64,000 nucleotides of DNA from Haladaptatus sp. R4 (GTDB taxonomy: Archaea > Halobacteriota > Halobacteria > Halobacteriales > Haladaptataceae): positions 310,001 to 374,000 of the forward strand of contig NZ_LWHG01000021.1 in the NCBI RefSeq assembly GCF_001625445.1, written 5' to 3'. The position numbers were made by a program, and so were the translations under genes. Below the pieces are notes generated by a model that was given only the letters and a program-made list of their open reading frames with translations, searched no databases and had not been told where the DNA came from. Numbering within the stretch: position 1 is the stretch's first letter; every line of letters starts with the position of its first letter. This document shows, piece by piece, positions 1-64,000 of this stretch.

Positions 1-1496
1 TCGTCAACGAACCGACCGCCGCGTCGATGGCGTACGGACTGGACGACGACACCGACCAGACCGTCCTCGTCTACGATCTCGGTGGCGGGACGTTCGACGT
101 TTCCATCCTCGACCTCGGCGACGGCATCTACGAAGTCATCGCCACGAACGGGGACAACGACCTCGGTGGTGACGATTGGGACCAGGCCATCATCGACTAC
201 CTCGCCGACGATTTCGAGTCGGAACACGGCATCGACCTCCGCGACGACCGACAGGCGCTCCAGCGCCTGAAGGACGCGGCCGAGGAAGCGAAGATCGAAC
301 TCTCCTCGCGGAAGGAGACGGACATCAACCTCCCGTTCATCACGGCGACCGACAACGGACCGGTCCACCTCGAAAACAGCCTGACTCGGGCCAAGTTCGA
401 ATCCCTGACGAAGGACCTCATCGACCGCACGGTCGAACCGACCGAACAGGCGCTGTCGGACGCGGGCTACTCGAAATCCGACATCGACGAGGTCATCCTC
501 GTCGGCGGTTCGACCCGCATGCCGCAGGTTTCGGAGAAGGTCGAGGAACTCACGGACCAGGAACCGAAGAAGAACGTCAACCCCGACGAAGCCGTCGCGC
601 TCGGCGCGGCGATTCAGGGTGGCGTCCTCTCCGGCGACGTGGACGACATCGTGTTGCTCGACGTGACGCCGCTCTCGCTCGGTATCGAGGTGAAGGGTGG
701 CCTGTTCGAGCGCCTCATCGACAAGAACACGACCATCCCGACCGAGGAGTCGAAGGTGTTCACCACCGCGGCGGCCAACCAGACCTCGGTGCAGGTCCGT
801 GTCTTCCAGGGTGAGCGCGAAATCGCCAACGAGAACGAACAACTCGGCGAATTCCACCTCTCAGGAATCCCGCCAGCACCCGCCGGAACGCCGCAGATCG
901 AGGTGACGTTCGACATCGACAAGAACGGAATCGTCAACGTCTCCGCGGAGGATCACGGCTCGGGTAACAGCGAGGAGATCACCATCGAGGGTGGCGCTGG
1001 CCTCTCCGACGAGGAAGTCGAGCGCATGCAGGAAGAAGCAGAACAGCACGCCGAGGAGGACGAGGAACGCCGCGAACTCATCGAAGCGCGGAACGCCGCC
1101 GAAGGGGCCGTTCAGCGCGCCGAGACGCTCCTCGAAGAGAACGAGGAGAACGTGGACGACGACCTCGAAGCCGAGATTCGGGACGAGATCGAGGACGTGC
1201 AGGAGGTCCTCGAAGACGAGGACGCGACGAAGGACGACCTCGAAGACGCGACCGAGAACCTGAGCAAGTCGCTGCAGGAGATCGGCAAGCAGATGTACGA
1301 ACAACAGGAGCAAGCCCAGCAGGCCGGTGCCGCAGGTCCCGGCGGAATGGGTGGCGGCATGGGCGGCATGGGTGGAATGGGCGGCGGCCCGAACCCCGGC
1401 GCTGGTGCCGACAGCGGTGCTGACGAGAGCGACGACGAGTACGTCGACGCGGACTTCGAAGACGTGGACGACGACGATTCGGACGACGACGAATAA
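1..1496 (+). CDS. dnaK: Molecular chaperone DnaK (Hsp70), 5' end cut by window
   Basis: ATP-driven Hsp70 chaperone that binds unfolded polypeptides and works with DnaJ and GrpE in the cytoplasm. The reading frame is open from base 3 (first residues [14 protein letters not shown]), so about the first 130-140 residues of the nucleotide-binding domain lie outside the window. Visible are the phosphate-2 motif [10 protein letters not shown], the adenosine motif LVGGSTRMP, the interdomain linker [14 protein letters not shown], the beta-sandwich substrate-binding domain and the helical lid. The tail is a glycine/methionine repeat followed by a run of Asp/Glu, as is usual for haloarchaeal DnaK. dnaJ follows 146 bases downstream on the same strand, the normal haloarchaeal order. 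Identity is certain; only the start is missing. Confidence 0.97.
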
Positions 1497-1559
1497 CACC
1501 ACAACCTGAGGCGGGAACTAACCCGTCATCCGGTGCCGACGGGGACTGACTCGTCGGAA

Positions 1560-1587
1560 ACGCGTTCGCCGCTCGCGGCGAACGCGT
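1560..1587. other. Perfect 13-bp hairpin between dnaK and dnaJ
   Basis: Bases 1560-1572 (acgcgttcgccgc) pair perfectly with 1575-1587 across a two-base loop. It lies 64 bases after the dnaK stop and 55 bases before the dnaJ start. It could mark the 3' end of dnaK mRNA or attenuate read-through into dnaJ; no T-run follows, so it is not a classical terminator. The pairing is directly visible; the role is inferred. Confidence 0.6.
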
Positions 1588-1607
1588 GACGAACGGTAGA
1601 CGGACGA

Positions 1608-1617
1608 TTCAAATACC
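1608..1617 (+). promoter_or_regulatory. Possible TATA box for dnaJ
   Basis: The AT-rich ttcaaatacc is centred about 30 bases before the dnaJ ATG at 1643, the spacing expected for a haloarchaeal TATA box with a very short or absent leader. It suggests that dnaJ can be transcribed separately from dnaK. Confidence 0.4.
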
Positions 1618-1642
1618 ATCCTACATTACCAAACGATAACTG

Positions 1643-2800
1643 ATGAGCGAGGACTTCTACGACGTACTCGGTGTAAGTCGGGACGCCGACGAGGACGAGA
1701 TCAAGAAGGCGTATCGTAAGAAAGCCGCCGAGTATCACCCGGACGTGAGCGACGACCCGGACGCCGACGAGAAGTTCAAGAAGGTGAAAAAGGCAAAGGA
1801 GGTGCTCTCGGACGACGAGAAGCGCCAAGCCTACGACCAGATGGGTCACGACCGGTTCGAACAGGCCGAAAAGCGCGGCGGGTTCGACGGCGGTCGCGGA
1901 CCCGGCGGTGCCGGTCAGGGCAACCCGTTCGGCGGCGGCGGTGGCATGGGCGGCATGGGCGACATCTTCAACGAGTTCTTCGGCGGCGGCGGTGGCGGCC
2001 GTCGCAACCCGAACCGTCCTCGACAGGGTGCGAACCTCCGAACCGGCATGGAGATCGACCTCGAAGAGGCGTTCGAGGGCGTGACGAAGCAGATATCGGT
2101 TCGACGGCCGGAGCGTTGTGCTGCCTGTAACGGCGAGGGCCATCCGCCGGACGCGGACGTGAACACCTGTTCGGAGTGTAACGGACAGGGACAGGTTACG
2201 CAAGTACAACAGACGCCGTTCGGTCGCGTCCAGCAGTCACAAACCTGCCCGCGCTGTAACGGCGACGGCCAACAGTATTCGGAGACGTGCAACGATTGCG
2301 GCGGCGACGGCGTCGTCCAGCGGGAGGCGAAACTCAAAGTGGACATCCCGGCGGGAATCGCCGACGGACAGACCCTTCAGATGGAACGCGAGGGCGCACC
2401 GGGTGAGAACGGCGGCCCGAAGGGCGACCTGCTCATCGAGGTCGCGGTGCGCGAGCATCCCGACTTCGAGCGCGAGGGAGACAACCTGTACTATCGGACG
2501 GCGTTGTCGTTCCCGCAGGTCGTCTTCGGCGACAAGATCGAGGTGTCGACGCTCTCGGGGTCTGTCGAGATGGACGTGCCGAAGGGGACCCAGAGCGGCG
2601 AGACGTTCCGCTTGCGAGGCAAGGGGATGCCGCGTCTCCGACGCCGCGGAAACGGCGACCTCTTCGTGAAGGTGCAGGTCGTCACGCCGGACTCGATGAA
2701 CGACGAACAGCGCGAGGCGTTGGAGCAGTTCGCGGAGGCAGGCGGCGAAGAGGTGAACGTCGAGAAGGGCTTCTTCGAGCGAATCAAGAGCAGTTTCTGA
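1643..2800 (+). CDS. dnaJ: Co-chaperone DnaJ (type I Hsp40)
   Basis: Stimulates DnaK ATPase activity and delivers unfolded substrates. The 385-residue protein has the full type I layout: J domain at the N terminus with the HPD tripeptide at residues 32-34, a Gly-rich linker (about 75-125), four CxxCxGxG zinc motifs (CAACNGEG, CSECNGQG, CPRCNGDG, CNDCGGDG), then the C-terminal substrate-binding domains. The ATG at 1643 gives the standard MSEDFYDVLGVSRDAD start. It lies downstream of dnaK on the same strand. Length and motifs are normal, and identity is certain. Confidence 0.98.
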   Translation: MSEDFYDVLGVSRDADEDEIKKAYRKKAAEYHPDVSDDPDADEKFKKVKKAKEVLSDDEKRQAYDQMGHDRFEQAEKRGGFDGGRGPGGAGQGNPFGGGGGMGGMGDIFNEFFGGGGGGRRNPNRPRQGANLRTGMEIDLEEAFEGVTKQISVRRPERCAACNGEGHPPDADVNTCSECNGQGQVTQVQQTPFGRVQQSQTCPRCNGDGQQYSETCNDCGGDGVVQREAKLKVDIPAGIADGQTLQMEREGAPGENGGPKGDLLIEVAVREHPDFEREGDNLYYRTALSFPQVVFGDKIEVSTLSGSVEMDVPKGTQSGETFRLRGKGMPRLRRRGNGDLFVKVQVVTPDSMNDEQREALEQFAEAGGEEVNVEKGFFERIKSSF

Positions 2801-2836
2801 CTCCGCAACCGAACAAGCTAAGCGTTTCTGTGGTGA

Positions 2837-2844
2837 TATTATAG
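2837..2844 (+). promoter_or_regulatory. TATA box for the cupredoxin-like gene
   Basis: The sequence tattatag is centred 26 bases before the ATG at 2866. This spacing puts the transcription start at or next to the start codon, which fits the leaderless mRNAs common in haloarchaea. Confidence 0.55.
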
Positions 2845-2865
2845 ATAGCTACGGACATTCCTCGT

Positions 2866-3528
2866 ATGACCGGATCGAAACTCTCTCGTCGACGGTTCGT
2901 GCAAGTAGTCCTCGGAACGGGAGCGCTCGTCGGTCTCGCACGCGGGCAGGCCGCGACGTTCGAACTCGGCGGACAGGTCTCCGGTTGGTTGGGACAGTCC
3001 CCGGAACCCCTCGCGGACAAGACGAATCCAACGATCCAGATGGTGGCCGGAAAGGACTACGTCATCGCGTGGGAGAACATGGACGGCAACTCCCACAACA
3101 TTGCCATCGGTGACGGGAAAGGAAACATTCTCAAGCGAACCGAAGTCATCGAGACGAGAGGGGCGACCCAAACCCTCGAATTCACGGCGACCACGGAGAT
3201 GGAGACCTACTTCTCGGAGTTCGACCCGGAGACGATGCGCGGCAACCTCATCGTGTTACGGCCGACGACCACGATGAACGGAACCGCAAACGGCACGACG
3301 GGGACGATGGGGGAGATGGGAACGTCATCCACGACGGGCGCGTCGACATCGTCACCGTCCACGTCGTCACCCACAGCCTCGACCTCGCCATCGACGACAG
3401 AGACGACGACGGCATCCGGGGAGACGAGTTCGTCCACGACGGACGGCGGCGGGTTGCCGGGATTCGGATGGCTCGCCGCGCTCGGCGGCATCGCCGCGTT
3501 CGGCTATCTGCTTCGACGGAAGGAGTAG
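2866..3528 (+). CDS. Tat-exported cupredoxin-like (halocyanin-type) surface protein, degenerate copper site
   Basis: Predicted surface-anchored protein of 220 residues. It begins with a twin-arginine signal (KLSRRRFVQVVLGTGALVG, residues 5-23), has a plastocyanin/halocyanin-like domain (about 30-132), a Thr/Ser-rich linker rich in potential glycosylation sites (about 133-195), and ends with a PGF-CTERM-like sorting signal: Pro-Gly-Phe, a hydrophobic stretch, then RRKE. The first copper His is present (NSHNI, His77), but the usual Cys-x2-His...Met loop reads FSEFDPETM, so Ser117 and Asp120 occupy the Cys and second-His positions. It may therefore not bind type-1 copper, although Met124 remains. 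Transcribed alone, convergent with the atoE-type gene. Confidence 0.8.
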   Translation: MTGSKLSRRRFVQVVLGTGALVGLARGQAATFELGGQVSGWLGQSPEPLADKTNPTIQMVAGKDYVIAWENMDGNSHNIAIGDGKGNILKRTEVIETRGATQTLEFTATTEMETYFSEFDPETMRGNLIVLRPTTTMNGTANGTTGTMGEMGTSSTTGASTSSPSTSSPTASTSPSTTETTTASGETSSSTTDGGGLPGFGWLAALGGIAAFGYLLRRKE

Positions 3529-3541
3529 CGGGCGTTTTTTC
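3529..3541 (+). terminator. T-run terminator after the cupredoxin-like gene
   Basis: Six consecutive T residues (3535-3540) follow the stop codon of the plus-strand gene within 12 bases, the usual archaeal termination signal. A small hairpin (cctcg/cgagg, 3545-3560) lies just beyond, between the two convergent genes. Confidence 0.5.
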
Positions 3542-3579
3542 GAACCTCGTTTCGACGAGGTGGGCCGCGGGAAGTGAAT

Positions 3580-5016
3580 TCACATCGGTAGGAACAACAG
3601 TCCGAGACTGATGATGACGCCGCTACCGATCAGCACCAGCACGCAGTAGCCCATGATGTCGCGAACCGAGAGGCCGCTGATGGCGAGCAGTGGAATCGCC
3701 CAGAAGGGTTGGATCATGTTCGTCCACGCGTCGCCCCACGCGGCAGCGATGGCGACGCGGGGGACGCTCGTGCCGCTCGAATGGGCGGCCTTCACGAGCG
3801 TTTCGCCGACGACCGCCCACTCGCCGCCGCCACTGGGGACGAAGACGTTGACGATACCCGCGGTGAGGAACGCGACTACGGGGAGCGTTCCGTCGGGCGA
3901 GACGTGAACCATTCCCTGTGCAATCTGCGTCGCGAGGCTGGCCGACCCCTCCGGCGCGTAGCCCATGATACCCATGATGCCCGCGTAGAAGGGGAACTGG
4001 AGGATGATCCCCCAGACGTTCTCGACGGCCTCCTTCATCGCGCCGATGTACGCCGCCGGGGTGCCGTGAAGGACGACGCCGAGGAAGAGGAACGAGAAGT
4101 TGACGATGTTCAGGTTGAGGTTGTTCCACGGCATCGTTCCGTCCACGACTCCGCGGACGAAGTAGCCGACGACGGCCAGCAACCCGGCGAAGCCGATGGC
4201 GTACGCGACGAACGACGAGTGTTCGATCCGCTCCGCGAGCGTCATTCCATCCGTCGTCGTCGGCGGTGCCGTGACCGTTTCGCCGCCGTCGGTCGCCGTC
4301 TCGACCTGTTCGGGGTCGAGCGGGTGTTTTTTCGCCTCGCTCTCGGGGTACATCAGCAGGAACAACAACGGGAGGAAGACGAGGCCGACGAGGACGAAAA
4401 TGACGATGTTGGCCGCCGTGAATATGGTCTGTCCCGTCGAAATCGTGGAGTTCAGGACGCCGCTTGCGAGGAGGAAGTTCCCCTCGTCCGCAGTCGAGTT
4501 GAGTACCAACGGGATCGATCCCGCGAGGCCGCCGTGCCAGACGATGAATCCGGAGTAGGCCCCCGCCACGATGATGGGGAAGTCGATGGTTCGGATCTCC
4601 TCCGCCACTTTTCGTGCGAAAATGGCACCCACGACGAGACCGAGGCCCCAGTGGACGAACGAGGCGACGGCGGCCACGACCGGCACCAACGCGGCGGCGC
4701 TTCGTTCGCTCGACGGGACCGCCGCCATCCGTGAGAGAAAGCGATCCACGACGGCGGACTGTGCGAGTGCATAGCCCGTCATCAGAATGAGCGTCATCTG
4801 CATCGCGAATTCGAGCAGTGCCCAGAAGCCACCGTACCACCCGTCGAGGAGGATGTTCGTGCCGTGTTCCAACGGTCCGCCGCTCGATCCGACGAACACG
4901 AACGCGAACCCGTACGCGACGAACGTCAGAATGATCGCGAACAGAAACGCGTCCGGGAGGTAGCGTTCCACGAGTCGTGAACTGCCTTCGGCCATCCGTC
5001 TGATTACGTTTGCCAT
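3580..5016 (-). CDS. atoE: Short-chain fatty acid transporter, AtoE family
   Basis: Integral membrane permease of the SCFA_trans family (AtoE), which imports short-chain fatty acids such as acetoacetate or butyrate. The 478-residue protein is hydrophobic almost throughout, with about 12 membrane spans and a polar loop around residue 230 (ESEAKKHPLDPEQVETATDG). Family-typical stretches include the N-terminal RLVERYLPDAFLFAIILTF and the glycine-rich VFVPSGGGEWAVVGE. The start at 5016 gives the normal family N terminus. A promoter region of about 100 bases is shared with the divergent AMP-ligase-like gene, which may act on related acyl substrates. The exact substrate cannot be read from the sequence. 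Confidence 0.9.
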   Translation of the reverse strand: MANVIRRMAEGSSRLVERYLPDAFLFAIILTFVAYGFAFVFVGSSGGPLEHGTNILLDGWYGGFWALLEFAMQMTLILMTGYALAQSAVVDRFLSRMAAVPSSERSAAALVPVVAAVASFVHWGLGLVVGAIFARKVAEEIRTIDFPIIVAGAYSGFIVWHGGLAGSIPLVLNSTADEGNFLLASGVLNSTISTGQTIFTAANIVIFVLVGLVFLPLLFLLMYPESEAKKHPLDPEQVETATDGGETVTAPPTTTDGMTLAERIEHSSFVAYAIGFAGLLAVVGYFVRGVVDGTMPWNNLNLNIVNFSFLFLGVVLHGTPAAYIGAMKEAVENVWGIILQFPFYAGIMGIMGYAPEGSASLATQIAQGMVHVSPDGTLPVVAFLTAGIVNVFVPSGGGEWAVVGETLVKAAHSSGTSVPRVAIAAAWGDAWTNMIQPFWAIPLLAISGLSVRDIMGYCVLVLIGSGVIISLGLLFLPM

Positions 5017-5114
5017 GATTTCGACTGATAATATCTAGCAATCGAGTATAAACGTTCGTCAGACGCTCAGTGGTGAATCGTCGGGCTTTTGCAGTCTCCC
5101 GGACGAGCATCGAC

Positions 5115-5831
5115 ATGCACATTCTGGGCGACCTCGTCGTCCGTTCCCGACGAAGCGACGATCCGGCGCTTGGGGTTCCCGGTTCCGGAGGGTACGACTA
5201 TCATCGCCTCTGTACGACGGCGTGGAAGACGGGGAACTTCTTCCGGCACCTCGGCGTGCGCGAGGGAGTGACGGTCGGTATCCACGCAAAACCCGCACCA
5301 CAGCCGATTCTGGGCTTCCTCGGTAGCGTTCTGCTCGGCGCGAGCGTGCGGTTCGACCCGCCGAACGACATCGACGCGCGTGTCCTGCTCGCACCGACCG
5401 AGGCGGTTGGCGAGTACGAACTTCCTCCGGGTGGACAGTACGTCGCCTACGGCGATGCCCCTGCCGACCCGACCGTCTCGCACTTCGAAACCGACGTGTG
5501 GAGCGAAAATCCGGTCTTCCCCGAGACGCCGCTTTCGTCCGATACACCTGCACTCACGGGAGCGCGTGAAGTGTCCCACGCCGAGTTGCTCGACGCCGGA
5601 ACCGCGGTGGCCGACGAATGGGGACTCGGCCCGTCCGATTCGGTCGCGGTTCGTGCACCGTTGTCGGACCCGAGGGCGATAGCCGCCGGACTCGTCGCGC
5701 CGCTCCTCGTCGGCGGGGAGTGCGTCCTCGATACCGAGCGGACGGCCGATTTCGCGGTCGTTGACGGCGATTCGGGCGCATCGAACGCGCCCGAATCGCC
5801 TGCGCTCACGCTGGACGACGTTCCGCTGTAA
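5115..5831 (+). CDS. AMP-dependent ligase-like N-terminal domain protein, function unknown
   Basis: A 238-residue protein that resembles the N-terminal half of acyl-CoA/AMP-dependent ligases (for example DYHRLCTTAWKTGNFFRHLGVREGVTV cut into a substrate-pocket-like fold), but it lacks the P-loop-like SSGTTGxPK motif and the C-terminal lid domain, so it should not form acyl-adenylates. The ATG at 5115 gives MHILGDLVVRSRRSD; in-frame GTG codons at 5070 and 5073 are alternatives. A TATA-like gtataaac near 5047 serves this side of the divergent region shared with the fatty acid transporter. It may be a regulatory or accessory relative of acyl-CoA synthetases. The domain call is by pattern only. 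Confidence 0.7.
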   Translation: MHILGDLVVRSRRSDDPALGVPGSGGYDYHRLCTTAWKTGNFFRHLGVREGVTVGIHAKPAPQPILGFLGSVLLGASVRFDPPNDIDARVLLAPTEAVGEYELPPGGQYVAYGDAPADPTVSHFETDVWSENPVFPETPLSSDTPALTGAREVSHAELLDAGTAVADEWGLGPSDSVAVRAPLSDPRAIAAGLVAPLLVGGECVLDTERTADFAVVDGDSGASNAPESPALTLDDVPL

Positions 5832-5890
5832 TCCTCTTTTTTGACTTCCGCAACCACATGGATTAGGATACCTCTCCACGAATCCCGACC

Positions 5891-6667
5891 ATGACCACGA
5901 CGAACATCGACGACGGTTCGGCAATCGGTCTCGGCACGATGGGAATCGACGACCCGGAGCGAATCGCCAGCGCCATCGAGATGGGGTATCGCCACCTCGA
6001 TACGGCACAGATTTACGACAACGAGGCGGTCGTCGGCGAGGCCATCGAACTCGCCGACGTCCCGCGCTCGGACTTGTTCGTCGCCACCAAAGTCTGGGCG
6101 GACAGCCTCGCCCCCGACGACGTGCTGTCGAGCACCGAGGAGAGCCTCGACAAACTCGGTCTCGATACCGTCGATCTGCTCTACGTCCACCGACCGATTC
6201 AGACCTACGATCCGGAAGCAACGCTTCCGGCCTTCGACCGACTTCGGGACGACGGCCGTATCGAACACGTCGGGGTCAGCAACTTCGGCGCTAAGGAAAT
6301 CGAGGCTGCCCGCGACGTGCTCGACGCGCCGATAGTCGCCCATCAGGTCGAGATGCATCCGCTCTACGAGCAGTCGGAACTCCTCGCGGATGCGAAGGAA
6401 CACGACGCCACCCTCGTCGCGTACTCGCCGATTGCCCAAGGCGAGGTGTTCGACCTGCCAGTGATGACGGAACTCGCCGAGAAACACGACGCGACCGCGG
6501 CACAAGTCGCGCTCGCGTGGGTCGTCGAGAAGGGAGCGGTCCCCATTCCACGGTCGGGGAGCGACCACCATCTGCGGGAGAACTTGGCGGCGGGGGAACT
6601 CTCCCTCGACGCCGAGGATATCGCCCGAATCGACGCCATCGACCGCGAGGAGAAACTGTTCGAGTAG
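5891..6667 (+). CDS. Aldo/keto reductase
   Basis: NAD(P)H-dependent oxidoreductase that reduces aldehydes or ketones; 258 residues, a compact AKR-fold barrel. The catalytic tetrad is intact: Asp37 and Tyr42 in HLDTAQIYDNE, Lys67 in VATKVW and His100 in LLYVHRP. The C-terminal cofactor-binding motif VPIPRSGSDHHLREN is also present. Closest in pattern to the 2,5-diketo-gluconate reductase / methylglyoxal reductase group. Single gene; the physiological substrate cannot be deduced. Confidence 0.93.
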   Translation: MTTTNIDDGSAIGLGTMGIDDPERIASAIEMGYRHLDTAQIYDNEAVVGEAIELADVPRSDLFVATKVWADSLAPDDVLSSTEESLDKLGLDTVDLLYVHRPIQTYDPEATLPAFDRLRDDGRIEHVGVSNFGAKEIEAARDVLDAPIVAHQVEMHPLYEQSELLADAKEHDATLVAYSPIAQGEVFDLPVMTELAEKHDATAAQVALAWVVEKGAVPIPRSGSDHHLRENLAAGELSLDAEDIARIDAIDREEKLFE

Positions 6668-6789
6668 TCGGTGTACGAGAACCGGTGTACGAGCATCGGT
6701 GTGTGAGTCGGCAATCGCGTCGCTCGCCACCGTTAGACGGTTGTACGAGAACGCTTTTGCCCTGCCCGTCGAATCGAACTCGATAGCTC

Positions 6790-7071
6790 ATGGCGATACG
6801 CGCGGACGAGATAGAGTTGGTCGTTAGTCTCGGAATACTGCTCGTTAGTGTGGGATTGGGGACCTTGACGTACCTGACGTGGCGGCGCGAGCGCGAGCGG
6901 CGGTTGGCCGTCGTCACCGTCGCCTACGGCCTGTTCGCCTGCCGTGGACTGGCGGTCGTCTTCGAGGAGGCGGTCTTCACCGGCGTACAGCCCGAACTCA
7001 TCGACCATCTCTCGTCCCTGTTCGTCCTGTTCGGCCTCCTGCTGTTCTTCGTGGCGATAGTGCGGGAGTGA
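6790..7071 (+). CDS. Small membrane protein paired with a winged-helix regulator
   Basis: A 93-residue protein with three predicted membrane helices (about residues 9-29, 41-60 and 70-90) separated by a basic loop (WRRERERR). The stop is followed after one base by the ATG of the winged-helix gene, so the two are surely co-transcribed and probably translationally coupled. It resembles the small haloarchaeal membrane proteins that sit beside winged-helix regulators (DUF7521-like). It might sense a membrane signal for the regulator; that is inference. Confidence 0.8.
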   Translation: MAIRADEIELVVSLGILLVSVGLGTLTYLTWRRERERRLAVVTVAYGLFACRGLAVVFEEAVFTGVQPELIDHLSSLFVLFGLLLFFVAIVRE

Positions 7072-7072
7072 A

Positions 7073-7588
7073 ATGGACGAACCCGAACTCGACTCACGGC
7101 GGGCCATCTTCGGCGAGATTCGCGCGACGCCGGGGATTCACTTCCGTGAGTTACTCCGCCGACACGAGTACGCGCAAGGGACGATTCAGTACCATCTCCG
7201 ATGGCTCGAAGACGAGGGGTTGGTCGAGTCCTCCGACGACGGGAACTTCACCCGATACTATCCGGCCCACTCGTTCGAACCGGGCGACAAAACGACGATG
7301 AACGCCCTCCGTCGGAAGTACTCGCGGCGAATTATCGCCCAACTCGCGTCGGAGGACGAACTCAGCACCGCGACGTTGAGCGACCGCGTCGGGAAGTCCC
7401 GTTCGACCGTCTCGTGGCACCTCTCCCGGCTTCACGAGGAGGAAATCGTTGAAAAGGAACGCGACGGGCGCACCGTGTTGTATTCGCTTCGGGATCGCGA
7501 CCGGGTGATGCGCCTCTATGCGACCTATCAAGCGAGTCTGCGCGACCGATTGCTCGACAAAGTCCTCGACCTGTGGGACGTGTACTGA
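7073..7588 (+). CDS. Winged-helix transcriptional regulator with two HTH domains
   Basis: A 171-residue cytoplasmic DNA-binding protein with two winged-helix domains. The first (about residues 8-70) carries HFRELLRRHEYAQGTIQYHL, and the second (about 82-150) carries the ArsR-like TATLSDRVGKSRSTVSWHLSR. It has no ligand-binding domain and no Cys pairs. It is encoded one base after the small membrane protein, an arrangement repeated across haloarchaea, which suggests that the membrane partner relays the signal. Target genes unknown. Confidence 0.88.
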   Translation: MDEPELDSRRAIFGEIRATPGIHFRELLRRHEYAQGTIQYHLRWLEDEGLVESSDDGNFTRYYPAHSFEPGDKTTMNALRRKYSRRIIAQLASEDELSTATLSDRVGKSRSTVSWHLSRLHEEEIVEKERDGRTVLYSLRDRDRVMRLYATYQASLRDRLLDKVLDLWDVY

Positions 7589-8238
7589 GTACGAAACGGC
7601 CGATACGACGTTGTTTGGTTTGCTGAGATTGCAAGTACCGCGCGGCAATGAAGACCGCAACCGCCCTGCCTCCGCAACAGACCACACCCTCCCCAACCGA
7701 TTCGCTCGGTCGCTCACGCTCCCTCACTCATCCCTCGCGCGGACGCACCACGGGTGCGCCACCGTCAGAGCAACGCTCTGACGAGCCACTCGTTCACTCC
7801 TTCGTCGTTTACGAGGACTTCGCGCGCCGTGCAGTTAATCGATAGCACGCAGCCTATCCAACCAGGTGGCGCGCGCGAGAAACGTGCGCGAGGGACGACG
7901 AGCGATAGCGAGGAGGCGGTTGGGGAGGTGTGTGGGCGGTTGCGGGGCGGAAATTCATTGCCGCGCGGTACTTGCAATCACAACCGAATCAAAATCATTC
8001 TCTCGTAGCGAGCGAGGGCGTTCGATGTCTCCGTTCTCAATTGAATAGTTGATCAATCAATCAAATATGTGTCTGAGACGATTTGGCGCGTAATTTCGAG
8101 GTTTCTCTCCCAGATGAACCAGCGTCAATGTCCATACATTCGATGTTCCCATCGAGCGCTTAGACGATTTACACTTCCCGACCGTACCCAACGAAACTCC
8201 GAGTATCGACGAAAATCACTCTCAGTATCCCAACCGAT
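7589..8238. other. 650-base gene-free region holding a palindromic element
   Basis: No convincing gene was found between the winged-helix gene and the di-heme membrane gene. Bases 7627-7979 are a long imperfect palindrome (listed separately). The rest (7980-8238) is comparatively AT-rich in its first part and shows no clear coding frame or structured RNA. Confidence 0.6.
7627..7979. repeat. Long palindromic element with 25-bp perfect terminal inverted repeats
   Basis: Bases 7627-7651 (gattgcaagtaccgcgcggc and five more) are the exact reverse complement of 7955-7979. Inside, the two arms stay imperfectly complementary; both contain a cctccccaaccg module and its complement. The interior has no transposase. 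The module at about 7681-7760 matches one in a second element near 54.6 kb. It looks like a non-autonomous mobile element or a dispersed intergenic palindrome family. Which of these is not decidable here. Confidence 0.75.
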
Positions 8239-8778
8239 TCACTGCGTCGGATTGACGAGGCTCGTTCCTTCGAGGAGTTTCAAGGCCAGCGCGAGTACCA
8301 CGAAGACGACGGACCCGACCACGAGTTGGCCGAGGAGGCCGGTCATATCGCTTCCGATGGCGACCGCGTGAACGATTCCGAACGCGAACCCGCCGTATGC
8401 GAGGGCGTGAACCGCCCCCGGATTGTCGAACCGCCGCGGTTCGAGAAAGCCCAGTGCGGCGAGGACGAGCACCACCAGCGAGACGGCACCGACGCCGACA
8501 CCAGCGAGGAACAGCGAGAGCGGGTAGTTCGGCGCGGGTGCGCTCCCATCGACGACCAACCACGCATCGACGGTTCCGACGAGGCCATGAACCGCCATCA
8601 TGCCGATGCCGAAGACGGCGAGTTCGACGTGTATTCGACGGGAAAGCCGGTGTATCAGGCCGAACCCTCGGGCGGTGAAGAAGATGCCCGTCAACACGGT
8701 CAGCCAGAGCACCGGAAAGAGCACCAGCGCCGACGCGCGGTCGAGGTACCACAGCGCGAGCGTGACGAACCCGTTCAT
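8239..8778 (-). CDS. Ferric-reductase-like / cytochrome b561-type membrane protein
   Basis: Integral membrane protein of 179 residues with about five helices. His50 and His64 are 14 apart on one helix pair and His124 and His137 are 13 apart on another, the spacing of paired heme ligands in ferric-reductase-like and YedZ-type proteins, so it could hold two b hemes across the membrane. Its ATG overlaps the stop of the upstream gene (ATGA), and that gene overlaps apbE, so the three form one operon. It probably moves electrons through the membrane to or from an extracytoplasmic flavin or metal acceptor. It has no C-terminal flavin/NAD reductase domain. Confidence 0.78.
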   Translation of the reverse strand: MNGFVTLALWYLDRASALVLFPVLWLTVLTGIFFTARGFGLIHRLSRRIHVELAVFGIGMMAVHGLVGTVDAWLVVDGSAPAPNYPLSLFLAGVGVGAVSLVVLVLAALGFLEPRRFDNPGAVHALAYGGFAFGIVHAVAIGSDMTGLLGQLVVGSVVFVVLALALKLLEGTSLVNPTQ

Positions 8779-9125
8779 GATGCGTGGGTCGTCGTCACGA
8801 CGGGACAACCCAAATCGTCCCCCTGACCGCGCCCCGCCTTGGACGGACAGTTGTCGGCGCTGTTCGGGACACCGTCCCGGTCGTCGTCGCGTCGTTGCGT
8901 CGTCGTCCCAGTTCCAGTCCCGGTTTCGTTTCCGGTCTTGGTCCCGGAACTCGTTTCAGTCCGGTGGTGATCGGTCGGCGGCGGCGTGTAGTGGACGGTC
9001 GGTTTTGCCTGTGTGTCCTGCTGATGGGTCGTTCGATACGCCATAACCCCCGACGCGAAGACGAGCGAGGCGACCACCACCACCAGCGCGATCAGCGTCC
9101 GACGACGCTTAGCGGACGTGTCCAT
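8775..9125 (-). CDS. Membrane-anchored protein with thrombospondin type 3-like calcium repeat
   Basis: A 116-residue protein with one N-terminal membrane anchor (LIALVVVVASLVFASGVMA), a long Thr/Gly/Ser/His-rich linker, and a C-terminal TSP3-like motif DDDRDGVPNSADNCPSKAG followed by a second Cys (DDLGCPV); the Asp residues are the expected calcium ligands. The ATG at 9125 is chosen because it starts the anchor directly and overlaps the 3' end of apbE by 17 bases. It is the middle gene of the apbE operon, presumably facing outside the cell. It has no clear ApbE target motif of the usual (S/T)GA(T/S) type. Confidence 0.75.
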   Translation of the reverse strand: MDTSAKRRRTLIALVVVVASLVFASGVMAYRTTHQQDTQAKPTVHYTPPPTDHHRTETSSGTKTGNETGTGTGTTTQRRDDDRDGVPNSADNCPSKAGRGQGDDLGCPVVTTTHAS

Positions 9126-10002
9126 CGAATCCCTCCGTTTCGTGAAAAACGCCCTGTCGGATGACAAGCGCCTCCGCACCCTCCCATCCCTCCGCCAAAC
9201 GAATCGCCTCGTCGGGCCGAAGCGCGGCGAGCGTGGTGGCGAGGGCGTCGGCTTCCATGCAGTCTCGACGAGCGACGACAGTCACGAGGTCGTTTCGTGA
9301 CCGGGTTCGCTTCTCGTTCGGGTTGTAGATGTGCTCGATACCGTCGCGGTTGCGTCGATAGCCGCCCGATGTAGCGACGTTCCACTCCGTCGAGAGGACG
9401 CGGAGGAGCGTCCCGGAATCGTCCGGGCTCTCGATACCGACCGGTCCGGTCGGCCGTGCGATGTCGCCGCCGCCGTCCACGAACCCGCGTCGGCCGACGC
9501 CCGAGAGCGCCTCCCGTGATCGGTCCACGATGTACCCTTTAGCGAGTCCGTTGCAATCGAGCGGTCCGTCGGTCCGCACGGTGTCCCCATCGACCGTCAC
9601 GGACGACGGTTCGAACGTCGGGTCCGGCGCTGTCGAATCCTCCCCACGGATGTACGCTTTCACCTCGTGTTCGACGGCACCGTGACGGATGTCGAAGACA
9701 CCGCCAGTTCGGTCGTAGTACGCCAATCCGCGGCGAACGATTCGCGCGACGTGACCGTTCGTGACGCTCCCCGTTCGATTCAACTCGGCGATGTGACTCG
9801 ATTCGTCGAACGCGTTCAGTTCCCGCTCCAATCGAAGCGCCGCTTCCTTCGCTCGTTCACAGGCGGAGGTCGCACGGACGCCGTCGGCACCGATGCGAAA
9901 CGTCGTATCACAGCAGTGGAAGGACGTACTGGCTCCGCCGACCGTTCCGTACAGTCGGTCCGTGGACGCCGCCAGCCGAGCGCGTATCGGAGGCCGATGC
10001 AT
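9109..10002 (-). CDS. apbE: FAD:protein FMN transferase, ApbE family
   Basis: Transfers FMN from FAD to a Thr/Ser side chain of target proteins, making covalently flavinylated electron carriers. The 297-residue protein contains the ApbE motifs LDCNGLAKGYIVD (flavin and metal binding), FVDGGGDIA, and the C-terminal DALATTLAAL. The start at 10002 (MHRPPIRARL) follows an in-frame TTG; no signal peptide or lipobox is visible, so it is probably cytoplasmic, unlike many bacterial ApbE lipoproteins. It heads an operon with a calcium-repeat membrane protein and a di-heme-type membrane protein, and its flavinylation target is not obvious among them. Confidence 0.88.
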   Translation of the reverse strand: MHRPPIRARLAASTDRLYGTVGGASTSFHCCDTTFRIGADGVRATSACERAKEAALRLERELNAFDESSHIAELNRTGSVTNGHVARIVRRGLAYYDRTGGVFDIRHGAVEHEVKAYIRGEDSTAPDPTFEPSSVTVDGDTVRTDGPLDCNGLAKGYIVDRSREALSGVGRRGFVDGGGDIARPTGPVGIESPDDSGTLLRVLSTEWNVATSGGYRRNRDGIEHIYNPNEKRTRSRNDLVTVVARRDCMEADALATTLAALRPDEAIRLAEGWEGAEALVIRQGVFHETEGFDGHVR

Positions 10003-10111
10003 GTCCAAGTATTCAAAAGCTGGAAGGATATCGATTCGCGTCCATTCATCGAACCGTCAAACGACGTCAGTCCACCCAAGAGCGACGTCCATCCGGCCAA
10101 TCAGCAATCGG

Positions 10112-10236
10112 CCATCCGTCGAATTTCCACCATCTATCCGATCATCGACCATCCGTCGAATTTCCACCATCTATCCGATCATCGACCATCCGTCGAATTT
10201 CCACCATCTATCCGATCATCGACCATCCGTCCGATC
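10112..10236. repeat. Three perfect 37-bp tandem repeats plus a partial copy
   Basis: The 37-base unit starting ccatccgtcgaatttccacc occurs three times without a mismatch at 10112-10148, 10149-10185 and 10186-10222, followed by a truncated fourth copy (ccatccgtccgatca). The repeats sit between the 3' end of acs and the start of apbE, both on the minus strand, so they lie upstream of apbE. There are no spacers, so this is not a CRISPR array. It may be a binding-site array or a slippage-generated minisatellite. Confidence 0.9.
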
Positions 10237-10267
10237 ACCGAAACAGAAACTGTGCCCGAGAACGGGA

Positions 10268-12313
10268 TCAGTTCGCTTCTTCGAGCCTATCGAGCGCGTC
10301 GGGGTTCTCGATGCTGGACATGTCTCCCAAGTCCTCGCCCGTGTAGGCCGCCTCGATGGCTCGGCGGATGATTTTCCCGGACTGCGTTTTCGGGAATTCG
10401 TCCACGAAGAGGACTTCTCGGGGACGGAACGGCTTGCCGAGTTCCTCGCCGACCTGCTCGCGGAGTTCGGAACGCAGGTCATCGGATTCCTCGACATCCG
10501 ATTCGAGTATGACGTAGGAGATGACGGCCTGTCCGGTCGTGTCGTCCGGAACGCCGACGGCGGCGGCCTGGTTCACCGCGTCGTGGTCCATCAGCGCGCC
10601 CTCGACTTCCGCGGGGCCGACTTTCCGACCGGCAACGTTGATGGCGTCGTCCGAACGCCCGTGGAGGAACCAGAAGCCGTCCTCGTCCTTCTGTGCCCAG
10701 TCGCCGTGGTTCCACATGTCGTCGAACCGCGACCAGTAGGTGTCCAGATAGCGTTCGTCGCCCGACCAGAGCGACTTCGTCATCGACGGACAGGAGTCGC
10801 GGGCGACGAGATAGCCGCGTTCGTGGGCGTCGGCGACGGATTCGCCCTTCGCGTTCACGATGTCGATGTTCATGCCGAGCCCCGGCCCGCCGAGCGTACA
10901 TGGTTTGAGCGGCTGTGTCGGCATGGGCATCAGGAAGCAGCCACAGATTTCGGTGCCGCCGGAGATGTTGATGATGGGCGCTTCGCTTCCGCCGACGTTC
11001 TCGTAGAACCACAGCCACGATTCCGGGTCCCACGGTTCGCCGGTCGAACCGAGCAGTCGCAGCGAGGAGAGGTCGTAGTCGTCCAACCACTCGTCGTCTC
11101 CGGAACCGTCGGTTCCGGATGGCTCGTCGGACCGCGTCCGACCACTGCCGTACCCGCGGAGCGCTCGAATCGCGGTCGGCGAGATGCCGAAGACGGTCAG
11201 GCCGTGGCGGTCGATCATGTCCCAGAAGCGGTCGGGTTCGGGGTAGTCGGGCGCCCCTTCGTACATAAAAATCGTGCCGCCGAAGGCGTGGTTGCCGATG
11301 AGCGTCCACGGACCCATCATCCATCCGATGTCGGAGACCCAGAAGAATCGGTCGGCGTCCTTGTGATCGAAACCGAAGTAAATCTCCTTCGCACACTGCA
11401 TCAACTGTCCGGCGTGCGTGTGGACGATTCCCTTCGGTTTCCCCGTCGTCCCCGAGGAGTAGAGGAGCATCGATTCGTCGCTCGAATCGAGTTCCTTCGT
11501 CTCGTACTCGTCGTCCGCTTCGAGGACCGCTTCGTTCCATCGTTCGTCGCGCTCGTCGTCCCAGGGAATATCCGCCCGCACCTCCGAGGCACTGCCTGCC
11601 TCGCTACCCAGTCGCTCGTAGACGATGGTGTGCTCGACGTGGCCCGCTTCCGCGATGGCCTCGTCGGCGGTGTCCTTCAGAACGACCTCGCTGCCACGGC
11701 GGTAGAAGCCGTCGCCGGTGAACAGCACGGAACATTCGGAATCCTCGATGCGGGTCGCGGTGGCGTCGGTGCCGAACCCGGAAAAGATCGGCACCGCGAT
11801 CGCGCCGACTTTGAAACAGCCGTAGAGGATGGAGATGACCTCGGGGACCATCGGCATGTACAGGCCGACGGTGTCGCCTTTCTCGATGCCGCGCGCGGAG
11901 AGCGCGTTGGCGACCATGTTCGCCTCGCGGTACAGTTCGTGATAGGTGATCTCCCGAACGTCACCCGGTTCCCCTTCCCAGATGCAGGCGACCTTGTTCC
12001 GGGTCGGGCTATCGACCCGCGCGTATCGGTCGAGGGTGTTGTGCGCGATGTTGATCTTGCCGCCGGGGTACCAGTCCGAGAACTGTGGTCCCTCGCTGTC
12101 GTCACGAACCGCGTCGTACTCCTCGTAAAAATCGATGTCGAGGTAGTCCACCAGTTCGTCCCAGAACCAATCCACTTCTCCGCAGGTGCGCTCGATGAGT
12201 TCGTCGTAGTCATCGATGTCGTGTTCCTGCATGAATTCCCAGACGTTCGTGGATTCCACGAACTCCCGTGACGGTTCGTGGACGATTTCGTCTACGTCCG
12301 CAAGTGTGTCCAT
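10268..12313 (-). CDS. acs: Acetyl-CoA synthetase (AMP-forming)
   Basis: Activates acetate or a close short-chain acid to its CoA thioester with ATP. The 681-residue protein has the Acs N-terminal domain, the nucleotide motif YSSGTTGKPKG (about residue 285), the adenylate motif ISGGTEI, the hinge around GRSDDAINVAGRKVGP, and the C-terminal lysine motif FPKTQSGKIIRR, whose Lys is needed for adenylation. The ATG at 12313 is preceded by ggaggt eight bases upstream, an unusually strong Shine-Dalgarno site for a haloarchaeon. The frame stays open further upstream only because it meets the frameshifted zinc-finger gene. An insertion rich in Asp/Gly (about residues 400-415) is unremarkable. Confidence 0.95.
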   Translation of the reverse strand: MDTLADVDEIVHEPSREFVESTNVWEFMQEHDIDDYDELIERTCGEVDWFWDELVDYLDIDFYEEYDAVRDDSEGPQFSDWYPGGKINIAHNTLDRYARVDSPTRNKVACIWEGEPGDVREITYHELYREANMVANALSARGIEKGDTVGLYMPMVPEVISILYGCFKVGAIAVPIFSGFGTDATATRIEDSECSVLFTGDGFYRRGSEVVLKDTADEAIAEAGHVEHTIVYERLGSEAGSASEVRADIPWDDERDERWNEAVLEADDEYETKELDSSDESMLLYSSGTTGKPKGIVHTHAGQLMQCAKEIYFGFDHKDADRFFWVSDIGWMMGPWTLIGNHAFGGTIFMYEGAPDYPEPDRFWDMIDRHGLTVFGISPTAIRALRGYGSGRTRSDEPSGTDGSGDDEWLDDYDLSSLRLLGSTGEPWDPESWLWFYENVGGSEAPIINISGGTEICGCFLMPMPTQPLKPCTLGGPGLGMNIDIVNAKGESVADAHERGYLVARDSCPSMTKSLWSGDERYLDTYWSRFDDMWNHGDWAQKDEDGFWFLHGRSDDAINVAGRKVGPAEVEGALMDHDAVNQAAAVGVPDDTTGQAVISYVILESDVEESDDLRSELREQVGEELGKPFRPREVLFVDEFPKTQSGKIIRRAIEAAYTGEDLGDMSSIENPDALDRLEEAN

Positions 12314-12315
12314 AT

Positions 12316-12326
12316 CATGACCTCCG
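12316..12326 (-). promoter_or_regulatory. Strong Shine-Dalgarno site for acs
   Basis: On the minus strand ggaggtcatgat precedes the acs ATG at 12313. The full ggaggt core at optimal distance decides this start and shows that acs mRNA has a leader, unlike the many leaderless genes around it. Confidence 0.6.
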
Positions 12327-12371
12327 TGTGGCAAGGATTGCGCACCCGCCTCAAAATAGTTTGTTACCTCC

Positions 12372-12682
12372 TCAGAGTAGTTCGCTCGCGTTCCCCTCGT
12401 CGAGGCGGGAGACGACTTGCTTGAGGTCGGCGGACTCCTCGATTTCGTCGCGGACGCGCTCGCGCGAGCGTACGTCGCTCGAATCGGCATCGTAGGCGCG
12501 GACGTACTCGGCCCGGGAGTGGTCGTCGAAGGCGTGGCGGATGGCGAAGTATCCGTCGGGGACGACGTCCCGCAGACTTTGCACTCCCGTCGTTCGTGCT
12601 CGGTCGTCTGATGGACGATGGCGTCCTCGACGCTGGCGAACCGTTCCCCACAGCCGTCGATGTCACATTCCCAAGCGCTCAT
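12372..12682 (-). pseudogene. Zinc-finger protein (DUF7565-like), split by a one-base deletion
   Basis: The start at 12682 encodes MSAWECDIDGCGERFASVED..., a C2H2 finger (Cys, Cys, then His and His in HQTTEH), then RRECKVCG. After the codons for Cys-Gly-Thr the frame changes; one missing base near 12566-12567 moves the natural continuation VVPDGYFAIRHAFDDHSR into another frame, which runs to a stop at 12372. The total length of 311 bases becomes a whole number of codons when one base is restored (103 residues). The two halves together look like the small haloarchaeal two-finger DUF7565 proteins. It lies 58 bases upstream of acs on the same strand. Real loss or sequencing error cannot be told apart here. 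Confidence 0.8.
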
Positions 12683-12918
12683 GTGTTGATTCTCTAATTC
12701 CCATGATATAATTGTTTCTTGCTCGTCATCCGGCGGTCGTTCGAATCGCGCTCGGCGATTCGATTGGCACGTCCTCCCGTGAGTCCCCTTATTTCGAGGA
12801 CTACGCACCGACGAACCCGGAAACCGACGCCGGGAGAACTCGTCACTATCGTTCGTTCGATCAAGCAGATGATACCGAAACCAGAACCACTATCGTTCGA
12901 CCGCCGAAATATCCTTTC

Positions 12919-13683
12919 GTGACCGACCGCGACGGATTCAGGGTGGACATGCACGTCAAAGTGCTGGACGAAAAGGTCGTCAAACGGGCGAAAGAACGCG
13001 GCCTCGACGCGCTGGTGTACGCGCCACATTTCGTGCGACTCCCCGAAATTCGTCAACGTGCGGAAGAATTCTCCGACGACGAGTTGCTCATCGTCCCCGC
13101 TCGCGAGGTGTTCACCGGAACGTGGCGGAACCGAAAACACGTCCTGGCGATCGGATTGGACGACCCCGTCCCCGATTTCATCTCGCTCACGGCGGCGATG
13201 GAGGAGTTCGATAGCCAGGACGCCGCCGTCCTGATTCCCCATCCGGAGTTCTTCAGCGTGGGCGTTACGGAGACGGACATCCGCGTCCACGCCGACGTCA
13301 TCCACGCCGTGGAAACCTACAACCCCAAACATTGGGACCGACACAACCGCCGAGCGAAGGAAATCGTCAAGAACACCGGAAAGCCCGCGTTCGGGTCGTC
13401 GTACGCACACCTCCGTGGAACCATCGGGGAAGTGTGGACGGCGTTCGATGAGGACATCGAAACCGAGGACGAACTCGTCGAACGACTCCGGGCGAGGAAC
13501 ACGACGCGAGTCCTCCATCGGACGGGGCGGAGCCACGAACTCCGCCGCCGACTGGAGTTCTCACACCTCGGGTACGAGAACTCGTGGAAAAAGATCGACC
13601 GCCTCGTCCTCTCGGGGATGGAAGCCACGCATCCCGACCACGAAGCGTACGGCGGGAAGTTCGACGACAGAAGCGTGTACTGA
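12919..13683 (+). CDS. PHP-domain phosphoesterase-like protein
   Basis: Predicted metal-dependent phosphoesterase of the PHP superfamily, 254 residues. Recognisable PHP elements are VDMHVKVLD, LDALVYAPHF, IVPAREVFTG, VLIPHPEFFS and GKPAFGSSYAH near the end of the fold; the first metal motif reads DMHVK rather than the usual HxH, so metal binding may be altered. A GTG at 12919 gives MTDRDGFRVDMHV; the ATG at 12949 is an alternative start. It is divergent from the zinc-finger/acs group and convergent with the membrane hydrolase gene. Substrate unknown. Confidence 0.82.
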   Translation: MTDRDGFRVDMHVKVLDEKVVKRAKERGLDALVYAPHFVRLPEIRQRAEEFSDDELLIVPAREVFTGTWRNRKHVLAIGLDDPVPDFISLTAAMEEFDSQDAAVLIPHPEFFSVGVTETDIRVHADVIHAVETYNPKHWDRHNRRAKEIVKNTGKPAFGSSYAHLRGTIGEVWTAFDEDIETEDELVERLRARNTTRVLHRTGRSHELRRRLEFSHLGYENSWKKIDRLVLSGMEATHPDHEAYGGKFDDRSVY

Positions 13684-13701
13684 ACGGTCGTTTTTCGAGC
13701 G

Positions 13702-14181
13702 CTATTGAAGGCCGACTGCGGTCATCCCCGTGTCGATGAGGAATTGACCGTTGACGATCACTGCGGCGACGACGAGTTCGAACACCGTCACCGCGAGCGT
13801 GACCATCGTGGCGTAGCTACTGGAAACCGAGACGCCGAACGGCGCGCCGAACTCGCGTTCGTACGGGTAAAACAGCGCCAGACCGCGTTTGCTCCCGAGC
13901 ATGTCGAGGGCGTAGTGGGTGAGGACGCCGATCCAGACGTATTGCAGGTTGCCGAACACCATCGGGAAGAAGTAAAACAGCGCGAGAATCGGGAGGTTGT
14001 GGAGCGTCTTCCGGTGTTTGCCGAAGGCTGTATCCACGTCCGGAAAGAGCGCGCCGAGGATGACCGGAACGCCGACCGCCACGATGGAGTAGAACGTCTC
14101 CACGTCACCCGACGGATGGAGAACGTATCCGAGTCCGATGCTGAGAAGTGCCGCATTCAATACGTGTTCTTTCCGATTCAT
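13702..14181 (-). CDS. Membrane-bound metal-dependent hydrolase, YdjM/DUF457 family
   Basis: A 159-residue membrane protein with about four helices. The family pattern is clear: NRKEHVLNAALL at the N terminus, GALFPDVDTAFGKHRKTLHNL (first 20 residues only matter: the Asp-x-Asp and His-Arg-x2-Leu-His), and GVLTHYALDML with a conserved His and Asp, together the proposed metal ligands of LexA-binding inner-membrane hydrolase-like proteins. The ATG at 14181 starts MNRKEHV; an upstream in-frame start would add ten unlikely residues. It follows the PncC-type gene on the same strand by 41 bases. Its biochemical role is not established. Confidence 0.87.
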   Translation of the reverse strand: MNRKEHVLNAALLSIGLGYVLHPSGDVETFYSIVAVGVPVILGALFPDVDTAFGKHRKTLHNLPILALFYFFPMVFGNLQYVWIGVLTHYALDMLGSKRGLALFYPYEREFGAPFGVSVSSSYATMVTLAVTVFELVVAAVIVNGQFLIDTGMTAVGLQ

Positions 14182-14222
14182 TTGGTTGCAGGTCCCACCC
14201 CGCAATATCAAGGTTTTCCCTT

Positions 14223-14726
14223 TTACTCCAGTTCGTCGAGGAGGTCCGAAAGGGCTCGATTCGCTATTTTACGCTTGATCTCCTGTCGAGAGCCGTCGAA
14301 CTCGTACCGAGCGACCACCGAGTAGGATTCCGCGCTTCCCCACTCACCCGCGTAGGCCACGCCGATGAAGACTGTTCCGACGGGCTTTTCGTCGGTACCA
14401 CCGGTCGGTCCGGCGATTCCGGTCGTGGCGACGCCCCACGTCGTCCCCGCGACGTCGCGCACGCCGCGGGCCATCGCTCGGGCAACGGGTTCGCTGACGG
14501 CACCGTGCTCGTCCAGCGCTTCGCGGGTGACGCCGACGTGACGCATCTTCGCGTCGTAGGAGTACGTGACGAGACCCCTGTCAAAGTAGTCGCTCGACCC
14601 CGGAACGTCGGTCAGGAGCGACCCGATGAGGCCGCCAGTACAGGATTCGGCGGTTGCAACCGTCGCGTTCGATTCACGGAGGGCGTCCCCGACTCGCCGT
14701 TCGATTGGTTGGTCGTCCGTGCTCAT
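14223..14726 (-). CDS. pncC: Nicotinamide-nucleotide amidohydrolase (CinA C-terminal domain, PncC type)
   Basis: Single-domain CinA protein that deamidates nicotinamide mononucleotide in pyridine-nucleotide recycling. The 167 residues cover only the amidase domain: TVATAESCTGGLIGSLLT holds the catalytic Ser-Cys-Thr-Gly-Gly loop, and YSYDAKMRHVGV, ARGVRDVAGTTWGVATTGIAG and GPTGGTDEKPVGTVFIG follow as in the family. The N-terminal CinA pyrophosphatase domain is absent, as is normal for stand-alone PncC. It lies between the ABC exporter and the DUF457 gene, all on the minus strand. Confidence 0.93.
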   Translation of the reverse strand: MSTDDQPIERRVGDALRESNATVATAESCTGGLIGSLLTDVPGSSDYFDRGLVTYSYDAKMRHVGVTREALDEHGAVSEPVARAMARGVRDVAGTTWGVATTGIAGPTGGTDEKPVGTVFIGVAYAGEWGSAESYSVVARYEFDGSRQEIKRKIANRALSDLLDELE

Positions 14727-14801
14727 GGAGAGGGAGAGGAGGCGCGAAAAAAAGAAACCCGCGGGTCGATTTCCAACGCGAGACGGAAAGCAAGACGATG
14801 A

Positions 14802-16676
14802 TTACCTGGCCGGAATCTCTTCGAGCATCCCGGCTTGGACGCCCCAGAGGTCCGCGTACAGGCCGTCCTCGGCGAGCAGTTCGCCGTGCGTTCCTCGCTC
14901 GACTACGCGACCGTCTTCGAGGACGAGGATGGTTTCGGCGTTCTTGATGGTCGAGAGGCGGTGTGCGATGGCGAGCACGGTTCGGTCCGCCAGCAGCGCG
15001 TCGAGACTCTGCTGGATGCGGAGTTCTGTCTCCGTGTCCACGTCGCTGGTCGCCTCGTCGAGGATGAGCACGGCCGGGTTCTGAAGCAGGATACGGGCGA
15101 TGCCGACACGCTGACGCTGACCGCCGGACAGTTTCACACCTCGCTCGCCGACTTCCGTATCGTAGCCGTCCGGCAATTCCTCGATGAACTCGTGAGCCTG
15201 TGCGGCTTTCGCGGCCTCGATGACTTCCGCTCGGGTCGCGTCGAACGTCCCGTACGCGATGTTCTCGCCGACGGTCCCGGCGAAGAGGAACGTCTCCTGA
15301 CTGACGTAGCCGACCGATTCGCGGAGACTGGAAAGCGACACCTCCGTGATGTCCTGCCCGTCGAGTCGAATCGTCCCGTCGTTCACGTCGTAGAGACGCA
15401 AGAGGAGTTTCAGTATCGTGGACTTCCCCGCACCCGTCGGGCCGACGAGCGCGAGGGTTTCGCCGCCGCCCACCTCGAAGCTCACGTCCTCCACGACGGT
15501 CTCCTCGTCGTCGTAGCCGAACGTCACGTCCTCGTACTCCACGACGCCCTCCGAAACGTCGATATCTGGCGCGTCGTCATCGGTTTCGAGGGCGCTCGGT
15601 TCGTCCATCAGTCCGAAGATTCGTTCGGAGGACGCGACCGCCTGCTGGTACATGTTGATCAGCTGACCGAACTGCGCGAGCGGCCAGATGAACCGTTGGC
15701 TCAGGACGATGAACGTGACGAACGCGCCGGGACTCAGATCGCCCGAGAAGACGAACGGCGCGCCGCCCAGCACCCATAGCCCGCCGACGGCGAACGTGAG
15801 GATGAAACCGAACCCGGCGCTCAACTCCAGTCCGGGGAAGAACGTGATCCGGGTTCGAATGGCGTCCCAGTTCGTGTCGTAGTACTCCCTAGACGAATCC
15901 GTCACGCGGTCGAACTCGTAATCTTCAGCGCTGCTCGCCTTGATCACCTCGATACCACCGAGGTTGTTCTCCAGTCGAGCATTGAGTCGGCCGACGGTCG
16001 AGCGCACCTCGGAGTACTTCGGTTGGATGATCTGAACGAACTTGTAGGTGAAGAGCGCGACGAGTGGCACCGTCACGAGCGTCACCAACGCGAGTTGGAA
16101 GTTTTTCGACGCGAGGATGACGGTGACGCCGACCACGGTGATTCCGATCTGAGTCATCACGTTCAGTCCGCCGTTGAGGAACTGTTCGAGGCGGTTCACG
16201 TCATTATTGAGGATGCTCATCAGTTCGCCCGTCTGCTTCTCGGCGAAGAACCCGAGGTCCAACCGCTGCATGGCGTCGTAGGTATCGCTTCGGACTTCGT
16301 GCTGGATGGATTGGGCGAACTCATTGAGACCCCACCCTTTGGCCAATCCGCCGAGCGCACTCCCGACGAAGGAGAGGGTTATCAGCCCCACGGTGAACCA
16401 AAGCTGAGCGAAGTGGTCCGTAGGGATCCACGACTGTGGTATCAAGGGCAACCGATACGGTTGCGGGTTCTGTACCGGAAATATCGCATCGAGTGCAATG
16501 CCGAGGAGAACCGGCGGCAGGAGCGAGAGCAGGTGCGCGGCGAGGCTGGCCACGACTCCGACTGACAGGGGAAACCAGTGTTCCCGGCCGTAGGTTCCGA
16601 ACAGTCGTCGAATCGGCGAATCGACGCGCTCGCGTTGCTCGCTGAACTTTTCGTCTTCCTCTGTGTTATCCATCAT
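14802..16676 (-). CDS. ABC exporter, fused membrane and ATPase domains
   Basis: Half-transporter of the MsbA/multidrug type; 624 residues that should act as a homodimer. The six-helix membrane domain spans about residues 35-345. The ATPase domain follows with Walker A GPTGAGKST, Q-loop YVSQETFLF, signature LSGGQRQRVGIARILL, Walker B AVLILDEATSDVD and the switch His in IAHRLSTI; all catalytic residues are present. An ATG codon at 16673 is an equally possible start. The substrate (lipid or drug) is unknown. Upstream is a 450-base non-coding region shared with a divergent aminotransferase. Confidence 0.93.
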   Translation of the reverse strand: MMDNTEEDEKFSEQRERVDSPIRRLFGTYGREHWFPLSVGVVASLAAHLLSLLPPVLLGIALDAIFPVQNPQPYRLPLIPQSWIPTDHFAQLWFTVGLITLSFVGSALGGLAKGWGLNEFAQSIQHEVRSDTYDAMQRLDLGFFAEKQTGELMSILNNDVNRLEQFLNGGLNVMTQIGITVVGVTVILASKNFQLALVTLVTVPLVALFTYKFVQIIQPKYSEVRSTVGRLNARLENNLGGIEVIKASSAEDYEFDRVTDSSREYYDTNWDAIRTRITFFPGLELSAGFGFILTFAVGGLWVLGGAPFVFSGDLSPGAFVTFIVLSQRFIWPLAQFGQLINMYQQAVASSERIFGLMDEPSALETDDDAPDIDVSEGVVEYEDVTFGYDDEETVVEDVSFEVGGGETLALVGPTGAGKSTILKLLLRLYDVNDGTIRLDGQDITEVSLSSLRESVGYVSQETFLFAGTVGENIAYGTFDATRAEVIEAAKAAQAHEFIEELPDGYDTEVGERGVKLSGGQRQRVGIARILLQNPAVLILDEATSDVDTETELRIQQSLDALLADRTVLAIAHRLSTIKNAETILVLEDGRVVERGTHGELLAEDGLYADLWGVQAGMLEEIPAR

Positions 16677-17127
16677 TTCGTGTGTCGTTGTGGTGTGGGT
16701 GGTGTGATTTGCTGTTCGCCGTCCGTCCAGTGCCCACAGGATGTGATTCCACGAATCGGGCGGATGGACGACGGCGTTCGATGCGGAGACCTACCCGTGA
16801 CCGTCGAATCGGATACCCACGGATACGCGGCAGATCTATCGGTTGTCTGTCGGGCCGATGCCGTGGCTACGGCGTGCGAACACGCGATGAGAACTGTCGC
16901 CGCCACGGAGTGATTATAGGCGCCGTCGAGCGGCGCCGACCACTGTCAGTAGAGGATACGAACCGGCATCATCTTTCTTCATTCCTAATGAATTTCCTGA
17001 CAACATAAAGTCCAGTGTGACTATGGGATGCATACTCATACCGATCACCCATCGAACGAACCTCTTCCCGCGTTCGTCGCACTCCTCGTTGCGAAAGAAA
17101 CACTTGCCAGTACTGTGACCCTGAAGT
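16677..17127. other. 451-base divergent intergenic region
   Basis: No gene is convincing between the ABC exporter and the aminotransferase, which are divergent. It must hold both promoters, but no single TATA box stands out. A GC-rich hairpin is present: ggcgccg at 16919-16925 pairs with cggcgcc at 16931-16937 around a five-base loop. Confidence 0.5.
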
Positions 17128-18228
17128 ATGGACTACGACACCCCCCTGTTCTTTCACGTCATGACCTACGCGGCGGACGCCGACCACGACGTCGTCGATA
17201 TGGTCAGCGGAAATCCCGACTGGGGGTCACCGCCCAGTATCGCCGAGGGGCTTCACGCCTACGCCGACCTCGGCGGGGATGATTTCCAATACCCGCCGAG
17301 CGAGGGACTCCTCGAACTGCGCGAGGAAATCGCCGCACGGCGGGACGTCGATACCTCGCAAGTCGTCGTGACCTGCGGTGGCGGCGAAGCCAACTATCTG
17401 GCGATGGCTCGGGCGATGGAACGCGAAGCGGGCGACGAGTTCATCCTCACCGATCCGGTGTACCCGTACTACCCCGGGAAAACGACGATGCTCGGCGCGA
17501 AACAGCGCTTCGTGGCCACCGCGGCGGACGGCACGCTCGACCTTGACGACGTGCGAGAAACCGCGAGCGAGGACACCGCCGCAATCGTCGTGAACTCGCC
17601 GAACAACCCGACCGGCGCGGTGTACGACGAGAAAACGATGCGCGAACTCGTGGCTATCGCCGAGGAGTACGACGCGCTCCTCGTCAGCGACGAGGTGTAC
17701 GACCACTTCGACTTCTCCGGCGAGTTCACCAGCGCGTTGGCGTTCGACTCCGACCACCGAATCGTCACCAACTCGTTCTCGAAGTCGCTTGCCATCACCG
17801 GATTCCGCGTCGGCTACGCCATCTTCCCGCCGGAACTCGTGGACGTGGCCAAGACCCGCCACATGCTGACGAACGTGGCGACGGGCCGTCCCGCACAGTA
17901 CGCCGTCCTCCACGCGCTCCGCGAGACGACGCGGGAGTACTACGAGGAGAACCGCACGCTCCTCGAATCGCGCGTCGAGACCTTCACCGACGCGCTCGAC
18001 GCCGCCGGTGCCGACTACACCACCCCCGACGGCGCGTTTTACGTCATGGCTCGCTTCCCCGACTTCCCCGGCACGCTGTCGAACGTCGAGAACCTCATCG
18101 ACGAAGCAGGCGTCGCTGGCATGCCCGGCGAAGCCTTCGGCTCTTCGCGCGACGACTGGATCCGGTTCGCCCTCGTCTCCCCACGCGTCGAGGAAGCGGC
18201 CGACCGACTCGCGGCGCACTTCGGCTGA
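17128..18228 (+). CDS. Pyridoxal-phosphate aminotransferase (class I/II)
   Basis: Cytoplasmic fold-type I aminotransferase of 366 residues. Visible family marks are the substrate-side GNPDWGSPP, the Asn of NSPNNPTGAVYD, the Asp/Tyr of LLVSDEVYDHF, and SFSKSLAITGFRVGYA, whose Lys forms the internal aldimine and whose Arg binds phosphate; near the end FALVSPRVEEA includes the carboxylate-binding region, with Arg in WIRFALV. Probably an aspartate- or aromatic-type aminotransferase; the amino donor cannot be fixed from sequence. Single gene, convergent with pabB. Confidence 0.92.
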   Translation: MDYDTPLFFHVMTYAADADHDVVDMVSGNPDWGSPPSIAEGLHAYADLGGDDFQYPPSEGLLELREEIAARRDVDTSQVVVTCGGGEANYLAMARAMEREAGDEFILTDPVYPYYPGKTTMLGAKQRFVATAADGTLDLDDVRETASEDTAAIVVNSPNNPTGAVYDEKTMRELVAIAEEYDALLVSDEVYDHFDFSGEFTSALAFDSDHRIVTNSFSKSLAITGFRVGYAIFPPELVDVAKTRHMLTNVATGRPAQYAVLHALRETTREYYEENRTLLESRVETFTDALDAAGADYTTPDGAFYVMARFPDFPGTLSNVENLIDEAGVAGMPGEAFGSSRDDWIRFALVSPRVEEAADRLAAHFG

Positions 18229-18380
18229 GAAACGGACAGCAATGTTGCTGTATCGCTTTTGGCGCACCCTCGAATCGGGTTAGGCAGACTATGGGTTGCG
18301 AATCGAGGGGACGAGGCGTTCGGCAACCCGAAACGTCCACCGTCGTTGGTCCCGGTTTGGTATTTAAAATTGCGTGTGAG

Positions 18381-19864
18381 TCACTCCACCGAAAATCCCG
18401 TCTCGCGTTCGAGCGCTTCGTCGATCGTAGTGACGAGCGCCTTCCCCTTCGCTAACGTCTCCTCGTATTCGGCTTCGGGGACCGAATCGTGGACGATGCC
18501 CGCGCCGACGCGGAGGTGATACTCGTCGTCGTGGCGGACGAGGGTGCGGATGACGATGTTCAGGGTCGCCCGCTCGTCGAATCCCAGCATGCCGATACTG
18601 CCGGTGTACGGCCCGCGGCGGGTGGATTCGAGTTCGTCGATGATCGCCATCGTCCGGGGTTTCGGCGCGCCGGTGATGGTTCCGCCGGGGAAGGTCGCCG
18701 CGATGGCGTCGGTGAGGGAAACGTCGGGTCGTCGTCGTGCCGTGACCTCCGAGACGAGGTGCATCACCTCGGAGTAGCGGTCGATTCGGCGGTAGTCGGT
18801 CACCTCGACGCTCCCGTACTCCGCGATCTTCCCGAGGTCGTTTCGCTCCAGATCGACCAGCATGGCGTGTTCGGCCCGCTCCTTGTCGTCGGAGCGCAGT
18901 TCGGCGGCCAGTTCGTCGTCCGATTCCGGGGTCGCGCCACGCGGGCGCGTTCCGGCGATCGGTTCCGTGCGAAGGTGGTTGCGTCCACGTCGAGCAGGAG
19001 TTCGGGGCTGGCGCTGACCAAGTCCACGCCCGGGAACTCGACCAGCGCGGAGTAGGGCGCGGGGTTGACCCCGCGGAGCGCGTCGAACGCCGTGACGGGG
19101 TGGACGCTCGCCGGTGCTTCCAGGCGCTGTGAGATGTTCGCCTGGAACGTGTCGCCGTCGCGGATGTACCCCTTGACGGCGTCGACGCGCTCCGCGAACG
19201 CCTCGCGTCCGCAATTGCTGACGAACGGTCCTCGTTCGTCCGTCGGCGGTGGACCGACCGATGGGTCGCCGTCGATAGCCGACTCCGCGAGCGACAGCGC
19301 CGTTTCTCGGGCTTCGTCGTACGTCGTGTCGGGGTCGTCCGGGTCGCGGAGTTGCGGACACGCCGTCACGCGAAGCGTGTCCTCGGCTCCCGTTTCCCAC
19401 GCGGCCACGCAGTCGTACAACCCGAACTGCACCCGCGGAAGGTTCCGGTCGTCGGTCGCTTCGCTGGGAAGGGATTCGAGTTCTCGAACGAGGTCGTAGG
19501 AGAGCCAACCGAACAGCCCGCACGGGTACGGTATCTCACAATCGCCGCGGACGAGCGTCTCGTCGGCGAGCACCGTCTCGACGGCGTCGAGGCACGATCC
19601 ATCCGCGCCCGATTCCCCGCTCGATTCGATTTGGAGGATACTCGCGGGTTCGACGCCGAAATATCCCCATCCCGATTGCCCACCCGTCGTTGCACAGTAA
19701 AAGCCGCCGGTACCGTCGCGTGCCCGTCGATACGCTCGAAACGGGTCCGTAACACTCACGCGCACTTCGACGGGGATTCGAGCCGCTCGGGGTGCGGTTC
19801 GTGCGGTTTCGCGGAACGCGGCCCGCGAGGTGACGATTTCCGGGTCGTTACATCGATTCCGCAC
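18381..19864 (-). pseudogene. pabB: Aminodeoxychorismate synthase component I, frameshifted
   Basis: Converts chorismate and ammonia or glutamine to 4-amino-4-deoxychorismate for folate-type cofactors (or is an anthranilate synthase I relative). The GTG at 19864 starts the N-terminal part, which contains [30 protein letters not shown] and [13 protein letters not shown] single missing base near 18981-18983 then shifts the frame; the remainder continues correctly as [48 protein letters not shown] and [17 protein letters not shown]. Restoring one base gives 494 residues, normal for the family, with all active-site regions present. The start overlaps the HHH gene by 17 bases. Partner genes pabA/pabC are 36 kb away. 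Confidence 0.9.
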
Positions 19865-20639
19865 GTTCCATCCAGCCTTCGATGCGCTTCACCGAGAGGT
19901 CCGTCTCCCGCGCGAGTTCCGCCGAGTCGGCGGTCGCCAACTGCGCCGCGTTTTCGACGCCCGCGTTCCGAAGTCGTTCGGCGTAGGCCGGGCCGATGCC
20001 CTTTACGTCTTCGAGCGGTCGCCCCTCTTCGGGTGGTTCGGACTCCGACTCGGGTTCCGGCTCTTCCTCGGGTTCGACGGTCTCCGATTCGTCCGCCGTT
20101 TCTTCGACCGTTTCGTCAAGTTCCGGTTCTTCGTCCGTCTCCGGTTCTTCGTCCGCCTCCGATTCGTCTGCCGCTTCCGGTTCTTCGTCGGCTTCCGGTT
20201 CACCGACTTCATCCTCGTCCGAAACGGCGTCGGGCTCCGGTTCCGGTTCGGTCGCTTCGGTCTGTGCCGGTTGCCCGACTTCGGCGGACGGTCCGGTCGC
20301 CTTCGCAGGTTCCGCGGCCGTATCTGGTTCCGCAGCCGTCTCGGATTCTGTGGCTGTGTCTGCTTCAGCGGTTGTGTCTGTTTCAGTGGCTGTGTCTGGC
20401 TCTGCCTCCTCGATATGATCGGTCGGTTCCCCCGTATCGACCGGTTCCTCGGTCGAAACGGTCGTGTCTTCCGCGGGGGACTCCTCGGACACTTTCACTG
20501 CTTTCTCTGATTCCACGTCGGGCTGTGCTCTCGTCTCGGTCGGTTCACGCTCGATTGTCACACCGTTGTCACGGTTGCGCGTTTTCGACCGCTCATCGCC
20601 AAGACCGAGCAACGATTTCAGCCGTGTGATAAGCCCCAT
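19848..20639 (-). CDS. Acidic low-complexity protein with C-terminal helix-hairpin-helix domain
   Basis: A 263-residue protein. After a short basic head (MGLITRLKSLLGLGDERSK) comes about 170 residues dominated by Glu, Asp, Thr, Ala and Pro in short repeats (ETAAEPDTAAEP, DEEPETDEEPE), predicted to be disordered. The C terminus is a well-formed HHH_5-type domain (LEDVKGIGPAYAERLRNAGV, then ELARETDLSVKRIEGWMERA), which in other proteins binds DNA non-specifically. The ATG at 20639 has a TATA-like box 28 bases upstream. It lies between aroE and pabB on the same strand. Function unknown; a DNA-binding or nucleoid-associated role is possible. Confidence 0.85.
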   Translation of the reverse strand: MGLITRLKSLLGLGDERSKTRNRDNGVTIEREPTETRAQPDVESEKAVKVSEESPAEDTTVSTEEPVDTGEPTDHIEEAEPDTATETDTTAEADTATESETAAEPDTAAEPAKATGPSAEVGQPAQTEATEPEPEPDAVSDEDEVGEPEADEEPEAADESEADEEPETDEEPELDETVEETADESETVEPEEEPEPESESEPPEEGRPLEDVKGIGPAYAERLRNAGVENAAQLATADSAELARETDLSVKRIEGWMERAESM

Positions 20640-20664
20640 TACAGGACTGTACAAAGTCCCTTCA

Positions 20665-20670
20665 CTTAAA
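20665..20670 (-). promoter_or_regulatory. TATA box for the HHH gene
   Basis: On the minus strand tttaag is centred 28 bases before the ATG at 20639 and overlaps the last codons of aroE. It suggests a leaderless transcript for the HHH gene, separate from aroE. Confidence 0.5.
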
Positions 20671-21478
20671 GCCGTCTTCGCAGGGCGGCGTCCATCCGCT
20701 CGACCGGTGCATCCCGACCGGTCCATAGTTCAAATGCGACGACCCCTTGAAACAGAAGCATCCACGCGCCGTCGATGGTCGTCGCCCCGCGCGCGGACGC
20801 CTCGCGGAGCAGGCGCGTTTCGAGCGGACTGTACACGGCGTCCATTACCGCGAGGTCGGCGTGGAGCGCGTCGGCGGGAACGGGAGTCTCGTCCGAGTCC
20901 ATCCCGACGCTCGTCGCGTTGACCAGCACGTCCGCGTCCGCGACGAGTTCCGGGAGTTCGTCCAACCCATGTGTCGTCGCGGTTTCCTCGCCATCGACGC
21001 CGTTGACCGCATCGGCCAACGACGCCGCGCGCGCGATTGTCCGATTGGCGATAGCGACGGTCGAACCCTCGTCGGCGAGCATGAACGCGATTGCCCGCGC
21101 CGCGCCGCCCGCACCGACGAGAACCGCGGATTTCCCGTCGAGTGAAACGTCGTGTCGCTCGAACGCTCGCCGCGCGCCCGCCGCGTCCGTGTTGTGACCC
21201 GTCGGCGGGGATGTTGAGAAATCGATGGTGTTCACCGCGCCGATGCGTTCGGCGAGCGAATCGGGTTCGACGTGCGCGAGGACGTCCTCCTTGAACGGAA
21301 TTGTGACGTTCAGTCCGCAAATCCCGAGCGCCTTCGCGCCCTCGATAGCCGGGGCGATAGCGTCCGGTTCGAAGGTGACGTAGCGGGCGTCCATGTCGAG
21401 TTCGTCGTACGCGGCCTCGTGCATCGGCGGGGAGCGGGAGTGACCCACCGGGTCGCCGAGCAGTCCGTAAACGTTCAT
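20666..21478 (-). CDS. aroE: Shikimate dehydrogenase
   Basis: NADPH-dependent reduction of 3-dehydroshikimate to shikimate in chorismate synthesis. The 270-residue protein has the substrate motif [17 protein letters not shown], the catalytic Lys and Asp in [11 protein letters not shown] and GHNTDAAGA, the glycine-rich nucleotide loop [10 protein letters not shown], the NADP-type NRT (ANRTIARA), NATSVGM, and the C-terminal [19 protein letters not shown]. It shares a minus-strand group with the HHH gene and pabB, which uses the pathway end product chorismate. Confidence 0.97.
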
Positions 21479-21548
21479 GGCGGCAAAAGGAAGGGGAGGG
21501 ACTTAATCGGACGGTCGAAGGGACGAAGAGGTGTACGAGTCGGAACGG

Positions 21549-22697
21549 TCACGCCCCGAGCATGACGAAGTAGACCGCCAGCGCGAGGAAGACGACGTAG
21601 AAGGCGCCGCTTCCGAGGAACGGGGTCGGGTTGAAGTCACCCTCGCCGACGCGCCGTGCGCGGAAGAGGACGATGCATCCGGCGGCGATGGCGAACAGCA
21701 CGGAAATCGCGTTCAGGAAGCCTGGCGTTCCCCACGTGAGGTTCAGGTTCCACGGGGTGAATAGGATACCAAGAGTGACGGGGAGCGTTCCCTGAAACGC
21801 CATCGCGCCCGTGATGTTGTTGAGCGCGAGGGTGTCCTTGTCACGTGCCAGCCAGAGGACGCTGTTGAACGCTTCCGGAAGTTCCGTCGCGATGGGTGCG
21901 ATGATGAGCGCGACGATGGCGTACGGGATTCCGATGGAACTCGACACCCACTCCACTTGGTCGACGAACAACCGAGCACCGATCACGATGAGGCTGAGCG
22001 CGATGAGCGTTTGAAGCGCCGTGAGGACGAAGTGCGGGTCGGAACTGTGGTCCTTGTCGGGTCCGCTGCCGAACCGTTCGAGGATTCCTTCGACGGCCAA
22101 TCCGACGTGGAGGTCGTCCATGTCGTCGTCGTCCGCGAGTTCGCCCGCCCGGAGCGAGAGATAGAGGTAGCCGAGATACAGCAGAACGAGGAAGATGGCG
22201 ATGAAGTCGCGGATCGGAATCGTGGCGATTTCGGTGTTTCGAGGGATGAGCGCGGCGATGAACGCCAGCGAGTAGCCGATGAGGAAGAACGTCAAATCGC
22301 GTTTCGTCGACCCCTGGTTGAACTGAAGGTCGGTGTCGTTGGAGCGGCGGTCGGCGAAGTAGTAGACGCTCGCGCCGACGAGGAACATGGCGATGGTGGC
22401 GAGCATGAACGGCGCACCGAGGATGGCACCGACCCCCACGTCGGAGGCCCCTTCCCCACCCTTCAAAATGGCGATGACCGGAATCGTGGTCTCGGGGAGC
22501 GCGGTCCCCATCGCGGCGAGGATGCTCCCCGTCGCGCTCTCGGAGATTCCGAGGCGATAGCCGAGCCACTCGACGCCGTTCGTGAACACCTCCGCACCCA
22601 GTAGAAGGAGACCGAAAGACGCGAGCAGTAACAGTCCTTTCGTCCACGACTCCGAAAGCGCGAGCGGCGGCATATAGCCTGTGACTGGAAGAGACAT
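21549..22697 (-). CDS. Sodium/calcium exchanger family membrane protein (copy 2)
   Basis: Cation antiporter of the Ca:cation (CaCA) superfamily; 382 residues with about ten membrane spans. The two inverted alpha repeats carry the ion-binding motifs GTALPETTIP (first) and ATELPEAFNS (second), each with the key Pro-Glu. A polar loop around residues 200-235 is rich in Asp and His. The ATG at 22697 (MSLPVTGYMPP) is preferred over an upstream in-frame TTG. It is the downstream member of a tandem pair; the neighbour at 22753-23913 is a close paralogue. Ion specificity cannot be told. Confidence 0.9.
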   Translation of the reverse strand: MSLPVTGYMPPLALSESWTKGLLLLASFGLLLLGAEVFTNGVEWLGYRLGISESATGSILAAMGTALPETTIPVIAILKGGEGASDVGVGAILGAPFMLATIAMFLVGASVYYFADRRSNDTDLQFNQGSTKRDLTFFLIGYSLAFIAALIPRNTEIATIPIRDFIAIFLVLLYLGYLYLSLRAGELADDDDMDDLHVGLAVEGILERFGSGPDKDHSSDPHFVLTALQTLIALSLIVIGARLFVDQVEWVSSSIGIPYAIVALIIAPIATELPEAFNSVLWLARDKDTLALNNITGAMAFQGTLPVTLGILFTPWNLNLTWGTPGFLNAISVLFAIAAGCIVLFRARRVGEGDFNPTPFLGSGAFYVVFLALAVYFVMLGA

Positions 22698-22752
22698 TAT
22701 GGATTGTAGTTCCAATGGGGGTCAATTAAGCTATTCCATCTGACCAGACTGG

Positions 22753-23913
22753 TCAGTGACCTGCGATACCGCCGACGTCGAGAACCACGACGTGGTAGAC
22801 GACGATGGCGATGAACAGCAGGTAGAACAACCCGCCGACGAGGAACGGTCGCGCCGTCATCTTCTTCCCGTTGATTCGGCGTGCACGGAGGTACAGCAGG
22901 CCGCCGCTGACGATCGCCAGGATCGCGGAGAGTCCGTTCAGGAATCCCGACGTTCCCCACGAGAGACTCAGGTCCCACGAGGTGAAGAGGATGCCGAACG
23001 TGACGGGCAAGGTCCCCTGAAACGCCATCGCGCCGGAGATGTTTCCGAGCGCGAGGGTGTCCTTGTCGCGGGAGATCCAGATGATGCTGTTGAACTTCTC
23101 GGGGAGTTCGGTCGCCAGCGGCGCGATGAGGAGCGCGACGATAGCCGTCGGAATCCCGAGCACTTCCTCGGAGACCCACTGCGTCTGGGAGACGAACACC
23201 TGCGCGCCGCCGATGATGAGACCGAGCGCGATGAGCGTCTGCACTGCGACCAGGACCGAGTGAGGGTTGCCGGAGTGGTTACTGTCCGTGTTCCGTCCGG
23301 GGAAGCGGTCGATGACTCCCTCGATCATCAACCCGAGATGCAGGTCGTCCAAGTCCTCTCCCTCGACCAGTTCGCCGCTCTTGAGCGAACGGTAGAGGTA
23401 GAACAGGTAGAGGAGGACGAGCACCGCGCCGATGCCGTGGGAAATCGTGTCGTTCGGAATCAACGCGGCGAGAAACGCCAGCGTGTAGCCGACGAGGAAA
23501 AAGGAGAGGTCTCGGCGGGTGGACTTCTCGTTGAAATGCATCTCCTGCCCGTGCGTCCGGCGCGTCCCGAAGTAGAGAACGCTGGCCCCGACGAGGAACA
23601 TGGCGATGGTGGCGAGCATGAACGGCGCGCCGAGGATGGCACCGACGCCGACTTCCTCGGCGGCTTTCGTCCCGCCGCCGCTCCCGAAGACGGCGATGAT
23701 CGGGATCATCGTCTCGGGGAGCGCGGTACCCACGGCCGCGAGGATGCTCCCCGTCGCGCTTTCGCTCACGCCGAGTCGGCGGCCGAGCCACTCGACCGCG
23801 TTGGTGAACACCTCCGCGCCGAGGAGAAGTAGGAGAAACGATGCGAGGAGCAGGAGGGAATTTTCCCACACTGGTGGTAGAATTGCCATCGGAACTGAGG
23901 ATAGCGGGGTCAT
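22753..23913 (-). CDS. Sodium/calcium exchanger family membrane protein (copy 1)
   Basis: Cation antiporter of 386 residues closely related to the gene just downstream. The alpha repeats read GTALPETMIP and ATELPEKFNS. The two proteins share blocks such as GAEVFTN, VGVGAILGAPFMLATIAMF and GAMAFQGTLPVT, so they arose by tandem duplication. The spacing of 55 bases suggests one transcript. The copies differ in the central loop and near the termini, which may reflect different ions or conditions. Confidence 0.9.
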   Translation of the reverse strand: MTPLSSVPMAILPPVWENSLLLLASFLLLLLGAEVFTNAVEWLGRRLGVSESATGSILAAVGTALPETMIPIIAVFGSGGGTKAAEEVGVGAILGAPFMLATIAMFLVGASVLYFGTRRTHGQEMHFNEKSTRRDLSFFLVGYTLAFLAALIPNDTISHGIGAVLVLLYLFYLYRSLKSGELVEGEDLDDLHLGLMIEGVIDRFPGRNTDSNHSGNPHSVLVAVQTLIALGLIIGGAQVFVSQTQWVSEEVLGIPTAIVALLIAPLATELPEKFNSIIWISRDKDTLALGNISGAMAFQGTLPVTFGILFTSWDLSLSWGTSGFLNGLSAILAIVSGGLLYLRARRINGKKMTARPFLVGGLFYLLFIAIVVYHVVVLDVGGIAGH

Positions 23914-24015
23914 CGTGGTGGTATTTTCAAAATGGCTCTAATTAAGTGGTTCCCTCTGCGCCGGATGTGATTTTTTGGCCGAACTCGTCCGACGAAAGAA
24001 CCACGGGTGGCGGCA

Positions 24016-24411
24016 TCAGGGAACGGTCGTCACGGGAACGTCACACGATTCGAGGACGGTCTTCGCGGCGCTTCCAAGGAGGAACGCCCCGATGCGGCCA
24101 GTGCCGTGGTGACCCATGACGACGTGGTCGTAGTCGTCGTCCTCGACCACGGCGATGATGTCCTTTCCGATCCGGTCCGACACCTTCAGGCTCGCGAGGT
24201 GGACGTCAACCGACACGGACGTGTCGCTCTCGACCCCGGAGTCGGCCAGTTTCTCGTCGATCCGCGTTTGCAACCGGTCGGTATCTTCCCCGCGAACGTC
24301 CGTGAAGTGGACGACGCTCAGGTCGGCATCGTATCGTCGTGCGAACTCGATGGCGAAGTCGAGCGCGCGCATGCTACATTCGGACCCATCGACGGGAGCG
24401 AGAATCTTCAT
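24016..24411 (-). CDS. Universal stress protein, UspA family
   Basis: Single-domain UspA protein of 131 residues, cytoplasmic, probably ATP-binding and dimeric. It has the N-terminal KILAPVDGSECSMRALDFA and the ATP-binding pattern G-x2-G-x9-G-S in GHHGTGRIGAFLLGSAA. The start at 24411 (MKILAPVD) is the family norm. It is divergent from dtdA with 79 bases between them. Confidence 0.93.
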   Translation of the reverse strand: MKILAPVDGSECSMRALDFAIEFARRYDADLSVVHFTDVRGEDTDRLQTRIDEKLADSGVESDTSVSVDVHLASLKVSDRIGKDIIAVVEDDDYDHVVMGHHGTGRIGAFLLGSAAKTVLESCDVPVTTVP

Positions 24412-24490
24412 GGGCGAACACACTTTCCCCCTGTCCTTAACGCTTTCCGGGTTCGACGGACTTTTTCGCCGTGCGTTCGGAGGGTCGTTC

Positions 24491-25825
24491 GTGATTGCCG
24501 TCGTCGTCAGCAGGGCCGATTACGCCTCCGAACACATCGGCGAATTCCTGCTCTCCGAAACCGAGTGGAACGTGCACGAAGACGAATCCCGCTCCGACGC
24601 CGAGGGTGGCGGTACCTACTACCGAACTGAGGGGTTCGAACTGCGGGAGTTCGACGCGCTCCACCTCGACATCGAGGACGCCGCCGAACCGTTTTCGGAC
24701 CCGGAGATGCTCGTGTTCGCCTCGCGCCACTCGGGAGACACCGGCCCGCTGCTGACGGGCCACTTCACGGGCAACTTCGGCCCGGCGGAGTTCGGTGGAA
24801 CCGACAGAACGGTGGCCGAGGCCTGTCCGAACGCCCACGCACGACTGCTCGAAGCGTTCGACGAGCACGCGCCCGAGGGGTACGACGTCGGAATGGAGTG
24901 CACCCACCACGGGCCGAGCGAAGTCGGCGTTCCCTCGATGTTCGTCGAACTAGGAAGCGACGACGAACAATGGGGCGACCCCGATGCGGCCCGCGCCGTC
25001 GCCCGCGCCATCCTCGACCTGCGCGGTGTCGCCCCCCACCGGGAGCGCCAACTGGTCGGGTTCGGTGGGGGCCACTACGCCCCGCGATTCGAGCGAATAC
25101 TCGGGGAAACGGACTGGGCGGTCGGACATATCGCGTCCGACTGGAACCTCGAAACGTTGGGATTGCCGGAGGCACATCCGGAAACGATCCGACAGGTGTT
25201 CGAGCGAAGCGGCGCGGAGTACTCCGTCTGCGAAGGGAAAACGGACGACATCGCCGAGGTCGTCGCCGACCTCGGCTACCGCGTGGTGAGCGAGACGTGG
25301 GTCCGGGAAGTGTCGGGCGTTCCGCTCGCGCTCGTCGAGGAACTGGAGTCGGAACTGTCGTCGGTGGAGTCGGGGCTACGGTTCGGCGAGAAAGCGCGCG
25401 GGATGGCCGCAACGGAGCCGTTCGAAATCGTTTCGCTCCCCGGGAAACTGCTCGACGCCGTCACGGGAATCGACAGGGACGCCGTTTCGGAACTCGTCGC
25501 GGCGCGGACGGTCGCGTTCGAAACCGACGAGGGAGGGACGCAGGTGGCCGGGCGTGCGGCGGTTCTCGATGCGGCTGACTTCGAGGCCGTCATCGACGGA
25601 CTGGTCGAACTGCTCGACGGGAAGTACGACGAGGTGAGCCGGAACGGGGACGAAATCGTCGTGCGTGACGTGGGGTTCGACCCCGAGAAGGCTCGCAAAT
25701 TGGGCGTTCCGGAGGGTCCCGCGTTCGGAAAGCTCTCGTCCGGGGTCGCGGTGGAGGTGAACGGGACGACGATTCCACCCCGCGAGGTGCAAACCGAACG
25801 GAGACGCGTCTTCCCCCTGCGGTGA
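24491..25825 (+). CDS. dtdA: D-aminoacyl-tRNA deacylase (archaeal DTD2 type)
   Basis: Hydrolyses D-amino acids from mischarged tRNAs, protecting translation. The 444-residue protein starts at a GTG (24491) giving MIAVVVSRADYASEHIGEF, typical for the family. Conserved segments include VFASRHSGDTGPLLTGHFTGN (first part), CTHHGPSEVGVPSMFVELGS and VGFGGGHYAPRF. The family core of about 250 residues is followed by an extra C-terminal region of some 180 residues, as in other haloarchaea. The frame extends upstream of 24491 without similarity, so that part is not included. Confidence 0.93.
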   Translation: MIAVVVSRADYASEHIGEFLLSETEWNVHEDESRSDAEGGGTYYRTEGFELREFDALHLDIEDAAEPFSDPEMLVFASRHSGDTGPLLTGHFTGNFGPAEFGGTDRTVAEACPNAHARLLEAFDEHAPEGYDVGMECTHHGPSEVGVPSMFVELGSDDEQWGDPDAARAVARAILDLRGVAPHRERQLVGFGGGHYAPRFERILGETDWAVGHIASDWNLETLGLPEAHPETIRQVFERSGAEYSVCEGKTDDIAEVVADLGYRVVSETWVREVSGVPLALVEELESELSSVESGLRFGEKARGMAATEPFEIVSLPGKLLDAVTGIDRDAVSELVAARTVAFETDEGGTQVAGRAAVLDAADFEAVIDGLVELLDGKYDEVSRNGDEIVVRDVGFDPEKARKLGVPEGPAFGKLSSGVAVEVNGTTIPPREVQTERRRVFPLR

Positions 25826-25849
25826 ATCTCCGGGGATGAATCAGTGCTT

Positions 25850-25861
25850 ATAGCTTTTTTT
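25850..25861 (+). terminator. T-run terminator after dtdA
   Basis: Seven T residues at 25855-25861 lie about 30 bases after the dtdA stop, a typical archaeal termination signal before the ftsZ1 promoter region. Confidence 0.45.
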
Positions 25862-25943
25862 CACGGTGGAGTGATATGAGTCAGACAACCGTCGACCAGA
25901 GGGGAAAGATAATTAATGTGCGTTCGTAAAAGAAGCTTCAAGG

Positions 25944-27092
25944 ATGGATTCAATCGTTGAAGACGCCATTGAGGAGGCGGAAGGGCAACAACAGGATGCC
26001 CCCCAATCGCAGGTCGGTGGTGTCTCGCAGGACACCAGTCTCTCCGGGACGATGACCGACGAGGAACTACAGGACGTACTCAAGGAACTCCAAACCAACA
26101 TCACCGTCGTCGGGTGCGGCGGCGGTGGCGGGAACACGGTCAACCGAATGGCCGAAGAGGGGATCCACGGGGCGTCACTCGTCGCCGCGAACACCGACGT
26201 TCAGCATCTCGTCGAAATCGAGGCGGACACCAAGATCCTGATGGGCGAACAGAAGACGAGCGGGCGCGGTGCCGGATCGCTCCCGCAGGTCGGCGAGGAG
26301 GCCGCCCTCGAAAGTCAGGACGAAATCTACGACTCGATTCAGGGCTCGGACATGGTGTTCGTCACGGCTGGACTCGGCGGCGGCACCGGCACGGGGAGCG
26401 CCCCGGTCGTCGCCAAAGCCGCGCGCGAGGCCGGTGCGCTCACCATCGCCATCGTCACGACGCCGTTCACGGCGGAGGGTGAGGTCCGCCGCACCAACGC
26501 GGAGGCCGGTCTGGAGCGCCTGCGCGACGTGAGCGACACCGTCATCGTCGTCCCGAACGACCGCCTGCTCGACTCGGTGGGCAAACTGCCCGTCAAACAG
26601 GCGTTCAAGGTCGCCGACGAAGTGCTCATGCGCTCGGTGAAGGGTATCACGGAGCTCATCACGAAGCCCGGACTCGTCAACCTCGACTTCGCCGACGTTC
26701 GCACCGTCATGGAGAAAGGCGGCGTGGCGATGATCGGTCTCGGCGAGAGCGACTCCGACCAGAAGGCACAGGATTCGGTCAAGAGCGCCCTGCGCTCGCC
26801 GCTCCTCGACGTGGACATCAGCGGCGCGAAATCCGCGCTCGTCAACGTCACCGGTGGCAACGACATGTCCATCGAGGAAGCCGAAGGCGTGGTCGAACAG
26901 ATCTACGACCGCATCGACCCCGACGCCCGCATCATCTGGGGGACCTCCATCGACGAGGAACTCGACGGCACCATGCGCACCATGATCGTCGTCACCGGCG
27001 TCGAATCGCCACAGATCTACGGCCGCAACGAAGCCGAACGGGCGCAGGCGAAGGCCCAACAGCAGGCCGAAGACATCGACTACGTCGAATAA
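25944..27092 (+). CDS. ftsZ1: Cell division protein FtsZ1
   Basis: Tubulin-like GTPase that forms the division ring; haloarchaea have FtsZ1 and FtsZ2, and this one has the FtsZ1 context. The 382 residues carry an acidic N-terminal extension (1-50), the nucleotide-binding [15 protein letters not shown], the tubulin signature GGGTGTG (residues 145-151) and the T7 catalytic loop NLDFAD (246-251). It is followed by secE and spt5, the conserved haloarchaeal order. A possible TATA element (gataattaatg, 25907-25917) lies about 30 bases upstream. The C-terminal tail is short and charged. Confidence 0.96.
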
Positions 27093-27273
27093 TCTCTTCT
27101 CCGTTTTTCGGATCCGTGGCGGAGAGCCGTGGGTTTTCACGAAAATCGGGACGAGTTCGGTACGAGTTGCGATGCCGTTTCGACCGATTTCCCTCGAACG
27201 TGTCCAAACCGCGTTTCGCTCTCATCCCTCTGTAGTAAGATAGAAAAAGCCCGATGGCCAAGCACAACCAACA

Positions 27274-27450
27274 ATGGACGTTAAGCTTGACCTCGCGTCG
27301 TACCTACGGGTGCTCAAATTGGCGAGCACGCCGTCGTGGGACGAGTTCTCGAAGATCGCTCAGATTGCTGGTGCCGGTATTCTGCTCGTCGGACTGCTCG
27401 GGTTCGTGATCTTCGCCATCATGAGCTTCATCAACGCCGCCCCCGTATAG
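27274..27450 (+). CDS. secE: Protein translocase subunit SecE (Sec61 gamma)
   Basis: Small essential subunit of the SecYEG/Sec61 channel. The 58-residue protein starts MDVKLDLASYLRVLKLASTP, contains the amphipathic helix ending PSWDEFSKIAQIA, and has one membrane helix (about 33-54: GILLVGLLGFVIFAIMSF). It lies between ftsZ1 and spt5, eight bases before the spt5 start, which matches the conserved haloarchaeal arrangement and indicates co-transcription with spt5. Confidence 0.95.
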   Translation: MDVKLDLASYLRVLKLASTPSWDEFSKIAQIAGAGILLVGLLGFVIFAIMSFINAAPV

Positions 27451-27458
27451 GAGAACAA

Positions 27459-27896
27459 ATGCCTATCTACGCAGTAAAGACCACGGCAAGTCAGGAACGT
27501 ACAGTCGCGGACATGATCATCAACCGCGAGGAACCGGAGATTCACGCGGTCCTCGCGCCCGACGCGCTCACCAGCTACGTCATGGTCGAGGCCGACGACC
27601 ACCGCGTCATCGACCGCGTGCTGGAGGAAATCCCCCACGCGCGGAGCATGGTCCCCGGCGAGAGCAACATCTCCGAAGTGGAGCACTTCCTCTCCCCGAC
27701 GCCCGACGTGGAGGGCATCGCGGAAGGGGACATCGTGGAACTCATCGCCGGACCGTTCAAGGGCGAGAAGGCCCAGGTCCAGCGTATCGACGAGGGCAAG
27801 GACCAGGTAACGGTCGAGTTGTACGAGGCCACCGTCCCGATTCCCGTCACCGTGCGCGGTGACCAGATCCGCGTGCTGGACAGCGAGGAACGGTAA
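27459..27896 (+). CDS. spt5: Transcription elongation factor Spt5 (NusG)
   Basis: Binds RNA polymerase with Spt4 and promotes processive elongation. The 145 residues contain the NGN domain (IYAVKTTASQERTVADMI to about 85) and the KOW domain (GDIVELIAGPFKGEKAQVQR). It directly follows secE. The 3' end is unusual: the last codons (Ser-Glu-Glu-Arg) and the stop form the 5' arm of a 10-bp stem that begins a multi-hairpin cassette. Confidence 0.96.
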   Translation: MPIYAVKTTASQERTVADMIINREEPEIHAVLAPDALTSYVMVEADDHRVIDRVLEEIPHARSMVPGESNISEVEHFLSPTPDVEGIAEGDIVELIAGPFKGEKAQVQRIDEGKDQVTVELYEATVPIPVTVRGDQIRVLDSEER

Positions 27897-28022
27897 GCGA
27901 AGCGCACCGTTCCTCGGAACGGACGAGCGGTGAAATTGCCGAGCAACGCTCGGCAGTCAGCCAGACGGAGTCTGGCGAAATCGCCAAGCCTTGCTTGGCG
28001 GTCAGCCGAACGAAGTTCGGCT
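27885..28022. repeat. Cassette of five consecutive hairpins after spt5
   Basis: Stem 0: 27885-27894 pairs with 27906-27915 (gaggaacggt/accgttcctc) and includes the first base of the spt5 stop. Then four compact hairpins with three-base loops follow every 16-20 bases: 27937-27955 (tgccgagc), 27960-27976 (gccagac), 27982-28000 (cgccaagc), 28004-28022 (agccgaac). Spacers are 3-5 bases. A homologous cassette lies on the other strand at 54396-54480, with hairpins in the same order. Pairing is exact and directly visible. Confidence 0.88.
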
Positions 28023-28033
28023 AAACCGCGAGC

Positions 28034-28113
28034 CAGCGAGGAACGGTAGTTCCTCTGGCTCTCGCTCACTTCGTTCGCGAGAACAGCGAGGAACGGTAGT
28101 TCCTCTGGCTCTC
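28034..28113. repeat. 30-bp direct repeat, two copies 50 bp apart
   Basis: The 30 bases starting cagcgaggaacggtagttcc occur identically at 28034-28063 and 28084-28113. Their first 15 bases are also the last coding bases and stop of spt5 (27881-27895). Each copy forms a small stem (aggaac/gttcct). This looks like local duplication of the spt5 3' end. Confidence 0.85.
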
Positions 28114-28139
28114 CTTCGTCGCTCACGAGTTCCCAGTGA

Positions 28140-29069
28140 CTACTCTGTCGAATCGTCGCGGGCGTGAACCGCGAACTCCAGCGCGTTGACGAGATAGTGG
28201 GCTACCACGACCACGACCATGCTTTCCGTCAGGACGAACGCGCCCGCAAGCGCCGCACCCAGCGTTCCCGTGACGAGTACACCCGCCGGACCCTGTGCGC
28301 CGTGGCCGACAGCGAACGCGACTGACGAGGCGACGACGAGGAACCACGGCGAGATGCCGTACCCGGCGGCGAACACGCCCACGAGGGATGAACGGAACAG
28401 GAGTTCCTCGAACCCCGCGATGATCGGGAGGACGAGAACGAGCAAAACGACCCACCCGCGGACCGAATCGGGGGTGAGCATCTCCCGAAGGCTGTCCTCG
28501 TACTCGATTCCGACCGCATCGACCACTCGCTGACCGAGTTCGTTGGCGACGTAGAGCGCCACCCCGAGAAGTGCCCCGACGCCGAACTGGGTCGCCGTCA
28601 CGCTCCTCACGCCGAGCGTGTCGGCGGGAATCGCGGTCAGCACGGCGGCGACGACGAGTATCACGCCGAACAGCCCCTGACTCAGCGCGACGTTGACCAG
28701 CAGCGTCCCCGGCGTGAAATCCTCCACCGGAGTCGGAGACTCGACGGCCGGGAACGGTTCGTCGGGAATCGGCGACGAAACTTCGGTCGGTCGGTGGTCC
28801 TGGTCCTCGAAAGTGGAATCGTTCGATTCGTTGGTATCCCGTTCGTCGTCGTCCCCTTCGTCCCCGTTCCTGCTCCGTTCGTCCTTGCCCCATTCGTCCC
28901 CACCGTTCCGTACGCGTCGGTCGGGCGTTTCGACGCTCGTCTCGGATTCCTCCCATCCGTCTTCGTCCTCCCCGACGAACATCGCTTGCGAGGCGCGGGC
29001 CAATGCGATGAGAACGACGAGGACAGTGAGGGTGACGCCTGCGAACGCGTTCCAGTTCGGCGTGACCAT
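28140..29069 (-). CDS. CPBP-family intramembrane metalloprotease (CAAX-like)
   Basis: Integral membrane protein of the ABI/CPBP family, 309 residues. One N-terminal helix is followed by a very acidic, disordered stretch (about 32-118) rich in Asp, Glu and Ser, then seven or so helices. The three catalytic motifs are present in order: EELLFRS (Glu-Glu and Arg), FAVGHGAQG (His) and VVAHYLVNALEF (His and Asn). It may process prenylated or bacteriocin-like peptides; no substrate is indicated. Single gene, convergent with spt5. Confidence 0.85.
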   Translation of the reverse strand: MVTPNWNAFAGVTLTVLVVLIALARASQAMFVGEDEDGWEESETSVETPDRRVRNGGDEWGKDERSRNGDEGDDDERDTNESNDSTFEDQDHRPTEVSSPIPDEPFPAVESPTPVEDFTPGTLLVNVALSQGLFGVILVVAAVLTAIPADTLGVRSVTATQFGVGALLGVALYVANELGQRVVDAVGIEYEDSLREMLTPDSVRGWVVLLVLVLPIIAGFEELLFRSSLVGVFAAGYGISPWFLVVASSVAFAVGHGAQGPAGVLVTGTLGAALAGAFVLTESMVVVVVAHYLVNALEFAVHARDDSTE

Positions 29070-29170
29070 TCACGTTCGTGTTCGTACGCTGACGGTGAAA
29101 AACTATCTACTACGGCGACGCGGTCGCTGCTCGTGTCGGAGAACAGAAAAAACGAATTCTCGTTCGCCCG

Positions 29171-31165
29171 CTACTGCGGACTCGGGTTGCTACCGGGCTT
29201 GGTGCCGCCGACCTTACGGTCGAGGGCGTGGCCGGTGATGTCCTTCAGTCGGTTGATGAGGCTGTCCTTCTCGGACTCGCCCGTGAGCGCGACTTCGAGG
29301 ACTTCGCTGATGTGCGAGACGGGGACGATTTCGATCATCTCCTTGTACTCGTCCTCGATCATCACGTCCTGCTCGTTGGCCTTCGGGATGATGACCGTCT
29401 TGACGCCCGCCTTCGCGGCCGCCTCGATTTTGTGCGTGACGCCACCAACGGGGAGCACGTCGCCGCGCACCGACAGCGAGCCGGTCATGGCGATGCTCTG
29501 GTCGATGGGGATGTTCTCCAGCGCGCTGATGACCGCCGTGGCCATCGTCACCGACGCGGAGTCACCCTGGACGCCTTCGTAGGATTGGACGTACTGGATG
29601 TGGATGTCCTTCTCGGAGATGTCCTCGTCGCTGAACTTCTTGATGATGGCACTGACGTTCTGCACCGCCTCCTCGGCGATGTCCTGCAGTTTCCCGGTGG
29701 CGATCACCTTACCGGGACCCTGCGACGGCGCGACTTCGGCCATGACGGGCATGACGATACCGCTGTCCTCGCCCATGACCGCCAGACCGTTCACGCGGCC
29801 GACCACGTCGCCCGCCGAAACGGTGAGTTCGTAGTCCTTCCGGCGCTCGATGTAGTCGTCGGCGATCTGTTGCTCGATGGAACGCGAGCGCTGTTTCGCT
29901 TGCAGCACGTGGTCACGCGTGGTGTTCTCGGCGTCCTCCGCGCGGGCGATGTCACCGGCGACGCGGACGAGGCCACCGAGGTCACGCAGTTTGAGCGTGA
30001 GGTGGTCCTTCCGCATCGCACGGCGCTGAGCTTCGAGGATGATTTCCTCGACCGCCGTGTCCGTGAAGTGCGGGAGACGACCGTCCTTCTCGACTTCCTG
30101 TGCGACGAAGCGCGCGTATTTCCGGCGCATCTCCGGCGTGTCGTCGATGGTGTCGTCCATGTACACTTCGTACCCGTATCCCTTGATACGCGAGCGGAGT
30201 GCCGGGTGCATGTTCTCCATCGCGTCGAGGTTCCCCGCCGCGACCATCACGAAGTCGGTCGGGACGGGTTCGGTGTGAACCATCGCGCCCGAGGAGCGCT
30301 CGGACTGACCGGTGATGGAGAACTCGCCCTCCTGAATCGCGGTCATCAGCTTTTGCTGACTGCGAATGTCGAGGGTGTTGATCTCGTCCACGAACAGGAC
30401 ACCTTTGTTGGCCTTGTGGATGGCACCGGGTTCCACGCGGTCGTGGCTCGGGGTCTCCATTCCGCCGGACTGGAACGGGTCGTGGCGCACGTCGCCGAGG
30501 AGTGCACCCGCGTGGGCACCCGTCGCGTCCTCGAAGGGAGCGCTGGTGACGTCGCTGTTGTTGACCAGCAGGTTCGGAATCATCGCGTCGCTGCCACGCG
30601 ACCCGTAGCGGAACGCGAGGTAGATGACACCCGCAGCGAGGATTCCGAGGAGCGGCTTACCCGCAATGAGGAGCGCGTAGCCGACCACGATGGCGATGAT
30701 GACCCACATCAAGAACGAGCGCATCTGGTTGCGCTTGCGGGCCTCCTCCTTGTGCGCCTCGATGATTTGTTCGCCCTTTCCGGCGGGAACGGTCCGAACC
30801 TTCGGTTCGTTCCCGTCGTCGGGGTTGTGATAGACGAGGACGTCTTGCAGATCCTCCTTGGGGAGGAGCTGACTCATCGCCTTCGCCAACATCGATTTCC
30901 CGGTCCCCGGCGACCCGATCATCATCACGTGGCGGCGCTGTTTCGCCGCCTTCAGGATGATATCTCGGGCGTGATCCTGCCCGATGACCTGGTCGACCAG
31001 TCGATCCGGAATCTCGACCTCTTCCGTACTTTCTATCTCCAACCCACCCAGCAGATCGTCCTCTGCAATATCGTCGGCGACCTGGGCGTCCACCTCACTC
31101 CCAAGGCGGTCGACTTCTTGCTCGGCTTCTTGCTCCGGTGGTGAAGCATCGGTGTCGTTACTCAT
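29171..31165 (-). CDS. lonB: ATP-dependent protease LonB (membrane-anchored archaeal type)
   Basis: Membrane-bound AAA+ protease that degrades regulatory and damaged proteins; central in haloarchaeal physiology. Of 664 residues, the acidic N terminus is followed by Walker A GSPGTGKS (84-91), two adjacent membrane helices in an insertion (about 150-190), Walker B GVLFVDEINTLD, sensor regions, and the C-terminal protease domain with the Ser-Lys dyad at Ser536 (QGDSASVTMATA) and Lys579 (GVTHKIEAAAKAG). It lacks the bacterial Lon N domain. Single gene with a possible TATA element (gtatatc on its strand, about 40 bases upstream). Confidence 0.97.
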   Translation of the reverse strand: MSNDTDASPPEQEAEQEVDRLGSEVDAQVADDIAEDDLLGGLEIESTEEVEIPDRLVDQVIGQDHARDIILKAAKQRRHVMMIGSPGTGKSMLAKAMSQLLPKEDLQDVLVYHNPDDGNEPKVRTVPAGKGEQIIEAHKEEARKRNQMRSFLMWVIIAIVVGYALLIAGKPLLGILAAGVIYLAFRYGSRGSDAMIPNLLVNNSDVTSAPFEDATGAHAGALLGDVRHDPFQSGGMETPSHDRVEPGAIHKANKGVLFVDEINTLDIRSQQKLMTAIQEGEFSITGQSERSSGAMVHTEPVPTDFVMVAAGNLDAMENMHPALRSRIKGYGYEVYMDDTIDDTPEMRRKYARFVAQEVEKDGRLPHFTDTAVEEIILEAQRRAMRKDHLTLKLRDLGGLVRVAGDIARAEDAENTTRDHVLQAKQRSRSIEQQIADDYIERRKDYELTVSAGDVVGRVNGLAVMGEDSGIVMPVMAEVAPSQGPGKVIATGKLQDIAEEAVQNVSAIIKKFSDEDISEKDIHIQYVQSYEGVQGDSASVTMATAVISALENIPIDQSIAMTGSLSVRGDVLPVGGVTHKIEAAAKAGVKTVIIPKANEQDVMIEDEYKEMIEIVPVSHISEVLEVALTGESEKDSLINRLKDITGHALDRKVGGTKPGSNPSPQ

Positions 31166-31396
31166 AGAATTCGTTTTGTGTAGTTGAAAACATGGCTGGA
31201 GAACTGATATACTTTCTCCCTCCCTGTGTTCCGTCTCACTCCATTTCAGGCCGTCAAACGTACGAATAGAAGGAATCGGGGAAAATGAATCTCCTTCACA
31301 CCGTCCGCGCTGTTAATCGAGAACGCGAACGCACGAACGAAAAGAAGGATGGTAGAACACGAACTCACGAAACGCCCCACGAGCGACTCGTCACTC

Positions 31397-31405
31397 TTAT
31401 AAAAA
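31397..31405 (+). promoter_or_regulatory. TATA box for nadM
   Basis: The sequence ttataaaaa is centred 25-26 bases before the nadM ATG at 31426. It is the clearest haloarchaeal core promoter in the window and indicates a leaderless mRNA covering nadM and the SAM hydrolase gene. Confidence 0.65.
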
Positions 31406-31425
31406 CGCTACACGACGAATATATC

Positions 31426-31944
31426 ATGACTCGCGGGTTCTACATCGGGCGCTTCCAACCCTACCACAACGGCCACCACAACGTGGTCGAGACCATCGCC
31501 GAGGAAGTAGACGAACTCGTCCTCGGCATCGGGAGCGCGGGCGACTCACACAGCCGTCACGACCCATTCACGGCGGGCGAACGCATCATGATGATAACCA
31601 AATCCCTCGTGGATTCCGACCTCGTGACGTACGCCGTTCCCATCGAGGACCTGGACAGGAACTCCGTTTGGGTCAGTCACGTCCAGAGCATGAGCCCGGA
31701 TTTCGACGTGGCCTACTCGAACAATCCACTCGTCATCCGTCTGTTCGAAGAAGCGGGCGTCGAAGTGCGCCAATCGCCCATGTTCAACCGCGAAGTGCTG
31801 GAGGGAACCGAGGTACGCGACCGGATGGTCGAAGGCGGCGATTGGCAACGACTCGTTCCAGACCCCGTCGTCGAAATCGTCGAGGAAATCGGCGGCATCG
31901 ACCGCATCCAACAGGTCAGCGACTCGGATTCGAACGGAATATGA
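31426..31944 (+). CDS. nadM: Nicotinamide-nucleotide adenylyltransferase (archaeal NadM)
   Basis: Joins nicotinamide or nicotinate mononucleotide with ATP to make NAD or its precursor. The 172-residue protein has the nucleotidyltransferase motif GRFQPYHNGHHNVV with the HxGH signature, and the C-terminal NREVLEGTEVRDRM, equivalent to the ISSTxxR motif in position though not in sequence. Usual length for archaeal NadM. Its stop overlaps the next start (ATGA), so it is translationally coupled to the SAM hydrolase gene. Confidence 0.93.
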   Translation: MTRGFYIGRFQPYHNGHHNVVETIAEEVDELVLGIGSAGDSHSRHDPFTAGERIMMITKSLVDSDLVTYAVPIEDLDRNSVWVSHVQSMSPDFDVAYSNNPLVIRLFEEAGVEVRQSPMFNREVLEGTEVRDRMVEGGDWQRLVPDPVVEIVEEIGGIDRIQQVSDSDSNGI

Positions 31945-32711
31945 TAACCCTCTCGTCCGATTTCGGCACGCCGTACCCGGCGGCGATGAAGGGCGTTTTG
32001 CTCCAGCACAGTGACGCGCGTCTCGTGGACATCGCCCACGATTTCCCGCGACAGGACGTTCGGACGACCGCGTTCTGGCTTCGGGAAGTCGTCCCCTATT
32101 TTCCGCCCGCCGTCCACCTCGTCGTCGTCGACCCCGGTGTCGGTACCGACCGCGCGGCGCTCGCGGTTCGATCAGGGGGCCACGCCCTCGTCGGCCCGGA
32201 CAACGGCGTTCTGCTTCCGGTCGCCCGCGAACTCGCCGAGTCGGAACAGTCCGACGCCGACGGGTTCGAAGTCTTCCGCGTTTCCTACGAGGACGCGGAC
32301 AGCGCGACCTTCCACGGACGGGACGTGTTCGCGCCCGCCGCCGCGAGGATTCACGAGGCGGGAATCGACGACTTCGAACCCCTCGACGATATCGAACCCG
32401 CGGAAGCGTTCGAGGACCTCCGGTTCCCGAAACCGACAGTGGAGGACGACAAGGCGGTCGGCGAACTGCTCGTCGTGGACGACTTCGGGAACGCCATCAC
32501 GAACGTTCCGGGCGACTTTCTCGACGGTGTTGGCGAACTCTCGATCAACGGCCAGTCCGCGCCGGTCGAACCCTCCTACGCCCACGTCGAACCCGGCGAG
32601 CGACTCGTGACCGTCGGCAGCCACGGAAACGTCGAACTCGCGGTCAACGAGGGACGCGGCGACGAGGCGTTCGGCGTCTCCGCGAGCCACGAGATACGGT
32701 TGGAGAAATGA
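31941..32711 (+). CDS. S-adenosyl-L-methionine hydrolase (adenosine-forming), DUF62 family
   Basis: Homologue of the SAM hydroxide adenosyltransferases that split SAM to adenosine and methionine, perhaps to limit excess SAM. The 256 residues include ITLSSDFGTPYPAAMKG at the N terminus, DIAHDFPRQDVRTTAFWL, VHLVVVDPGVGT, LVGPDNGVL and TFHGRDVFAPAAARI; the Asp-Arg-His set of the active site is retained. It is coupled by a 4-base overlap to nadM, which also works on adenine nucleotides. Confidence 0.92.
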   Translation: MITLSSDFGTPYPAAMKGVLLQHSDARLVDIAHDFPRQDVRTTAFWLREVVPYFPPAVHLVVVDPGVGTDRAALAVRSGGHALVGPDNGVLLPVARELAESEQSDADGFEVFRVSYEDADSATFHGRDVFAPAAARIHEAGIDDFEPLDDIEPAEAFEDLRFPKPTVEDDKAVGELLVVDDFGNAITNVPGDFLDGVGELSINGQSAPVEPSYAHVEPGERLVTVGSHGNVELAVNEGRGDEAFGVSASHEIRLEK

Positions 32712-32765
32712 CCGCCATCATCACACGACCGTAACGGTGAACCGACCCCGGAATTCCTTTTGCGT

Positions 32766-33239
32766 ATGGAGACGACGCGCCACTTCACCGCGACCACGTA
32801 CGTCGTGAACGACGGCGAGTGCTTGCTTCACGACCACGAACGGCTCGGGATGCTTCTCCCGCCCGGCGGTCACCTGGATCGGGACGAACTGCCGCGCGAT
32901 GCGGCCCTGCGCGAAACCCGCGAGGAGACCGGGTTGGAGGTGACACTGCTCGAACCCGAAACGAGCGTGACGGCCGACTTCGGTCGGGAACTCGCGCCCG
33001 CGGAACACACCATGCTCTACGACGTCGATGCGTTCGACGGAGAAGTCGCCCACCAACACATCGACTTCGTCTACTATGGTGAAGCGGCAAGCCGCGACCT
33101 CGCCCCCGACGACGACGAACGAGCGACCGACTGCTGGCGGTGGTTCTCGCCGGACGACCTTCGGACGCACGACGAACTGACCGAGGAAGTGGCCACGCTC
33201 GGCATCGAGGCCATCGAACGCGTCGAGTCGCGGCAGTAG
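32766..33239 (+). CDS. NUDIX hydrolase
   Basis: Pyrophosphohydrolase that cleaves nucleoside diphosphates linked to another moiety; 157 residues. The Nudix box is complete: GGHLDRDELPRDAALRETRE continues EETGLEV, matching Gx5Ex7REUxEExGU. ATG at 32766 (METTRHFTATT) is chosen; a TTG two codons upstream is less likely. Substrate unknown; the ordering after nadM and SAM hydrolase could indicate a nucleotide-recycling theme. Confidence 0.92.
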   Translation: METTRHFTATTYVVNDGECLLHDHERLGMLLPPGGHLDRDELPRDAALRETREETGLEVTLLEPETSVTADFGRELAPAEHTMLYDVDAFDGEVAHQHIDFVYYGEAASRDLAPDDDERATDCWRWFSPDDLRTHDELTEEVATLGIEAIERVESRQ

Positions 33240-33289
33240 AACCGATTAAGTGGTGTATAATAAGGTCTATTCGGTGAATTCCACAGTCC

Positions 33290-33445
33290 ATGAGTATCAT
33301 TGACCGCCTGCTCGGTACCGACGAGGACGGCGACGACGACCCGCGACCGACGTACGTCTGTACCGGCTGTGGCAAAGCGTTCGACGGTGACCGGAAACTC
33401 TGTCCCGACTGCGGAAGCGAACAAGTGGTTTCACCTCGACACTGA
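33290..33445 (+). CDS. Zinc-ribbon microprotein (51 aa)
   Basis: A very short gene encoding MSIIDRLLGTDEDGDDDPRP, followed by a single zinc ribbon with two CxxC pairs (YVCTGCGKAF and LCPDCGSEQ). An AT-rich element (gtataataag, about 33254-33263) lies some 30 bases before the start. Small zinc-ribbon proteins of this size are common in haloarchaea and are usually of unknown function. A similar ribbon gene follows 145 bases later. Confidence 0.8.
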   Translation: MSIIDRLLGTDEDGDDDPRPTYVCTGCGKAFDGDRKLCPDCGSEQVVSPRH

Positions 33446-33589
33446 TAGGAAACGAACCTGTTGGCACACAATCTTTACTGATTCCTTCGGACGGATTGAA
33501 ATAAGGAATCGTATCTCGCGGAAATCGGCGTTTCGGAGACATTATCTGCCGGATAATAATGACACTGCTAGTTGTCGAACAAATCGAGA

Positions 33590-33781
33590 ATGGGATTTGT
33601 CAGTCGAGTCAGTCTGAAATTTGGGAGCGGTGATTCGACGCGGTTCGAATGCAAGTCGTGCGGGAGACAGTACGAGCTTGATCGACAGATGTGCCCCGAT
33701 TGCGGCGGTCACTGCATCGGCTACCGTGAATCGTGGCTCCAGCAGAAACTCGGTCCGCAGTCGCGCAAGCGCTTTTACTGA
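33590..33781 (+). CDS. Zinc-ribbon microprotein (63 aa)
   Basis: Encodes MGFVSRVSLKFGSGDSTRFE followed by a zinc ribbon with CKSCG and CPDCGG pairs and a Cys/His-containing turn, and a basic tail (QSRKRFY). ATG 33590 is preferred over an upstream in-frame TTG. It converges with the asparagine-synthase-like gene and overlaps its stop by seven bases. Same family type as the upstream 51-residue ribbon. Function unknown. Confidence 0.78.
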   Translation: MGFVSRVSLKFGSGDSTRFECKSCGRQYELDRQMCPDCGGHCIGYRESWLQQKLGPQSRKRFY

Positions 33782-34878
33782 TCGGTCGATTCGAGACGGG
33801 AGCGAACGTACTTCGTCACGTGATCGTCCATTCGTCGTTTGTAGCCCGCCTGCCGCGCGAGGCGGTCGAGTTCACGCGCGACCAGGCTGCCGTACTGCAC
33901 CGCCTTCTTGTCCCGTGTTGCGATTTCGTCCGGAACGAACGCCCGAGCGGACCGTCTGAACGTCCACTTTCGGACGTCGTCCGAAACGAGCATCGACCCC
34001 GGTAGCCGAAGCGCTTCCCGGACGACGCGGTCGTCGAGAAGCGGTGCGACGGGTTCCACGCCAGCGGCACGGAGCGTGAGGATGTCCCGCGGCAACTGTT
34101 GGGCGAGCGTTCGAATCGTCTCGCGGGCCGCACCGCGTACCGTCTCCGCCTCGACGCGGTGGTCCGCGCGGGCGACCTTCTCGTAGCCGCCGAACAGTTC
34201 GTCCGCGCCCTGTCCCACCGCGAGTCGGTCGTAGCCGTCCGCCCGCGCTCGCTCGGCGGTCAGATAGAGGGGTAACGCTATCTGCACGTCCATCGCATTG
34301 GTCCGACCGATGGCGCGAGCGACTTCGGGAACCGCACGCTCGATGTCCTCGTGTGAGACATCGACGATCCGTAGATCACGGTCCATCAGGTCGGCCGCGG
34401 TGCGGGCGGCCTCCACGTCGTGACTGTCGCGGAAGCCAGCGACGTACAGCGGGTAGTCGAACGCGCTGGCGACGACGGCGGAATCGACCCCGCCCGAGAA
34501 CGCGACGGCGAGACCGTCGCCGGACACGTCGCCGAGGCTTCCCTCGATGGCCTCCCGAATCGCGGAAACGGCATCCGCCTCGTCCTCGAACGGTTCCGGA
34601 CTGGGGAGGTCCCACAGTCGCTGGTCGTCGTTCCCGTCGTCACCGATTTCGTCGGTTATCGTCCGGGCACAACCCGCCGGAACCGAGTTTGGCGAGTCGA
34701 GGTCGGTCGGGTCGTAACTCCACGTCGTCGGGTCATCCTCCTCGGAGAACAGTGGATAGCGACCCAGCACGTCGCGGACGAGACGCCCGTCCACCTCGCC
34801 TGCAAACCCGTTACCGCCTGGAAGCGCGGCGGCCGTGTCGATAGCGCGACGAACGACGTCGGTCGATGCCCCCTGCAT
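33775..34878 (-). CDS. Asparagine-synthase-like protein lacking the glutaminase domain
   Basis: A 367-residue member of the asparagine synthetase / ATP-pyrophosphatase family. The PP-loop AVAFSGGVDSAVVASAF (about residue 121) is present, as are the AsnB-type LAVGQGADELFGGYEK and the C-terminal TRDKKAVQYGS. The N-terminal class II glutamine amidotransferase domain is absent (no Cys2 and about 110 non-similar residues instead), so any amide nitrogen must come from ammonia or another donor, or the enzyme does a different adenylation. Its ATG overlaps the stop of the PHP gene by one base (TGATG), so the two are coupled. Confidence 0.88.
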   Translation of the reverse strand: MQGASTDVVRRAIDTAAALPGGNGFAGEVDGRLVRDVLGRYPLFSEEDDPTTWSYDPTDLDSPNSVPAGCARTITDEIGDDGNDDQRLWDLPSPEPFEDEADAVSAIREAIEGSLGDVSGDGLAVAFSGGVDSAVVASAFDYPLYVAGFRDSHDVEAARTAADLMDRDLRIVDVSHEDIERAVPEVARAIGRTNAMDVQIALPLYLTAERARADGYDRLAVGQGADELFGGYEKVARADHRVEAETVRGAARETIRTLAQQLPRDILTLRAAGVEPVAPLLDDRVVREALRLPGSMLVSDDVRKWTFRRSARAFVPDEIATRDKKAVQYGSLVARELDRLARQAGYKRRMDDHVTKYVRSRLESTDQ

Positions 34879-35559
34879 CAGAGATAGTGCCCGACGCGGT
34901 TGATAATCCGCCGTTTCACGCCGCCTGCGGCCTGTCGAAAGCTGATCCGCCACGGCGTTCGTTTCCCGTCGACCTCCGTCCGGCCATCGACGATAGCACC
35001 GAGGATGGCCCGTCTGTCGCGCGTGTTCACGTCGATTTCCGTCACCGCCTGCGACCATCTCGCTGATGTGGGCGTCGCTTCCGGCCGTCATCGGGACGTC
35101 CTGGTCGCTGGCGAACGTCCGCGCTCGCCGGTTGCCACGCCCCGTCAACAGGCGCGAGTTGTACACCTCGATAGCGTCGGCCTCCGCGAGTTTCTTCCCC
35201 GTGATGTTCGCGGCGACGCCGCTCCGGGATTTCTGAAACGGGTGAGGAACGATGGCGACGCCACCCTGCTCTCGAATTCTGTCGAGCGTCTCTCCGAACG
35301 AGAGACCCGGCGGAACGAGTTCTTCGATACCTAACCCCAAGACGTGGCCCGCGCGTGACGAGATCTCCATACCGGGAATGCCGACCAGTCCGTATTCGGG
35401 TGCGAGTTTCGCGGCTTCGAGGCTCGCCTCGATTTCGTCGTGGTCGGTCACGGCGATGGCGTCCAAATCGACTGCCTTGGCTTGTTCCAAGAGCAGTTCG
35501 ACCGGGTCACGACCATCGTGGGAAAGTGCGGAATGACAATGCAACTCGACCGATAGCAC
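34878..35559 (-). pseudogene. PHP-domain metal-dependent phosphoesterase, frameshifted
   Basis: A GTG at 35559 starts MLSVELHCHSALSHDGRDPV, with the PHP HxH metal motif (HCH), then AIAVTDHDEI, VGIPGMEISSRAGHVLGLG, AIVPHPFQ, AIEVYNSRLL and TAGSDAHISEMV: all four PHP motifs. At about 35048-35055 the frame shifts by one base forward (or two missing); the continuation VTEIDVNTRDRRAILGAIVD...NRVGHYL ends at a stop that overlaps the start of the next gene. Without the shift the frame reads straight into the asparagine-synthase-like gene and looks like a false fusion. The family and the coupling are clear. Confidence 0.85.
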
Positions 35560-36098
35560 GGAGGAACGTTCGCAGTACGTCGGGAAAAGCAACTCGGTCC
35601 GCCGTCGATGGTCGTCGATCTACGAAAAACGCCGTAGCTCCGTCGTGAACTCAGTTTCTTATAGAGAGGAACCATGAATTAACTACTCTGGCGCATGAGA
35701 GAGGGGCGATGGAGGCAGCATCGCCCGTCGAGTGGTGGGTGAAAACGGTCACTCGCGCTTCATGCAATCATAGGCATCGATGTTTGTCGGCGGTACGGGT
35801 CCTATTCATCCCCTCCTTCTCCGATCTTCATTGCAGTAGATACAACGCCCCACACAGTATTTAGGTATTGTGGTGAAATAGGGCTGGCGAAAGAACATCA
35901 CACTTGCAAAATAGAATACTTCCACAAGAGTTGGCCAAAATATGGGCAAAAATAAATCAATCGTCCATAGACAGTTGCGGCCGTTGTGCTCGCTCGCCGA
36001 ATGCGTTCCGCGTGCCGTTGTTCGCCCACGGAGAACGAACCCGCGCAGAATGACATCGTAACACAAAGTATTTGCTGGCGGATTTTCTGCTCACCACT
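35560..36098. other. 539-base gene-free region
   Basis: No frame here has haloarchaeal codon use; the area around 35830-35960 is notably AT-rich. One hairpin is visible (gggcgatg 35705-35712 with catcgccc 35720-35727, seven-base loop), which could end an RNA or belong to a small RNA; no further support. Confidence 0.5.
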
Positions 36099-36263
36099 AT
36101 GATGGCAGAGACACGAACGGTTCTCGAAAACCTAACGTTGAAAGCGGTGACGTACGCGACGACACCTGCCGTCGTCCTTTTCATCGGCCTGGTGATGGCC
36201 AGTCAAGGACGGGTGCGGGAAGGGTTCCAGTACGTCGGTGGCGACTGGCGTCAACCGGTCTGA
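36099..36263 (+). CDS. Possible small single-span membrane protein
   Basis: An open frame for a 54-residue protein starting MMAETRTVLENLTLKAVTYA, with a hydrophobic stretch TPAVVLFIGLVMASQG. An AT-rich aagtattt lies about 28 bases before the ATG, compatible with a leaderless transcript. Codon use is less biased than in the neighbours and I recognise no family, so the call is tentative. Confidence 0.4.
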   Translation: MMAETRTVLENLTLKAVTYATTPAVVLFIGLVMASQGRVREGFQYVGGDWRQPV

Positions 36264-36555
36264 TTACGCGACAACGACGCTCCGTCGGGCGTTCAGGAGG
36301 CCGGTATCGAGCACACGGACGTGACGGGCGTATCGACGTGTATTCGTGGACGAGGACACGTCGTACTGCCGTCCCCACGGTACGAACGTCCAACTATTTC
36401 CCGTCGTCCCCTGATTCCGAATTAGCAAGCCATCTCCTTAACCGGGAGCGTGACCAATATACATCGTTGGGGGTGGTACCGTAGGTCGAAGTACACGAAT
36501 CTATCACGTCACTGTCGGGAATCGTACGGTTCCCGCTCGAACAGCAATTTCTCCC

Positions 36556-36593
36556 GAAACGTGGGGTGTTGTGCTCATTCATCCCCACGTTTC
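36556..36593. other. 11-bp inverted repeat
   Basis: gaaacgtgggg at 36556-36566 is perfectly complementary to 36583-36593 with a 16-base loop. It stands alone in a gene-free stretch and may be an operator-like site or an RNA hairpin. No T-run accompanies it. Confidence 0.45.
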
Positions 36594-36740
36594 CTCGAAT
36601 CGTAACGCGAACCCCTGAGCGTATGCCCCGTTTATGAGTTCCACTGTAAGGTGCGTTATTCACCTCCCGCTACCGCGAGCGAACGTGTGTGACGTACGCA
36701 AACTCGGTTTTGATTATACATATTTCCGGCCAAAAGAACA

Positions 36741-36933
36741 ATGGAAGTTACGAAGGAAGAACGGTTCGTCGGGGAGCCCATGATTGTGATCGCCAAAGCC
36801 TCCCCCCGACGACCGTGAGGACGTTCAAGACGACTTCACCCACCTGTCCTCACGTTCGATGGTAGAAGACGCTCCTGTCACTCATCACGGCCATCCGGAT
36901 TCACACACGTTCGTGCACATGGAAAGGCATTAA
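36741..36933 (+). pseudogene. Possible small gene interrupted at a six-C run
   Basis: ATG 36741 opens MEVTKEERFVGEPMIVIAKA and then meets a stop at 36816-36818. One base out of frame, directly after the run of six C (36802-36807), the frame continues DDREDVQDDFTHLSSRSMVE and ends MERH at 36933. Removing one C would give a 63-residue acidic protein. A possible TATA (attatacat) lies about 20 bases upstream. No family recognised; it may not be a gene. Confidence 0.3.
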
Positions 36934-36959
36934 TCCGCCCTGTTTGTACAAACCAGTGA

Positions 36960-39089
36960 ATGAGTTTGGACGACTCCGACCGAGAGTTGGTCGTCGCGGA
37001 ACTCGGCCGCGACCCGACATCGGCCGAGGAAGCGCTATTCGAGAACCTCTGGAGTGAACACTGTGCGTATCGGTCGTCGCGGCCCCTGCTGTCGGCGTTC
37101 GAGTCCGAGAGCGACGACGTCGTCATCGGGCCGGGTGACGACGCCGCCGTGGTCGAACTTCCGTCGGCCGACGCCGACTCCACTTACATCACGATGGGTA
37201 TCGAGAGCCACAACCACCCGTCCTACGTGGATCCGTACGACGGCGCGGCGACGGGCGTTGGCGGCATCGTCCGCGACACGCTGTCGATGGGTGCGTACCC
37301 CATCGCGCTCGCGGACAGCCTCTACTTCGGCGGCTTCGACCGCGAACATTCGCGTTATCTGCTGGAAGGCGTCGTGGAAGGTATCGCCGACTACGGCAAC
37401 TCCATCGGCGTGCCGACGGTGACGGGGAGCACGCAGTTCCACGAGGACTACGAGGGGAACCCGCTCGTCAACGTGGCCTGCGTCGGACTGCTTCCCGCGG
37501 AGCGTCTCATCACGGCCGAGGCGCAGGAACCGGGCAACAAACTCCTGCTCGTCGGCAACTCGACGGGCCGTGACGGACTCGGCGGCGCGAGTTTCGCCAG
37601 CGAGGACCTCGGCGAGGACGCGGAGACGGAGGACCGCCCGGCGGTGCAGGTCGGCGACCCGTACACTGAAAAACTGCTCATCGAGGCGAACGAGGAACTC
37701 GTTGACGGCCAACTGGTCGAATCCGCACGCGACCTCGGCGCGGCGGGACTCGGCGGCGCGTCGAGCGAACTGGTGGCGAAGGGCGAACTCGGGGCCGACA
37801 TCGAACTCGGTCGCGTCCACCAGCGCGAACCGAACATGAACGCGATGGAAATCCTGCTCGCCGAATCCCAAGAGCGCATGGTGTACGAGGTGCGTCCCGA
37901 GAACGTCGAAGCGGTCTCGGAAATCGCCGAGAAGTACGACCTCGGTTGCACCGTCATCGGAGACGTGACCGACGGCAACTACGTCTGCGAGTTCGAGGGC
38001 GAGACGGTCGTGGACGTGCCCGCCGAGTTCCTCGGTGACGGCGCGCCGATGAACGACCTCCCGTCGGAAGCGCCGACTCAGCCCGAGCGCGACCTGCCGG
38101 ACGCCGACGTGCGCGAAGCGTTCGAGGCGGTCGTCGGGTCGCCCAACTGCGCGAGCAAGTCGTGGGTGTACCGCCAGTACGACCACGAAGTCCAGACGCG
38201 GACCTCGGTGTTGCCGGGCGACGACTCGGCCGTCCTCGCGATTCGCCGCGCCGAACTCGGTCTCGCGTTCTCGTCCGGCGCGAACCCCAACTGGACGACG
38301 ACGGCACCCTACGACGGTTCCCGTGCGGTCGCGCTCGAAAACGCGACGAACCTCGCCGCCAAGGGCGCGACGCCGCTCGCCGCGGTCGATTGCCTGAACG
38401 GCGGCAATCCCGAGAAACCGGACGTGTACGGCGGGTTCAAGGGCATCGTGGACGGTCTCGCCGACATGTGTTCCGAACTCGACGTGCCGGTCGTCGGCGG
38501 GAACGTTTCGCTGTACAACGACTCGCCGAGCGGCCCGATTCCGCCGACGCCGACGCTGGCGATGACGGGGACGACGGAGGAGTACGACGCACCGCCGACG
38601 GAACTCACAGGTGACGGGACCCTGTTGCTCGTCGGCGAACCCGCCGCCGAACTCGGTGGTTCCGAATACCTCGCGCAGGTCGGCGGGAGCGACCGCTTCC
38701 CGACGCTTCCGGAGAACGCGAGCGAACGCCTCGCCACCCTCCGCGATGTCGTCACGGGAGACGCCGCCCTCGCCGTCCACGACGTGAGCGACGGCGGTCT
38801 CGCGGTAACGCTCGCCGAGATGGTGTCGGACGATGCGGGGGCGACGGTTTCGCTCGACGACGTCGACGCCCACGAGTCGCTGTTCAGCGAACTCCCCGGT
38901 CGTGCCGTGGTCGAGACGACCGATCCGGACGCCGTCGTCGAAGCCTTCGACGGCGTCGCCCCGGTCACCGAACTCGGACAGGCGAACGACTCCGGAACGC
39001 TCCAAATCGACGCCGATGGCGAGGGTCTCCGCTACACGGCGGACGAAATCGCAGAGCTACGGAACGTCCTCGTCCGGGAACTGGAATAA
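36960..39089 (+). CDS. purL: Phosphoribosylformylglycinamidine synthase subunit PurL
   Basis: Synthetase subunit of the fourth step of purine synthesis, which works with PurQ (glutaminase) and PurS. The 709 residues are the small archaeal/Bacillus-type PurL. Key motifs: [16 protein letters not shown] near the start, [20 protein letters not shown] with the active-site His, [27 protein letters not shown], the second half-repeat with [18 protein letters not shown], and [11 protein letters not shown]. purQ and purS are not in this window. Single gene. Confidence 0.97.
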
Positions 39090-39179
39090 GCCCGTCTCAG
39101 CCGTAAGGAAGAGAGCACATCGAATTCTTTTTGCGTGATATTTATCGAAACTATCGGCGAGAAGCGGACAGAAACGAGT

Positions 39180-39335
39180 TTAGATCAAGAGCGGAACGCC
39201 GAACACGAGGATAGCGCCGATGACGAAGACGACGAGTCCGGTCGTCACCTGTCCCATCGTGAACTCCTGCATCGGGGAGGTCAATCGCGTCATTCCGTCC
39301 GCGTGTTGTACCGGGTCCGTGTCTTCCGTGCTCAT
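39180..39335 (-). CDS. Small single-span membrane protein (DUF7550-like)
   Basis: A 51-residue protein: MSTEDTDPVQHADGMTRLTS, then PMQEFTMGQVTTGLV and one membrane helix near the C terminus (TTGLVVFVIGAILVFGVPLL). The SPMQEFT block followed by a helix ending in VFGVPLL is the pattern of short haloarchaeal membrane proteins. Too short for routine prediction. Unknown function. Confidence 0.8.
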   Translation of the reverse strand: MSTEDTDPVQHADGMTRLTSPMQEFTMGQVTTGLVVFVIGAILVFGVPLLI

Positions 39336-39402
39336 GGCTGAGTTTCAGTCCGTGCGGTACTTCGATGTATCGGTGTTTCAGCGCCGTCGTTCGGGACGAA
39401 TT

Positions 39403-39801
39403 TCAGAACAGGAACAGAAAGTTGTGAACTCCGAGGAAGCCGTACCAAGCACCCGCGGAGAGATAGATAGTGGTTCTGAAGGCGGCCGGATAGCCGGTCG
39501 GCACCCACGAACTCGGAAATACACGTTCGAAAAGGAGACCGCTCTCGGCGAGGAGGGTGACGCCGATGACGGCGAACACGAGGGTGAGGAGCGACCCGGC
39601 GACCATACCGAAATGTTCCATGAGCGTCCGGGTGAGCCACACCGATTCGAAGACGTCCGTACGGAGTTCGAGGACGGTGATGGTGCTCACGGCGTCGAGC
39701 GTCTTCCCCCCGACGAGTGCCGCCAACAACCACGCCCGATTCGGAGCGAGCGCCGGCCACGCCCGGCGCGTCTCGAATCCGTCCACGGAGCGGTTTGACA
39801 T
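39403..39801 (-). CDS. Membrane protein of unknown function (DUF5658-like)
   Basis: A 132-residue protein with about four predicted helices (residues 25-45, 65-85, 97-115 and the C terminus GVHNFLFLF). It has a conserved-looking GGKTLDAVSTITVLEL at the second helix, as in small haloarchaeal DUF5658-like membrane proteins. The start at 39801 (MSNRSVDGFETR) is preferred over a GTG four codons upstream. Single gene; no functional hint from neighbours. Confidence 0.7.
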   Translation of the reverse strand: MSNRSVDGFETRRAWPALAPNRAWLLAALVGGKTLDAVSTITVLELRTDVFESVWLTRTLMEHFGMVAGSLLTLVFAVIGVTLLAESGLLFERVFPSSWVPTGYPAAFRTTIYLSAGAWYGFLGVHNFLFLF

Positions 39802-39953
39802 ACACACGGACACACCGTTTCGACTCTTTGTTATGGCACGATTAAGTTCGAATTAGGATCGCTCTGTCAGCAAATTTTTCGATTAATGGGCCGTTAGTGG
39901 AACCGTAACTGACGGGTGGAAAGCTATTTGTGGCAGTTAGATAACGGATTTCT

Positions 39954-41024
39954 ATGACTGAATTCGTCCTTCCACCCGCGCTCGAACCGGGCGACGACGT
40001 GGCCATCGTCGCCCCCGGAACTAGCCTCGCAACGGTGTACCCGGACGTCTACGAGTTGGGACTCGACTGCCTCGAATCGGTGTTCGGCCTGAATCCCGTC
40101 GAATTCCCGACGGCGACGAAATCCCCCGAGTGGTTGGACGACCACCCCGAGGCACGGGCGAAGGACGTGATGGACGCCTTCGCGGACCCGGACATCGCGG
40201 GCGTTATCGCGGTTATCGGCGGGGCGGACCAAGTTCGAATCCTGCCGCACCTCGACGCGGACGTGCTCCGCGAGAACCCGACGCGGTTCTACGGCACCAG
40301 CGACAACACGAACCTCCAGATGGCGCTCTGGAACGAGGAAATCGTCTCGTTTTACGGCGGCTGTCTGTTCACCGAGTTCGCCATGCAGGGGTCGATGCAC
40401 GAGTACACCGTGGAGTATCTGGAGCGGACCATGTTCGAAGATTCGTTCGGCGAACTCCATCCGTCCGAGCGATTTACCGACGAGGACTTGGATTGGGGAG
40501 ATTCCGACACCCTCGACGAGCAGCGCGAGATGGAACCGAATCCGGGGTGGGAGTGGCGCGGCGGCAGCACTGTCGATGCGGACGAAACCGTCACGGGTAG
40601 GACGTGGGGTGGCTGTCTCGCCATCGTCGATCAGCAGTTGTCGGTCAACCGCTATCTACCCCTCGCCGAGGAACTCGACCGGGCGGTGCTACTGCTCGAA
40701 ACGTCCGAGGAACTGCCAAGCGAGTTCGACGTTCGTTGGACGCTGATGGGAATGGGCGAACGCGGACTGCTCTCGCGGTTTTCGGCCGTGCTCGTCGGAC
40801 GGGCGAAAGCGCGGGCCGTCGAGGACCAGCGACCACCCGAGGAACGCACGGCCTACCGCGAACGCCAACGCGACGCCATCACCGACCTCGTCGCCGAGTA
40901 CAACCCGGACGCGCCGGTCGTTTTCGACCTCGACTTCGGGCACACCGCGCCGGTCGCCCCGATTCCGGTCGGCGGCAAAGCGACGGTCGACCCGACGGAA
41001 GAACGGATCACATTCGAGTACTGA
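39954..41024 (+). CDS. LD-carboxypeptidase / MccF-like peptidase (family S66)
   Basis: Serine peptidase family S66, 356 residues. N-terminal PPALEPGDDVAIVAPGTSLA is typical, the nucleophile elbow is FYGTSDNTNLQMAL with the Ser of GTSD, and the C-terminal domain has LLLETSEE and DLDFGHTAPVAPIPVGGKA with the catalytic His. Archaea have no murein, so true LD-carboxypeptidase activity on peptidoglycan is unlikely; MccF-type cleavage of acyl-sulfamoyl or peptide-nucleotide compounds, or another amide substrate, is more probable. Single gene, 39 bases before nikR. Confidence 0.9.
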   Translation: MTEFVLPPALEPGDDVAIVAPGTSLATVYPDVYELGLDCLESVFGLNPVEFPTATKSPEWLDDHPEARAKDVMDAFADPDIAGVIAVIGGADQVRILPHLDADVLRENPTRFYGTSDNTNLQMALWNEEIVSFYGGCLFTEFAMQGSMHEYTVEYLERTMFEDSFGELHPSERFTDEDLDWGDSDTLDEQREMEPNPGWEWRGGSTVDADETVTGRTWGGCLAIVDQQLSVNRYLPLAEELDRAVLLLETSEELPSEFDVRWTLMGMGERGLLSRFSAVLVGRAKARAVEDQRPPEERTAYRERQRDAITDLVAEYNPDAPVVFDLDFGHTAPVAPIPVGGKATVDPTEERITFEY

Positions 41025-41063
41025 TAATAAGATTCTAATAGCGATCCGGTGCTCAGTTAATAC

Positions 41064-41492
41064 ATGACCGTCGTGAGCGTCTCCATGCCCGACGAACTGC
41101 TCTCCAGAATCGACCAATTCGCCGACGAACACGGCTACACCGGACGGAGCGAGGTCGTCCGCGAAGCCAGTCGAAACCTCCTCGGCGAGTTCGAGGACCG
41201 CAGGCTCGAAAACCGCGAACTGATGGGCATCGTCACGGTGATGTTCGATTACGAGACGACGAACGTCGAGGAGCGGATGATGCACCTGCGCCACGAACAC
41301 GAGGGACTCGTCGCTTCGAACTTCCACAGCCACATCGGCGACCACCACTGTATGGAACTGTTCGTCCTCGAAGGCACGCTGGAAGAGATTTCGACCTTCG
41401 TCGGCAAGATTCGCGCCACGAAGGACACGCTGACCGTCGATTATTCGGTGACACCCGTGGACGGCTTCTCGCCGCTCCAGGACATCGAGTAG
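41064..41492 (+). CDS. nikR: Nickel-responsive transcriptional regulator NikR
   Basis: Ribbon-helix-helix repressor of nickel uptake. Of 142 residues, 1-45 form the RHH DNA-binding domain ([20 protein letters not shown]) and 55-135 the ACT-like metal domain. The four nickel ligands are all present as His77, His88, His90 and Cys96 (E. coli NikR His76, His87, His89, Cys95). No nickel transporter or nickel enzyme gene is next to it, so its target lies elsewhere. Confidence 0.95.
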
Positions 41493-41494
41493 AG

Positions 41495-41842
41495 TTATTC
41501 GATCAACCGAACCGAATCGCCGACCGAAACGTCGGCGGTACTGCCCGCTGGCAGTTCGAACAACGTGTCCGCCTCGGCTTTTCCCAATCCGGTCCACGCG
41601 GAGAGTCGTTTGACGTGCTGAACCTCCCCGTCCGTCGTCCACACGGCGTCGAGTGCGAACGGAACGAACACCATGTGGACGTCCCGAGCATCGACGTCGC
41701 CGAACCGGAACGCCAGCGCGTAGTCGTCCGGAATCGACCGCCGGAACATCAACCCCTTCGCCTGCGAGAGAAACGAATCCGCCGTCTCGACATCGTTCGC
41801 TAGCGTCTCCGACCGTCCGTCCGATTCGTGTACGACGCGCAC
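41495..41842 (-). CDS. DUF192 family protein
   Basis: A 115-residue protein of the DUF192 beta-barrel family. Family marks are SQAKGLMFRRSIPDDYALAF, VHMVFVPFALDAVWTTDGEV, VKRLSAW and LFELPAGSTADVSVGDSV. No signal peptide is visible, so it probably stays in the cytoplasm. Convergent with nikR (two bases between the stops). Molecular function unknown. Confidence 0.9.
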   Translation of the reverse strand: MRVVHESDGRSETLANDVETADSFLSQAKGLMFRRSIPDDYALAFRFGDVDARDVHMVFVPFALDAVWTTDGEVQHVKRLSAWTGLGKAEADTLFELPAGSTADVSVGDSVRLIE

Positions 41843-41902
41843 GTCGCCAACTCCTCAGGCGGGAGACAAAACTTTTGTGCGAGAGCGCCGCCACCCACGA
41901 CC

Positions 41903-42430
41903 ATGGAGAAAACCCCGTCGGGGACCGCCGTCGGCGTGGACGACCCTTACGAACACGCCGGACTCTGTGATCACCTGACCGACGAGGGAAACTGCCGCTA
42001 CGCGTTCGAGCATCCGGAACACGACCCCGAGTTCGCCCGCGAGCGTCGAGAGGAGGAGTTTCGCTGTCCCGTCGCGGACCCGGACGGCGATTGGGAGTGG
42101 AGCGACTGTCCGCACTATCGCTGTCGCAACCGCGACCGCGAATGCATCCGCTGCGGTCTCGAAGAGCGGCGGATGGCCCACTCCGACGAACGCCCGCTGC
42201 TCGAAGAACACCACCTCTCGTACGCCGGAGGCGGAGAGACGCTTTCTCACGAAATCACGGTGTACCTCTGTCGGTGGTGTCACGCGAAGGTCCACAAATC
42301 GTGGGCACGTATCGACGACGACGTGAATCCCGACCCGGAAGCCATCGCCGAGGCCGAAGGACGACGAAGTAAGGAACAGGTCGAGACCGCGTTCGAGACG
42401 GCGGCCGAGCGATACGAACGCGAGAAGTAG
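41903..42430 (+). CDS. HNH-like zinc protein (DUF7097-type)
   Basis: A 175-residue protein with a Cys-rich N terminus (CDHLTDEGNC, CPVADPDGDW, CPHYRCRNRDREC), an HNH-like core (CIRCGLEE, then LLEEHHLSY, and LCRWCHAKVHKSW with CxxCHxxxH) and a charged C-terminal helix. The core order matches a zinc-ribbon HNH endonuclease fold, but the nuclease His pair is not certain. Conserved haloarchaeal protein of unknown function; the start at 41903 (MEKTPSGTAVGV) excludes an upstream stretch with no similarity. Confidence 0.8.
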   Translation: MEKTPSGTAVGVDDPYEHAGLCDHLTDEGNCRYAFEHPEHDPEFARERREEEFRCPVADPDGDWEWSDCPHYRCRNRDRECIRCGLEERRMAHSDERPLLEEHHLSYAGGGETLSHEITVYLCRWCHAKVHKSWARIDDDVNPDPEAIAEAEGRRSKEQVETAFETAAERYEREK

Positions 42431-42438
42431 CGGACCGA

Positions 42439-43827
42439 TTAACTGCTCGAATCCGATGAATCGCTCGAATCCGATGAGCTATCCGACCCGGACGAACCGT
42501 CCGAACTCGACCCCGAGGAACTACTTGACCCAGACGAATCGCTCGAATCAGACGTGCCACCCGACCCAGACGAGTTACCCGAATTCGACCCATTCGACCC
42601 GGACGAACTATCCGCATCCGACGAACCGCCCGCCGTTCCCGACCCCTTCTCCTTGCTTTTCTTCGCCTCGGCGCGTTCGACCGCCCGCTTCAGTAGCGAC
42701 GGGGTCAACAGGACGGAGATAACGAAGACGACCAGATAGGCGACGAATATCTGGTTGCCGACGATACCCTGTGCGACGCCGAGCGAGACGATGGCGATGC
42801 CGGATTCGGAGCGGGGCAACAGCGCGAATCCCAGGATGAGCGAGTGTTCCCGACGTCCGCCCGCGATGATGTTGCCGACGTAGCCCGCGATGAAGTTCGA
42901 GAGGAGGCCGAACACAGCGAAGACGAGAATAAACTCGTTGACCGTTAACGCGGCGAGTTTCATTCTGGCTCCGATGGCGACGAAGTAGAGCGGGATGAAC
43001 ACCCCGTACGCGATGCCATACACGTCCGACTGGAGGCTCTTGCCTTCCAATCGCTTGTTCGTGGAGACCACCAGTCCGATGGTGAGCGCGCCGATGAAGT
43101 ACGAGAGGTCCACCGCGTCGGAGGCGTAGCCGAAGATGAAGAGAAGGCCGAGGATTCCGATGAAGTCCGACATGCCGACTTCGGATTTCGACAGCAGGTC
43201 GGAGACGGGGTCGAGCAGGAAACGGTAGAAAATCGCCGCGACGACGAAGAACAGCGCGGCCAACCCGAGCGCGGAGATGGTACCCATGGTCCCCCCGGCG
43301 ACGAAGAATAGGGGCAAAATGGAGATACCGAGCAGGCCGACCACGTCGTCCACGACCGACGCGCCGAGGATCCAGCGACCATACTGCGTGTCGAGTTTGT
43401 CCAGCGACAGCAGGGTTCGGACGACGATGGAGACCGATGTCACCGAGAGGATGAGGCCGAGATAGAGGCTCGACTCCAACCCTTGTCCGAAGTAACTCCC
43501 GATGATGTAGCCGACGATGAACGGGAGAAAGACGCCCGACAACCCGATTATCAGCACGGGGCGAAACGCGGCCAGCAGGTCGCTCAGGTCGATCTGCTGA
43601 TAGCCGACGTCGAAAAAGAGCAACAGACCGCCGATGGTTGCGATGAGGATGAACGGGCTGTTCTCGGCCGTGCTGCTGATGAGCATGGCGACTGACGGTC
43701 CGAGAATGACGCCCGCGAGAATTTCACCGAGAAATCCCGGTTCGCCGAGTCGTTCGATGGCCTCGCTGAGAACGAGCGAGAGCAACAGGCTCACCCCGAT
43801 GACGAGGAAGATTTCGAGCGACGCCAT
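42439..43827 (-). CDS. Cation:proton antiporter (CPA2 / KefB type) with Ser/Asp/Gly tail
   Basis: Monovalent cation/H+ antiporter of 462 residues with 12-13 membrane spans (about 1-385). The fold is CPA2: early GEILAGVILGPSVAM and the LGASVVDDVVGLLGI motif, whose Asp-Asp pair is the ion-binding site. There is no cytosolic TrkA-N domain; instead the last 60 residues are almost only Ser, Asp, Gly and Asn, in repeats such as SSGSNGSNSGNSS. The tail is encoded by the repetitive DNA at 42445-42630 and is probably disordered. Confidence 0.9.
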   Translation of the reverse strand: MASLEIFLVIGVSLLLSLVLSEAIERLGEPGFLGEILAGVILGPSVAMLISSTAENSPFILIATIGGLLLFFDVGYQQIDLSDLLAAFRPVLIIGLSGVFLPFIVGYIIGSYFGQGLESSLYLGLILSVTSVSIVVRTLLSLDKLDTQYGRWILGASVVDDVVGLLGISILPLFFVAGGTMGTISALGLAALFFVVAAIFYRFLLDPVSDLLSKSEVGMSDFIGILGLLFIFGYASDAVDLSYFIGALTIGLVVSTNKRLEGKSLQSDVYGIAYGVFIPLYFVAIGARMKLAALTVNEFILVFAVFGLLSNFIAGYVGNIIAGGRREHSLILGFALLPRSESGIAIVSLGVAQGIVGNQIFVAYLVVFVISVLLTPSLLKRAVERAEAKKSKEKGSGTAGGSSDADSSSGSNGSNSGNSSGSGGTSDSSDSSGSSSSSGSSSDGSSGSDSSSDSSDSSDSSS

Positions 43828-44034
43828 TATCGACTCCTCCCGCCCCCCGAACGATTCATGTGAGGATACTGGTCGGTCGGGATTCGCATAAGTATGGGGC
43901 GCGTATGGTCGGAAACGGACGATTGTTCGACGGTACCGTCATCGAAATGGGACTAGACCACCCTTTCTTCCCGATACTACCGGCTTGCGTGGGCCGCCAC
44001 AGCGTACATGCCCGTGGACGATGTCGCCTCATCC

Positions 44035-45426
44035 ATGGAGAGTCTCAATCCCGCAACGGGCGAGGTAGTGGGGACGTACGACGACGACGACGGGAGTTCG
44101 GTGGACGAGAAACTGCAGCGCGCGACCGAAACCTACGACGAGTGGCGACACACGCCGATAGAGGAACGCCAGCGACTCATCGGAAAAGCGGGGGACGTCC
44201 TCCGCGACAACAAGGAGGAGTACGGCGAGTTGATGACGAAGGAGATGGGAAAGCCCCTCGACGCCGCGATTTCGGAGGTCGAGAAATGCGCGTGGGTGTG
44301 TGACTACTACGCCGAACACGCCGCGGAGTTCCTGCAGGACGAGCACATCGGCACGGAGGCCGAGGTGGAATCGTACGTCTCGTACGAACCGCTCGGGCCG
44401 GTTCTCGCCGTGATGCCGTGGAACTTCCCGTTCTGGCAGGTGTTCCGGTTCATCGGACCGAACATCACGGCGGGGAACGTCGGCCTGCTCAAACACGCCT
44501 CGAACGTTCCGGGGTGTGCCATGGCGATTCAGGAAGTGTTGGAGGAAGCCGGTTTCCCGGAGGGCGTGTTCACCACCCTGCTCGTCGGGTCGGACACGGT
44601 CGAGAGCATTATCGAGGACGAACGACTCGAAGCCGTGACGTTGACGGGGAGCGAAGGGGCCGGACGCGCCGTCGCCGAAACGGCCGGGAAGAACCTCAAG
44701 AAGACCGTCCTCGAACTCGGCGGGAGCGACCCGTTCGTCGTCCTCCCCGACGCCGACGTCGAGGACGCGGCCACGACGGGCGCGCAGGCCCGCTGTATCA
44801 ACAACGGCCAGTCCTGTATCGCCGCCAAGCGGTTCGTCGTCCACGAGGACGTGTACGACGAGTTCCTCGAAACGTTCACGGAGGAGATGGAGTCGCTGAC
44901 CATCGGCGACCCGATGGACGAGGACACCGACATCGGCCCGCAGGCCCGCGAGGACCTGATGGAGGACCTCCACGAACAGGTCGAGGTGAGCGTGGACGCG
45001 GGTGCGACCGTCGAACTCGGCGGCGAACCGCTCGACAGGGACGGACCGTACTACCCGCCGACGGTGCTCACCGACATTCCGGAGGGAAGTCCCGCCGCGG
45101 ACGAGGAACTGTTCGGCCCCGTGGCCTCGGTCTTCAAAGTTTCCAGCACCGAGGAGGCGGTTCGACGCGCCAACGACACCACCTACGGACTCGGCGCGAG
45201 CGTTTGGACGCAGGACAAACGGCAGGCGAAGGAGGTCGCCAGCGAAATCGAGTCGGGCATGGTGTTCGTCAACGAACTCGTCAAATCCGACCCCCGCCTC
45301 CCGTTCGGCGGCGTGAAGGATTCGGGCTACGGTCGTGAACTCTCGAAACACGGCATCCACGAGTTCGTCAACAAGAAGACGATGTGGCTGTCGGACGTGT
45401 CCCACTCCGAGGGCGGCGTGGAGTAG
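44035..45426 (+). CDS. gabD: Aldehyde dehydrogenase, succinate-semialdehyde type
   Basis: NAD(P)-dependent oxidation of an aldehyde, by similarity succinate semialdehyde. Catalytic Cys261 lies in NNGQSCIAAKR and the general base Glu227 in LELGGSDPFV; the Rossmann site TGSEGAGRAV and the substrate-entry VMPWNFPFWQ are intact. The ATG at 44035 gives MESLNPATGE, the usual N terminus of this group; an in-frame ATG at 44008 would add nine residues. It stands alone, divergent from the antiporter. The specific aldehyde is not proven. Confidence 0.9.
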   Translation: MESLNPATGEVVGTYDDDDGSSVDEKLQRATETYDEWRHTPIEERQRLIGKAGDVLRDNKEEYGELMTKEMGKPLDAAISEVEKCAWVCDYYAEHAAEFLQDEHIGTEAEVESYVSYEPLGPVLAVMPWNFPFWQVFRFIGPNITAGNVGLLKHASNVPGCAMAIQEVLEEAGFPEGVFTTLLVGSDTVESIIEDERLEAVTLTGSEGAGRAVAETAGKNLKKTVLELGGSDPFVVLPDADVEDAATTGAQARCINNGQSCIAAKRFVVHEDVYDEFLETFTEEMESLTIGDPMDEDTDIGPQAREDLMEDLHEQVEVSVDAGATVELGGEPLDRDGPYYPPTVLTDIPEGSPAADEELFGPVASVFKVSSTEEAVRRANDTTYGLGASVWTQDKRQAKEVASEIESGMVFVNELVKSDPRLPFGGVKDSGYGRELSKHGIHEFVNKKTMWLSDVSHSEGGVE

Positions 45427-45521
45427 AGAATCGGACGAGTTCCGCTATCGGTCGGGGTAGCTAGCTTTTGCTCGTCAACAAAATATATGCACGCACGAAT
45501 GTATAGTATACAAACAAACCC

Positions 45522-45953
45522 ATGATGAGAGATCTGCGTGAATTCGTGACGGCTCATCCGTGGGCGTACGCGCTGCCTGCTGGACTCATTTCGGCCGCTT
45601 ACGTCCTAATCGACGCACCATACCCCGGAACGCTCGATTTCGGCATCGTATTCTGGACGGGACTGCTCGGCGGAGTAGTAACCCTCGGCGGAAGGAAAGA
45701 AGCGCAGGGTATCGGGTTTCGAACCGGATTAGTCGGGTCACTTCCGATCTTGTGGGACATGGTCCCCACGGTCGGTGCGATTTTACAGTTCGACCAGCCC
45801 GTATTTTTCGGAGCCTTGGAGGTACTCATCGTGTTCGTACTGATCGCGTTCGTCGCCGTGATGGTCGGTGTGTCCGGGGCAATCGCCGCGATGATCGGAA
45901 GATGGCTGTCACGTAAATTCGGTTCGGAGAAACCCGAACCAGTCGGCAGCTAA
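45522..45953 (+). CDS. Membrane protein of unknown function (DUF5518-like)
   Basis: A 143-residue protein with four predicted helices (about 14-32, 43-62, 70-90 and 98-125) and a charged C-terminal tail. It resembles small haloarchaeal DUF5518-type membrane proteins in size and in its Gly-rich first helix pair. An ATG codon three bases later is equally possible. AT-rich elements (aaaatatat, agtatac) lie 20-45 bases upstream. Convergent with nth. Confidence 0.75.
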   Translation: MMRDLREFVTAHPWAYALPAGLISAAYVLIDAPYPGTLDFGIVFWTGLLGGVVTLGGRKEAQGIGFRTGLVGSLPILWDMVPTVGAILQFDQPVFFGALEVLIVFVLIAFVAVMVGVSGAIAAMIGRWLSRKFGSEKPEPVGS

Positions 45954-45962
45954 ACCCCGGTT

Positions 45963-46769
45963 TCACCGTCCCGATTCCGCCGGGTCGACGACCGTACCGT
46001 TTTCCACATCTACCCCGACTCGCTCGCACAGATCGAACATCGGACATTCCTCCTCACCGTCCAGACACGCGGGTTTCCGGGCGGAGCAGTACTCACGTCC
46101 GAACTGAATGCTCGCCGTGTGCCCGAACCCGCATTTCTCGGCCGGAACCTCGTCCTCCAGCACCTCGCGCACCTCCTCGTGGTCGGCGTCCGCCGGGGCG
46201 ATGCCCATCCTGCGATAAATTCGGTGGACGTGCGTGTCCACGGGGAACACGCCCGACTGACCGCCGGAGAAGAGCAGCACGCAGTCGGCCGTCTTCGGCC
46301 CGACGCCGTTCATATCCAACAGTGCCTTTCTAACTTCGCTCGGTTCCTCTTCCCGGACGAACTCGTCGAACGCCGTCGCACTCCCGTACTCCGCGAGGAC
46401 GTTCTCGGCCGATTCGATGATCACGTCCGCCTTCTGGTTGTAAAGCCCGGCGGAGTGAATCGTGTCCGCGAGTTCGCCGTGGTCGGCCTTAGCGAGGTTT
46501 TCCGCGAGGTCGTCACCGCCGTACCGCGCCACGAGGTCGTCGTGGGCGGGTTGGCTGGCCACGTCGCTGGTGTTCTGGCTGAGGATGGTGCGGACGAGGC
46601 AGGTGAAGGCGTCCTGCCCGCCATACGATTTCTGCCAGTACAGTTCGCCGAGTCGGTCCACGACCTCCTCGGCGCGGGTCTCGGCGTCCGCGGGTGTGAA
46701 CTCGGCGGCCATGCCGCCGCCGTCCGCCCCGCCGCTGATGTTCTCAGCGGGTTCCGGGTCGTCGCTCAT
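45963..46769 (-). CDS. nth: Endonuclease III (DNA glycosylase/AP lyase)
   Basis: Base-excision repair enzyme that removes oxidised pyrimidines and nicks abasic sites. The 268-residue protein has the HhH motif with catalytic Lys159 (LLDMNGVGPKTADCVLLF) and Asp178 (VFPVDTHVHRI). At the C terminus four Cys for a [4Fe-4S] cluster are present with spacing 6-6-5 (CSARKPAC, then CPMFDLC), longer in the middle than the classical 6-2-5. The start at 46769 is chosen; a longer N terminus is unsupported. Cytoplasmic, single gene. Confidence 0.95.
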   Translation of the reverse strand: MSDDPEPAENISGGADGGGMAAEFTPADAETRAEEVVDRLGELYWQKSYGGQDAFTCLVRTILSQNTSDVASQPAHDDLVARYGGDDLAENLAKADHGELADTIHSAGLYNQKADVIIESAENVLAEYGSATAFDEFVREEEPSEVRKALLDMNGVGPKTADCVLLFSGGQSGVFPVDTHVHRIYRRMGIAPADADHEEVREVLEDEVPAEKCGFGHTASIQFGREYCSARKPACLDGEEECPMFDLCERVGVDVENGTVVDPAESGR

Positions 46770-46796
46770 ACACGATTCTTGGAGTGCAGTTCTCAA

Positions 46797-47306
46797 TTAG
46801 GTTCTGGCATTGCGCAGCGCGTTCAGCACATCGTACCCGTCGCTCGTGGTCCCCGCATAGGCCCCCCACGACGAGGGATATCGTATCGGAACGAGGGTCA
46901 CGACGAGTTGGTACACACCCCACCAAAGCAGGCCGTTGAGCGCGAACAGCGACCAGTGGTCCGTCGGAATGCTTCGAAGCGCGAGGATGACGGCGAGACT
47001 GACAGCGGTTGCGAGCGGCCCCGCGAGACTAAACAACACTCGTCCGAGTGGTCGTCGCGGCGGCGTCTCGTAGCGACAAAATCCGTACCACCATTCGCGC
47101 CACCCGTGGGGTGAAAACCGTAGACTGAACCGGCCGAATTGCCGACGATAGCGCTCGCCACCGACGGTAACGGTGACGGTTCCGTCGGTGAGCAACAGCG
47201 CGACGATTGCGTGACCGAGTTCGTGAACCAACATCACGAGCGGAACGAGGAAAAGATACACCGCAATGATGACGGAGACACTGATCGCCACCGTGATAAT
47301 ACTCAT
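46797..47306 (-). CDS. Membrane zinc-metalloprotease-like protein (M50/DUF3267-like)
   Basis: A 169-residue membrane protein with about four helices. HELGH at residues 28-32 inside the first helix pair is the zinc-binding motif of site-2-protease-type enzymes; LFSLAGPLATAVSL near residue 95 recalls the second M50 region, but the NxxPxxxxDG motif that supplies the third ligand is not clear. It could be an inactive or divergent member. The gene is upstream of nth on the same strand, separated by 27 bases. Confidence 0.75.
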   Translation of the reverse strand: MSIITVAISVSVIIAVYLFLVPLVMLVHELGHAIVALLLTDGTVTVTVGGERYRRQFGRFSLRFSPHGWREWWYGFCRYETPPRRPLGRVLFSLAGPLATAVSLAVILALRSIPTDHWSLFALNGLLWWGVYQLVVTLVPIRYPSSWGAYAGTTSDGYDVLNALRNART

Positions 47307-47342
47307 ACGAAATTGATTTTTACTGACCTGATAAAAATGTAA

Positions 47343-47759
47343 CTACGGTTCGACTTCGACGGTGACGACGGTTTCCAGTCCGTTCTCCAGCGCGGTCACG
47401 AGGTCCCGGTTGAACCCTTCGGCAGCGAACTCACAACCGAGGACGAACGTTCGTTCGTCCACGTAGTCGCTGGTGCGGCCGACCATGCTTCGGTCGCTGT
47501 CGAATTCGAGGTCGGGATGGCCGTGGCCGGTGACGGTCTCGGCGTGGTCGCCCGCCTCGACGGTCACGGTTATCGTGGCGTCCTCGTCCCGACAGGCCGC
47601 CACGAAGTCGGGGTCGAAGTCGGCGGGCGCGCGGTCGGCCTCGATGGCGAGGATGCAGTCACCTGCGGGCGTGAGAAAGTCATCAGTCGTGATTTCGAAC
47701 GTGCTCGCGTGGCGAGCGGATACGTTCTCGTGACCGCGTGCGCGGATCGTTTCCTTCAT
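47343..47759 (-). CDS. DUF371 family protein
   Basis: A conserved archaeal protein of 138 residues. The start at 47759 gives MKETIRARGHENVSARHAST, the family N terminus; GDCILAIEADRAPADF and VTGHGHPDLEFDSDRSMVGR are also characteristic. The fold is all-beta with no catalytic motif known. Downstream on the minus strand from the small zinc protein, which may be co-transcribed. Confidence 0.9.
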   Translation of the reverse strand: MKETIRARGHENVSARHASTFEITTDDFLTPAGDCILAIEADRAPADFDPDFVAACRDEDATITVTVEAGDHAETVTGHGHPDLEFDSDRSMVGRTSDYVDERTFVLGCEFAAEGFNRDLVTALENGLETVVTVEVEP

Positions 47760-47842
47760 GGGTCGGCTTTCCACGGGGGCCACTTCAGCGTCGTCATTTC
47801 CGGTTCGTATTTGGGTGTCGCGGTTGGGGTTCGTGTTCCCGG

Positions 47843-47995
47843 TCAGCGTGTGACCGTCACCGTGACTGCACCACAATCACACTCGTATGCGCGGCGCGTA
47901 CCCGCGCTGGTCTGCATCGCCAGCATCAGATGCCGCTCGGCCAGTTCGCGGTCGCAATCCGTCGCTTCACACGTACATCGGAGCGCTTCTATCAT
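47843..47995 (-). CDS. Zinc-ribbon microprotein (50 aa)
   Basis: A 50-residue protein with two pairs of Cys: LRCTCEATDC near the N terminus and YECDCGAVTV near the C terminus, probably one zinc site. It starts at ATG 47995 (MIEALRCTCE). It precedes the DUF371 gene by 83 bases on the same strand. Similar small Cys-pair proteins are frequent in haloarchaea; function unknown. Confidence 0.75.
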   Translation of the reverse strand: MIEALRCTCEATDCDRELAERHLMLAMQTSAGTRRAYECDCGAVTVTVTR

Positions 47996-48409
47996 ACCTC
48001 GATTTCCGTCCGCCACCCACGTTAAATCGACCCGTATCCGGAGTGAAAGTGAAACTCCGACGTAGCGCGCCTCTCTCGGGTATTTTCCCCAAATCGGAAC
48101 GATGTTTCTTCAATTCGTCCGCCCCTACCGCTTGCATGTGCCACTCATTCTTTATAAACTCCATTGGAGGTGTGTGTCAACCGTTTCCACGGGGTACGGA
48201 GCGTGTGCTAGGCGTTTCCACATAATTTGAGGGCACAACTTTTAAATAGCTATGCCGAATACTTCGTAATACCTGAACGCTTCCGGCGTCACGGTAGCAC
48301 CGCGCGTCAACCAATGATATGGGAATATTGTCATCGGATGGTTGGAACTCGTAGAAGAGTAGCGATGCTATCATTTGCCGGAGTGGAAGGAACCGAGGTT
48401 TAACTAAGA
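47996..48409. other. 414-base divergent intergenic region
   Basis: No gene found. It is AT-rich for this genome. The sequence aacttttaaatag (48237-48249) looks like a TATA box, but it is 160 bases from the coiled-coil gene start, so that gene would have a long leader. The octamer gtttccac occurs twice (about 48182 and 48213), 31 bases apart, and may be a regulator site. Confidence 0.45.
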
Positions 48410-49273
48410 ATGGTAAGCGTAACAGAAGAGGATCTTCAGAACAAGTCGAAAGGTGAACTCATTAAACTCGCAGGACAGCTCCGAGACCGACGAAACGAGC
48501 TGAATCAGCAGGCGAGCAAACGCGCGTCCAAGCGTGATGACTTGAACGCGAGCACACGGGAAAAGGTGGATGAGGCCCAAGAGCACCGAGAAAAGCGTGA
48601 CGAACTGAACGAGCAAGTTCAGGAACACAAAAAGAAGCGCAACGAACTCAACGCCGAGGCGAACAAACTGTTCGACCGCGTCGAGGACCGCAAATCCGAC
48701 CTCGAACTCGACGAGGGAAAGGATTTGGAGCAACTCAAGAAGGAAATCGAAGAGCTTGAGTTCAAACAGCAGACGGAAGTCCTCTCCACGGAGGACGAGC
48801 GCGAACTCATCGAGAAGATCGAGGCCAAGCGCGACGAGTACACGAGCCGCAAGGAAAAGCTCGATCAGAGCGACGACCTCGAAGAACTCGTCGAAGAGGC
48901 AGAAGAGGTTCGTGCCGAAGCGAGCACGCACCACGAGAAAGTGACGGAACTCGCGGACCAGGCCCAGCAGCATCACAACAAGATGATCGAGGCCTACCGC
49001 GAAGCCGACGACATCCGTGACGACGCCGACGCGATGCACGAGAACTTCGTGGAAGCCCAGGAAGCTGCCGACCAGCACCACGAGGACTTCGTCCGCGTCC
49101 AGAAGCGCCTGCGCGAACTCGACAAGAAAGAGGAAAAGGAGCGCAAATCCGAGAAGGCCAAGGAGCGCGAAGAGGCCAAGGCCGAGGCCGAGGAAATCTA
49201 CCAGCAGTTCAAGGAAGGAGAGACCCTCGACACCGAGGACCTCATGAAGCTCCAGAAGACCGGTCTGCTATAA
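48410..49273 (+). CDS. Archaeal coiled-coil protein (COG1340-like)
   Basis: A 287-residue protein that is almost entirely charged helix with heptad repeats (for example EKRDELNEQVQEHKKKRNEL, AEEVRAEASTHHEKV), predicted as a long coiled coil from about 15 to 260. No enzyme domain, no membrane segment. It belongs to the COG1340 type of archaeal coiled-coil proteins, which have been annotated, without good basis, as phosphoserine phosphatase. Followed 55 bases later by the signal peptide peptidase gene. It may have a structural, chromosome-related or ribosome-associated role; unknown. Confidence 0.85.
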   Translation: MVSVTEEDLQNKSKGELIKLAGQLRDRRNELNQQASKRASKRDDLNASTREKVDEAQEHREKRDELNEQVQEHKKKRNELNAEANKLFDRVEDRKSDLELDEGKDLEQLKKEIEELEFKQQTEVLSTEDERELIEKIEAKRDEYTSRKEKLDQSDDLEELVEEAEEVRAEASTHHEKVTELADQAQQHHNKMIEAYREADDIRDDADAMHENFVEAQEAADQHHEDFVRVQKRLRELDKKEEKERKSEKAKEREEAKAEAEEIYQQFKEGETLDTEDLMKLQKTGLL

Positions 49274-49328
49274 TCTGCTGACCCTTTGCTAGCGAACTTT
49301 TAACGCCGTCGCCCACCCATCTATCGAT

Positions 49329-50357
49329 ATGGCAAGCGGACGCTCGTCGAACGGGGGTGGTCGTGGGCAACGGCTCGCGATCGTTTTTGGCGGAACAGTG
49401 CTGACAGTTGTCGTCGCGTGGTGGCTGTTTCTCGATTATGCGAATACGCTCGCGGAGGTAGTGGGAATCCTGTTCGTACTGCTCGCGGGAGTCATGGGAG
49501 CGCGAGCAGCCGCCCGGTTCGCGGCCCAGCGGTTTCCGTCGTACGACGTGGCGGAAGTCGCCGTGGAAGGGCCGATACGCCGGGACGGCGGCGGTGGCGG
49601 GTTCCCCTCCAGAGGTGGAACGCCAGCCGACGACATCGTGGAACAGATCGACCGAGCCAACGACGACACGAACGCGAACGGACTGTTGTTGCGGTTGAAC
49701 ACGCCCGGCGGTGAGGTCGTTCCCAGCGAGGATATTCGCCTCGCGGCCGAGCGGTTCGACGGCCCCACGATAGCGTACGCGACGGATACGTGTGCCAGCG
49801 GCGGCTATTGGATCGCGAGCGGGTGCGACGAACTGTTCGCCCGCGACGCCAGCATCGTCGGCAGCATCGGCGTCATCGGTTCGCGGGTGAACGCGTCCGA
49901 ACTCGCCGACAGGGTCGGCCTCTCCTACGAGCGACTGGCGGCGGGCAGGTACAAGGACGCGGGCGTCCCGCTCAAGGAGTTGGACGGAGACGAACGCAAC
50001 TACTTGCAGGGAATCATCGACGGCCTGTACGACGACTTCGTGGAGCGCGTGGTCGCCGGACGCGACCTCGATCCCGAGACGGTTCGGGAGACCGAAGCCC
50101 GCGTATACCTCGGCGAGGAAGCGCGCGAACTGGGTCTCGTGGACGAGATCGGGACGCGGGAGGACGTCGAAGCACGACTGGCCGAGCGACTCGGCGTGAG
50201 CGAGGTGTCGGTGCAGGAGTTCGAACCGACGCCGCCGCTCCGACGTCGGTTGAACCTCGGCGCGCGGGACATCGCCTACTCGTTCGGCGCGGGCGTGGCG
50301 AGCGTGCTTGGCGACGAAACGGGAGACGCGAACGGGTTCGAGTTCCGCGTTCGATAA
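49329..50357 (+). CDS. sppA: Signal peptide peptidase SppA (family S49)
   Basis: Membrane-bound serine protease that degrades remnant signal peptides. Two N-terminal membrane helices (about 16-34 and 43-62) precede the S49 domain. The catalytic dyad is Ser157 (CASGGYWIAS) and Lys209 (GRYKDAG). GVVGSIGVIGSR-like sequence (IVGSIGVIGS) follows the Ser as in the family. At 342 residues it is the short single-domain form. The C terminus (GARDIAYSFGAGVASVLGDE) is haloarchaea-specific. Confidence 0.93.
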   Translation: MASGRSSNGGGRGQRLAIVFGGTVLTVVVAWWLFLDYANTLAEVVGILFVLLAGVMGARAAARFAAQRFPSYDVAEVAVEGPIRRDGGGGGFPSRGGTPADDIVEQIDRANDDTNANGLLLRLNTPGGEVVPSEDIRLAAERFDGPTIAYATDTCASGGYWIASGCDELFARDASIVGSIGVIGSRVNASELADRVGLSYERLAAGRYKDAGVPLKELDGDERNYLQGIIDGLYDDFVERVVAGRDLDPETVRETEARVYLGEEARELGLVDEIGTREDVEARLAERLGVSEVSVQEFEPTPPLRRRLNLGARDIAYSFGAGVASVLGDETGDANGFEFRVR

Positions 50358-50363
50358 CGGGAT

Positions 50364-51347
50364 TCACTCAACGAGCGCGTCGAGCACGACCTCCTCTTTC
50401 TCGCGGTCGGGACCGACATCCTCGCCGGTTCGCCCGGATTCGAGGTGTTCTTCGACGGTTCGATCGACGGTCTCGGAGAGCGGCGTGGATTCCCATCCGA
50501 GGGACCCGAGTTTTTCGGTCGCTGCCAGAAACGGCGTCGGCGTGTACAGCGGAAAGTCGGCGGACGAGAGGCCGTGTGTTTCCAACTCGCGCTCGCTGGC
50601 GTGGACGAGTTCGACTTCCGTGTCCATGGCGTCGGCCGCGAGTTCCAGCGAACCGTCGAGCGACATCGTCTCGCGGTCGGCGAGGTTGTACGCCTCGCCG
50701 GGCGTCCCGCGCTCGGCGACGATTCGCAGGGCGCGAGCACCGTCGATGGCGTAGGCCCGGTGAAGCAGGCTCCCGCCGTCACCCGGTACGAGAACACGGT
50801 CGTATGTCGCGACGCGATGGAGCCAGTAGTCGAATCGCTCCGTGTAGTCGTACGGGCCGTAGATGAGCATGGGGCGGACGACCATCGCGTTCACGTCCGC
50901 CTCGGCGGCGGCGAAACAGACGCGGTCACACTCGGCCTTTCGCGGGCCGTAGCTCTCCATCGACTCGTCGTCGGCCTGTTCGTCGGTGCAGTCGTGCAAC
51001 GTCGCGTCCTCCGGGATGGGTATCGGATACTCCGCGTACGCGCTTCCGCTGGAGACGTAGACGTACGCGTCCACGTCGGCGAACAGGTCGGTTGCCGTCT
51101 CGATTTGCTGGGGATGCATCACGCAGAAGTCGATGACGATGTCGGGGGCGACGTCGTCCCGCGCGGCTTCGAGCGCGTCGCGGTCGTTTCGATCTCCACG
51201 GATGTGTGAGACGTCCGCTCGGTCCGCGAACGGGTTGCCGGATTCGCCGCGTGTGAACGTCGTTACCTCGTATCGGTGGTCGAGCAGTTCCTCGACCGTG
51301 TGTCGTCCCATGAACCGTGTGCCGCCGACGAGCAGTGCGCGAGCCAT
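50364..51347 (-). CDS. NAD-dependent epimerase/dehydratase family protein
   Basis: Extended short-chain dehydrogenase-like protein of 327 residues. The N-terminal Rossmann motif is GGTRFMGRHTVEEL, a variant of GxxGxxG. The active-site region YVSSGSAYAEY and ESYGPRKAECD retain Ser and Tyr-x3-Lys (the catalytic Tyr is in YGPRK). The pattern is of the chloroplast-CSP41/sugar-nucleotide epimerase group that includes several haloarchaeal homologues. Substrate unknown. Convergent with sppA. Confidence 0.88.
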   Translation of the reverse strand: MARALLVGGTRFMGRHTVEELLDHRYEVTTFTRGESGNPFADRADVSHIRGDRNDRDALEAARDDVAPDIVIDFCVMHPQQIETATDLFADVDAYVYVSSGSAYAEYPIPIPEDATLHDCTDEQADDESMESYGPRKAECDRVCFAAAEADVNAMVVRPMLIYGPYDYTERFDYWLHRVATYDRVLVPGDGGSLLHRAYAIDGARALRIVAERGTPGEAYNLADRETMSLDGSLELAADAMDTEVELVHASERELETHGLSSADFPLYTPTPFLAATEKLGSLGWESTPLSETVDRTVEEHLESGRTGEDVGPDREKEEVVLDALVE

Positions 51348-51480
51348 ACCGCTGGTGCGAGTGACTGGCCGATAAACCTACAGGAACCAGCGAACTCGAC
51401 AGTCGCGGGGACGACGCGTCGGGCGACGTATCGCCACGCGAGCACCGCACGGGACGAGCGCTTCGGAGAAGTGATCGTGT

Positions 51481-51648
51481 TTACAGAACTTTCCACTTAC
51501 TACCACAATCAGGACACAAACGAACCGAGTAGACCTCGGATGGGTCGTTTTGTGTTTTCAAAGATTCTCGGCAGCCCGAGCACGAGAGTCGCCCGTACGT
51601 GTCCTTCTCGACCTCGCCCTTTCGTAGACCGCTTCGAACTGATTGCAT
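51481..51648 (-). CDS. HVO_0758 family zinc finger protein
   Basis: A 55-residue zinc protein starting MQSVRSGLRKGEVEKDTYGR, followed by LSCSGCRESL and LCPDCGSKWKVL with two CxxC pairs. The core EKDTYGRLSC and the CPDCG end are characteristic of the small HVO_0758-type zinc proteins found across Halobacteria. In-frame starts further upstream are less likely. Biochemical role unknown. Confidence 0.88.
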   Translation of the reverse strand: MQSVRSGLRKGEVEKDTYGRLSCSGCRESLKTQNDPSEVYSVRLCPDCGSKWKVL

Positions 51649-51830
51649 CGAGCGATCATACATCTGCTGTTGACATATAGGCATCGACGGAACTGATTTT
51701 CAGCTTACACGCCCGGCTCGATGACGAACGACGGCGTTCGGGAGTGTCGAGTGCGAACGAATACCTCGGACAGACTGATTCTCTTGCCCGTTTCGGAAGG
51801 TTTGACTACCCCCTCTCGAAATCCACGCCC

Positions 51831-53009
51831 GTGTCTCGGGGTCGTCTGTTCGCATCGCTCAGTTCGATGGTCTTCCTGGTCAATTTCGCCCGCGTCGTGT
51901 TCGCGCCGCTGCTCGAACCGCTCAAAGCGCACTTCGGGGTCAGCGCCACGGTGATTGGACTCATCGCGACGCTCGTCTGGCTCGGGAGTGCGCTTCCGAG
52001 AATTCCGACGGGTTATCTCCTCACCCGCGTCGCCCGGCATCGTGTCGTGCTCGGTGCAGGCATCGTCTTGACGGTCTCCGCCGGGCTTACGGCGTTCGCG
52101 CCAAATATCACCGTGTTGGCCGTCGGCGCGTTCGCCATGGGGACGGCGAGCGCTGTCTACTTCATCGCCGCGAACCCACTCGTGAGCGAACTGTACCCCG
52201 ACCGGGTGGGGCGAGCCATCGGCATCCACGGAATGGCCAGCCAACTCGCCGCCGCCATCGCACCGGTCTTCGTCGGCCTGCTATTGACGATGGTCGAGTG
52301 GCGAGACGTGCTGAAACTGCTCATGGTCGTCACCGCCGCCGTCACCGTCGTCTACTTCGTGGTCGTCGGACGAACCGAACTCCCCGACGCGGGGGCCACC
52401 GACAGAGACCTGCTGACGGCGTTCCGCCGTCAGTGGCCCATCATCCTCAGCGGCGTCGCCATCATCGGCGCGACGGGGTTCGTCTGGAACGGACTGTTCA
52501 ACTGGTATCCGAGCTACCTCCACCAGACGAAACATCTCTCGCTGGAGACCGGACGGACGCTCCTGACTGTCGTCTTCGCGGCGGGCGTTCCGGCGTTCTT
52601 CCTCACCGGGCGACTGGCCGACCGGGTCCCACACGTCCCGCTCATGCTGTCCATCCTCGGCGGGTTCATCGTCTGTCTGCTCGCGTTGACGGCGGCGCAG
52701 GGACTCGCCGCCATCGTCGGGGTCTCGCTCGTCCTCGGCTACGTCATCCACAGCCTGTTTCCGGCGCTCGACACCTACCTGCTCGACTCCCTGCCGGACG
52801 AGAACAGGGCCAGCGCGTACGCGGTGTACAGCGGCCTCGCCATGATCGGACAGGCAGCGGGCAGTTCGATAGTCGGTGCACTGTTGGACGCCGGATTCCT
52901 GTTCGATACCGTGTTCCGGACGTTTTCCATCGGCTTGATCGCCATCCTGTTCGTCCTCGTCGCGCTCCACCGCGCCGACCGACTGCCGACGGCGGCCGCG
53001 ACGAGCTAA
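51831..53009 (+). CDS. Major facilitator superfamily transporter
   Basis: Membrane transporter of 392 residues with 12 helices. A GTG at 51831 gives MSRGRLFASLSSMVFLVNFA, the usual short haloarchaeal N terminus; the frame extends to 51744 without similarity. MFS marks are GSALPRIPTGYLLTRVARHR in the loop 2-3 region and GRLADRVPHVPLM at the equivalent second position. Substrate unknown; it lies 83 bases before a glycosyltransferase gene, which does not make it a sugar carrier by itself. Confidence 0.9.
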   Translation: MSRGRLFASLSSMVFLVNFARVVFAPLLEPLKAHFGVSATVIGLIATLVWLGSALPRIPTGYLLTRVARHRVVLGAGIVLTVSAGLTAFAPNITVLAVGAFAMGTASAVYFIAANPLVSELYPDRVGRAIGIHGMASQLAAAIAPVFVGLLLTMVEWRDVLKLLMVVTAAVTVVYFVVVGRTELPDAGATDRDLLTAFRRQWPIILSGVAIIGATGFVWNGLFNWYPSYLHQTKHLSLETGRTLLTVVFAAGVPAFFLTGRLADRVPHVPLMLSILGGFIVCLLALTAAQGLAAIVGVSLVLGYVIHSLFPALDTYLLDSLPDENRASAYAVYSGLAMIGQAAGSSIVGALLDAGFLFDTVFRTFSIGLIAILFVLVALHRADRLPTAAATS

Positions 53010-53092
53010 TTCGAACTTCGAAGACCCCGGTAACCGAGACGGTTCTGCCGACTCCACGCCCTTTTTCATCTCCCTGTCCTAAGCCATCTCCA

Positions 53093-53884
53093 ATGGAGTA
53101 CGTGCAGGAGCGGGTGACGACGCTCCACGACCTGAACGGGCGGGTTCCCGACGCGCCGACCGACCGGACGTCGGTCGTCGTCCCACTGACCGACCGGGAG
53201 TACGGGTCCCGGACGGCCGAACGCGTCTTCGCGACGCTCGAAACGGTCGCCCCGAACCGCGTCGTCGTTCCGCTTCGCGCCCCCGGCGATTCCGTCGGCC
53301 GGATTCACGACTGGCTCTCGTCGTTCGACCTGCCGCTCACGCTGCTCTGGTGTTCCAACCCACGGGTCGAGACGCTGTTGGACGATCACGGGCTTGCAGG
53401 CTCCGCCGGAAAGGGCCGGGACGTCTGGCTGGCGCTCGGCGTCGCGGCGGCCGATTCCGCGTTCGTCGTCTGCCACGACGCGGACACCGAAACGTACGAC
53501 CCGTCCATCGTCCCCCGCCTGCTCGCCCCGCTCGATACCGGCTTCTCGTTCACGAAGGGCTACTACGCTCGCGTCGAGGAGAACCGCCTCTACGGTCGGT
53601 TGTTCCGACTGTTCTACGCGCCGCTCGTTCGCACGCTGCTGGGAGCGAACGACGGAGAAATCCTCGACTATCTCGGCGCGTTCCGCTACGCGCTGGCCGG
53701 GGAGTTCGGCATGACCGCCGACCTCGCCACCGGCATGCGCGTCGAGCGCGACTGGGGACTGGAGGTCGGTACCCTCGGGAACGCCTTCGAGCACGCCGGA
53801 TTCGGAGGAAGCGCGCAGGTTGACCTGGGTCGCTACGAACACGCCCATCGCGGCGTGGCCGGCCGGGCGGCCTCTCCACCATGA
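53093..53884 (+). CDS. GT-A-type glycosyltransferase (gpgS-like), N-terminal part
   Basis: A 263-residue family 2-like glycosyltransferase similar to glucosyl- or mannosyl-3-phosphoglycerate synthases, which make compatible solutes or glycolipid precursors. GKGRDVWLALG is followed by FVVCHDADTETYD, where the DxD motif (DAD) binds metal and sugar nucleotide, and by GYYARVEENRLYGRLFRLFY. The C-terminal DWGLEVGTLGNAF region follows. The stop lies at 53882-53884, overlapping the next start (ATGA), but the natural continuation of the sequence probably lies in the next frame (see the next entry). Confidence 0.85.
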   Translation: MEYVQERVTTLHDLNGRVPDAPTDRTSVVVPLTDREYGSRTAERVFATLETVAPNRVVVPLRAPGDSVGRIHDWLSSFDLPLTLLWCSNPRVETLLDDHGLAGSAGKGRDVWLALGVAAADSAFVVCHDADTETYDPSIVPRLLAPLDTGFSFTKGYYARVEENRLYGRLFRLFYAPLVRTLLGANDGEILDYLGAFRYALAGEFGMTADLATGMRVERDWGLEVGTLGNAFEHAGFGGSAQVDLGRYEHAHRGVAGRAASPP

Positions 53885-54198
53885 GCGAGGGCGTCGGAAA
53901 CGCCCTCTTCCGGGTCTGTGAGAACCACGGCGTCGCCCCCGAGTACGACACGCTCCCCGCCCGCTACCGCGACACCGGCCGCGAGTTCGTCCAGCAGTAC
54001 GCCGCCGACGCCGCGTTCAACGGACTGGAGTACGATCCGATGGCCGAGCGCGAACAGGTCGAAACCTACGCCGACGCCATCCGTCCGCCGGAACGTTCCG
54101 GTGGAAGTGAGGTTCTCCCGGCCTGGGACGACGTTGCGATTTCCCCTGCGGATGTTCTGGACGCCGCGCGAGCGGAACTTTCGGGCCAGCGCCACTGA
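53881..54198 (+). CDS. C-terminal part of the glycosyltransferase, or a separate small protein
   Basis: An open frame of 105 residues: MSEGVGNALFRVCENHGVAP, YDTLPARYRDTGREFVQQYA and a helix-rich remainder. In its own frame the bases before the ATG read GPGGLSTM, which resembles the C-terminal continuation expected for the upstream enzyme. One missing base near 53862 would join the two into a 368-residue protein. Alternatively they are two coupled genes with an ATGA overlap. I favour the first explanation at about 65 percent. Confidence 0.7.
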   Translation: MSEGVGNALFRVCENHGVAPEYDTLPARYRDTGREFVQQYAADAAFNGLEYDPMAEREQVETYADAIRPPERSGGSEVLPAWDDVAISPADVLDAARAELSGQRH

Positions 54199-54294
54199 GG
54201 GACAGCGACGAAACGGTTCCCTAGAAGTCCGCTCGGCCGTTCGCTACGACGAGACGTTTATGATTCATATGCGATTTCAATAACTGCGATGAAG

Positions 54295-54823
54295 ACTTCG
54301 AAAGCCCCCGCCCGTTCGCGGTCGCTGTCGCTCCCTGCGTTATCCCTCGCACGCTATTGGCACCGACCGTCGGCCGACAATTGGTTCGCGGTTTCACCGG
54401 ACTCCGTCCGGTTGACCGCCAAGCAACGCTTGGCAATTTCGCCAGATGGAGTCTGGCTGATTGCCGAGCGTTGCTCGGCAATTACACCGCTCACCCAGAG
54501 GTTTCGCAGAAACCTCGCTGGCCTCCGGTCGGTACCAACGCGCGCCACTTGGCTGGACGGGCAAGGCGCTACTGAGCAACCGGATGGCGCGCGAAGGCGC
54601 ACGGAAGTGCGCCCGCGCGAGGGATGACCGAAGTGAGTGAAACGAACTGAGGGAATCGGTTGGGGAGGCGTGTGGTGCAGTGCGGTTGCAGTGTCTGGGT
54701 GGATTGAAAGGGGCCGACCGTTCGCGCAGCGTTTAGTCGCTGTGTAGGCCCTATCTGCGCGGGCGTTGCGGAGAGCGCAGATATCCTGCACAGCGACCGC
54801 GAACGGGCGGGGGCTTTCGAGGT
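54295..54823. repeat. Composite element with 34-bp terminal inverted repeats
   Basis: Bases 54295-54328 (acttcgaaagcccccgcccg and on) match the reverse complement of 54790-54823 at 33 of 34 positions. Inside are the four-hairpin cassette (54396-54480) and, at 54596-54676, a module (gcgcgagggat ... cggttggggagg) that matches the complement of 7681-7760. No transposase gene. Reads as a non-autonomous mobile or intergenic palindromic element related to the one at 7627-7979. Confidence 0.75.
54396..54480 (-). repeat. Four-hairpin cassette, second copy
   Basis: Four consecutive hairpins, each with a three-base loop: 54396-54412 (accggac), 54418-54434 (gccaagc), 54441-54457 (gccagat/gtctggc, one G-T pair), 54462-54480 (tgccgagc). 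Read on the minus strand they are in the same order and with nearly the same stems and spacers as 27937-28022. Confidence 0.88.
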
Positions 54824-54986
54824 AGTGTTCTCAGTAGTTGCTCTCTTAATGAAACCAGAAGCAACCCGTAGCGAACGGACGTAGGCTTTCGAGGGAATCC
54901 TCTCGGCAACGACACTCACAGATCGACCAAACACATCTGTTCGTAGCGGACGGTAGCTCTCCAACCGAAAAACCCCAACCGAATCG

Positions 54987-55397
54987 TCACTCGAAACCGA
55001 GCGAGCGGTTCGAGGAGAGGTCGTGCGTGATCGAGGAGCCCTGTTCGACGAACTCGTAATCGTCGTCGGTCAGGTAGATATCCCCGTCCTCGACGGTGAT
55101 ATCGACTTCGTCCAGCACGGCGTCTTCGCAGGGGCCGTAGGTGCAGACCCCGGTGTCGGCTTCGAACAGCGCGCCGTGTTTGCCGCAGACGAGTTCGCCG
55201 TCGCGCATGCTCGCGCCGTCGCCCTTGTCGAGGCGCACGTCGGTCCAGTGCTGACAGTAGTTTCGCCACGCTCGGACGTCGCCGTCGTCGGCGACCAGGA
55301 TGGCCTCCTCCTCGTCGAAGCCCTCCCGAATCGTGAACAGGAAGGTGGTGTCGTCCGGGAGCTCCTCGACAGCGGCGATTCGGCTGTGCTCGTCCAT
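54987..55397 (-). CDS. Rieske [2Fe-2S] domain protein
   Basis: A small soluble Rieske ferredoxin-like protein of 136 residues. The cluster ligands are Cys-x-His in RNYCQHWTDV and Cys-x2-His in LVCGKHGALFEADTG. It has no membrane anchor and no oxygenase domain, so it is an electron carrier or a component of an oxygenase system. An acidic C-terminal tail (LTDDDYEFVEQGSS) follows. It is the last gene of a minus-strand group with pabC and pabA, 49 bases downstream of pabC; the electron partner is unknown. Confidence 0.92.
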   Translation of the reverse strand: MDEHSRIAAVEELPDDTTFLFTIREGFDEEEAILVADDGDVRAWRNYCQHWTDVRLDKGDGASMRDGELVCGKHGALFEADTGVCTYGPCEDAVLDEVDITVEDGDIYLTDDDYEFVEQGSSITHDLSSNRSLGFE

Positions 55398-55446
55398 CGA
55401 CCGGGATTTGCGGCCGAGGGAGTTTGAGCCTTTTCAAACGGGCGCT

Positions 55447-56316
55447 CTACGCGTCCGGATCGTAGTGGCGCGATTCGACCAGCGCGTCGAACGCGGCGGC
55501 GAGTTCGTCGGTCACGGGTCCGCCGCCGATTTCGACACCGTCGAGGGAGGCGAGCGGGCGGAGTTCCCACGTCGTGTTCGTCAGGAACGCCTCGTCGGCC
55601 CGCCGAACCGCCGCGGGGTCGTAGCGACCCGTCTCGGTCGGGATTCCGGCGTCGTCGGCGAGCGAGCGGACGACGTCTCGCGTGATTCCGGGGAGCACGG
55701 GACCCGAGAGCGACGGCGTGTGGAGCACCCCGTCGCGGACGAAGAACAGGTTGCTCGTCGCGCCTTCCGTCACCGCGCCCGTCGAATCGAGCAGGACGGC
55801 TTCGTCCGTGTCCGCGTCGAGTTCCAGACGGGCCAGAATCCCGTTCAGGTAGTTGTGCGTCTTCGCGTGGGCGGGGAGCGCCGCGTCGGGAACACGCTGC
55901 GTCTCCACGACCTCGGCGGTCGCCGGGGCGTCCCAGACCGAGGTCCCATCGATTCCGCCGCGGGGGAGTTCCGAGACCATCACGACGACCGTCGGATTCT
56001 CGGCTGGACCGGGCGAGAGTTTGCCGGGTTGGGGACCACGGGAGACGGTGAGTTTGACGTAGGCGTCACGGAGGTCGTTCGCGTCGAGCGTGTCGCGGAT
56101 ACGTTCCAGAAAGTCCTCGTCGGAAATCCCGTGATCGAGTGCGAGCGCATCGCAGGTCGCTTGCAGGCGCTCGGCGTGTGCCTCCCATTCGAACGCGGTT
56201 CCGCCGTAGGCGCGCAGGGTTTCGAAGGCCGCGTCGCCGTACATGAAGCCGCGGTCGCGGACGCTCACGGTCGCCTCGTCGGCCGGAACGATGTCGCCGT
56301 TCACGTGGTAGTACAT
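55447..56316 (-). CDS. pabC: Aminodeoxychorismate lyase / class IV aminotransferase
   Basis: PLP enzyme that releases pyruvate from 4-amino-4-deoxychorismate to give p-aminobenzoate; branched-chain aminotransferase is the close alternative. The 289 residues have the class IV pattern: RDRGFMYGDAAFETLRAYGG, AKTHNYLNGILARLELD (Lys for PLP), TGAVTEGATSNLFFVRDG, TRDVVRSLADDAG and EAFLTNTTWELRPL. It overlaps the 3' end of pabA by 16 bases, so the two are co-translated. Confidence 0.9.
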   Translation of the reverse strand: MYYHVNGDIVPADEATVSVRDRGFMYGDAAFETLRAYGGTAFEWEAHAERLQATCDALALDHGISDEDFLERIRDTLDANDLRDAYVKLTVSRGPQPGKLSPGPAENPTVVVMVSELPRGGIDGTSVWDAPATAEVVETQRVPDAALPAHAKTHNYLNGILARLELDADTDEAVLLDSTGAVTEGATSNLFFVRDGVLHTPSLSGPVLPGITRDVVRSLADDAGIPTETGRYDPAAVRRADEAFLTNTTWELRPLASLDGVEIGGGPVTDELAAAFDALVESRHYDPDA

Positions 56317-56912
56317 GGTCCTCCCGATTCACGCTCCCGTTCGTCTTCGCACAGTTCACAGAAGTTCCGCACGAGGCGTTTCCCTTCGTCGGTGAGAATG
56401 CTCTCGGGGTGGAACTGCACGCCAACGTGCGGCAGGGTCGCGTGCCGAACCCCCATCACGATGCCGCGCTCGTCCGTCGTCCGCGCCGTCTCGACGAGCA
56501 CGTCCGGAATGTCACCGTGTTCGACCGCCAACGAGTGGTATCGCCCGACATCGAACTCCGTGGGCAACCCGTCGAAGATTCCCTCGCCGTCGTGTGTCAC
56601 CGTCGATGGCTTCCCGTGGACGACGTCCGGCGCGTGGCCGACCCGCGCGCCGTGGGCCGCACAGAGCGCCCTGAAGCCCAAACAGACGCCGAGCGCGGGA
56701 TAGGTGGTTTCGGAAAAGACGGCCATCGAAACCCCCGCGTCGTCCGGGGTTCCGGGACCCGGCGAGACGACGATTCCGTCGGGGTCGAGGGCGCGGATAC
56801 CGGCCACGTCGATGGCGTCGTTCCGCCGGACGACCACCTCGTCGGCGAACTCGCCGAGATACTGGACGAGGTTGTAGGCGAACGAGTCGTAGTTGTCGAT
56901 GACGAGAATCAT
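56301..56912 (-). CDS. pabA: Aminodeoxychorismate synthase glutaminase component
   Basis: Class I glutamine amidotransferase that supplies ammonia to PabB; 203 residues. The fold marks are ILVIDNYDSFAYNLVQYLGE and GIVVSPGPGTPDD; the catalytic triad Cys (GVCLG), His and Glu (QFHPES) is kept. Unusually the loop after the Cys reads GVCLGFRALC instead of GVCLGHQALC. One base gained and one lost nearby would explain both changes (bases about 56671-56680). It overlaps pabC. TrpG-type anthranilate synthase is an alternative name. Confidence 0.9.
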   Translation of the reverse strand: MILVIDNYDSFAYNLVQYLGEFADEVVVRRNDAIDVAGIRALDPDGIVVSPGPGTPDDAGVSMAVFSETTYPALGVCLGFRALCAAHGARVGHAPDVVHGKPSTVTHDGEGIFDGLPTEFDVGRYHSLAVEHGDIPDVLVETARTTDERGIVMGVRHATLPHVGVQFHPESILTDEGKRLVRNFCELCEDERERESGGPCTTT

Positions 56913-57020
56913 TGTGGGATGAGCGACGGTGATGGTCTCTATGCCGTCGGTTGGCGGACCGGGACGTAAAAGCTGACTCTTTTCGAAGCGGGTTCGACAA
57001 CGAACGATGACCGCCCGAAC

Positions 57021-57557
57021 TCAATCGTCGCCGTTCTCGAACCGCACCACGTCGGTGTCGGTGCCGGTGTCGGGATCGCGTTGGGCGACGATGGAGAGCG
57101 TCTCGCGGGCGAGGGATTCCACGTCGTCCAACCCGCGGTCCGTGTCGACCTGTTCGAGGGGGCCAGAAGGCGACGGACGCGCCGCTGCCGAGCGCGGTCA
57201 CGTCGGACGCGAGCACGAGGCCGTCGCTCCCGACTTCGCGGAGACCGACGTCGCCGTTCGAATCCCACCCCACGACCAACCCGTCGAGACCGAGTTCGCC
57301 CGTCAACTCGCTCGCAACCTGCGCGATTCGGTCGATGTGGACGTCGTCGCTCTCCTCTCGACTGCGGTCGAGTTCGGTGCCGAACCGACGGTCGAACTCC
57401 TCGATTGCTCCGACGTCGCCGACGACGGCGCACCGGCGTCGTCGTACTCGAACACCCGCCGGACGCCGTCCGAGGTGACGGCGTCGTCGCTCGTGACTCG
57501 GCGGTCGGCGGCGAGAACGGTACCTTCGGCACACCGAATTCCGATAACGGTCGCCAT
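57021..57557 (-). pseudogene. Proteasome beta-like (Ntn-hydrolase fold) protein, two frameshifts
   Basis: The start at 57557 encodes MATVIGIRCAEGTVLAADRR and on to VRRVFEYDDAGA, then a missing base near 57430 moves the frame to VVGDVGAIEEFDRRFGTELD and LGSGASVAF; a run of five G at 57158-57162 (C on this strand) with one extra base returns it to LEQVDTDRGLDDVESLARET and VRFENGDD. The net length is in frame (178 residues). This is the proteasome-like fold of haloarchaeal proteins lacking the N-terminal Thr nucleophile, so probably not a peptidase. Two separate single-base events in one gene suggest sequencing error. Confidence 0.75.
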
Positions 57558-57630
57558 GGATGGAGGTCGGGACGGAGCCAAAAGAGGATTGTTGCCGCCG
57601 GGTCACCGTGCCACCCGCATCTCGACGGAC

Positions 57631-58872
57631 CTACGCCTCGGCGACGGGCCGACGGCGGGTCCGGTAGACGCTCATGGAGGCGATAGAGAGCGCGATGACG
57701 AGCGCGACGACGGCGCTGCCGACGAAGAGCGGGTAGTAGCCCGTGACCTCGGCGAGCGCGGCGAACAGGACCGGTCCCGCGGCGCGCCCGAGGAACGTCG
57801 TGCTGTTGCGTAGGCTCAGCGCCCCGCCGCGCAGTCCCGCGGAGACGAGGTCGCTGATAGCGGCGTCCACGGCGGGCATGGACAGGCCGAGACCCGCACC
57901 GAGGACGAGCATCGTCACGCCGATGAAGACCGGCGAGGGTGCCAGCCACGCGCCGAACAGGCCGACGGAATAGCAGGCGAACCCGGCGGCGATGAGGCCG
58001 TAGTTCGACGTGTACCGCGCGAACCAGCCGTTCTTCGCGGAGACGACGACCGACGAGAGTTCCGCGACCGAGAGCAGGAGTCCGATGGCCAACGCCGACA
58101 GGCCGAAGTCCCCGGCCAGCAGGAACGGCAGAATCGTGAGCACCGTGCCGAACAACAGCAGTTCAGTCATGCACGCCGCCCCGTAGCAGACGAGCGCGTC
58201 GGGTCCGCTGAGGACGCTGGCGGCGCGGCGCAGATAGGCGAGTCCCTTCGAGTCGCGTTCGTGGGCGGGTTCCTCCAGATGCCGAACCGCGTACAGCGCG
58301 AGCGGCAGGCCGAGCAGGTAGGCGAGGTACGGCACGTTCCACGCGACGGTGGCGAGCGCGCCGCCGACGATGGGGAAGAGCGCGGCCCCCGCGGACAGCA
58401 CCGCGTTGTTCATCCCGAGTACGGAGTTCCGTTGGGTGCCCTCGAACGAATCCCCGATGAGCGTGACGGTGGTGATGAAGATACCGGCGGCGGCGGTCCC
58501 GCCGATGGTTCGCAACAACAGGATGGCCTCGTAACTCGGCGCGAGAGCGATAGCACCGCCCGAGACGCTGAACGCGATCAACCCCCAGATGAGGACGGCC
58601 CGCCTACCGACTCGGTCGGCGAGCATGCCGATGAACGGCGACAGCACGATTCCGGTCAGGAAGTAGGTGCTGATGAGCAGACTCGCCTGCGCGTCGGTGA
58701 TCCCGAACGCGTCCCGAAACGCGGGCAGCGTCGGACTGATGAGCGGGACGCCAAGCGGCGCGAGGAGCGTCGCCGCGAGGACGATCTGGACAGTGGACGA
58801 CCGCCACGGGGACGTCTCCTCGTCGGTATTCGTGTTGCTATCCCCGGAAGCGGATGGCTGTGGCGGCGTCAT
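57631..58872 (-). CDS. Major facilitator superfamily transporter
   Basis: A 413-residue MFS transporter with 12 helices and a polar N terminus (MTPPQPSASGDSNTNTDEET). The A-like motif is GMLADRVGRRAVLIWG between helices 2 and 3, and RTIGGTAAAGIF follows in helix 4, as in the drug:H+ antiporter family (DHA1). The gene has its own transcription region and precedes the proteasome-like gene on the same strand. Substrate unknown, with drug-like compounds most probable. Confidence 0.92.
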   Translation of the reverse strand: MTPPQPSASGDSNTNTDEETSPWRSSTVQIVLAATLLAPLGVPLISPTLPAFRDAFGITDAQASLLISTYFLTGIVLSPFIGMLADRVGRRAVLIWGLIAFSVSGGAIALAPSYEAILLLRTIGGTAAAGIFITTVTLIGDSFEGTQRNSVLGMNNAVLSAGAALFPIVGGALATVAWNVPYLAYLLGLPLALYAVRHLEEPAHERDSKGLAYLRRAASVLSGPDALVCYGAACMTELLLFGTVLTILPFLLAGDFGLSALAIGLLLSVAELSSVVVSAKNGWFARYTSNYGLIAAGFACYSVGLFGAWLAPSPVFIGVTMLVLGAGLGLSMPAVDAAISDLVSAGLRGGALSLRNSTTFLGRAAGPVLFAALAEVTGYYPLFVGSAVVALVIALSIASMSVYRTRRRPVAEA

Positions 58873-58983
58873 GGTTCCCCCCGTTCTCCGGCAATCCGTG
58901 CCTGCTAGAACTGACGCTGGGGAGGTAATTAATCTCAGCCCTACCGGCGCGTCGTAACCGTCCCGAAACGGAACTTTCGCCGA

Positions 58984-59646
58984 TCAGTTGACGTACGCGC
59001 CGACCAACCTCGACTCGATTCGCTGGAGTCGCTCGCTGACGGTCCCCGTCGAGAGGCCGAGTTCCTCGGCGAGTTCCCGGTGGGTCGTCTCCCGAGGAAC
59101 CTCGTAATAGCCCTCGCGAACGGCGAGGTCGAAGAGCGTCTCCTGCCGCTCGGTGAGTATCGACGAGAGTTTTCCCATGTCGGGTTCGTACTCGCCCATC
59201 CGTTCGAGTTTCAGGGAGATGCCGTCGGGAACGTCACCCGCGGCCTGTCGAATCGCATCGCTGGTTCCGATCACGGTGAGTTGGAGGCCGTGTTCGCTCC
59301 CCGTGTCGATGTACCGAATCGGCCAGTCGAGGACGATTTCGTGTTCGCGCAGGATGGTGAGCAGGTCATCGACCAGACCGCCGGTTCGACACTGCAAGTA
59401 GAGGACGCCGTAGCCGTCCTCACCGACGATATCGTATTCGATGGTTTCGGGCGAACCGGCTAACAGTTCCCGCGCGACGTCGAGGTCGCCGCGGAGTTCC
59501 ACGAGTTCCACGTATCGCCCCTCGTACACCGGTCCGACGTACCGAATCGTCTCGACCGTCACGTCGTCGGTCTCGGAGAGCAGGTCGTCGATGGGATGAA
59601 CCGCCGTGTCGTCCTCCCACGTCATGACTATCGTCGCGTACCGCAT
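58984..59646 (-). CDS. HTH_10 (bacterio-opsin activator-type) transcriptional regulator
   Basis: A 220-residue regulator. The C-terminal HTH_10 domain (about 165-220) reads LTERQETLFDLAVREGYYEV, then THRELAEELGLSTGTVSERL. The N-terminal 150 residues are the haloarchaeal sensory-like beta-rich domain found with many HTH_10 proteins. The start at 59646 lies 26 bases after a TATA box (59669-59676), indicating a leaderless mRNA. It is divergent from the cytochrome P450 gene with 89 bases between starts, which makes P450 a likely target. Confidence 0.92.
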   Translation of the reverse strand: MRYATIVMTWEDDTAVHPIDDLLSETDDVTVETIRYVGPVYEGRYVELVELRGDLDVARELLAGSPETIEYDIVGEDGYGVLYLQCRTGGLVDDLLTILREHEIVLDWPIRYIDTGSEHGLQLTVIGTSDAIRQAAGDVPDGISLKLERMGEYEPDMGKLSSILTERQETLFDLAVREGYYEVPRETTHRELAEELGLSTGTVSERLQRIESRLVGAYVN

Positions 59647-59668
59647 GGGGAACGATACCGCACGAGAG

Positions 59669-59676
59669 TATTTAAA
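59669..59676 (-). promoter_or_regulatory. TATA box for the HTH_10 regulator gene
   Basis: On the minus strand tttaaata lies centred 26 bases before the ATG at 59646. The plus side has ggatatag (59693-59700), a candidate for the P450 promoter, so the two core promoters are only about 20 bases apart. Confidence 0.6.
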
Positions 59677-59735
59677 CACACCTAGGATGATCGGATATAG
59701 AGATAGACCGCTGGGGGCAGTACTAGGAAACAACC

Positions 59736-61085
59736 ATGAGTAGCGACACACCCCCCACCGGGGACACGCCGCCGGGACCGGACGGCCTCCCCATCGTCGG
59801 AACGCGATGGGATTTCATCCGCGACCCGTTCGGCTTCATGACGGAAAACGCCCGCGAGTACGGTGACATCGTTCACTGGGAGGAACTCGACGGGCCGATG
59901 TATCAACTCAACCACCCCGACTACATCGAACAGGTGCTCGTCCAGAACAATCAGAACTACATCAAGGGCGAGGGGTTCCAGAACATCCTCGGACCGGTGC
60001 TGGGGAAGGGTATCCTGAACAGCGAAGGCGCGGTCTGGCGGCGCAACCGCCACCTCATTCAACCCGCCTTCCACCCCAAGGAGATTCAGCGATACTCCTC
60101 CATGATGACGGAGTTCACCGAGGAGGAACTCGCCACGTGGGAGGACGGCGAGACGCGACTCGTCCACGAGGACATGATGGAGGTGACGCTCAAAATCGTC
60201 GCGCGGGCGCTGTTCGGCGTCGATATCGACGACGAAGTCCACACCGTCGGGTCGGCGCTGGAGGAGTTCATGCTCGGTACCGAGAGCCTCGCCAACTTCA
60301 TCCTCCCGCCGGGGATTCCGACGCCGTCGAGGATGCAGATCAAGGACGCGCGGAAGCAACTCGACGACGTCGTCTACCAACTGATCCGGGAACGGCGCGA
60401 GGACCCGACCGGCGAGGGCGTTATCTCGACGCTCCTCGACGCGACGGACGAGCACGGCAACCACATGAGCGACGAGCAGATACGGGACGAAGTCGTCACG
60501 CTCCTGCTCGCCGGGCACGAGACGACGGCGCTCTCGCTGACGCTCACGATGTACGCCCTCGCGCAGTACCCCGAGGTGGAGGAGAAACTCATCGCGGAAC
60601 TCGACGAGGTGCTCGACGGCGAGACGCCGACGATGGCCGACCTGGACGAGTTGACGTACACCGAAAAGGTCGTCAAGGAGTCGATGCGACTCTACCCGCC
60701 CGTGCCGGGCATCGTCCGCGAGGCGACCAAACCGGACATCATCGGCGGCTACGAGATTCCGGCGGGTGCGACGGTGCAGATGAACCAGTGGGTCGTCCAC
60801 CGCGACCCGCGCTGGTACGACGACCCGCTCGCGTTCCAACCCGAGCGCTGGACCAAGGAGTTCGAGAAGTCGCTCCCGAAACTCGCGTACTTCCCGTTCG
60901 CGGCCGGTCCGCGGCGCTGTATCGGCGACCGCTTTGCCATGCTGGAGGCGCGTCTCCTGCTCGCCACCATCTACCAGCAGTTCCACATCGAACTCACGCC
61001 CGAGGCCGAACTGGACCTGATGGCGACCATCACGGCCCGCCCGAAGAAGGAGATACCGATGACCGTCCACCGGCGCTCCGACTGA
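59736..61085 (+). CDS. Cytochrome P450
   Basis: Heme-thiolate monooxygenase, 449 residues, soluble (no membrane anchor at the N terminus). The I-helix oxygen-binding motif is AGHETT (259-264), the ExxR pair is Glu315-Arg318 (ESMRLYPP), and the heme Cys is Cys395 in FAAGPRRCIGDRF. Closest in pattern to the CYP102/CYP109-like bacterial fatty-acid or steroid-type group, without a fused reductase. Electron donors are not next to it (Rieske protein is 4 kb away, other strand). Its promoter region is shared with a regulator of the HTH_10 type. Confidence 0.94.
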   Translation: MSSDTPPTGDTPPGPDGLPIVGTRWDFIRDPFGFMTENAREYGDIVHWEELDGPMYQLNHPDYIEQVLVQNNQNYIKGEGFQNILGPVLGKGILNSEGAVWRRNRHLIQPAFHPKEIQRYSSMMTEFTEEELATWEDGETRLVHEDMMEVTLKIVARALFGVDIDDEVHTVGSALEEFMLGTESLANFILPPGIPTPSRMQIKDARKQLDDVVYQLIRERREDPTGEGVISTLLDATDEHGNHMSDEQIRDEVVTLLLAGHETTALSLTLTMYALAQYPEVEEKLIAELDEVLDGETPTMADLDELTYTEKVVKESMRLYPPVPGIVREATKPDIIGGYEIPAGATVQMNQWVVHRDPRWYDDPLAFQPERWTKEFEKSLPKLAYFPFAAGPRRCIGDRFAMLEARLLLATIYQQFHIELTPEAELDLMATITARPKKEIPMTVHRRSD

Positions 61086-61171
61086 GCGAATTTCGCGGAC
61101 GACCCCGATTACAACTCGGATTTTCGTCATCGCCGAAAAATTTCATCATCGCTGAGAACATACGTCATCGT

Positions 61172-62185
61172 ATGGAGTGGAAACCGGATCGAGGGTTGCA
61201 GGTTCGGATGGTCGCCACGTTGTGTCTCGTCGTCCTCTTCGCGGTTGCGATTCCGGCGACGCTCTGGCTCATCGTTACGGCGGGGGCACGCCTCGTCGCG
61301 CTCTTTACCGGAACGACGATGACCGCCGTCCTCATCATGGCGGGATTGGCGGGCGGATCGAGCGTGCTCGGCTTCTACGTCATCGAACGCTACGCGAACA
61401 GCGATTTGACGGGCTTCCCGAAGGACGGAGACGACGAACCCGTCGTCGTCGAAGTCCCCCCGGAAGTCGAGGCGCGCGCGACGAAAATCGCCAGCCATCT
61501 GTCGGTCCCTCGACCGGACATCGAGTGCCGGACCTCGAACGTTCCGACGGCGTTCACGACCGGGTATTCGCCCGAGAGCGCGACCATCGTCGTGACGACG
61601 GCGCTCGTGGAGACGCTCTCGGCCGACGAACTCGAAGCCGTGCTCGCACACGAGTTCGCCCACGTTCGCCACCGGGATTTCCTCGTCGTTACCCTCGCGT
61701 CGCTTCCCCTCCGTCTCGCCCTGCGGGTTCGAAAGTACGCGGACAGACACTGGGCGTTGGACGCCGAGCGAGGTGCCCATCCGCTCGTCGGCCTGTTCTT
61801 CGCCTTTTCGTATGCGCTCTCGGCCGTCTTCAGTTTCGTCGGACGGGTCCTGCTCGCGCTCCTCTCGCGCTATCGGGAACTCGCCGCCGACCGCGGCGCG
61901 GTGCGGATCACCGGAAACGCGGGCGAACTCGCCTTGGCGCTCCGGAAACTGTACGACGCGACGGCGACGCGCCCGCCGACGGACATGCGGGACGCCTACG
62001 AAATCCCGCCGGAACGCGCCATCGTCCCGCTCTCGATGGCGACCGACGTGGACGGAGCGGATTCGGCGGACGCGGACACGCCGTGGCTCGAAACCCACCC
62101 ATCGCTCGAAACGCGGTTGGAACGACTTCGTGAGGCCGAAGAGCAGTTCGAACGGGCATCGTCCGCCGGTAGCCCGGAGAACTGA
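61172..62185 (+). CDS. M48-family metallopeptidase (HtpX-like)
   Basis: Membrane-bound zinc protease of the HtpX type, 337 residues. Two N-terminal helices are followed by the zinc motif HEFAH at 160-164, two more helices, and the third ligand Glu in RYRELAADR. It should degrade misfolded membrane proteins. Its stop shares a base with an in-frame ATG of the next gene. Length and order of elements are normal. Confidence 0.9.
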   Translation: MEWKPDRGLQVRMVATLCLVVLFAVAIPATLWLIVTAGARLVALFTGTTMTAVLIMAGLAGGSSVLGFYVIERYANSDLTGFPKDGDDEPVVVEVPPEVEARATKIASHLSVPRPDIECRTSNVPTAFTTGYSPESATIVVTTALVETLSADELEAVLAHEFAHVRHRDFLVVTLASLPLRLALRVRKYADRHWALDAERGAHPLVGLFFAFSYALSAVFSFVGRVLLALLSRYRELAADRGAVRITGNAGELALALRKLYDATATRPPTDMRDAYEIPPERAIVPLSMATDVDGADSADADTPWLETHPSLETRLERLREAEEQFERASSAGSPEN

Positions 62186-62214
62186 TGTACCGAGCGGTAC
62201 GACAGGTACTGACG

Positions 62215-62924
62215 ATGGACGACGCGACGCCACGGGCGACGTTCGACGCACAACTCGTCTCCGGCGATGTCACGTTCGACGCACGGGACGTGCAACTGCT
62301 TCGGGCGATAGACGAACACGGCTCGCTCAACGCGGCGGCGACCGCCCTCGGGCGGTCGTACGCCCACGCACAGCGCCGAGTCGTGACGCTGGAGGACGGT
62401 TTCGGACCGCTCGTCCGCCGCGAACGCGGCGGGACGAGCGGCGGGGGGAGCACGTTGACCGACGAGGCGCGGCGACTCATCCAGCGATTCCGCCGACTCA
62501 CGGCGGAACGTCCGGCCTCGCCGACGTGGACGAGACGGTTCTCGTCGGCACCGTCACCGAACGCGACGGCGAGTTCGGTCTCGTCGAGACGGACGTCGGC
62601 GTCGTTCGGGCGCTCGTCCCGGCCGACGCCGACGCCGTGGAGGTACCCATCCGCTCCGACGTGATCACCCTCTACAGTCCCGACGCCGCGCCGCAGGGGG
62701 ACGACACGAGCGCCAGAAACCAGTTTTCCGGGACGGTTGTGGCTGTCGAAGAGGGGAAACGAATCGCCCGCATCACCGTCGACGTCGGGGCCGAAACGCC
62801 GTTCCTCGCGCTCGTCACGATGAACAGCGTCGAGCGGTTGGGACTGGAACCCGGTCGGCCGGTCGTCGCCTCGTTCAAGGCGACGACGACGCGGGCGGTT
62901 CCGGTGGAGTTGAGGTCCGAATAA
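62215..62924 (+). pseudogene. ModE-like HTH plus TOBE regulator, one-base deletion
   Basis: The start at 62215 gives MDDATPRATFDAQLVSGDVT, then a LysR/ModE-type HTH (AIDEHGSLNAAATALGRSYA), and LTDEARRLIQRFRRLTAE. One base missing near 62509-62510 moves the frame; the continuation SGLADVDETVLVGTVTERDG and two TOBE-like segments (VRALVPADADAVEVPIRSDV, FSGTVVAVEEGKRIARITVD) ends at 62924. Adding the base gives 236 residues, the usual size of molybdate/tungstate-responsive regulators. The ATG at 62185 is an alternative start. No molybdate transporter is in the window. Confidence 0.85.
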
Positions 62925-62926
62925 TC

Positions 62927-63024
62927 GGTCCGCGTCGAGAACTTCTCGGTCGGTTCGTTCGAGGGTTTCCCGGTCAATCCGCGTTGAGAACTTCTCGGTC
63001 GGTTCGTTCGAAGGTCTCCCGGTC
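62927..63024. repeat. 49-bp tandem duplication at the 3' end of a glycosyltransferase gene
   Basis: Bases 62927-62975 and 62976-63024 match at 44 of 49 positions. The right copy encodes the last residues of the minus-strand glycosyltransferase (TDRETFERTDREVLNAD); the left copy lies after its stop. Because 49 is not a multiple of three the duplicate is out of frame. Confidence 0.85.
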
Positions 63025-64000
63025 GGTCCGTCCGAGGATTTCGGCACACACGTCCACGAGACGCTTCGCCGACTGGTTCCACGAGTAGCGTTCCGCGACG
63101 GCCCGTCCTTGCTCCGAGAGTCGCGCCCGTAGCTCCGGCGACGAAACCGCCGTCGCTATCGCCGTCGCCAACTCCTCGGGGGTTTCCGGCGGGACGAGCA
63201 ACGCGGTTTCTCGGTCGATGGCGTACTCCGTGACGCCGTCGACCGACGTGGTGACGACGGGGGTGCCGCAGGCCAGCGCCTCCATGTTGACCATGCCGAA
63301 ACTCTCGTAGTGGGACGGCAAACAGGCCACGTCCGCGGCGGTGTAGTAACCCGGGAGTTCGTCGTGTGGAACCGCTCCGAGGACGGACACCGACGACGCC
63401 AGTTCGTGCTCCTCGATTCGCCGCTCCACTGCGTCCTCGTCCCCGCGACCGACGATGGAGAGGTGAACGTCGGTTCCGGCGTCGCGGGCCGCTGCAACCG
63501 CGTCGATGAGGTCGAAGACGCCTTTCGATTCCACGAAGCGACCGACGAACAGCACCGTCGGTTCTTCACGCTCGAATGCGGGCGGCGCGTCGGGGTGAAA
63601 CAGGTCAGTATCGACGCCCGGGTAGACGATGCCGTCGGGTTCGTAGCCGTGTTGCTCGACGAACTCCGCGTTCGTCTGCACCGAATTCACGACCGAGTGG
63701 CTGTCCGACAGCATCCCGTGGGCCGCCGTCCCGAGTCCCGTCCGCTCGAAGCCGTGGTACACGCGAATCACGGGGATGTCGAGGAGGTTCGAGAGGACGA
63801 TGTCCTCTAAGTAGTGGTGTGTCACGAGCACGTCGAGGGTTTCGTTCATCCGCGCAATCGTCCCGTCGCGCATCGCGCCGAGCAGGGGAACGAGTTTTCC
63901 CGTGATGGCGGGAAACACGCGAGTTGCGGCGTCGAACGCGGGGTCAGACAGTTGGACGATTTCCGCGTCCGTCGTGCGCATCTTCGACGTCAGTTCCCCG
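62974..64000 (-). CDS. Glycosyltransferase family 4, N terminus cut by window
   Basis: GT-B-fold glycosyltransferase; the frame is open to the window edge, so the start lies beyond base 64000 (an internal ATG at 63981 would leave too short an N-terminal domain). Visible: the C-terminal domain with PGVDTDLFHP, VLFVGRFVESKGVFDLIDAV, LGAVPHDELPGYYTAADV and the nucleotide-sugar motif PSHYESFGMVNMEALACGTP (E-x7-E type). The C terminus ends in a short repeat ERTDRE that derives from a local DNA duplication. Probably acts in exopolysaccharide, S-layer glycan or glycolipid synthesis. Confidence 0.9.
   Translation of the reverse strand, partial: GELTSKMRTTDAEIVQLSDPAFDAATRVFPAITGKLVPLLGAMRDGTIARMNETLDVLVTHHYLEDIVLSNLLDIPVIRVYHGFERTGLGTAAHGMLSDSHSVVNSVQTNAEFVEQHGYEPDGIVYPGVDTDLFHPDAPPAFEREEPTVLFVGRFVESKGVFDLIDAVAAARDAGTDVHLSIVGRGDEDAVERRIEEHELASSVSVLGAVPHDELPGYYTAADVACLPSHYESFGMVNMEALACGTPVVTTSVDGVTEYAIDRETALLVPPETPEELATAIATAVSSPELRARLSEQGRAVAERYSWNQSAKRLVDVCAEILGRTDRETFERTDREVLNAD

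Follow-up and report, generated by a model that had tools for sequence, protein, structure and literature searches.

Introduction

ApbE enzymes recognise the motif D-x-x-[S/T]-G-A-[S/T] and join FMN to its final residue, as set out in PMC12052999. The [S/T]GA[S/T] core also appears in PMC11334425. In the account given by PMC12052999, replacing the motif Asp has only a minor effect, flavinylation drops by roughly half when the Gly is changed to Ala, and flavin tagging works best at a protein terminus. The same source describes archaeal and bacterial ApbEs as mostly appearing secreted, with a few cytosolic.

The closest described arrangements are the MsrQ-like systems, which bring together a PF01794 protein, an FMN-binding domain and ApbE (Meheust et al., 2021, PMC8238504). 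The survey in that paper left out genes that had neither a signal peptide nor a lipidation site; an ApbE lacking such signals would therefore probably have been overlooked. It also counted 670 genomes that still had an apbE lacking a known substrate after DUF2271 and DUF3570 were assigned. A second set of systems, presented by Huang et al. (2024, PMC11334425), comprises DUF4405/FezC cytochromes and Flavodoxin_4 / FMN_red substrates. For archaea, the available text of PMC7226565 mentions flavinylation solely for a Sulfolobus enzyme. Our literature search, which had most subscription papers and all of bioRxiv outside its scope, found nothing on haloarchaeal ApbE flavinylation or on the cassette described below.

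Here we describe an apbE locus of the haloarchaeon Haladaptatus sp. R4. Like the MsrQ-like systems, as outlined in PMC8238504, it sets ApbE beside a putative ferric-reductase-type cytochrome with two His pairs and a protein predicted to be flavinylated and to face outward. Unlike those systems, the membrane protein has five helices rather than six and stays below the PF01794 cut-off, and there is no FMN-binding domain. The proposed carrier is tiny and membrane-anchored with its last residue as acceptor, the ApbE is unsigned, and the host is haloarchaeal. As in the systems of PMC11334425, where FMN_red sites lie on an unstructured C-terminal extension, the neighbourhood of apbE revealed a candidate cytochrome and substrate. 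It differs from them in that PF14358 is unmatched, no flavin-binding fold is recognised in the carrier and the motif forms the very end of the protein. We consider it probable that the locus is a flavinylation cassette of haloarchaea, in which FMN on a tail Ser faces outward and is fed by the cytochrome.

Results

Organisation of the locus

The window analysed is a stretch of 64,000 nucleotides of the Haladaptatus sp. R4 genome, which is 4.9 Mb in size, 95.85% complete and encodes one ApbE by profile search. A sequence-only reading of this DNA had described apbE, a gene with a thrombospondin type 3 (TSP3) repeat and a four-His gene as an overlapping row. All three lie on the minus strand, and the overlaps of 17 bases (apbE and the middle gene) and ATGA (the middle and four-His genes) were verified. 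The features are as follows.

9109..10002, minus strand: apbE, encoding an FAD:protein FMN transferase of 297 aa without signal peptide or lipobox (PF02424, E 3.4e-33)
8775..9125, minus strand: middle protein of 116 aa, the proposed FMN carrier, with signal-anchor, linker, one TSP3 repeat and conserved tail
8832..8888, minus strand: TSP3 repeat of the middle protein (PF02412 match)
8778..8792, minus strand: codons for the C-terminal T-T-H-A-S, the proposed flavinylation site with the last Ser as acceptor (orthologue alignment)
8239..8778, minus strand: five-helix membrane protein of 179 aa, a proposed di-heme b cytochrome (HX13H + HX12H, fold resemblance)
7073..7588, plus strand: convergent ArsR-type winged-helix regulator (Pfam HTH_HVO_0163_N, HTH_24, HTH_5)
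6790..7071, plus strand: small membrane protein of 93 aa, weakly DUF5985-like, paired with the regulator (cassette neighbourhood comparison)

A 37-base unit is repeated 3.4 times, with a 98% match, at positions 10107-10231 between an acyl/acetyl-CoA-synthetase-like gene and apbE. A scan of the region for bacterial promoters and terminators, which is ill-suited to archaea, gave no signal above chance.

Conservation and spread of the three genes

We surveyed 195 genomes of the order Halobacteriales with profiles. The membrane protein was found in 17, and the middle-protein profile matched exactly the same 17, never away from ApbE. ApbE was found in 19, namely these 17 and two with truncated remnants, so that full-length ApbE, middle protein and membrane protein share an identical set of 17 genomes. 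Neither partner gene was found beside the two truncated copies (L059 and L060), where a P-type ATPase adjoins; the unit thus appears to disappear as a whole. Haloferax volcanii, a genetic model and one of the control genomes, is absent from the ApbE matches listed for those genomes.

A wider scan of 84,980 species, each represented by a single genome, returned 41 loci from about twenty genera. Forty have the whole trio and one, in Haloterrigena sp. H1 (contig7, L101), is frameshifted and occurs alongside three intact cassettes. An overlap of 17 bases between apbE and the middle gene recurs at 18 of 19 loci (Haladaptatus sp. R4 and the 18 others) and at 35 of the 40 loci from the species scan. 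Together with the perfect co-occurrence across the 195 genomes, this shows that the gene order is not due to chance. The neighbourhood survey that had been suggested as a check found the trio conserved across many haloarchaeal genera, so that the refuting outcome named with it, a lack of conservation in relatives, did not arise.

The 19 and 40 loci, two sets that share some members, make 59 trio loci. Seven were dropped as duplicates by ApbE, leaving 52 non-redundant trios; L101 (frameshifted) and L059 and L060 (truncated apbE only) had been excluded before counting. For L042, L043, L048 and L057 a non-ATG start was taken for the membrane protein, which leaves the tail and His counts unaffected. 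Across the 52 rows, ApbE distances correlate with those of the membrane protein (r 0.905).

Some genomes carry two or three copies of the cassette and the ApbE tree mixes genera. The cassette therefore probably moves between lineages. The membrane protein was also found in nine plasmid records, and all four plasmids read have this order of six genes in their RefSeq annotation. Cassettes on large plasmids occur in several genera (L075, L081, L083 and L157-L160). In two of the four plasmid records read, an integrase or transposase lies a few kb from the cassette.

Further members of the cassette

The unit is larger than the trio. Homologues of the ArsR-type regulator and of the small membrane protein accompany the trio at 19/19 and 40/40 loci and occur in none of 40 control regions. 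Upstream of apbE, 17/19 and 40/40 trio loci encode a secreted, acidic protein, which is missing only at Haladaptatus sp. R4 and a congener (L041). The best candidate for it elsewhere in the Haladaptatus sp. R4 genome (E 0.02) was not accepted. No electron-donor or electron-acceptor gene is constant in the cassette.

The regulator is labelled a metalloregulator in four plasmid records and one record has adjoining CDF and ZIP genes, which gives a hint of a metal link. Within 16-kb regions, P-type ATPases or CDF/ZIP genes were seen at 3 of 19 trio loci and 1 of 40 controls (p 0.09, not significant), and a metal role was not adopted on this basis.

A second cytochrome-b-like protein, recognised from its His pattern by eye, is encoded divergently from the trio at L044, L045, L054, L055, L071, L073, L076, L077, L081 and L083. 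Beside some trios its acidic outer linker ends D-E-T-G-A-S. The family occurs in 7 of the 195 genomes (6 strongly), sometimes far from the trio. All seven are trio genomes and the protein may therefore be a partner. We do not propose it as a second FMN acceptor, because the motif is not conserved; distant copies have TEGGS (L204) or EEGVS (L205).

ApbE and its substrate

The assignment of apbE stands, with 115.8 bits against a PF02424 cut-off of 25.6, and the best PDB matches are themselves ApbE structures (1vrm and 6nxi). Residues Ser212, His224 and Asp252 align with Ser241, His257 and Asp285 of Vibrio cholerae ApbE (6nxi), for which catalytic roles are described in PMC12052999. H224 and D252 are invariant and S212 is present in at least 90% of rows (Thr in L058). 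None of the 52 ApbE sequences has an N-terminal hydrophobic segment (Kyte-Doolittle window maximum 0.86, threshold 1.6) or a lipobox-like N-terminus. In the source genome, profile searches found no FMN_bind domain (PF04205), with zero matches in the middle protein also, and no NqrB/RnfD. The usual ApbE acceptors are therefore absent.

An ApbE confined to the cytoplasm might act on an unlinked substrate, in which case the anchored protein and the cytochrome would share its operon but work as a pair in metal sensing or in redox reactions without flavin. The uniform absence of an export signal fits such an arrangement, as do the 'metalloregulator' labels of the ArsR-type protein and the cytoplasmic ApbE of Klebsiella, which modifies a cytoplasmic enzyme according to PMC12052999. 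However, the three proteins co-occur perfectly, apbE overlaps the middle gene by 17 bases at nearly every locus, the genome lacks FMN_bind and NqrB/RnfD proteins, and the partner bears a tail that resembles a flavinylation site. We regard an unlinked substrate as unlikely.

The C-terminal tail of the middle protein

In all 52 trios the middle protein ends T-T-x-A-S-COOH. The tail is TTGAS in 47, TTRAS in four and TTHAS in one, that of Haladaptatus sp. R4; the tails with Arg or His for Gly belong to this locus, one congener and three Haloferax. None of 494 control ORFs has an [S/T].A[S/T] ending. The [S/T]GA[S/T] core is found at the extreme C-terminus in 47/52, with the T-H-A-S of Haladaptatus sp. 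R4 and four T-R-A-S endings deviating, and elsewhere in the trio it occurs in one of 52 ApbE proteins and none of 52 membrane proteins. The sequence-only reading saw no classical flavinylation motif in the middle protein. This is literally correct for the THAS end, but 47 of the 52 orthologues carry the core at that very place. Its choice between a novel acceptor motif and an FMN carrier encoded elsewhere is hence revised, and the candidate acceptor becomes the C-terminal Ser of T-T-x-A-S.

The tail outlasts other parts of the protein. At L041 and L096 the TSP3 repeat is lost and the tail retained; at L084, where the repeat is duplicated, TTGAS is on the last copy only. This argues that the tail, rather than the repeat, is held by selection. 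The codons point the same way. Ala is encoded by GCC (25), GCA (18) or GCG (9) and Ser by TCG (38), TCC (9), TCA (4) or TCT (1), with both residues constant in the 52 proteins, which suggests selection on the protein. From these alignments, the extreme C-terminal Ser is most likely the FMN acceptor.

Two features weaken the assignment. Asp is absent at -6 from the acceptor in all 52 proteins, which have Val or Ile instead (48 have Asp at -8), and five tails have His or Arg in place of Gly. Nine columns of the ApbE alignment hold residues that are shared by all five rows with His or Arg tails and rare in the other 47, and on the ApbE tree the tail must have changed two or more times. Coevolution of ApbE with the tail was not accepted as an explanation, because some of the nine-column residues are also present in basal TTGAS rows and shared ancestry is possible.

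The tail overlaps the start of the next gene, and the amino acids could be kept for the sake of the RNA, as a ribosome-binding site for the downstream gene, with another protein as true acceptor. Most tails indeed read ACG ACG GG(G/A) GC(C/A/G) TC(N) before TAATG or TGATG, which puts a G-rich stretch near the Shine-Dalgarno position. Conversely, T-T-x-A-S persists in Haladaptatus sp. R4 and L041, where CAC or CGC has replaced the Gly codon and interrupts the G-rich stretch, and the Ala and Ser codons differ among loci at their third positions while the residues are fixed. That RNA alone explains the tail is, in our judgement, quite unlikely. The GG(G/A)G of the tail may nevertheless double as a ribosome-binding site, and an RNA effect may be part of the reason why Gly is conserved.

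The body of the middle protein

As described previously, the middle protein is membrane-anchored and has a calcium-type repeat; the TSP_3 profile (PF02412) matches at 26.5 bits, with a cut-off of 25. A hydrophobic anchor is present in 52/52 middle proteins and in every one the charge is more positive before the anchor than after it. The predicted topology is N-in/C-out, with the tail outward. A structure model of the protein is mostly disordered (pLDDT 59). The Thr/Ser/Gly-rich outer stretch singled out by the sequence-only reading is peculiar to the Haladaptatus sp. R4 locus and is not the likely acceptor. Nor is the TSP3 repeat an essential part of the unit, given its loss at L041 and L096. 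The L041 protein (L041:7960-8295, minus strand) has in its stead a stretch rich in E, H, D and Y that resembles the tail of the acidic upstream protein. That protein is missing at L041, so the two may have fused.

RefSeq names the middle protein 'thrombospondin type 3 repeat-containing protein' and its GO label is 'cell adhesion'. It is very improbable that calcium-dependent adhesion or another surface role is the protein's main function, with the cytochrome serving ordinary respiration: the above-cut-off repeat and the RefSeq name would suit such a role, but a single short repeat is the rule in orthologues, as in Haladaptatus sp. R4, the two proteins without a repeat keep anchor and tail, and the profile never matches away from ApbE in the 195 genomes.

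The five-helix membrane protein

The heme-type spacing of four His noted earlier holds, with 13 residues between H50 and H64 and 12 between H124 and H137 (HX13H + HX12H). All four are invariant in the 52 proteins. AlphaFold2 predicts a protein of five helices (mean pLDDT 81, pTM 0.71). The best Foldseek matches are STEAP1, STEAP2, cytochrome b561 and NADPH oxidases (NOX), none at E <= 0.001. VIA-align gave Z scores of 10-11, a range that helical bundles can reach by chance and that has limited weight.

Profile searches agree with a distant relationship. The Haladaptatus sp. R4 protein is unmatched by PF01794 (Ferric_reduct, cut-off 28 bits). Among 35 members, 24 match at E <= 1 (best E 4e-4), all below the cut-off, and four members examined singly scored 11.6-19.9 bits. 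DUF4405 (PF14358) matched none of the 35 at E <= 1, and NCBIfam models gave scattered weak matches only. The one match from a PDB sequence search with the membrane-protein profile was judged to be chance. Beyond the order, the same profile picks up ferric-reductase-like proteins in 14 genomes among 392 of the phylum. One of five such relatives scanned exceeds the PF01794 cut-off. Thirteen of the 14 loci were read, some over only 7 kb, and none has ApbE alongside. We propose that the membrane protein is a ferric-reductase/NOX/STEAP-like cytochrome, for which the model gives a weak fold match. The spacing and the fold suggest that the four His bind two b hemes.

Discussion

The sequence-only reading proposed an extracytoplasmic electron-transfer unit. 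Its core, a conserved set of ApbE, anchored carrier and di-heme-like protein, survives; the parts that do not are the TSP3 repeat as an essential element and an acceptor in the Thr/Ser/Gly-rich stretch. The gene order and overlaps, the co-occurrence, the invariant tail, the four invariant His and the fold resemblance are the observations from which a mechanism can be drawn. ApbE would transfer FMN from FAD to the last Ser of the T-T-[G/R/H]-A-S tail. The middle protein would then carry FMN as a swinging arm on a short stalk, which in most cases would be stiffened by calcium. The five-helix protein would hold two b hemes stacked across the membrane, the inner one between H50 and H124 and the outer one between H64 and H137. 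This protein would take up electrons from a cytoplasmic-side or quinone-side donor and pass them to the outward FMN, and the tethered FMN would hand them to an extracellular acceptor. Expression of the cassette would be controlled by the convergent ArsR-type regulator.

The main puzzle is an ApbE without export signal whose proposed target faces outward. ApbE might be exported by an unrecognised route, which is possible. The simplest explanation, though speculative, is that, since enzyme and target appear to be on opposite sides, ApbE acts on the tail in the cytoplasm, probably ahead of membrane insertion or while it is under way. A C-terminal tail is the last part to be made and would be the last to cross the membrane, having been flavinylated inside. 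The full proposal, in which a cytoplasmic archaeal ApbE loads a natural C-terminal flavin tag before export and the FMN tail becomes the outward arm of a minimal five-helix di-heme cytochrome, is tentative and somewhat less likely than not to hold in every part.

Two described cases come close to such a tag. In the trypanosomatid fumarate reductase, as presented in PMC8065229, there is likewise a terminal motif with Ser as acceptor and an ApbE domain acting inside the cell, as we propose here. Unlike that glycosomal enzyme, which has its motif at the extreme N-terminus of one polypeptide, the haloarchaeal protein, which is membrane-anchored, would be modified at the C-terminus and in trans. 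The engineered flavin-tag of PMC12052999 is similar in that a short terminal peptide there suffices for ApbE; the tag proposed here differs in being natural and C-terminal and in having no Asp at -6. We infer that the cassette is a variant of flavinylation-based transmembrane electron transfer, with a natural C-terminal flavin tag as the proposed acceptor.

The cassette offers a candidate substrate for an orphan ApbE of haloarchaea, namely a very small protein that would accept FMN at its last residue. This would bring outward flavin-based electron transfer to these organisms and give a relative of the NOX/STEAP-type fold pared down to five helices. It also raises the question of how a protein destined for the outside would receive FMN from an unsigned ApbE. 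If our proposal is true, the middle protein would represent a new substrate class and the cassette would be, within the scope of our literature search, the first flavinylation system described for haloarchaea. Loading of the cofactor would then have been solved for cells without a periplasm that holds FAD.
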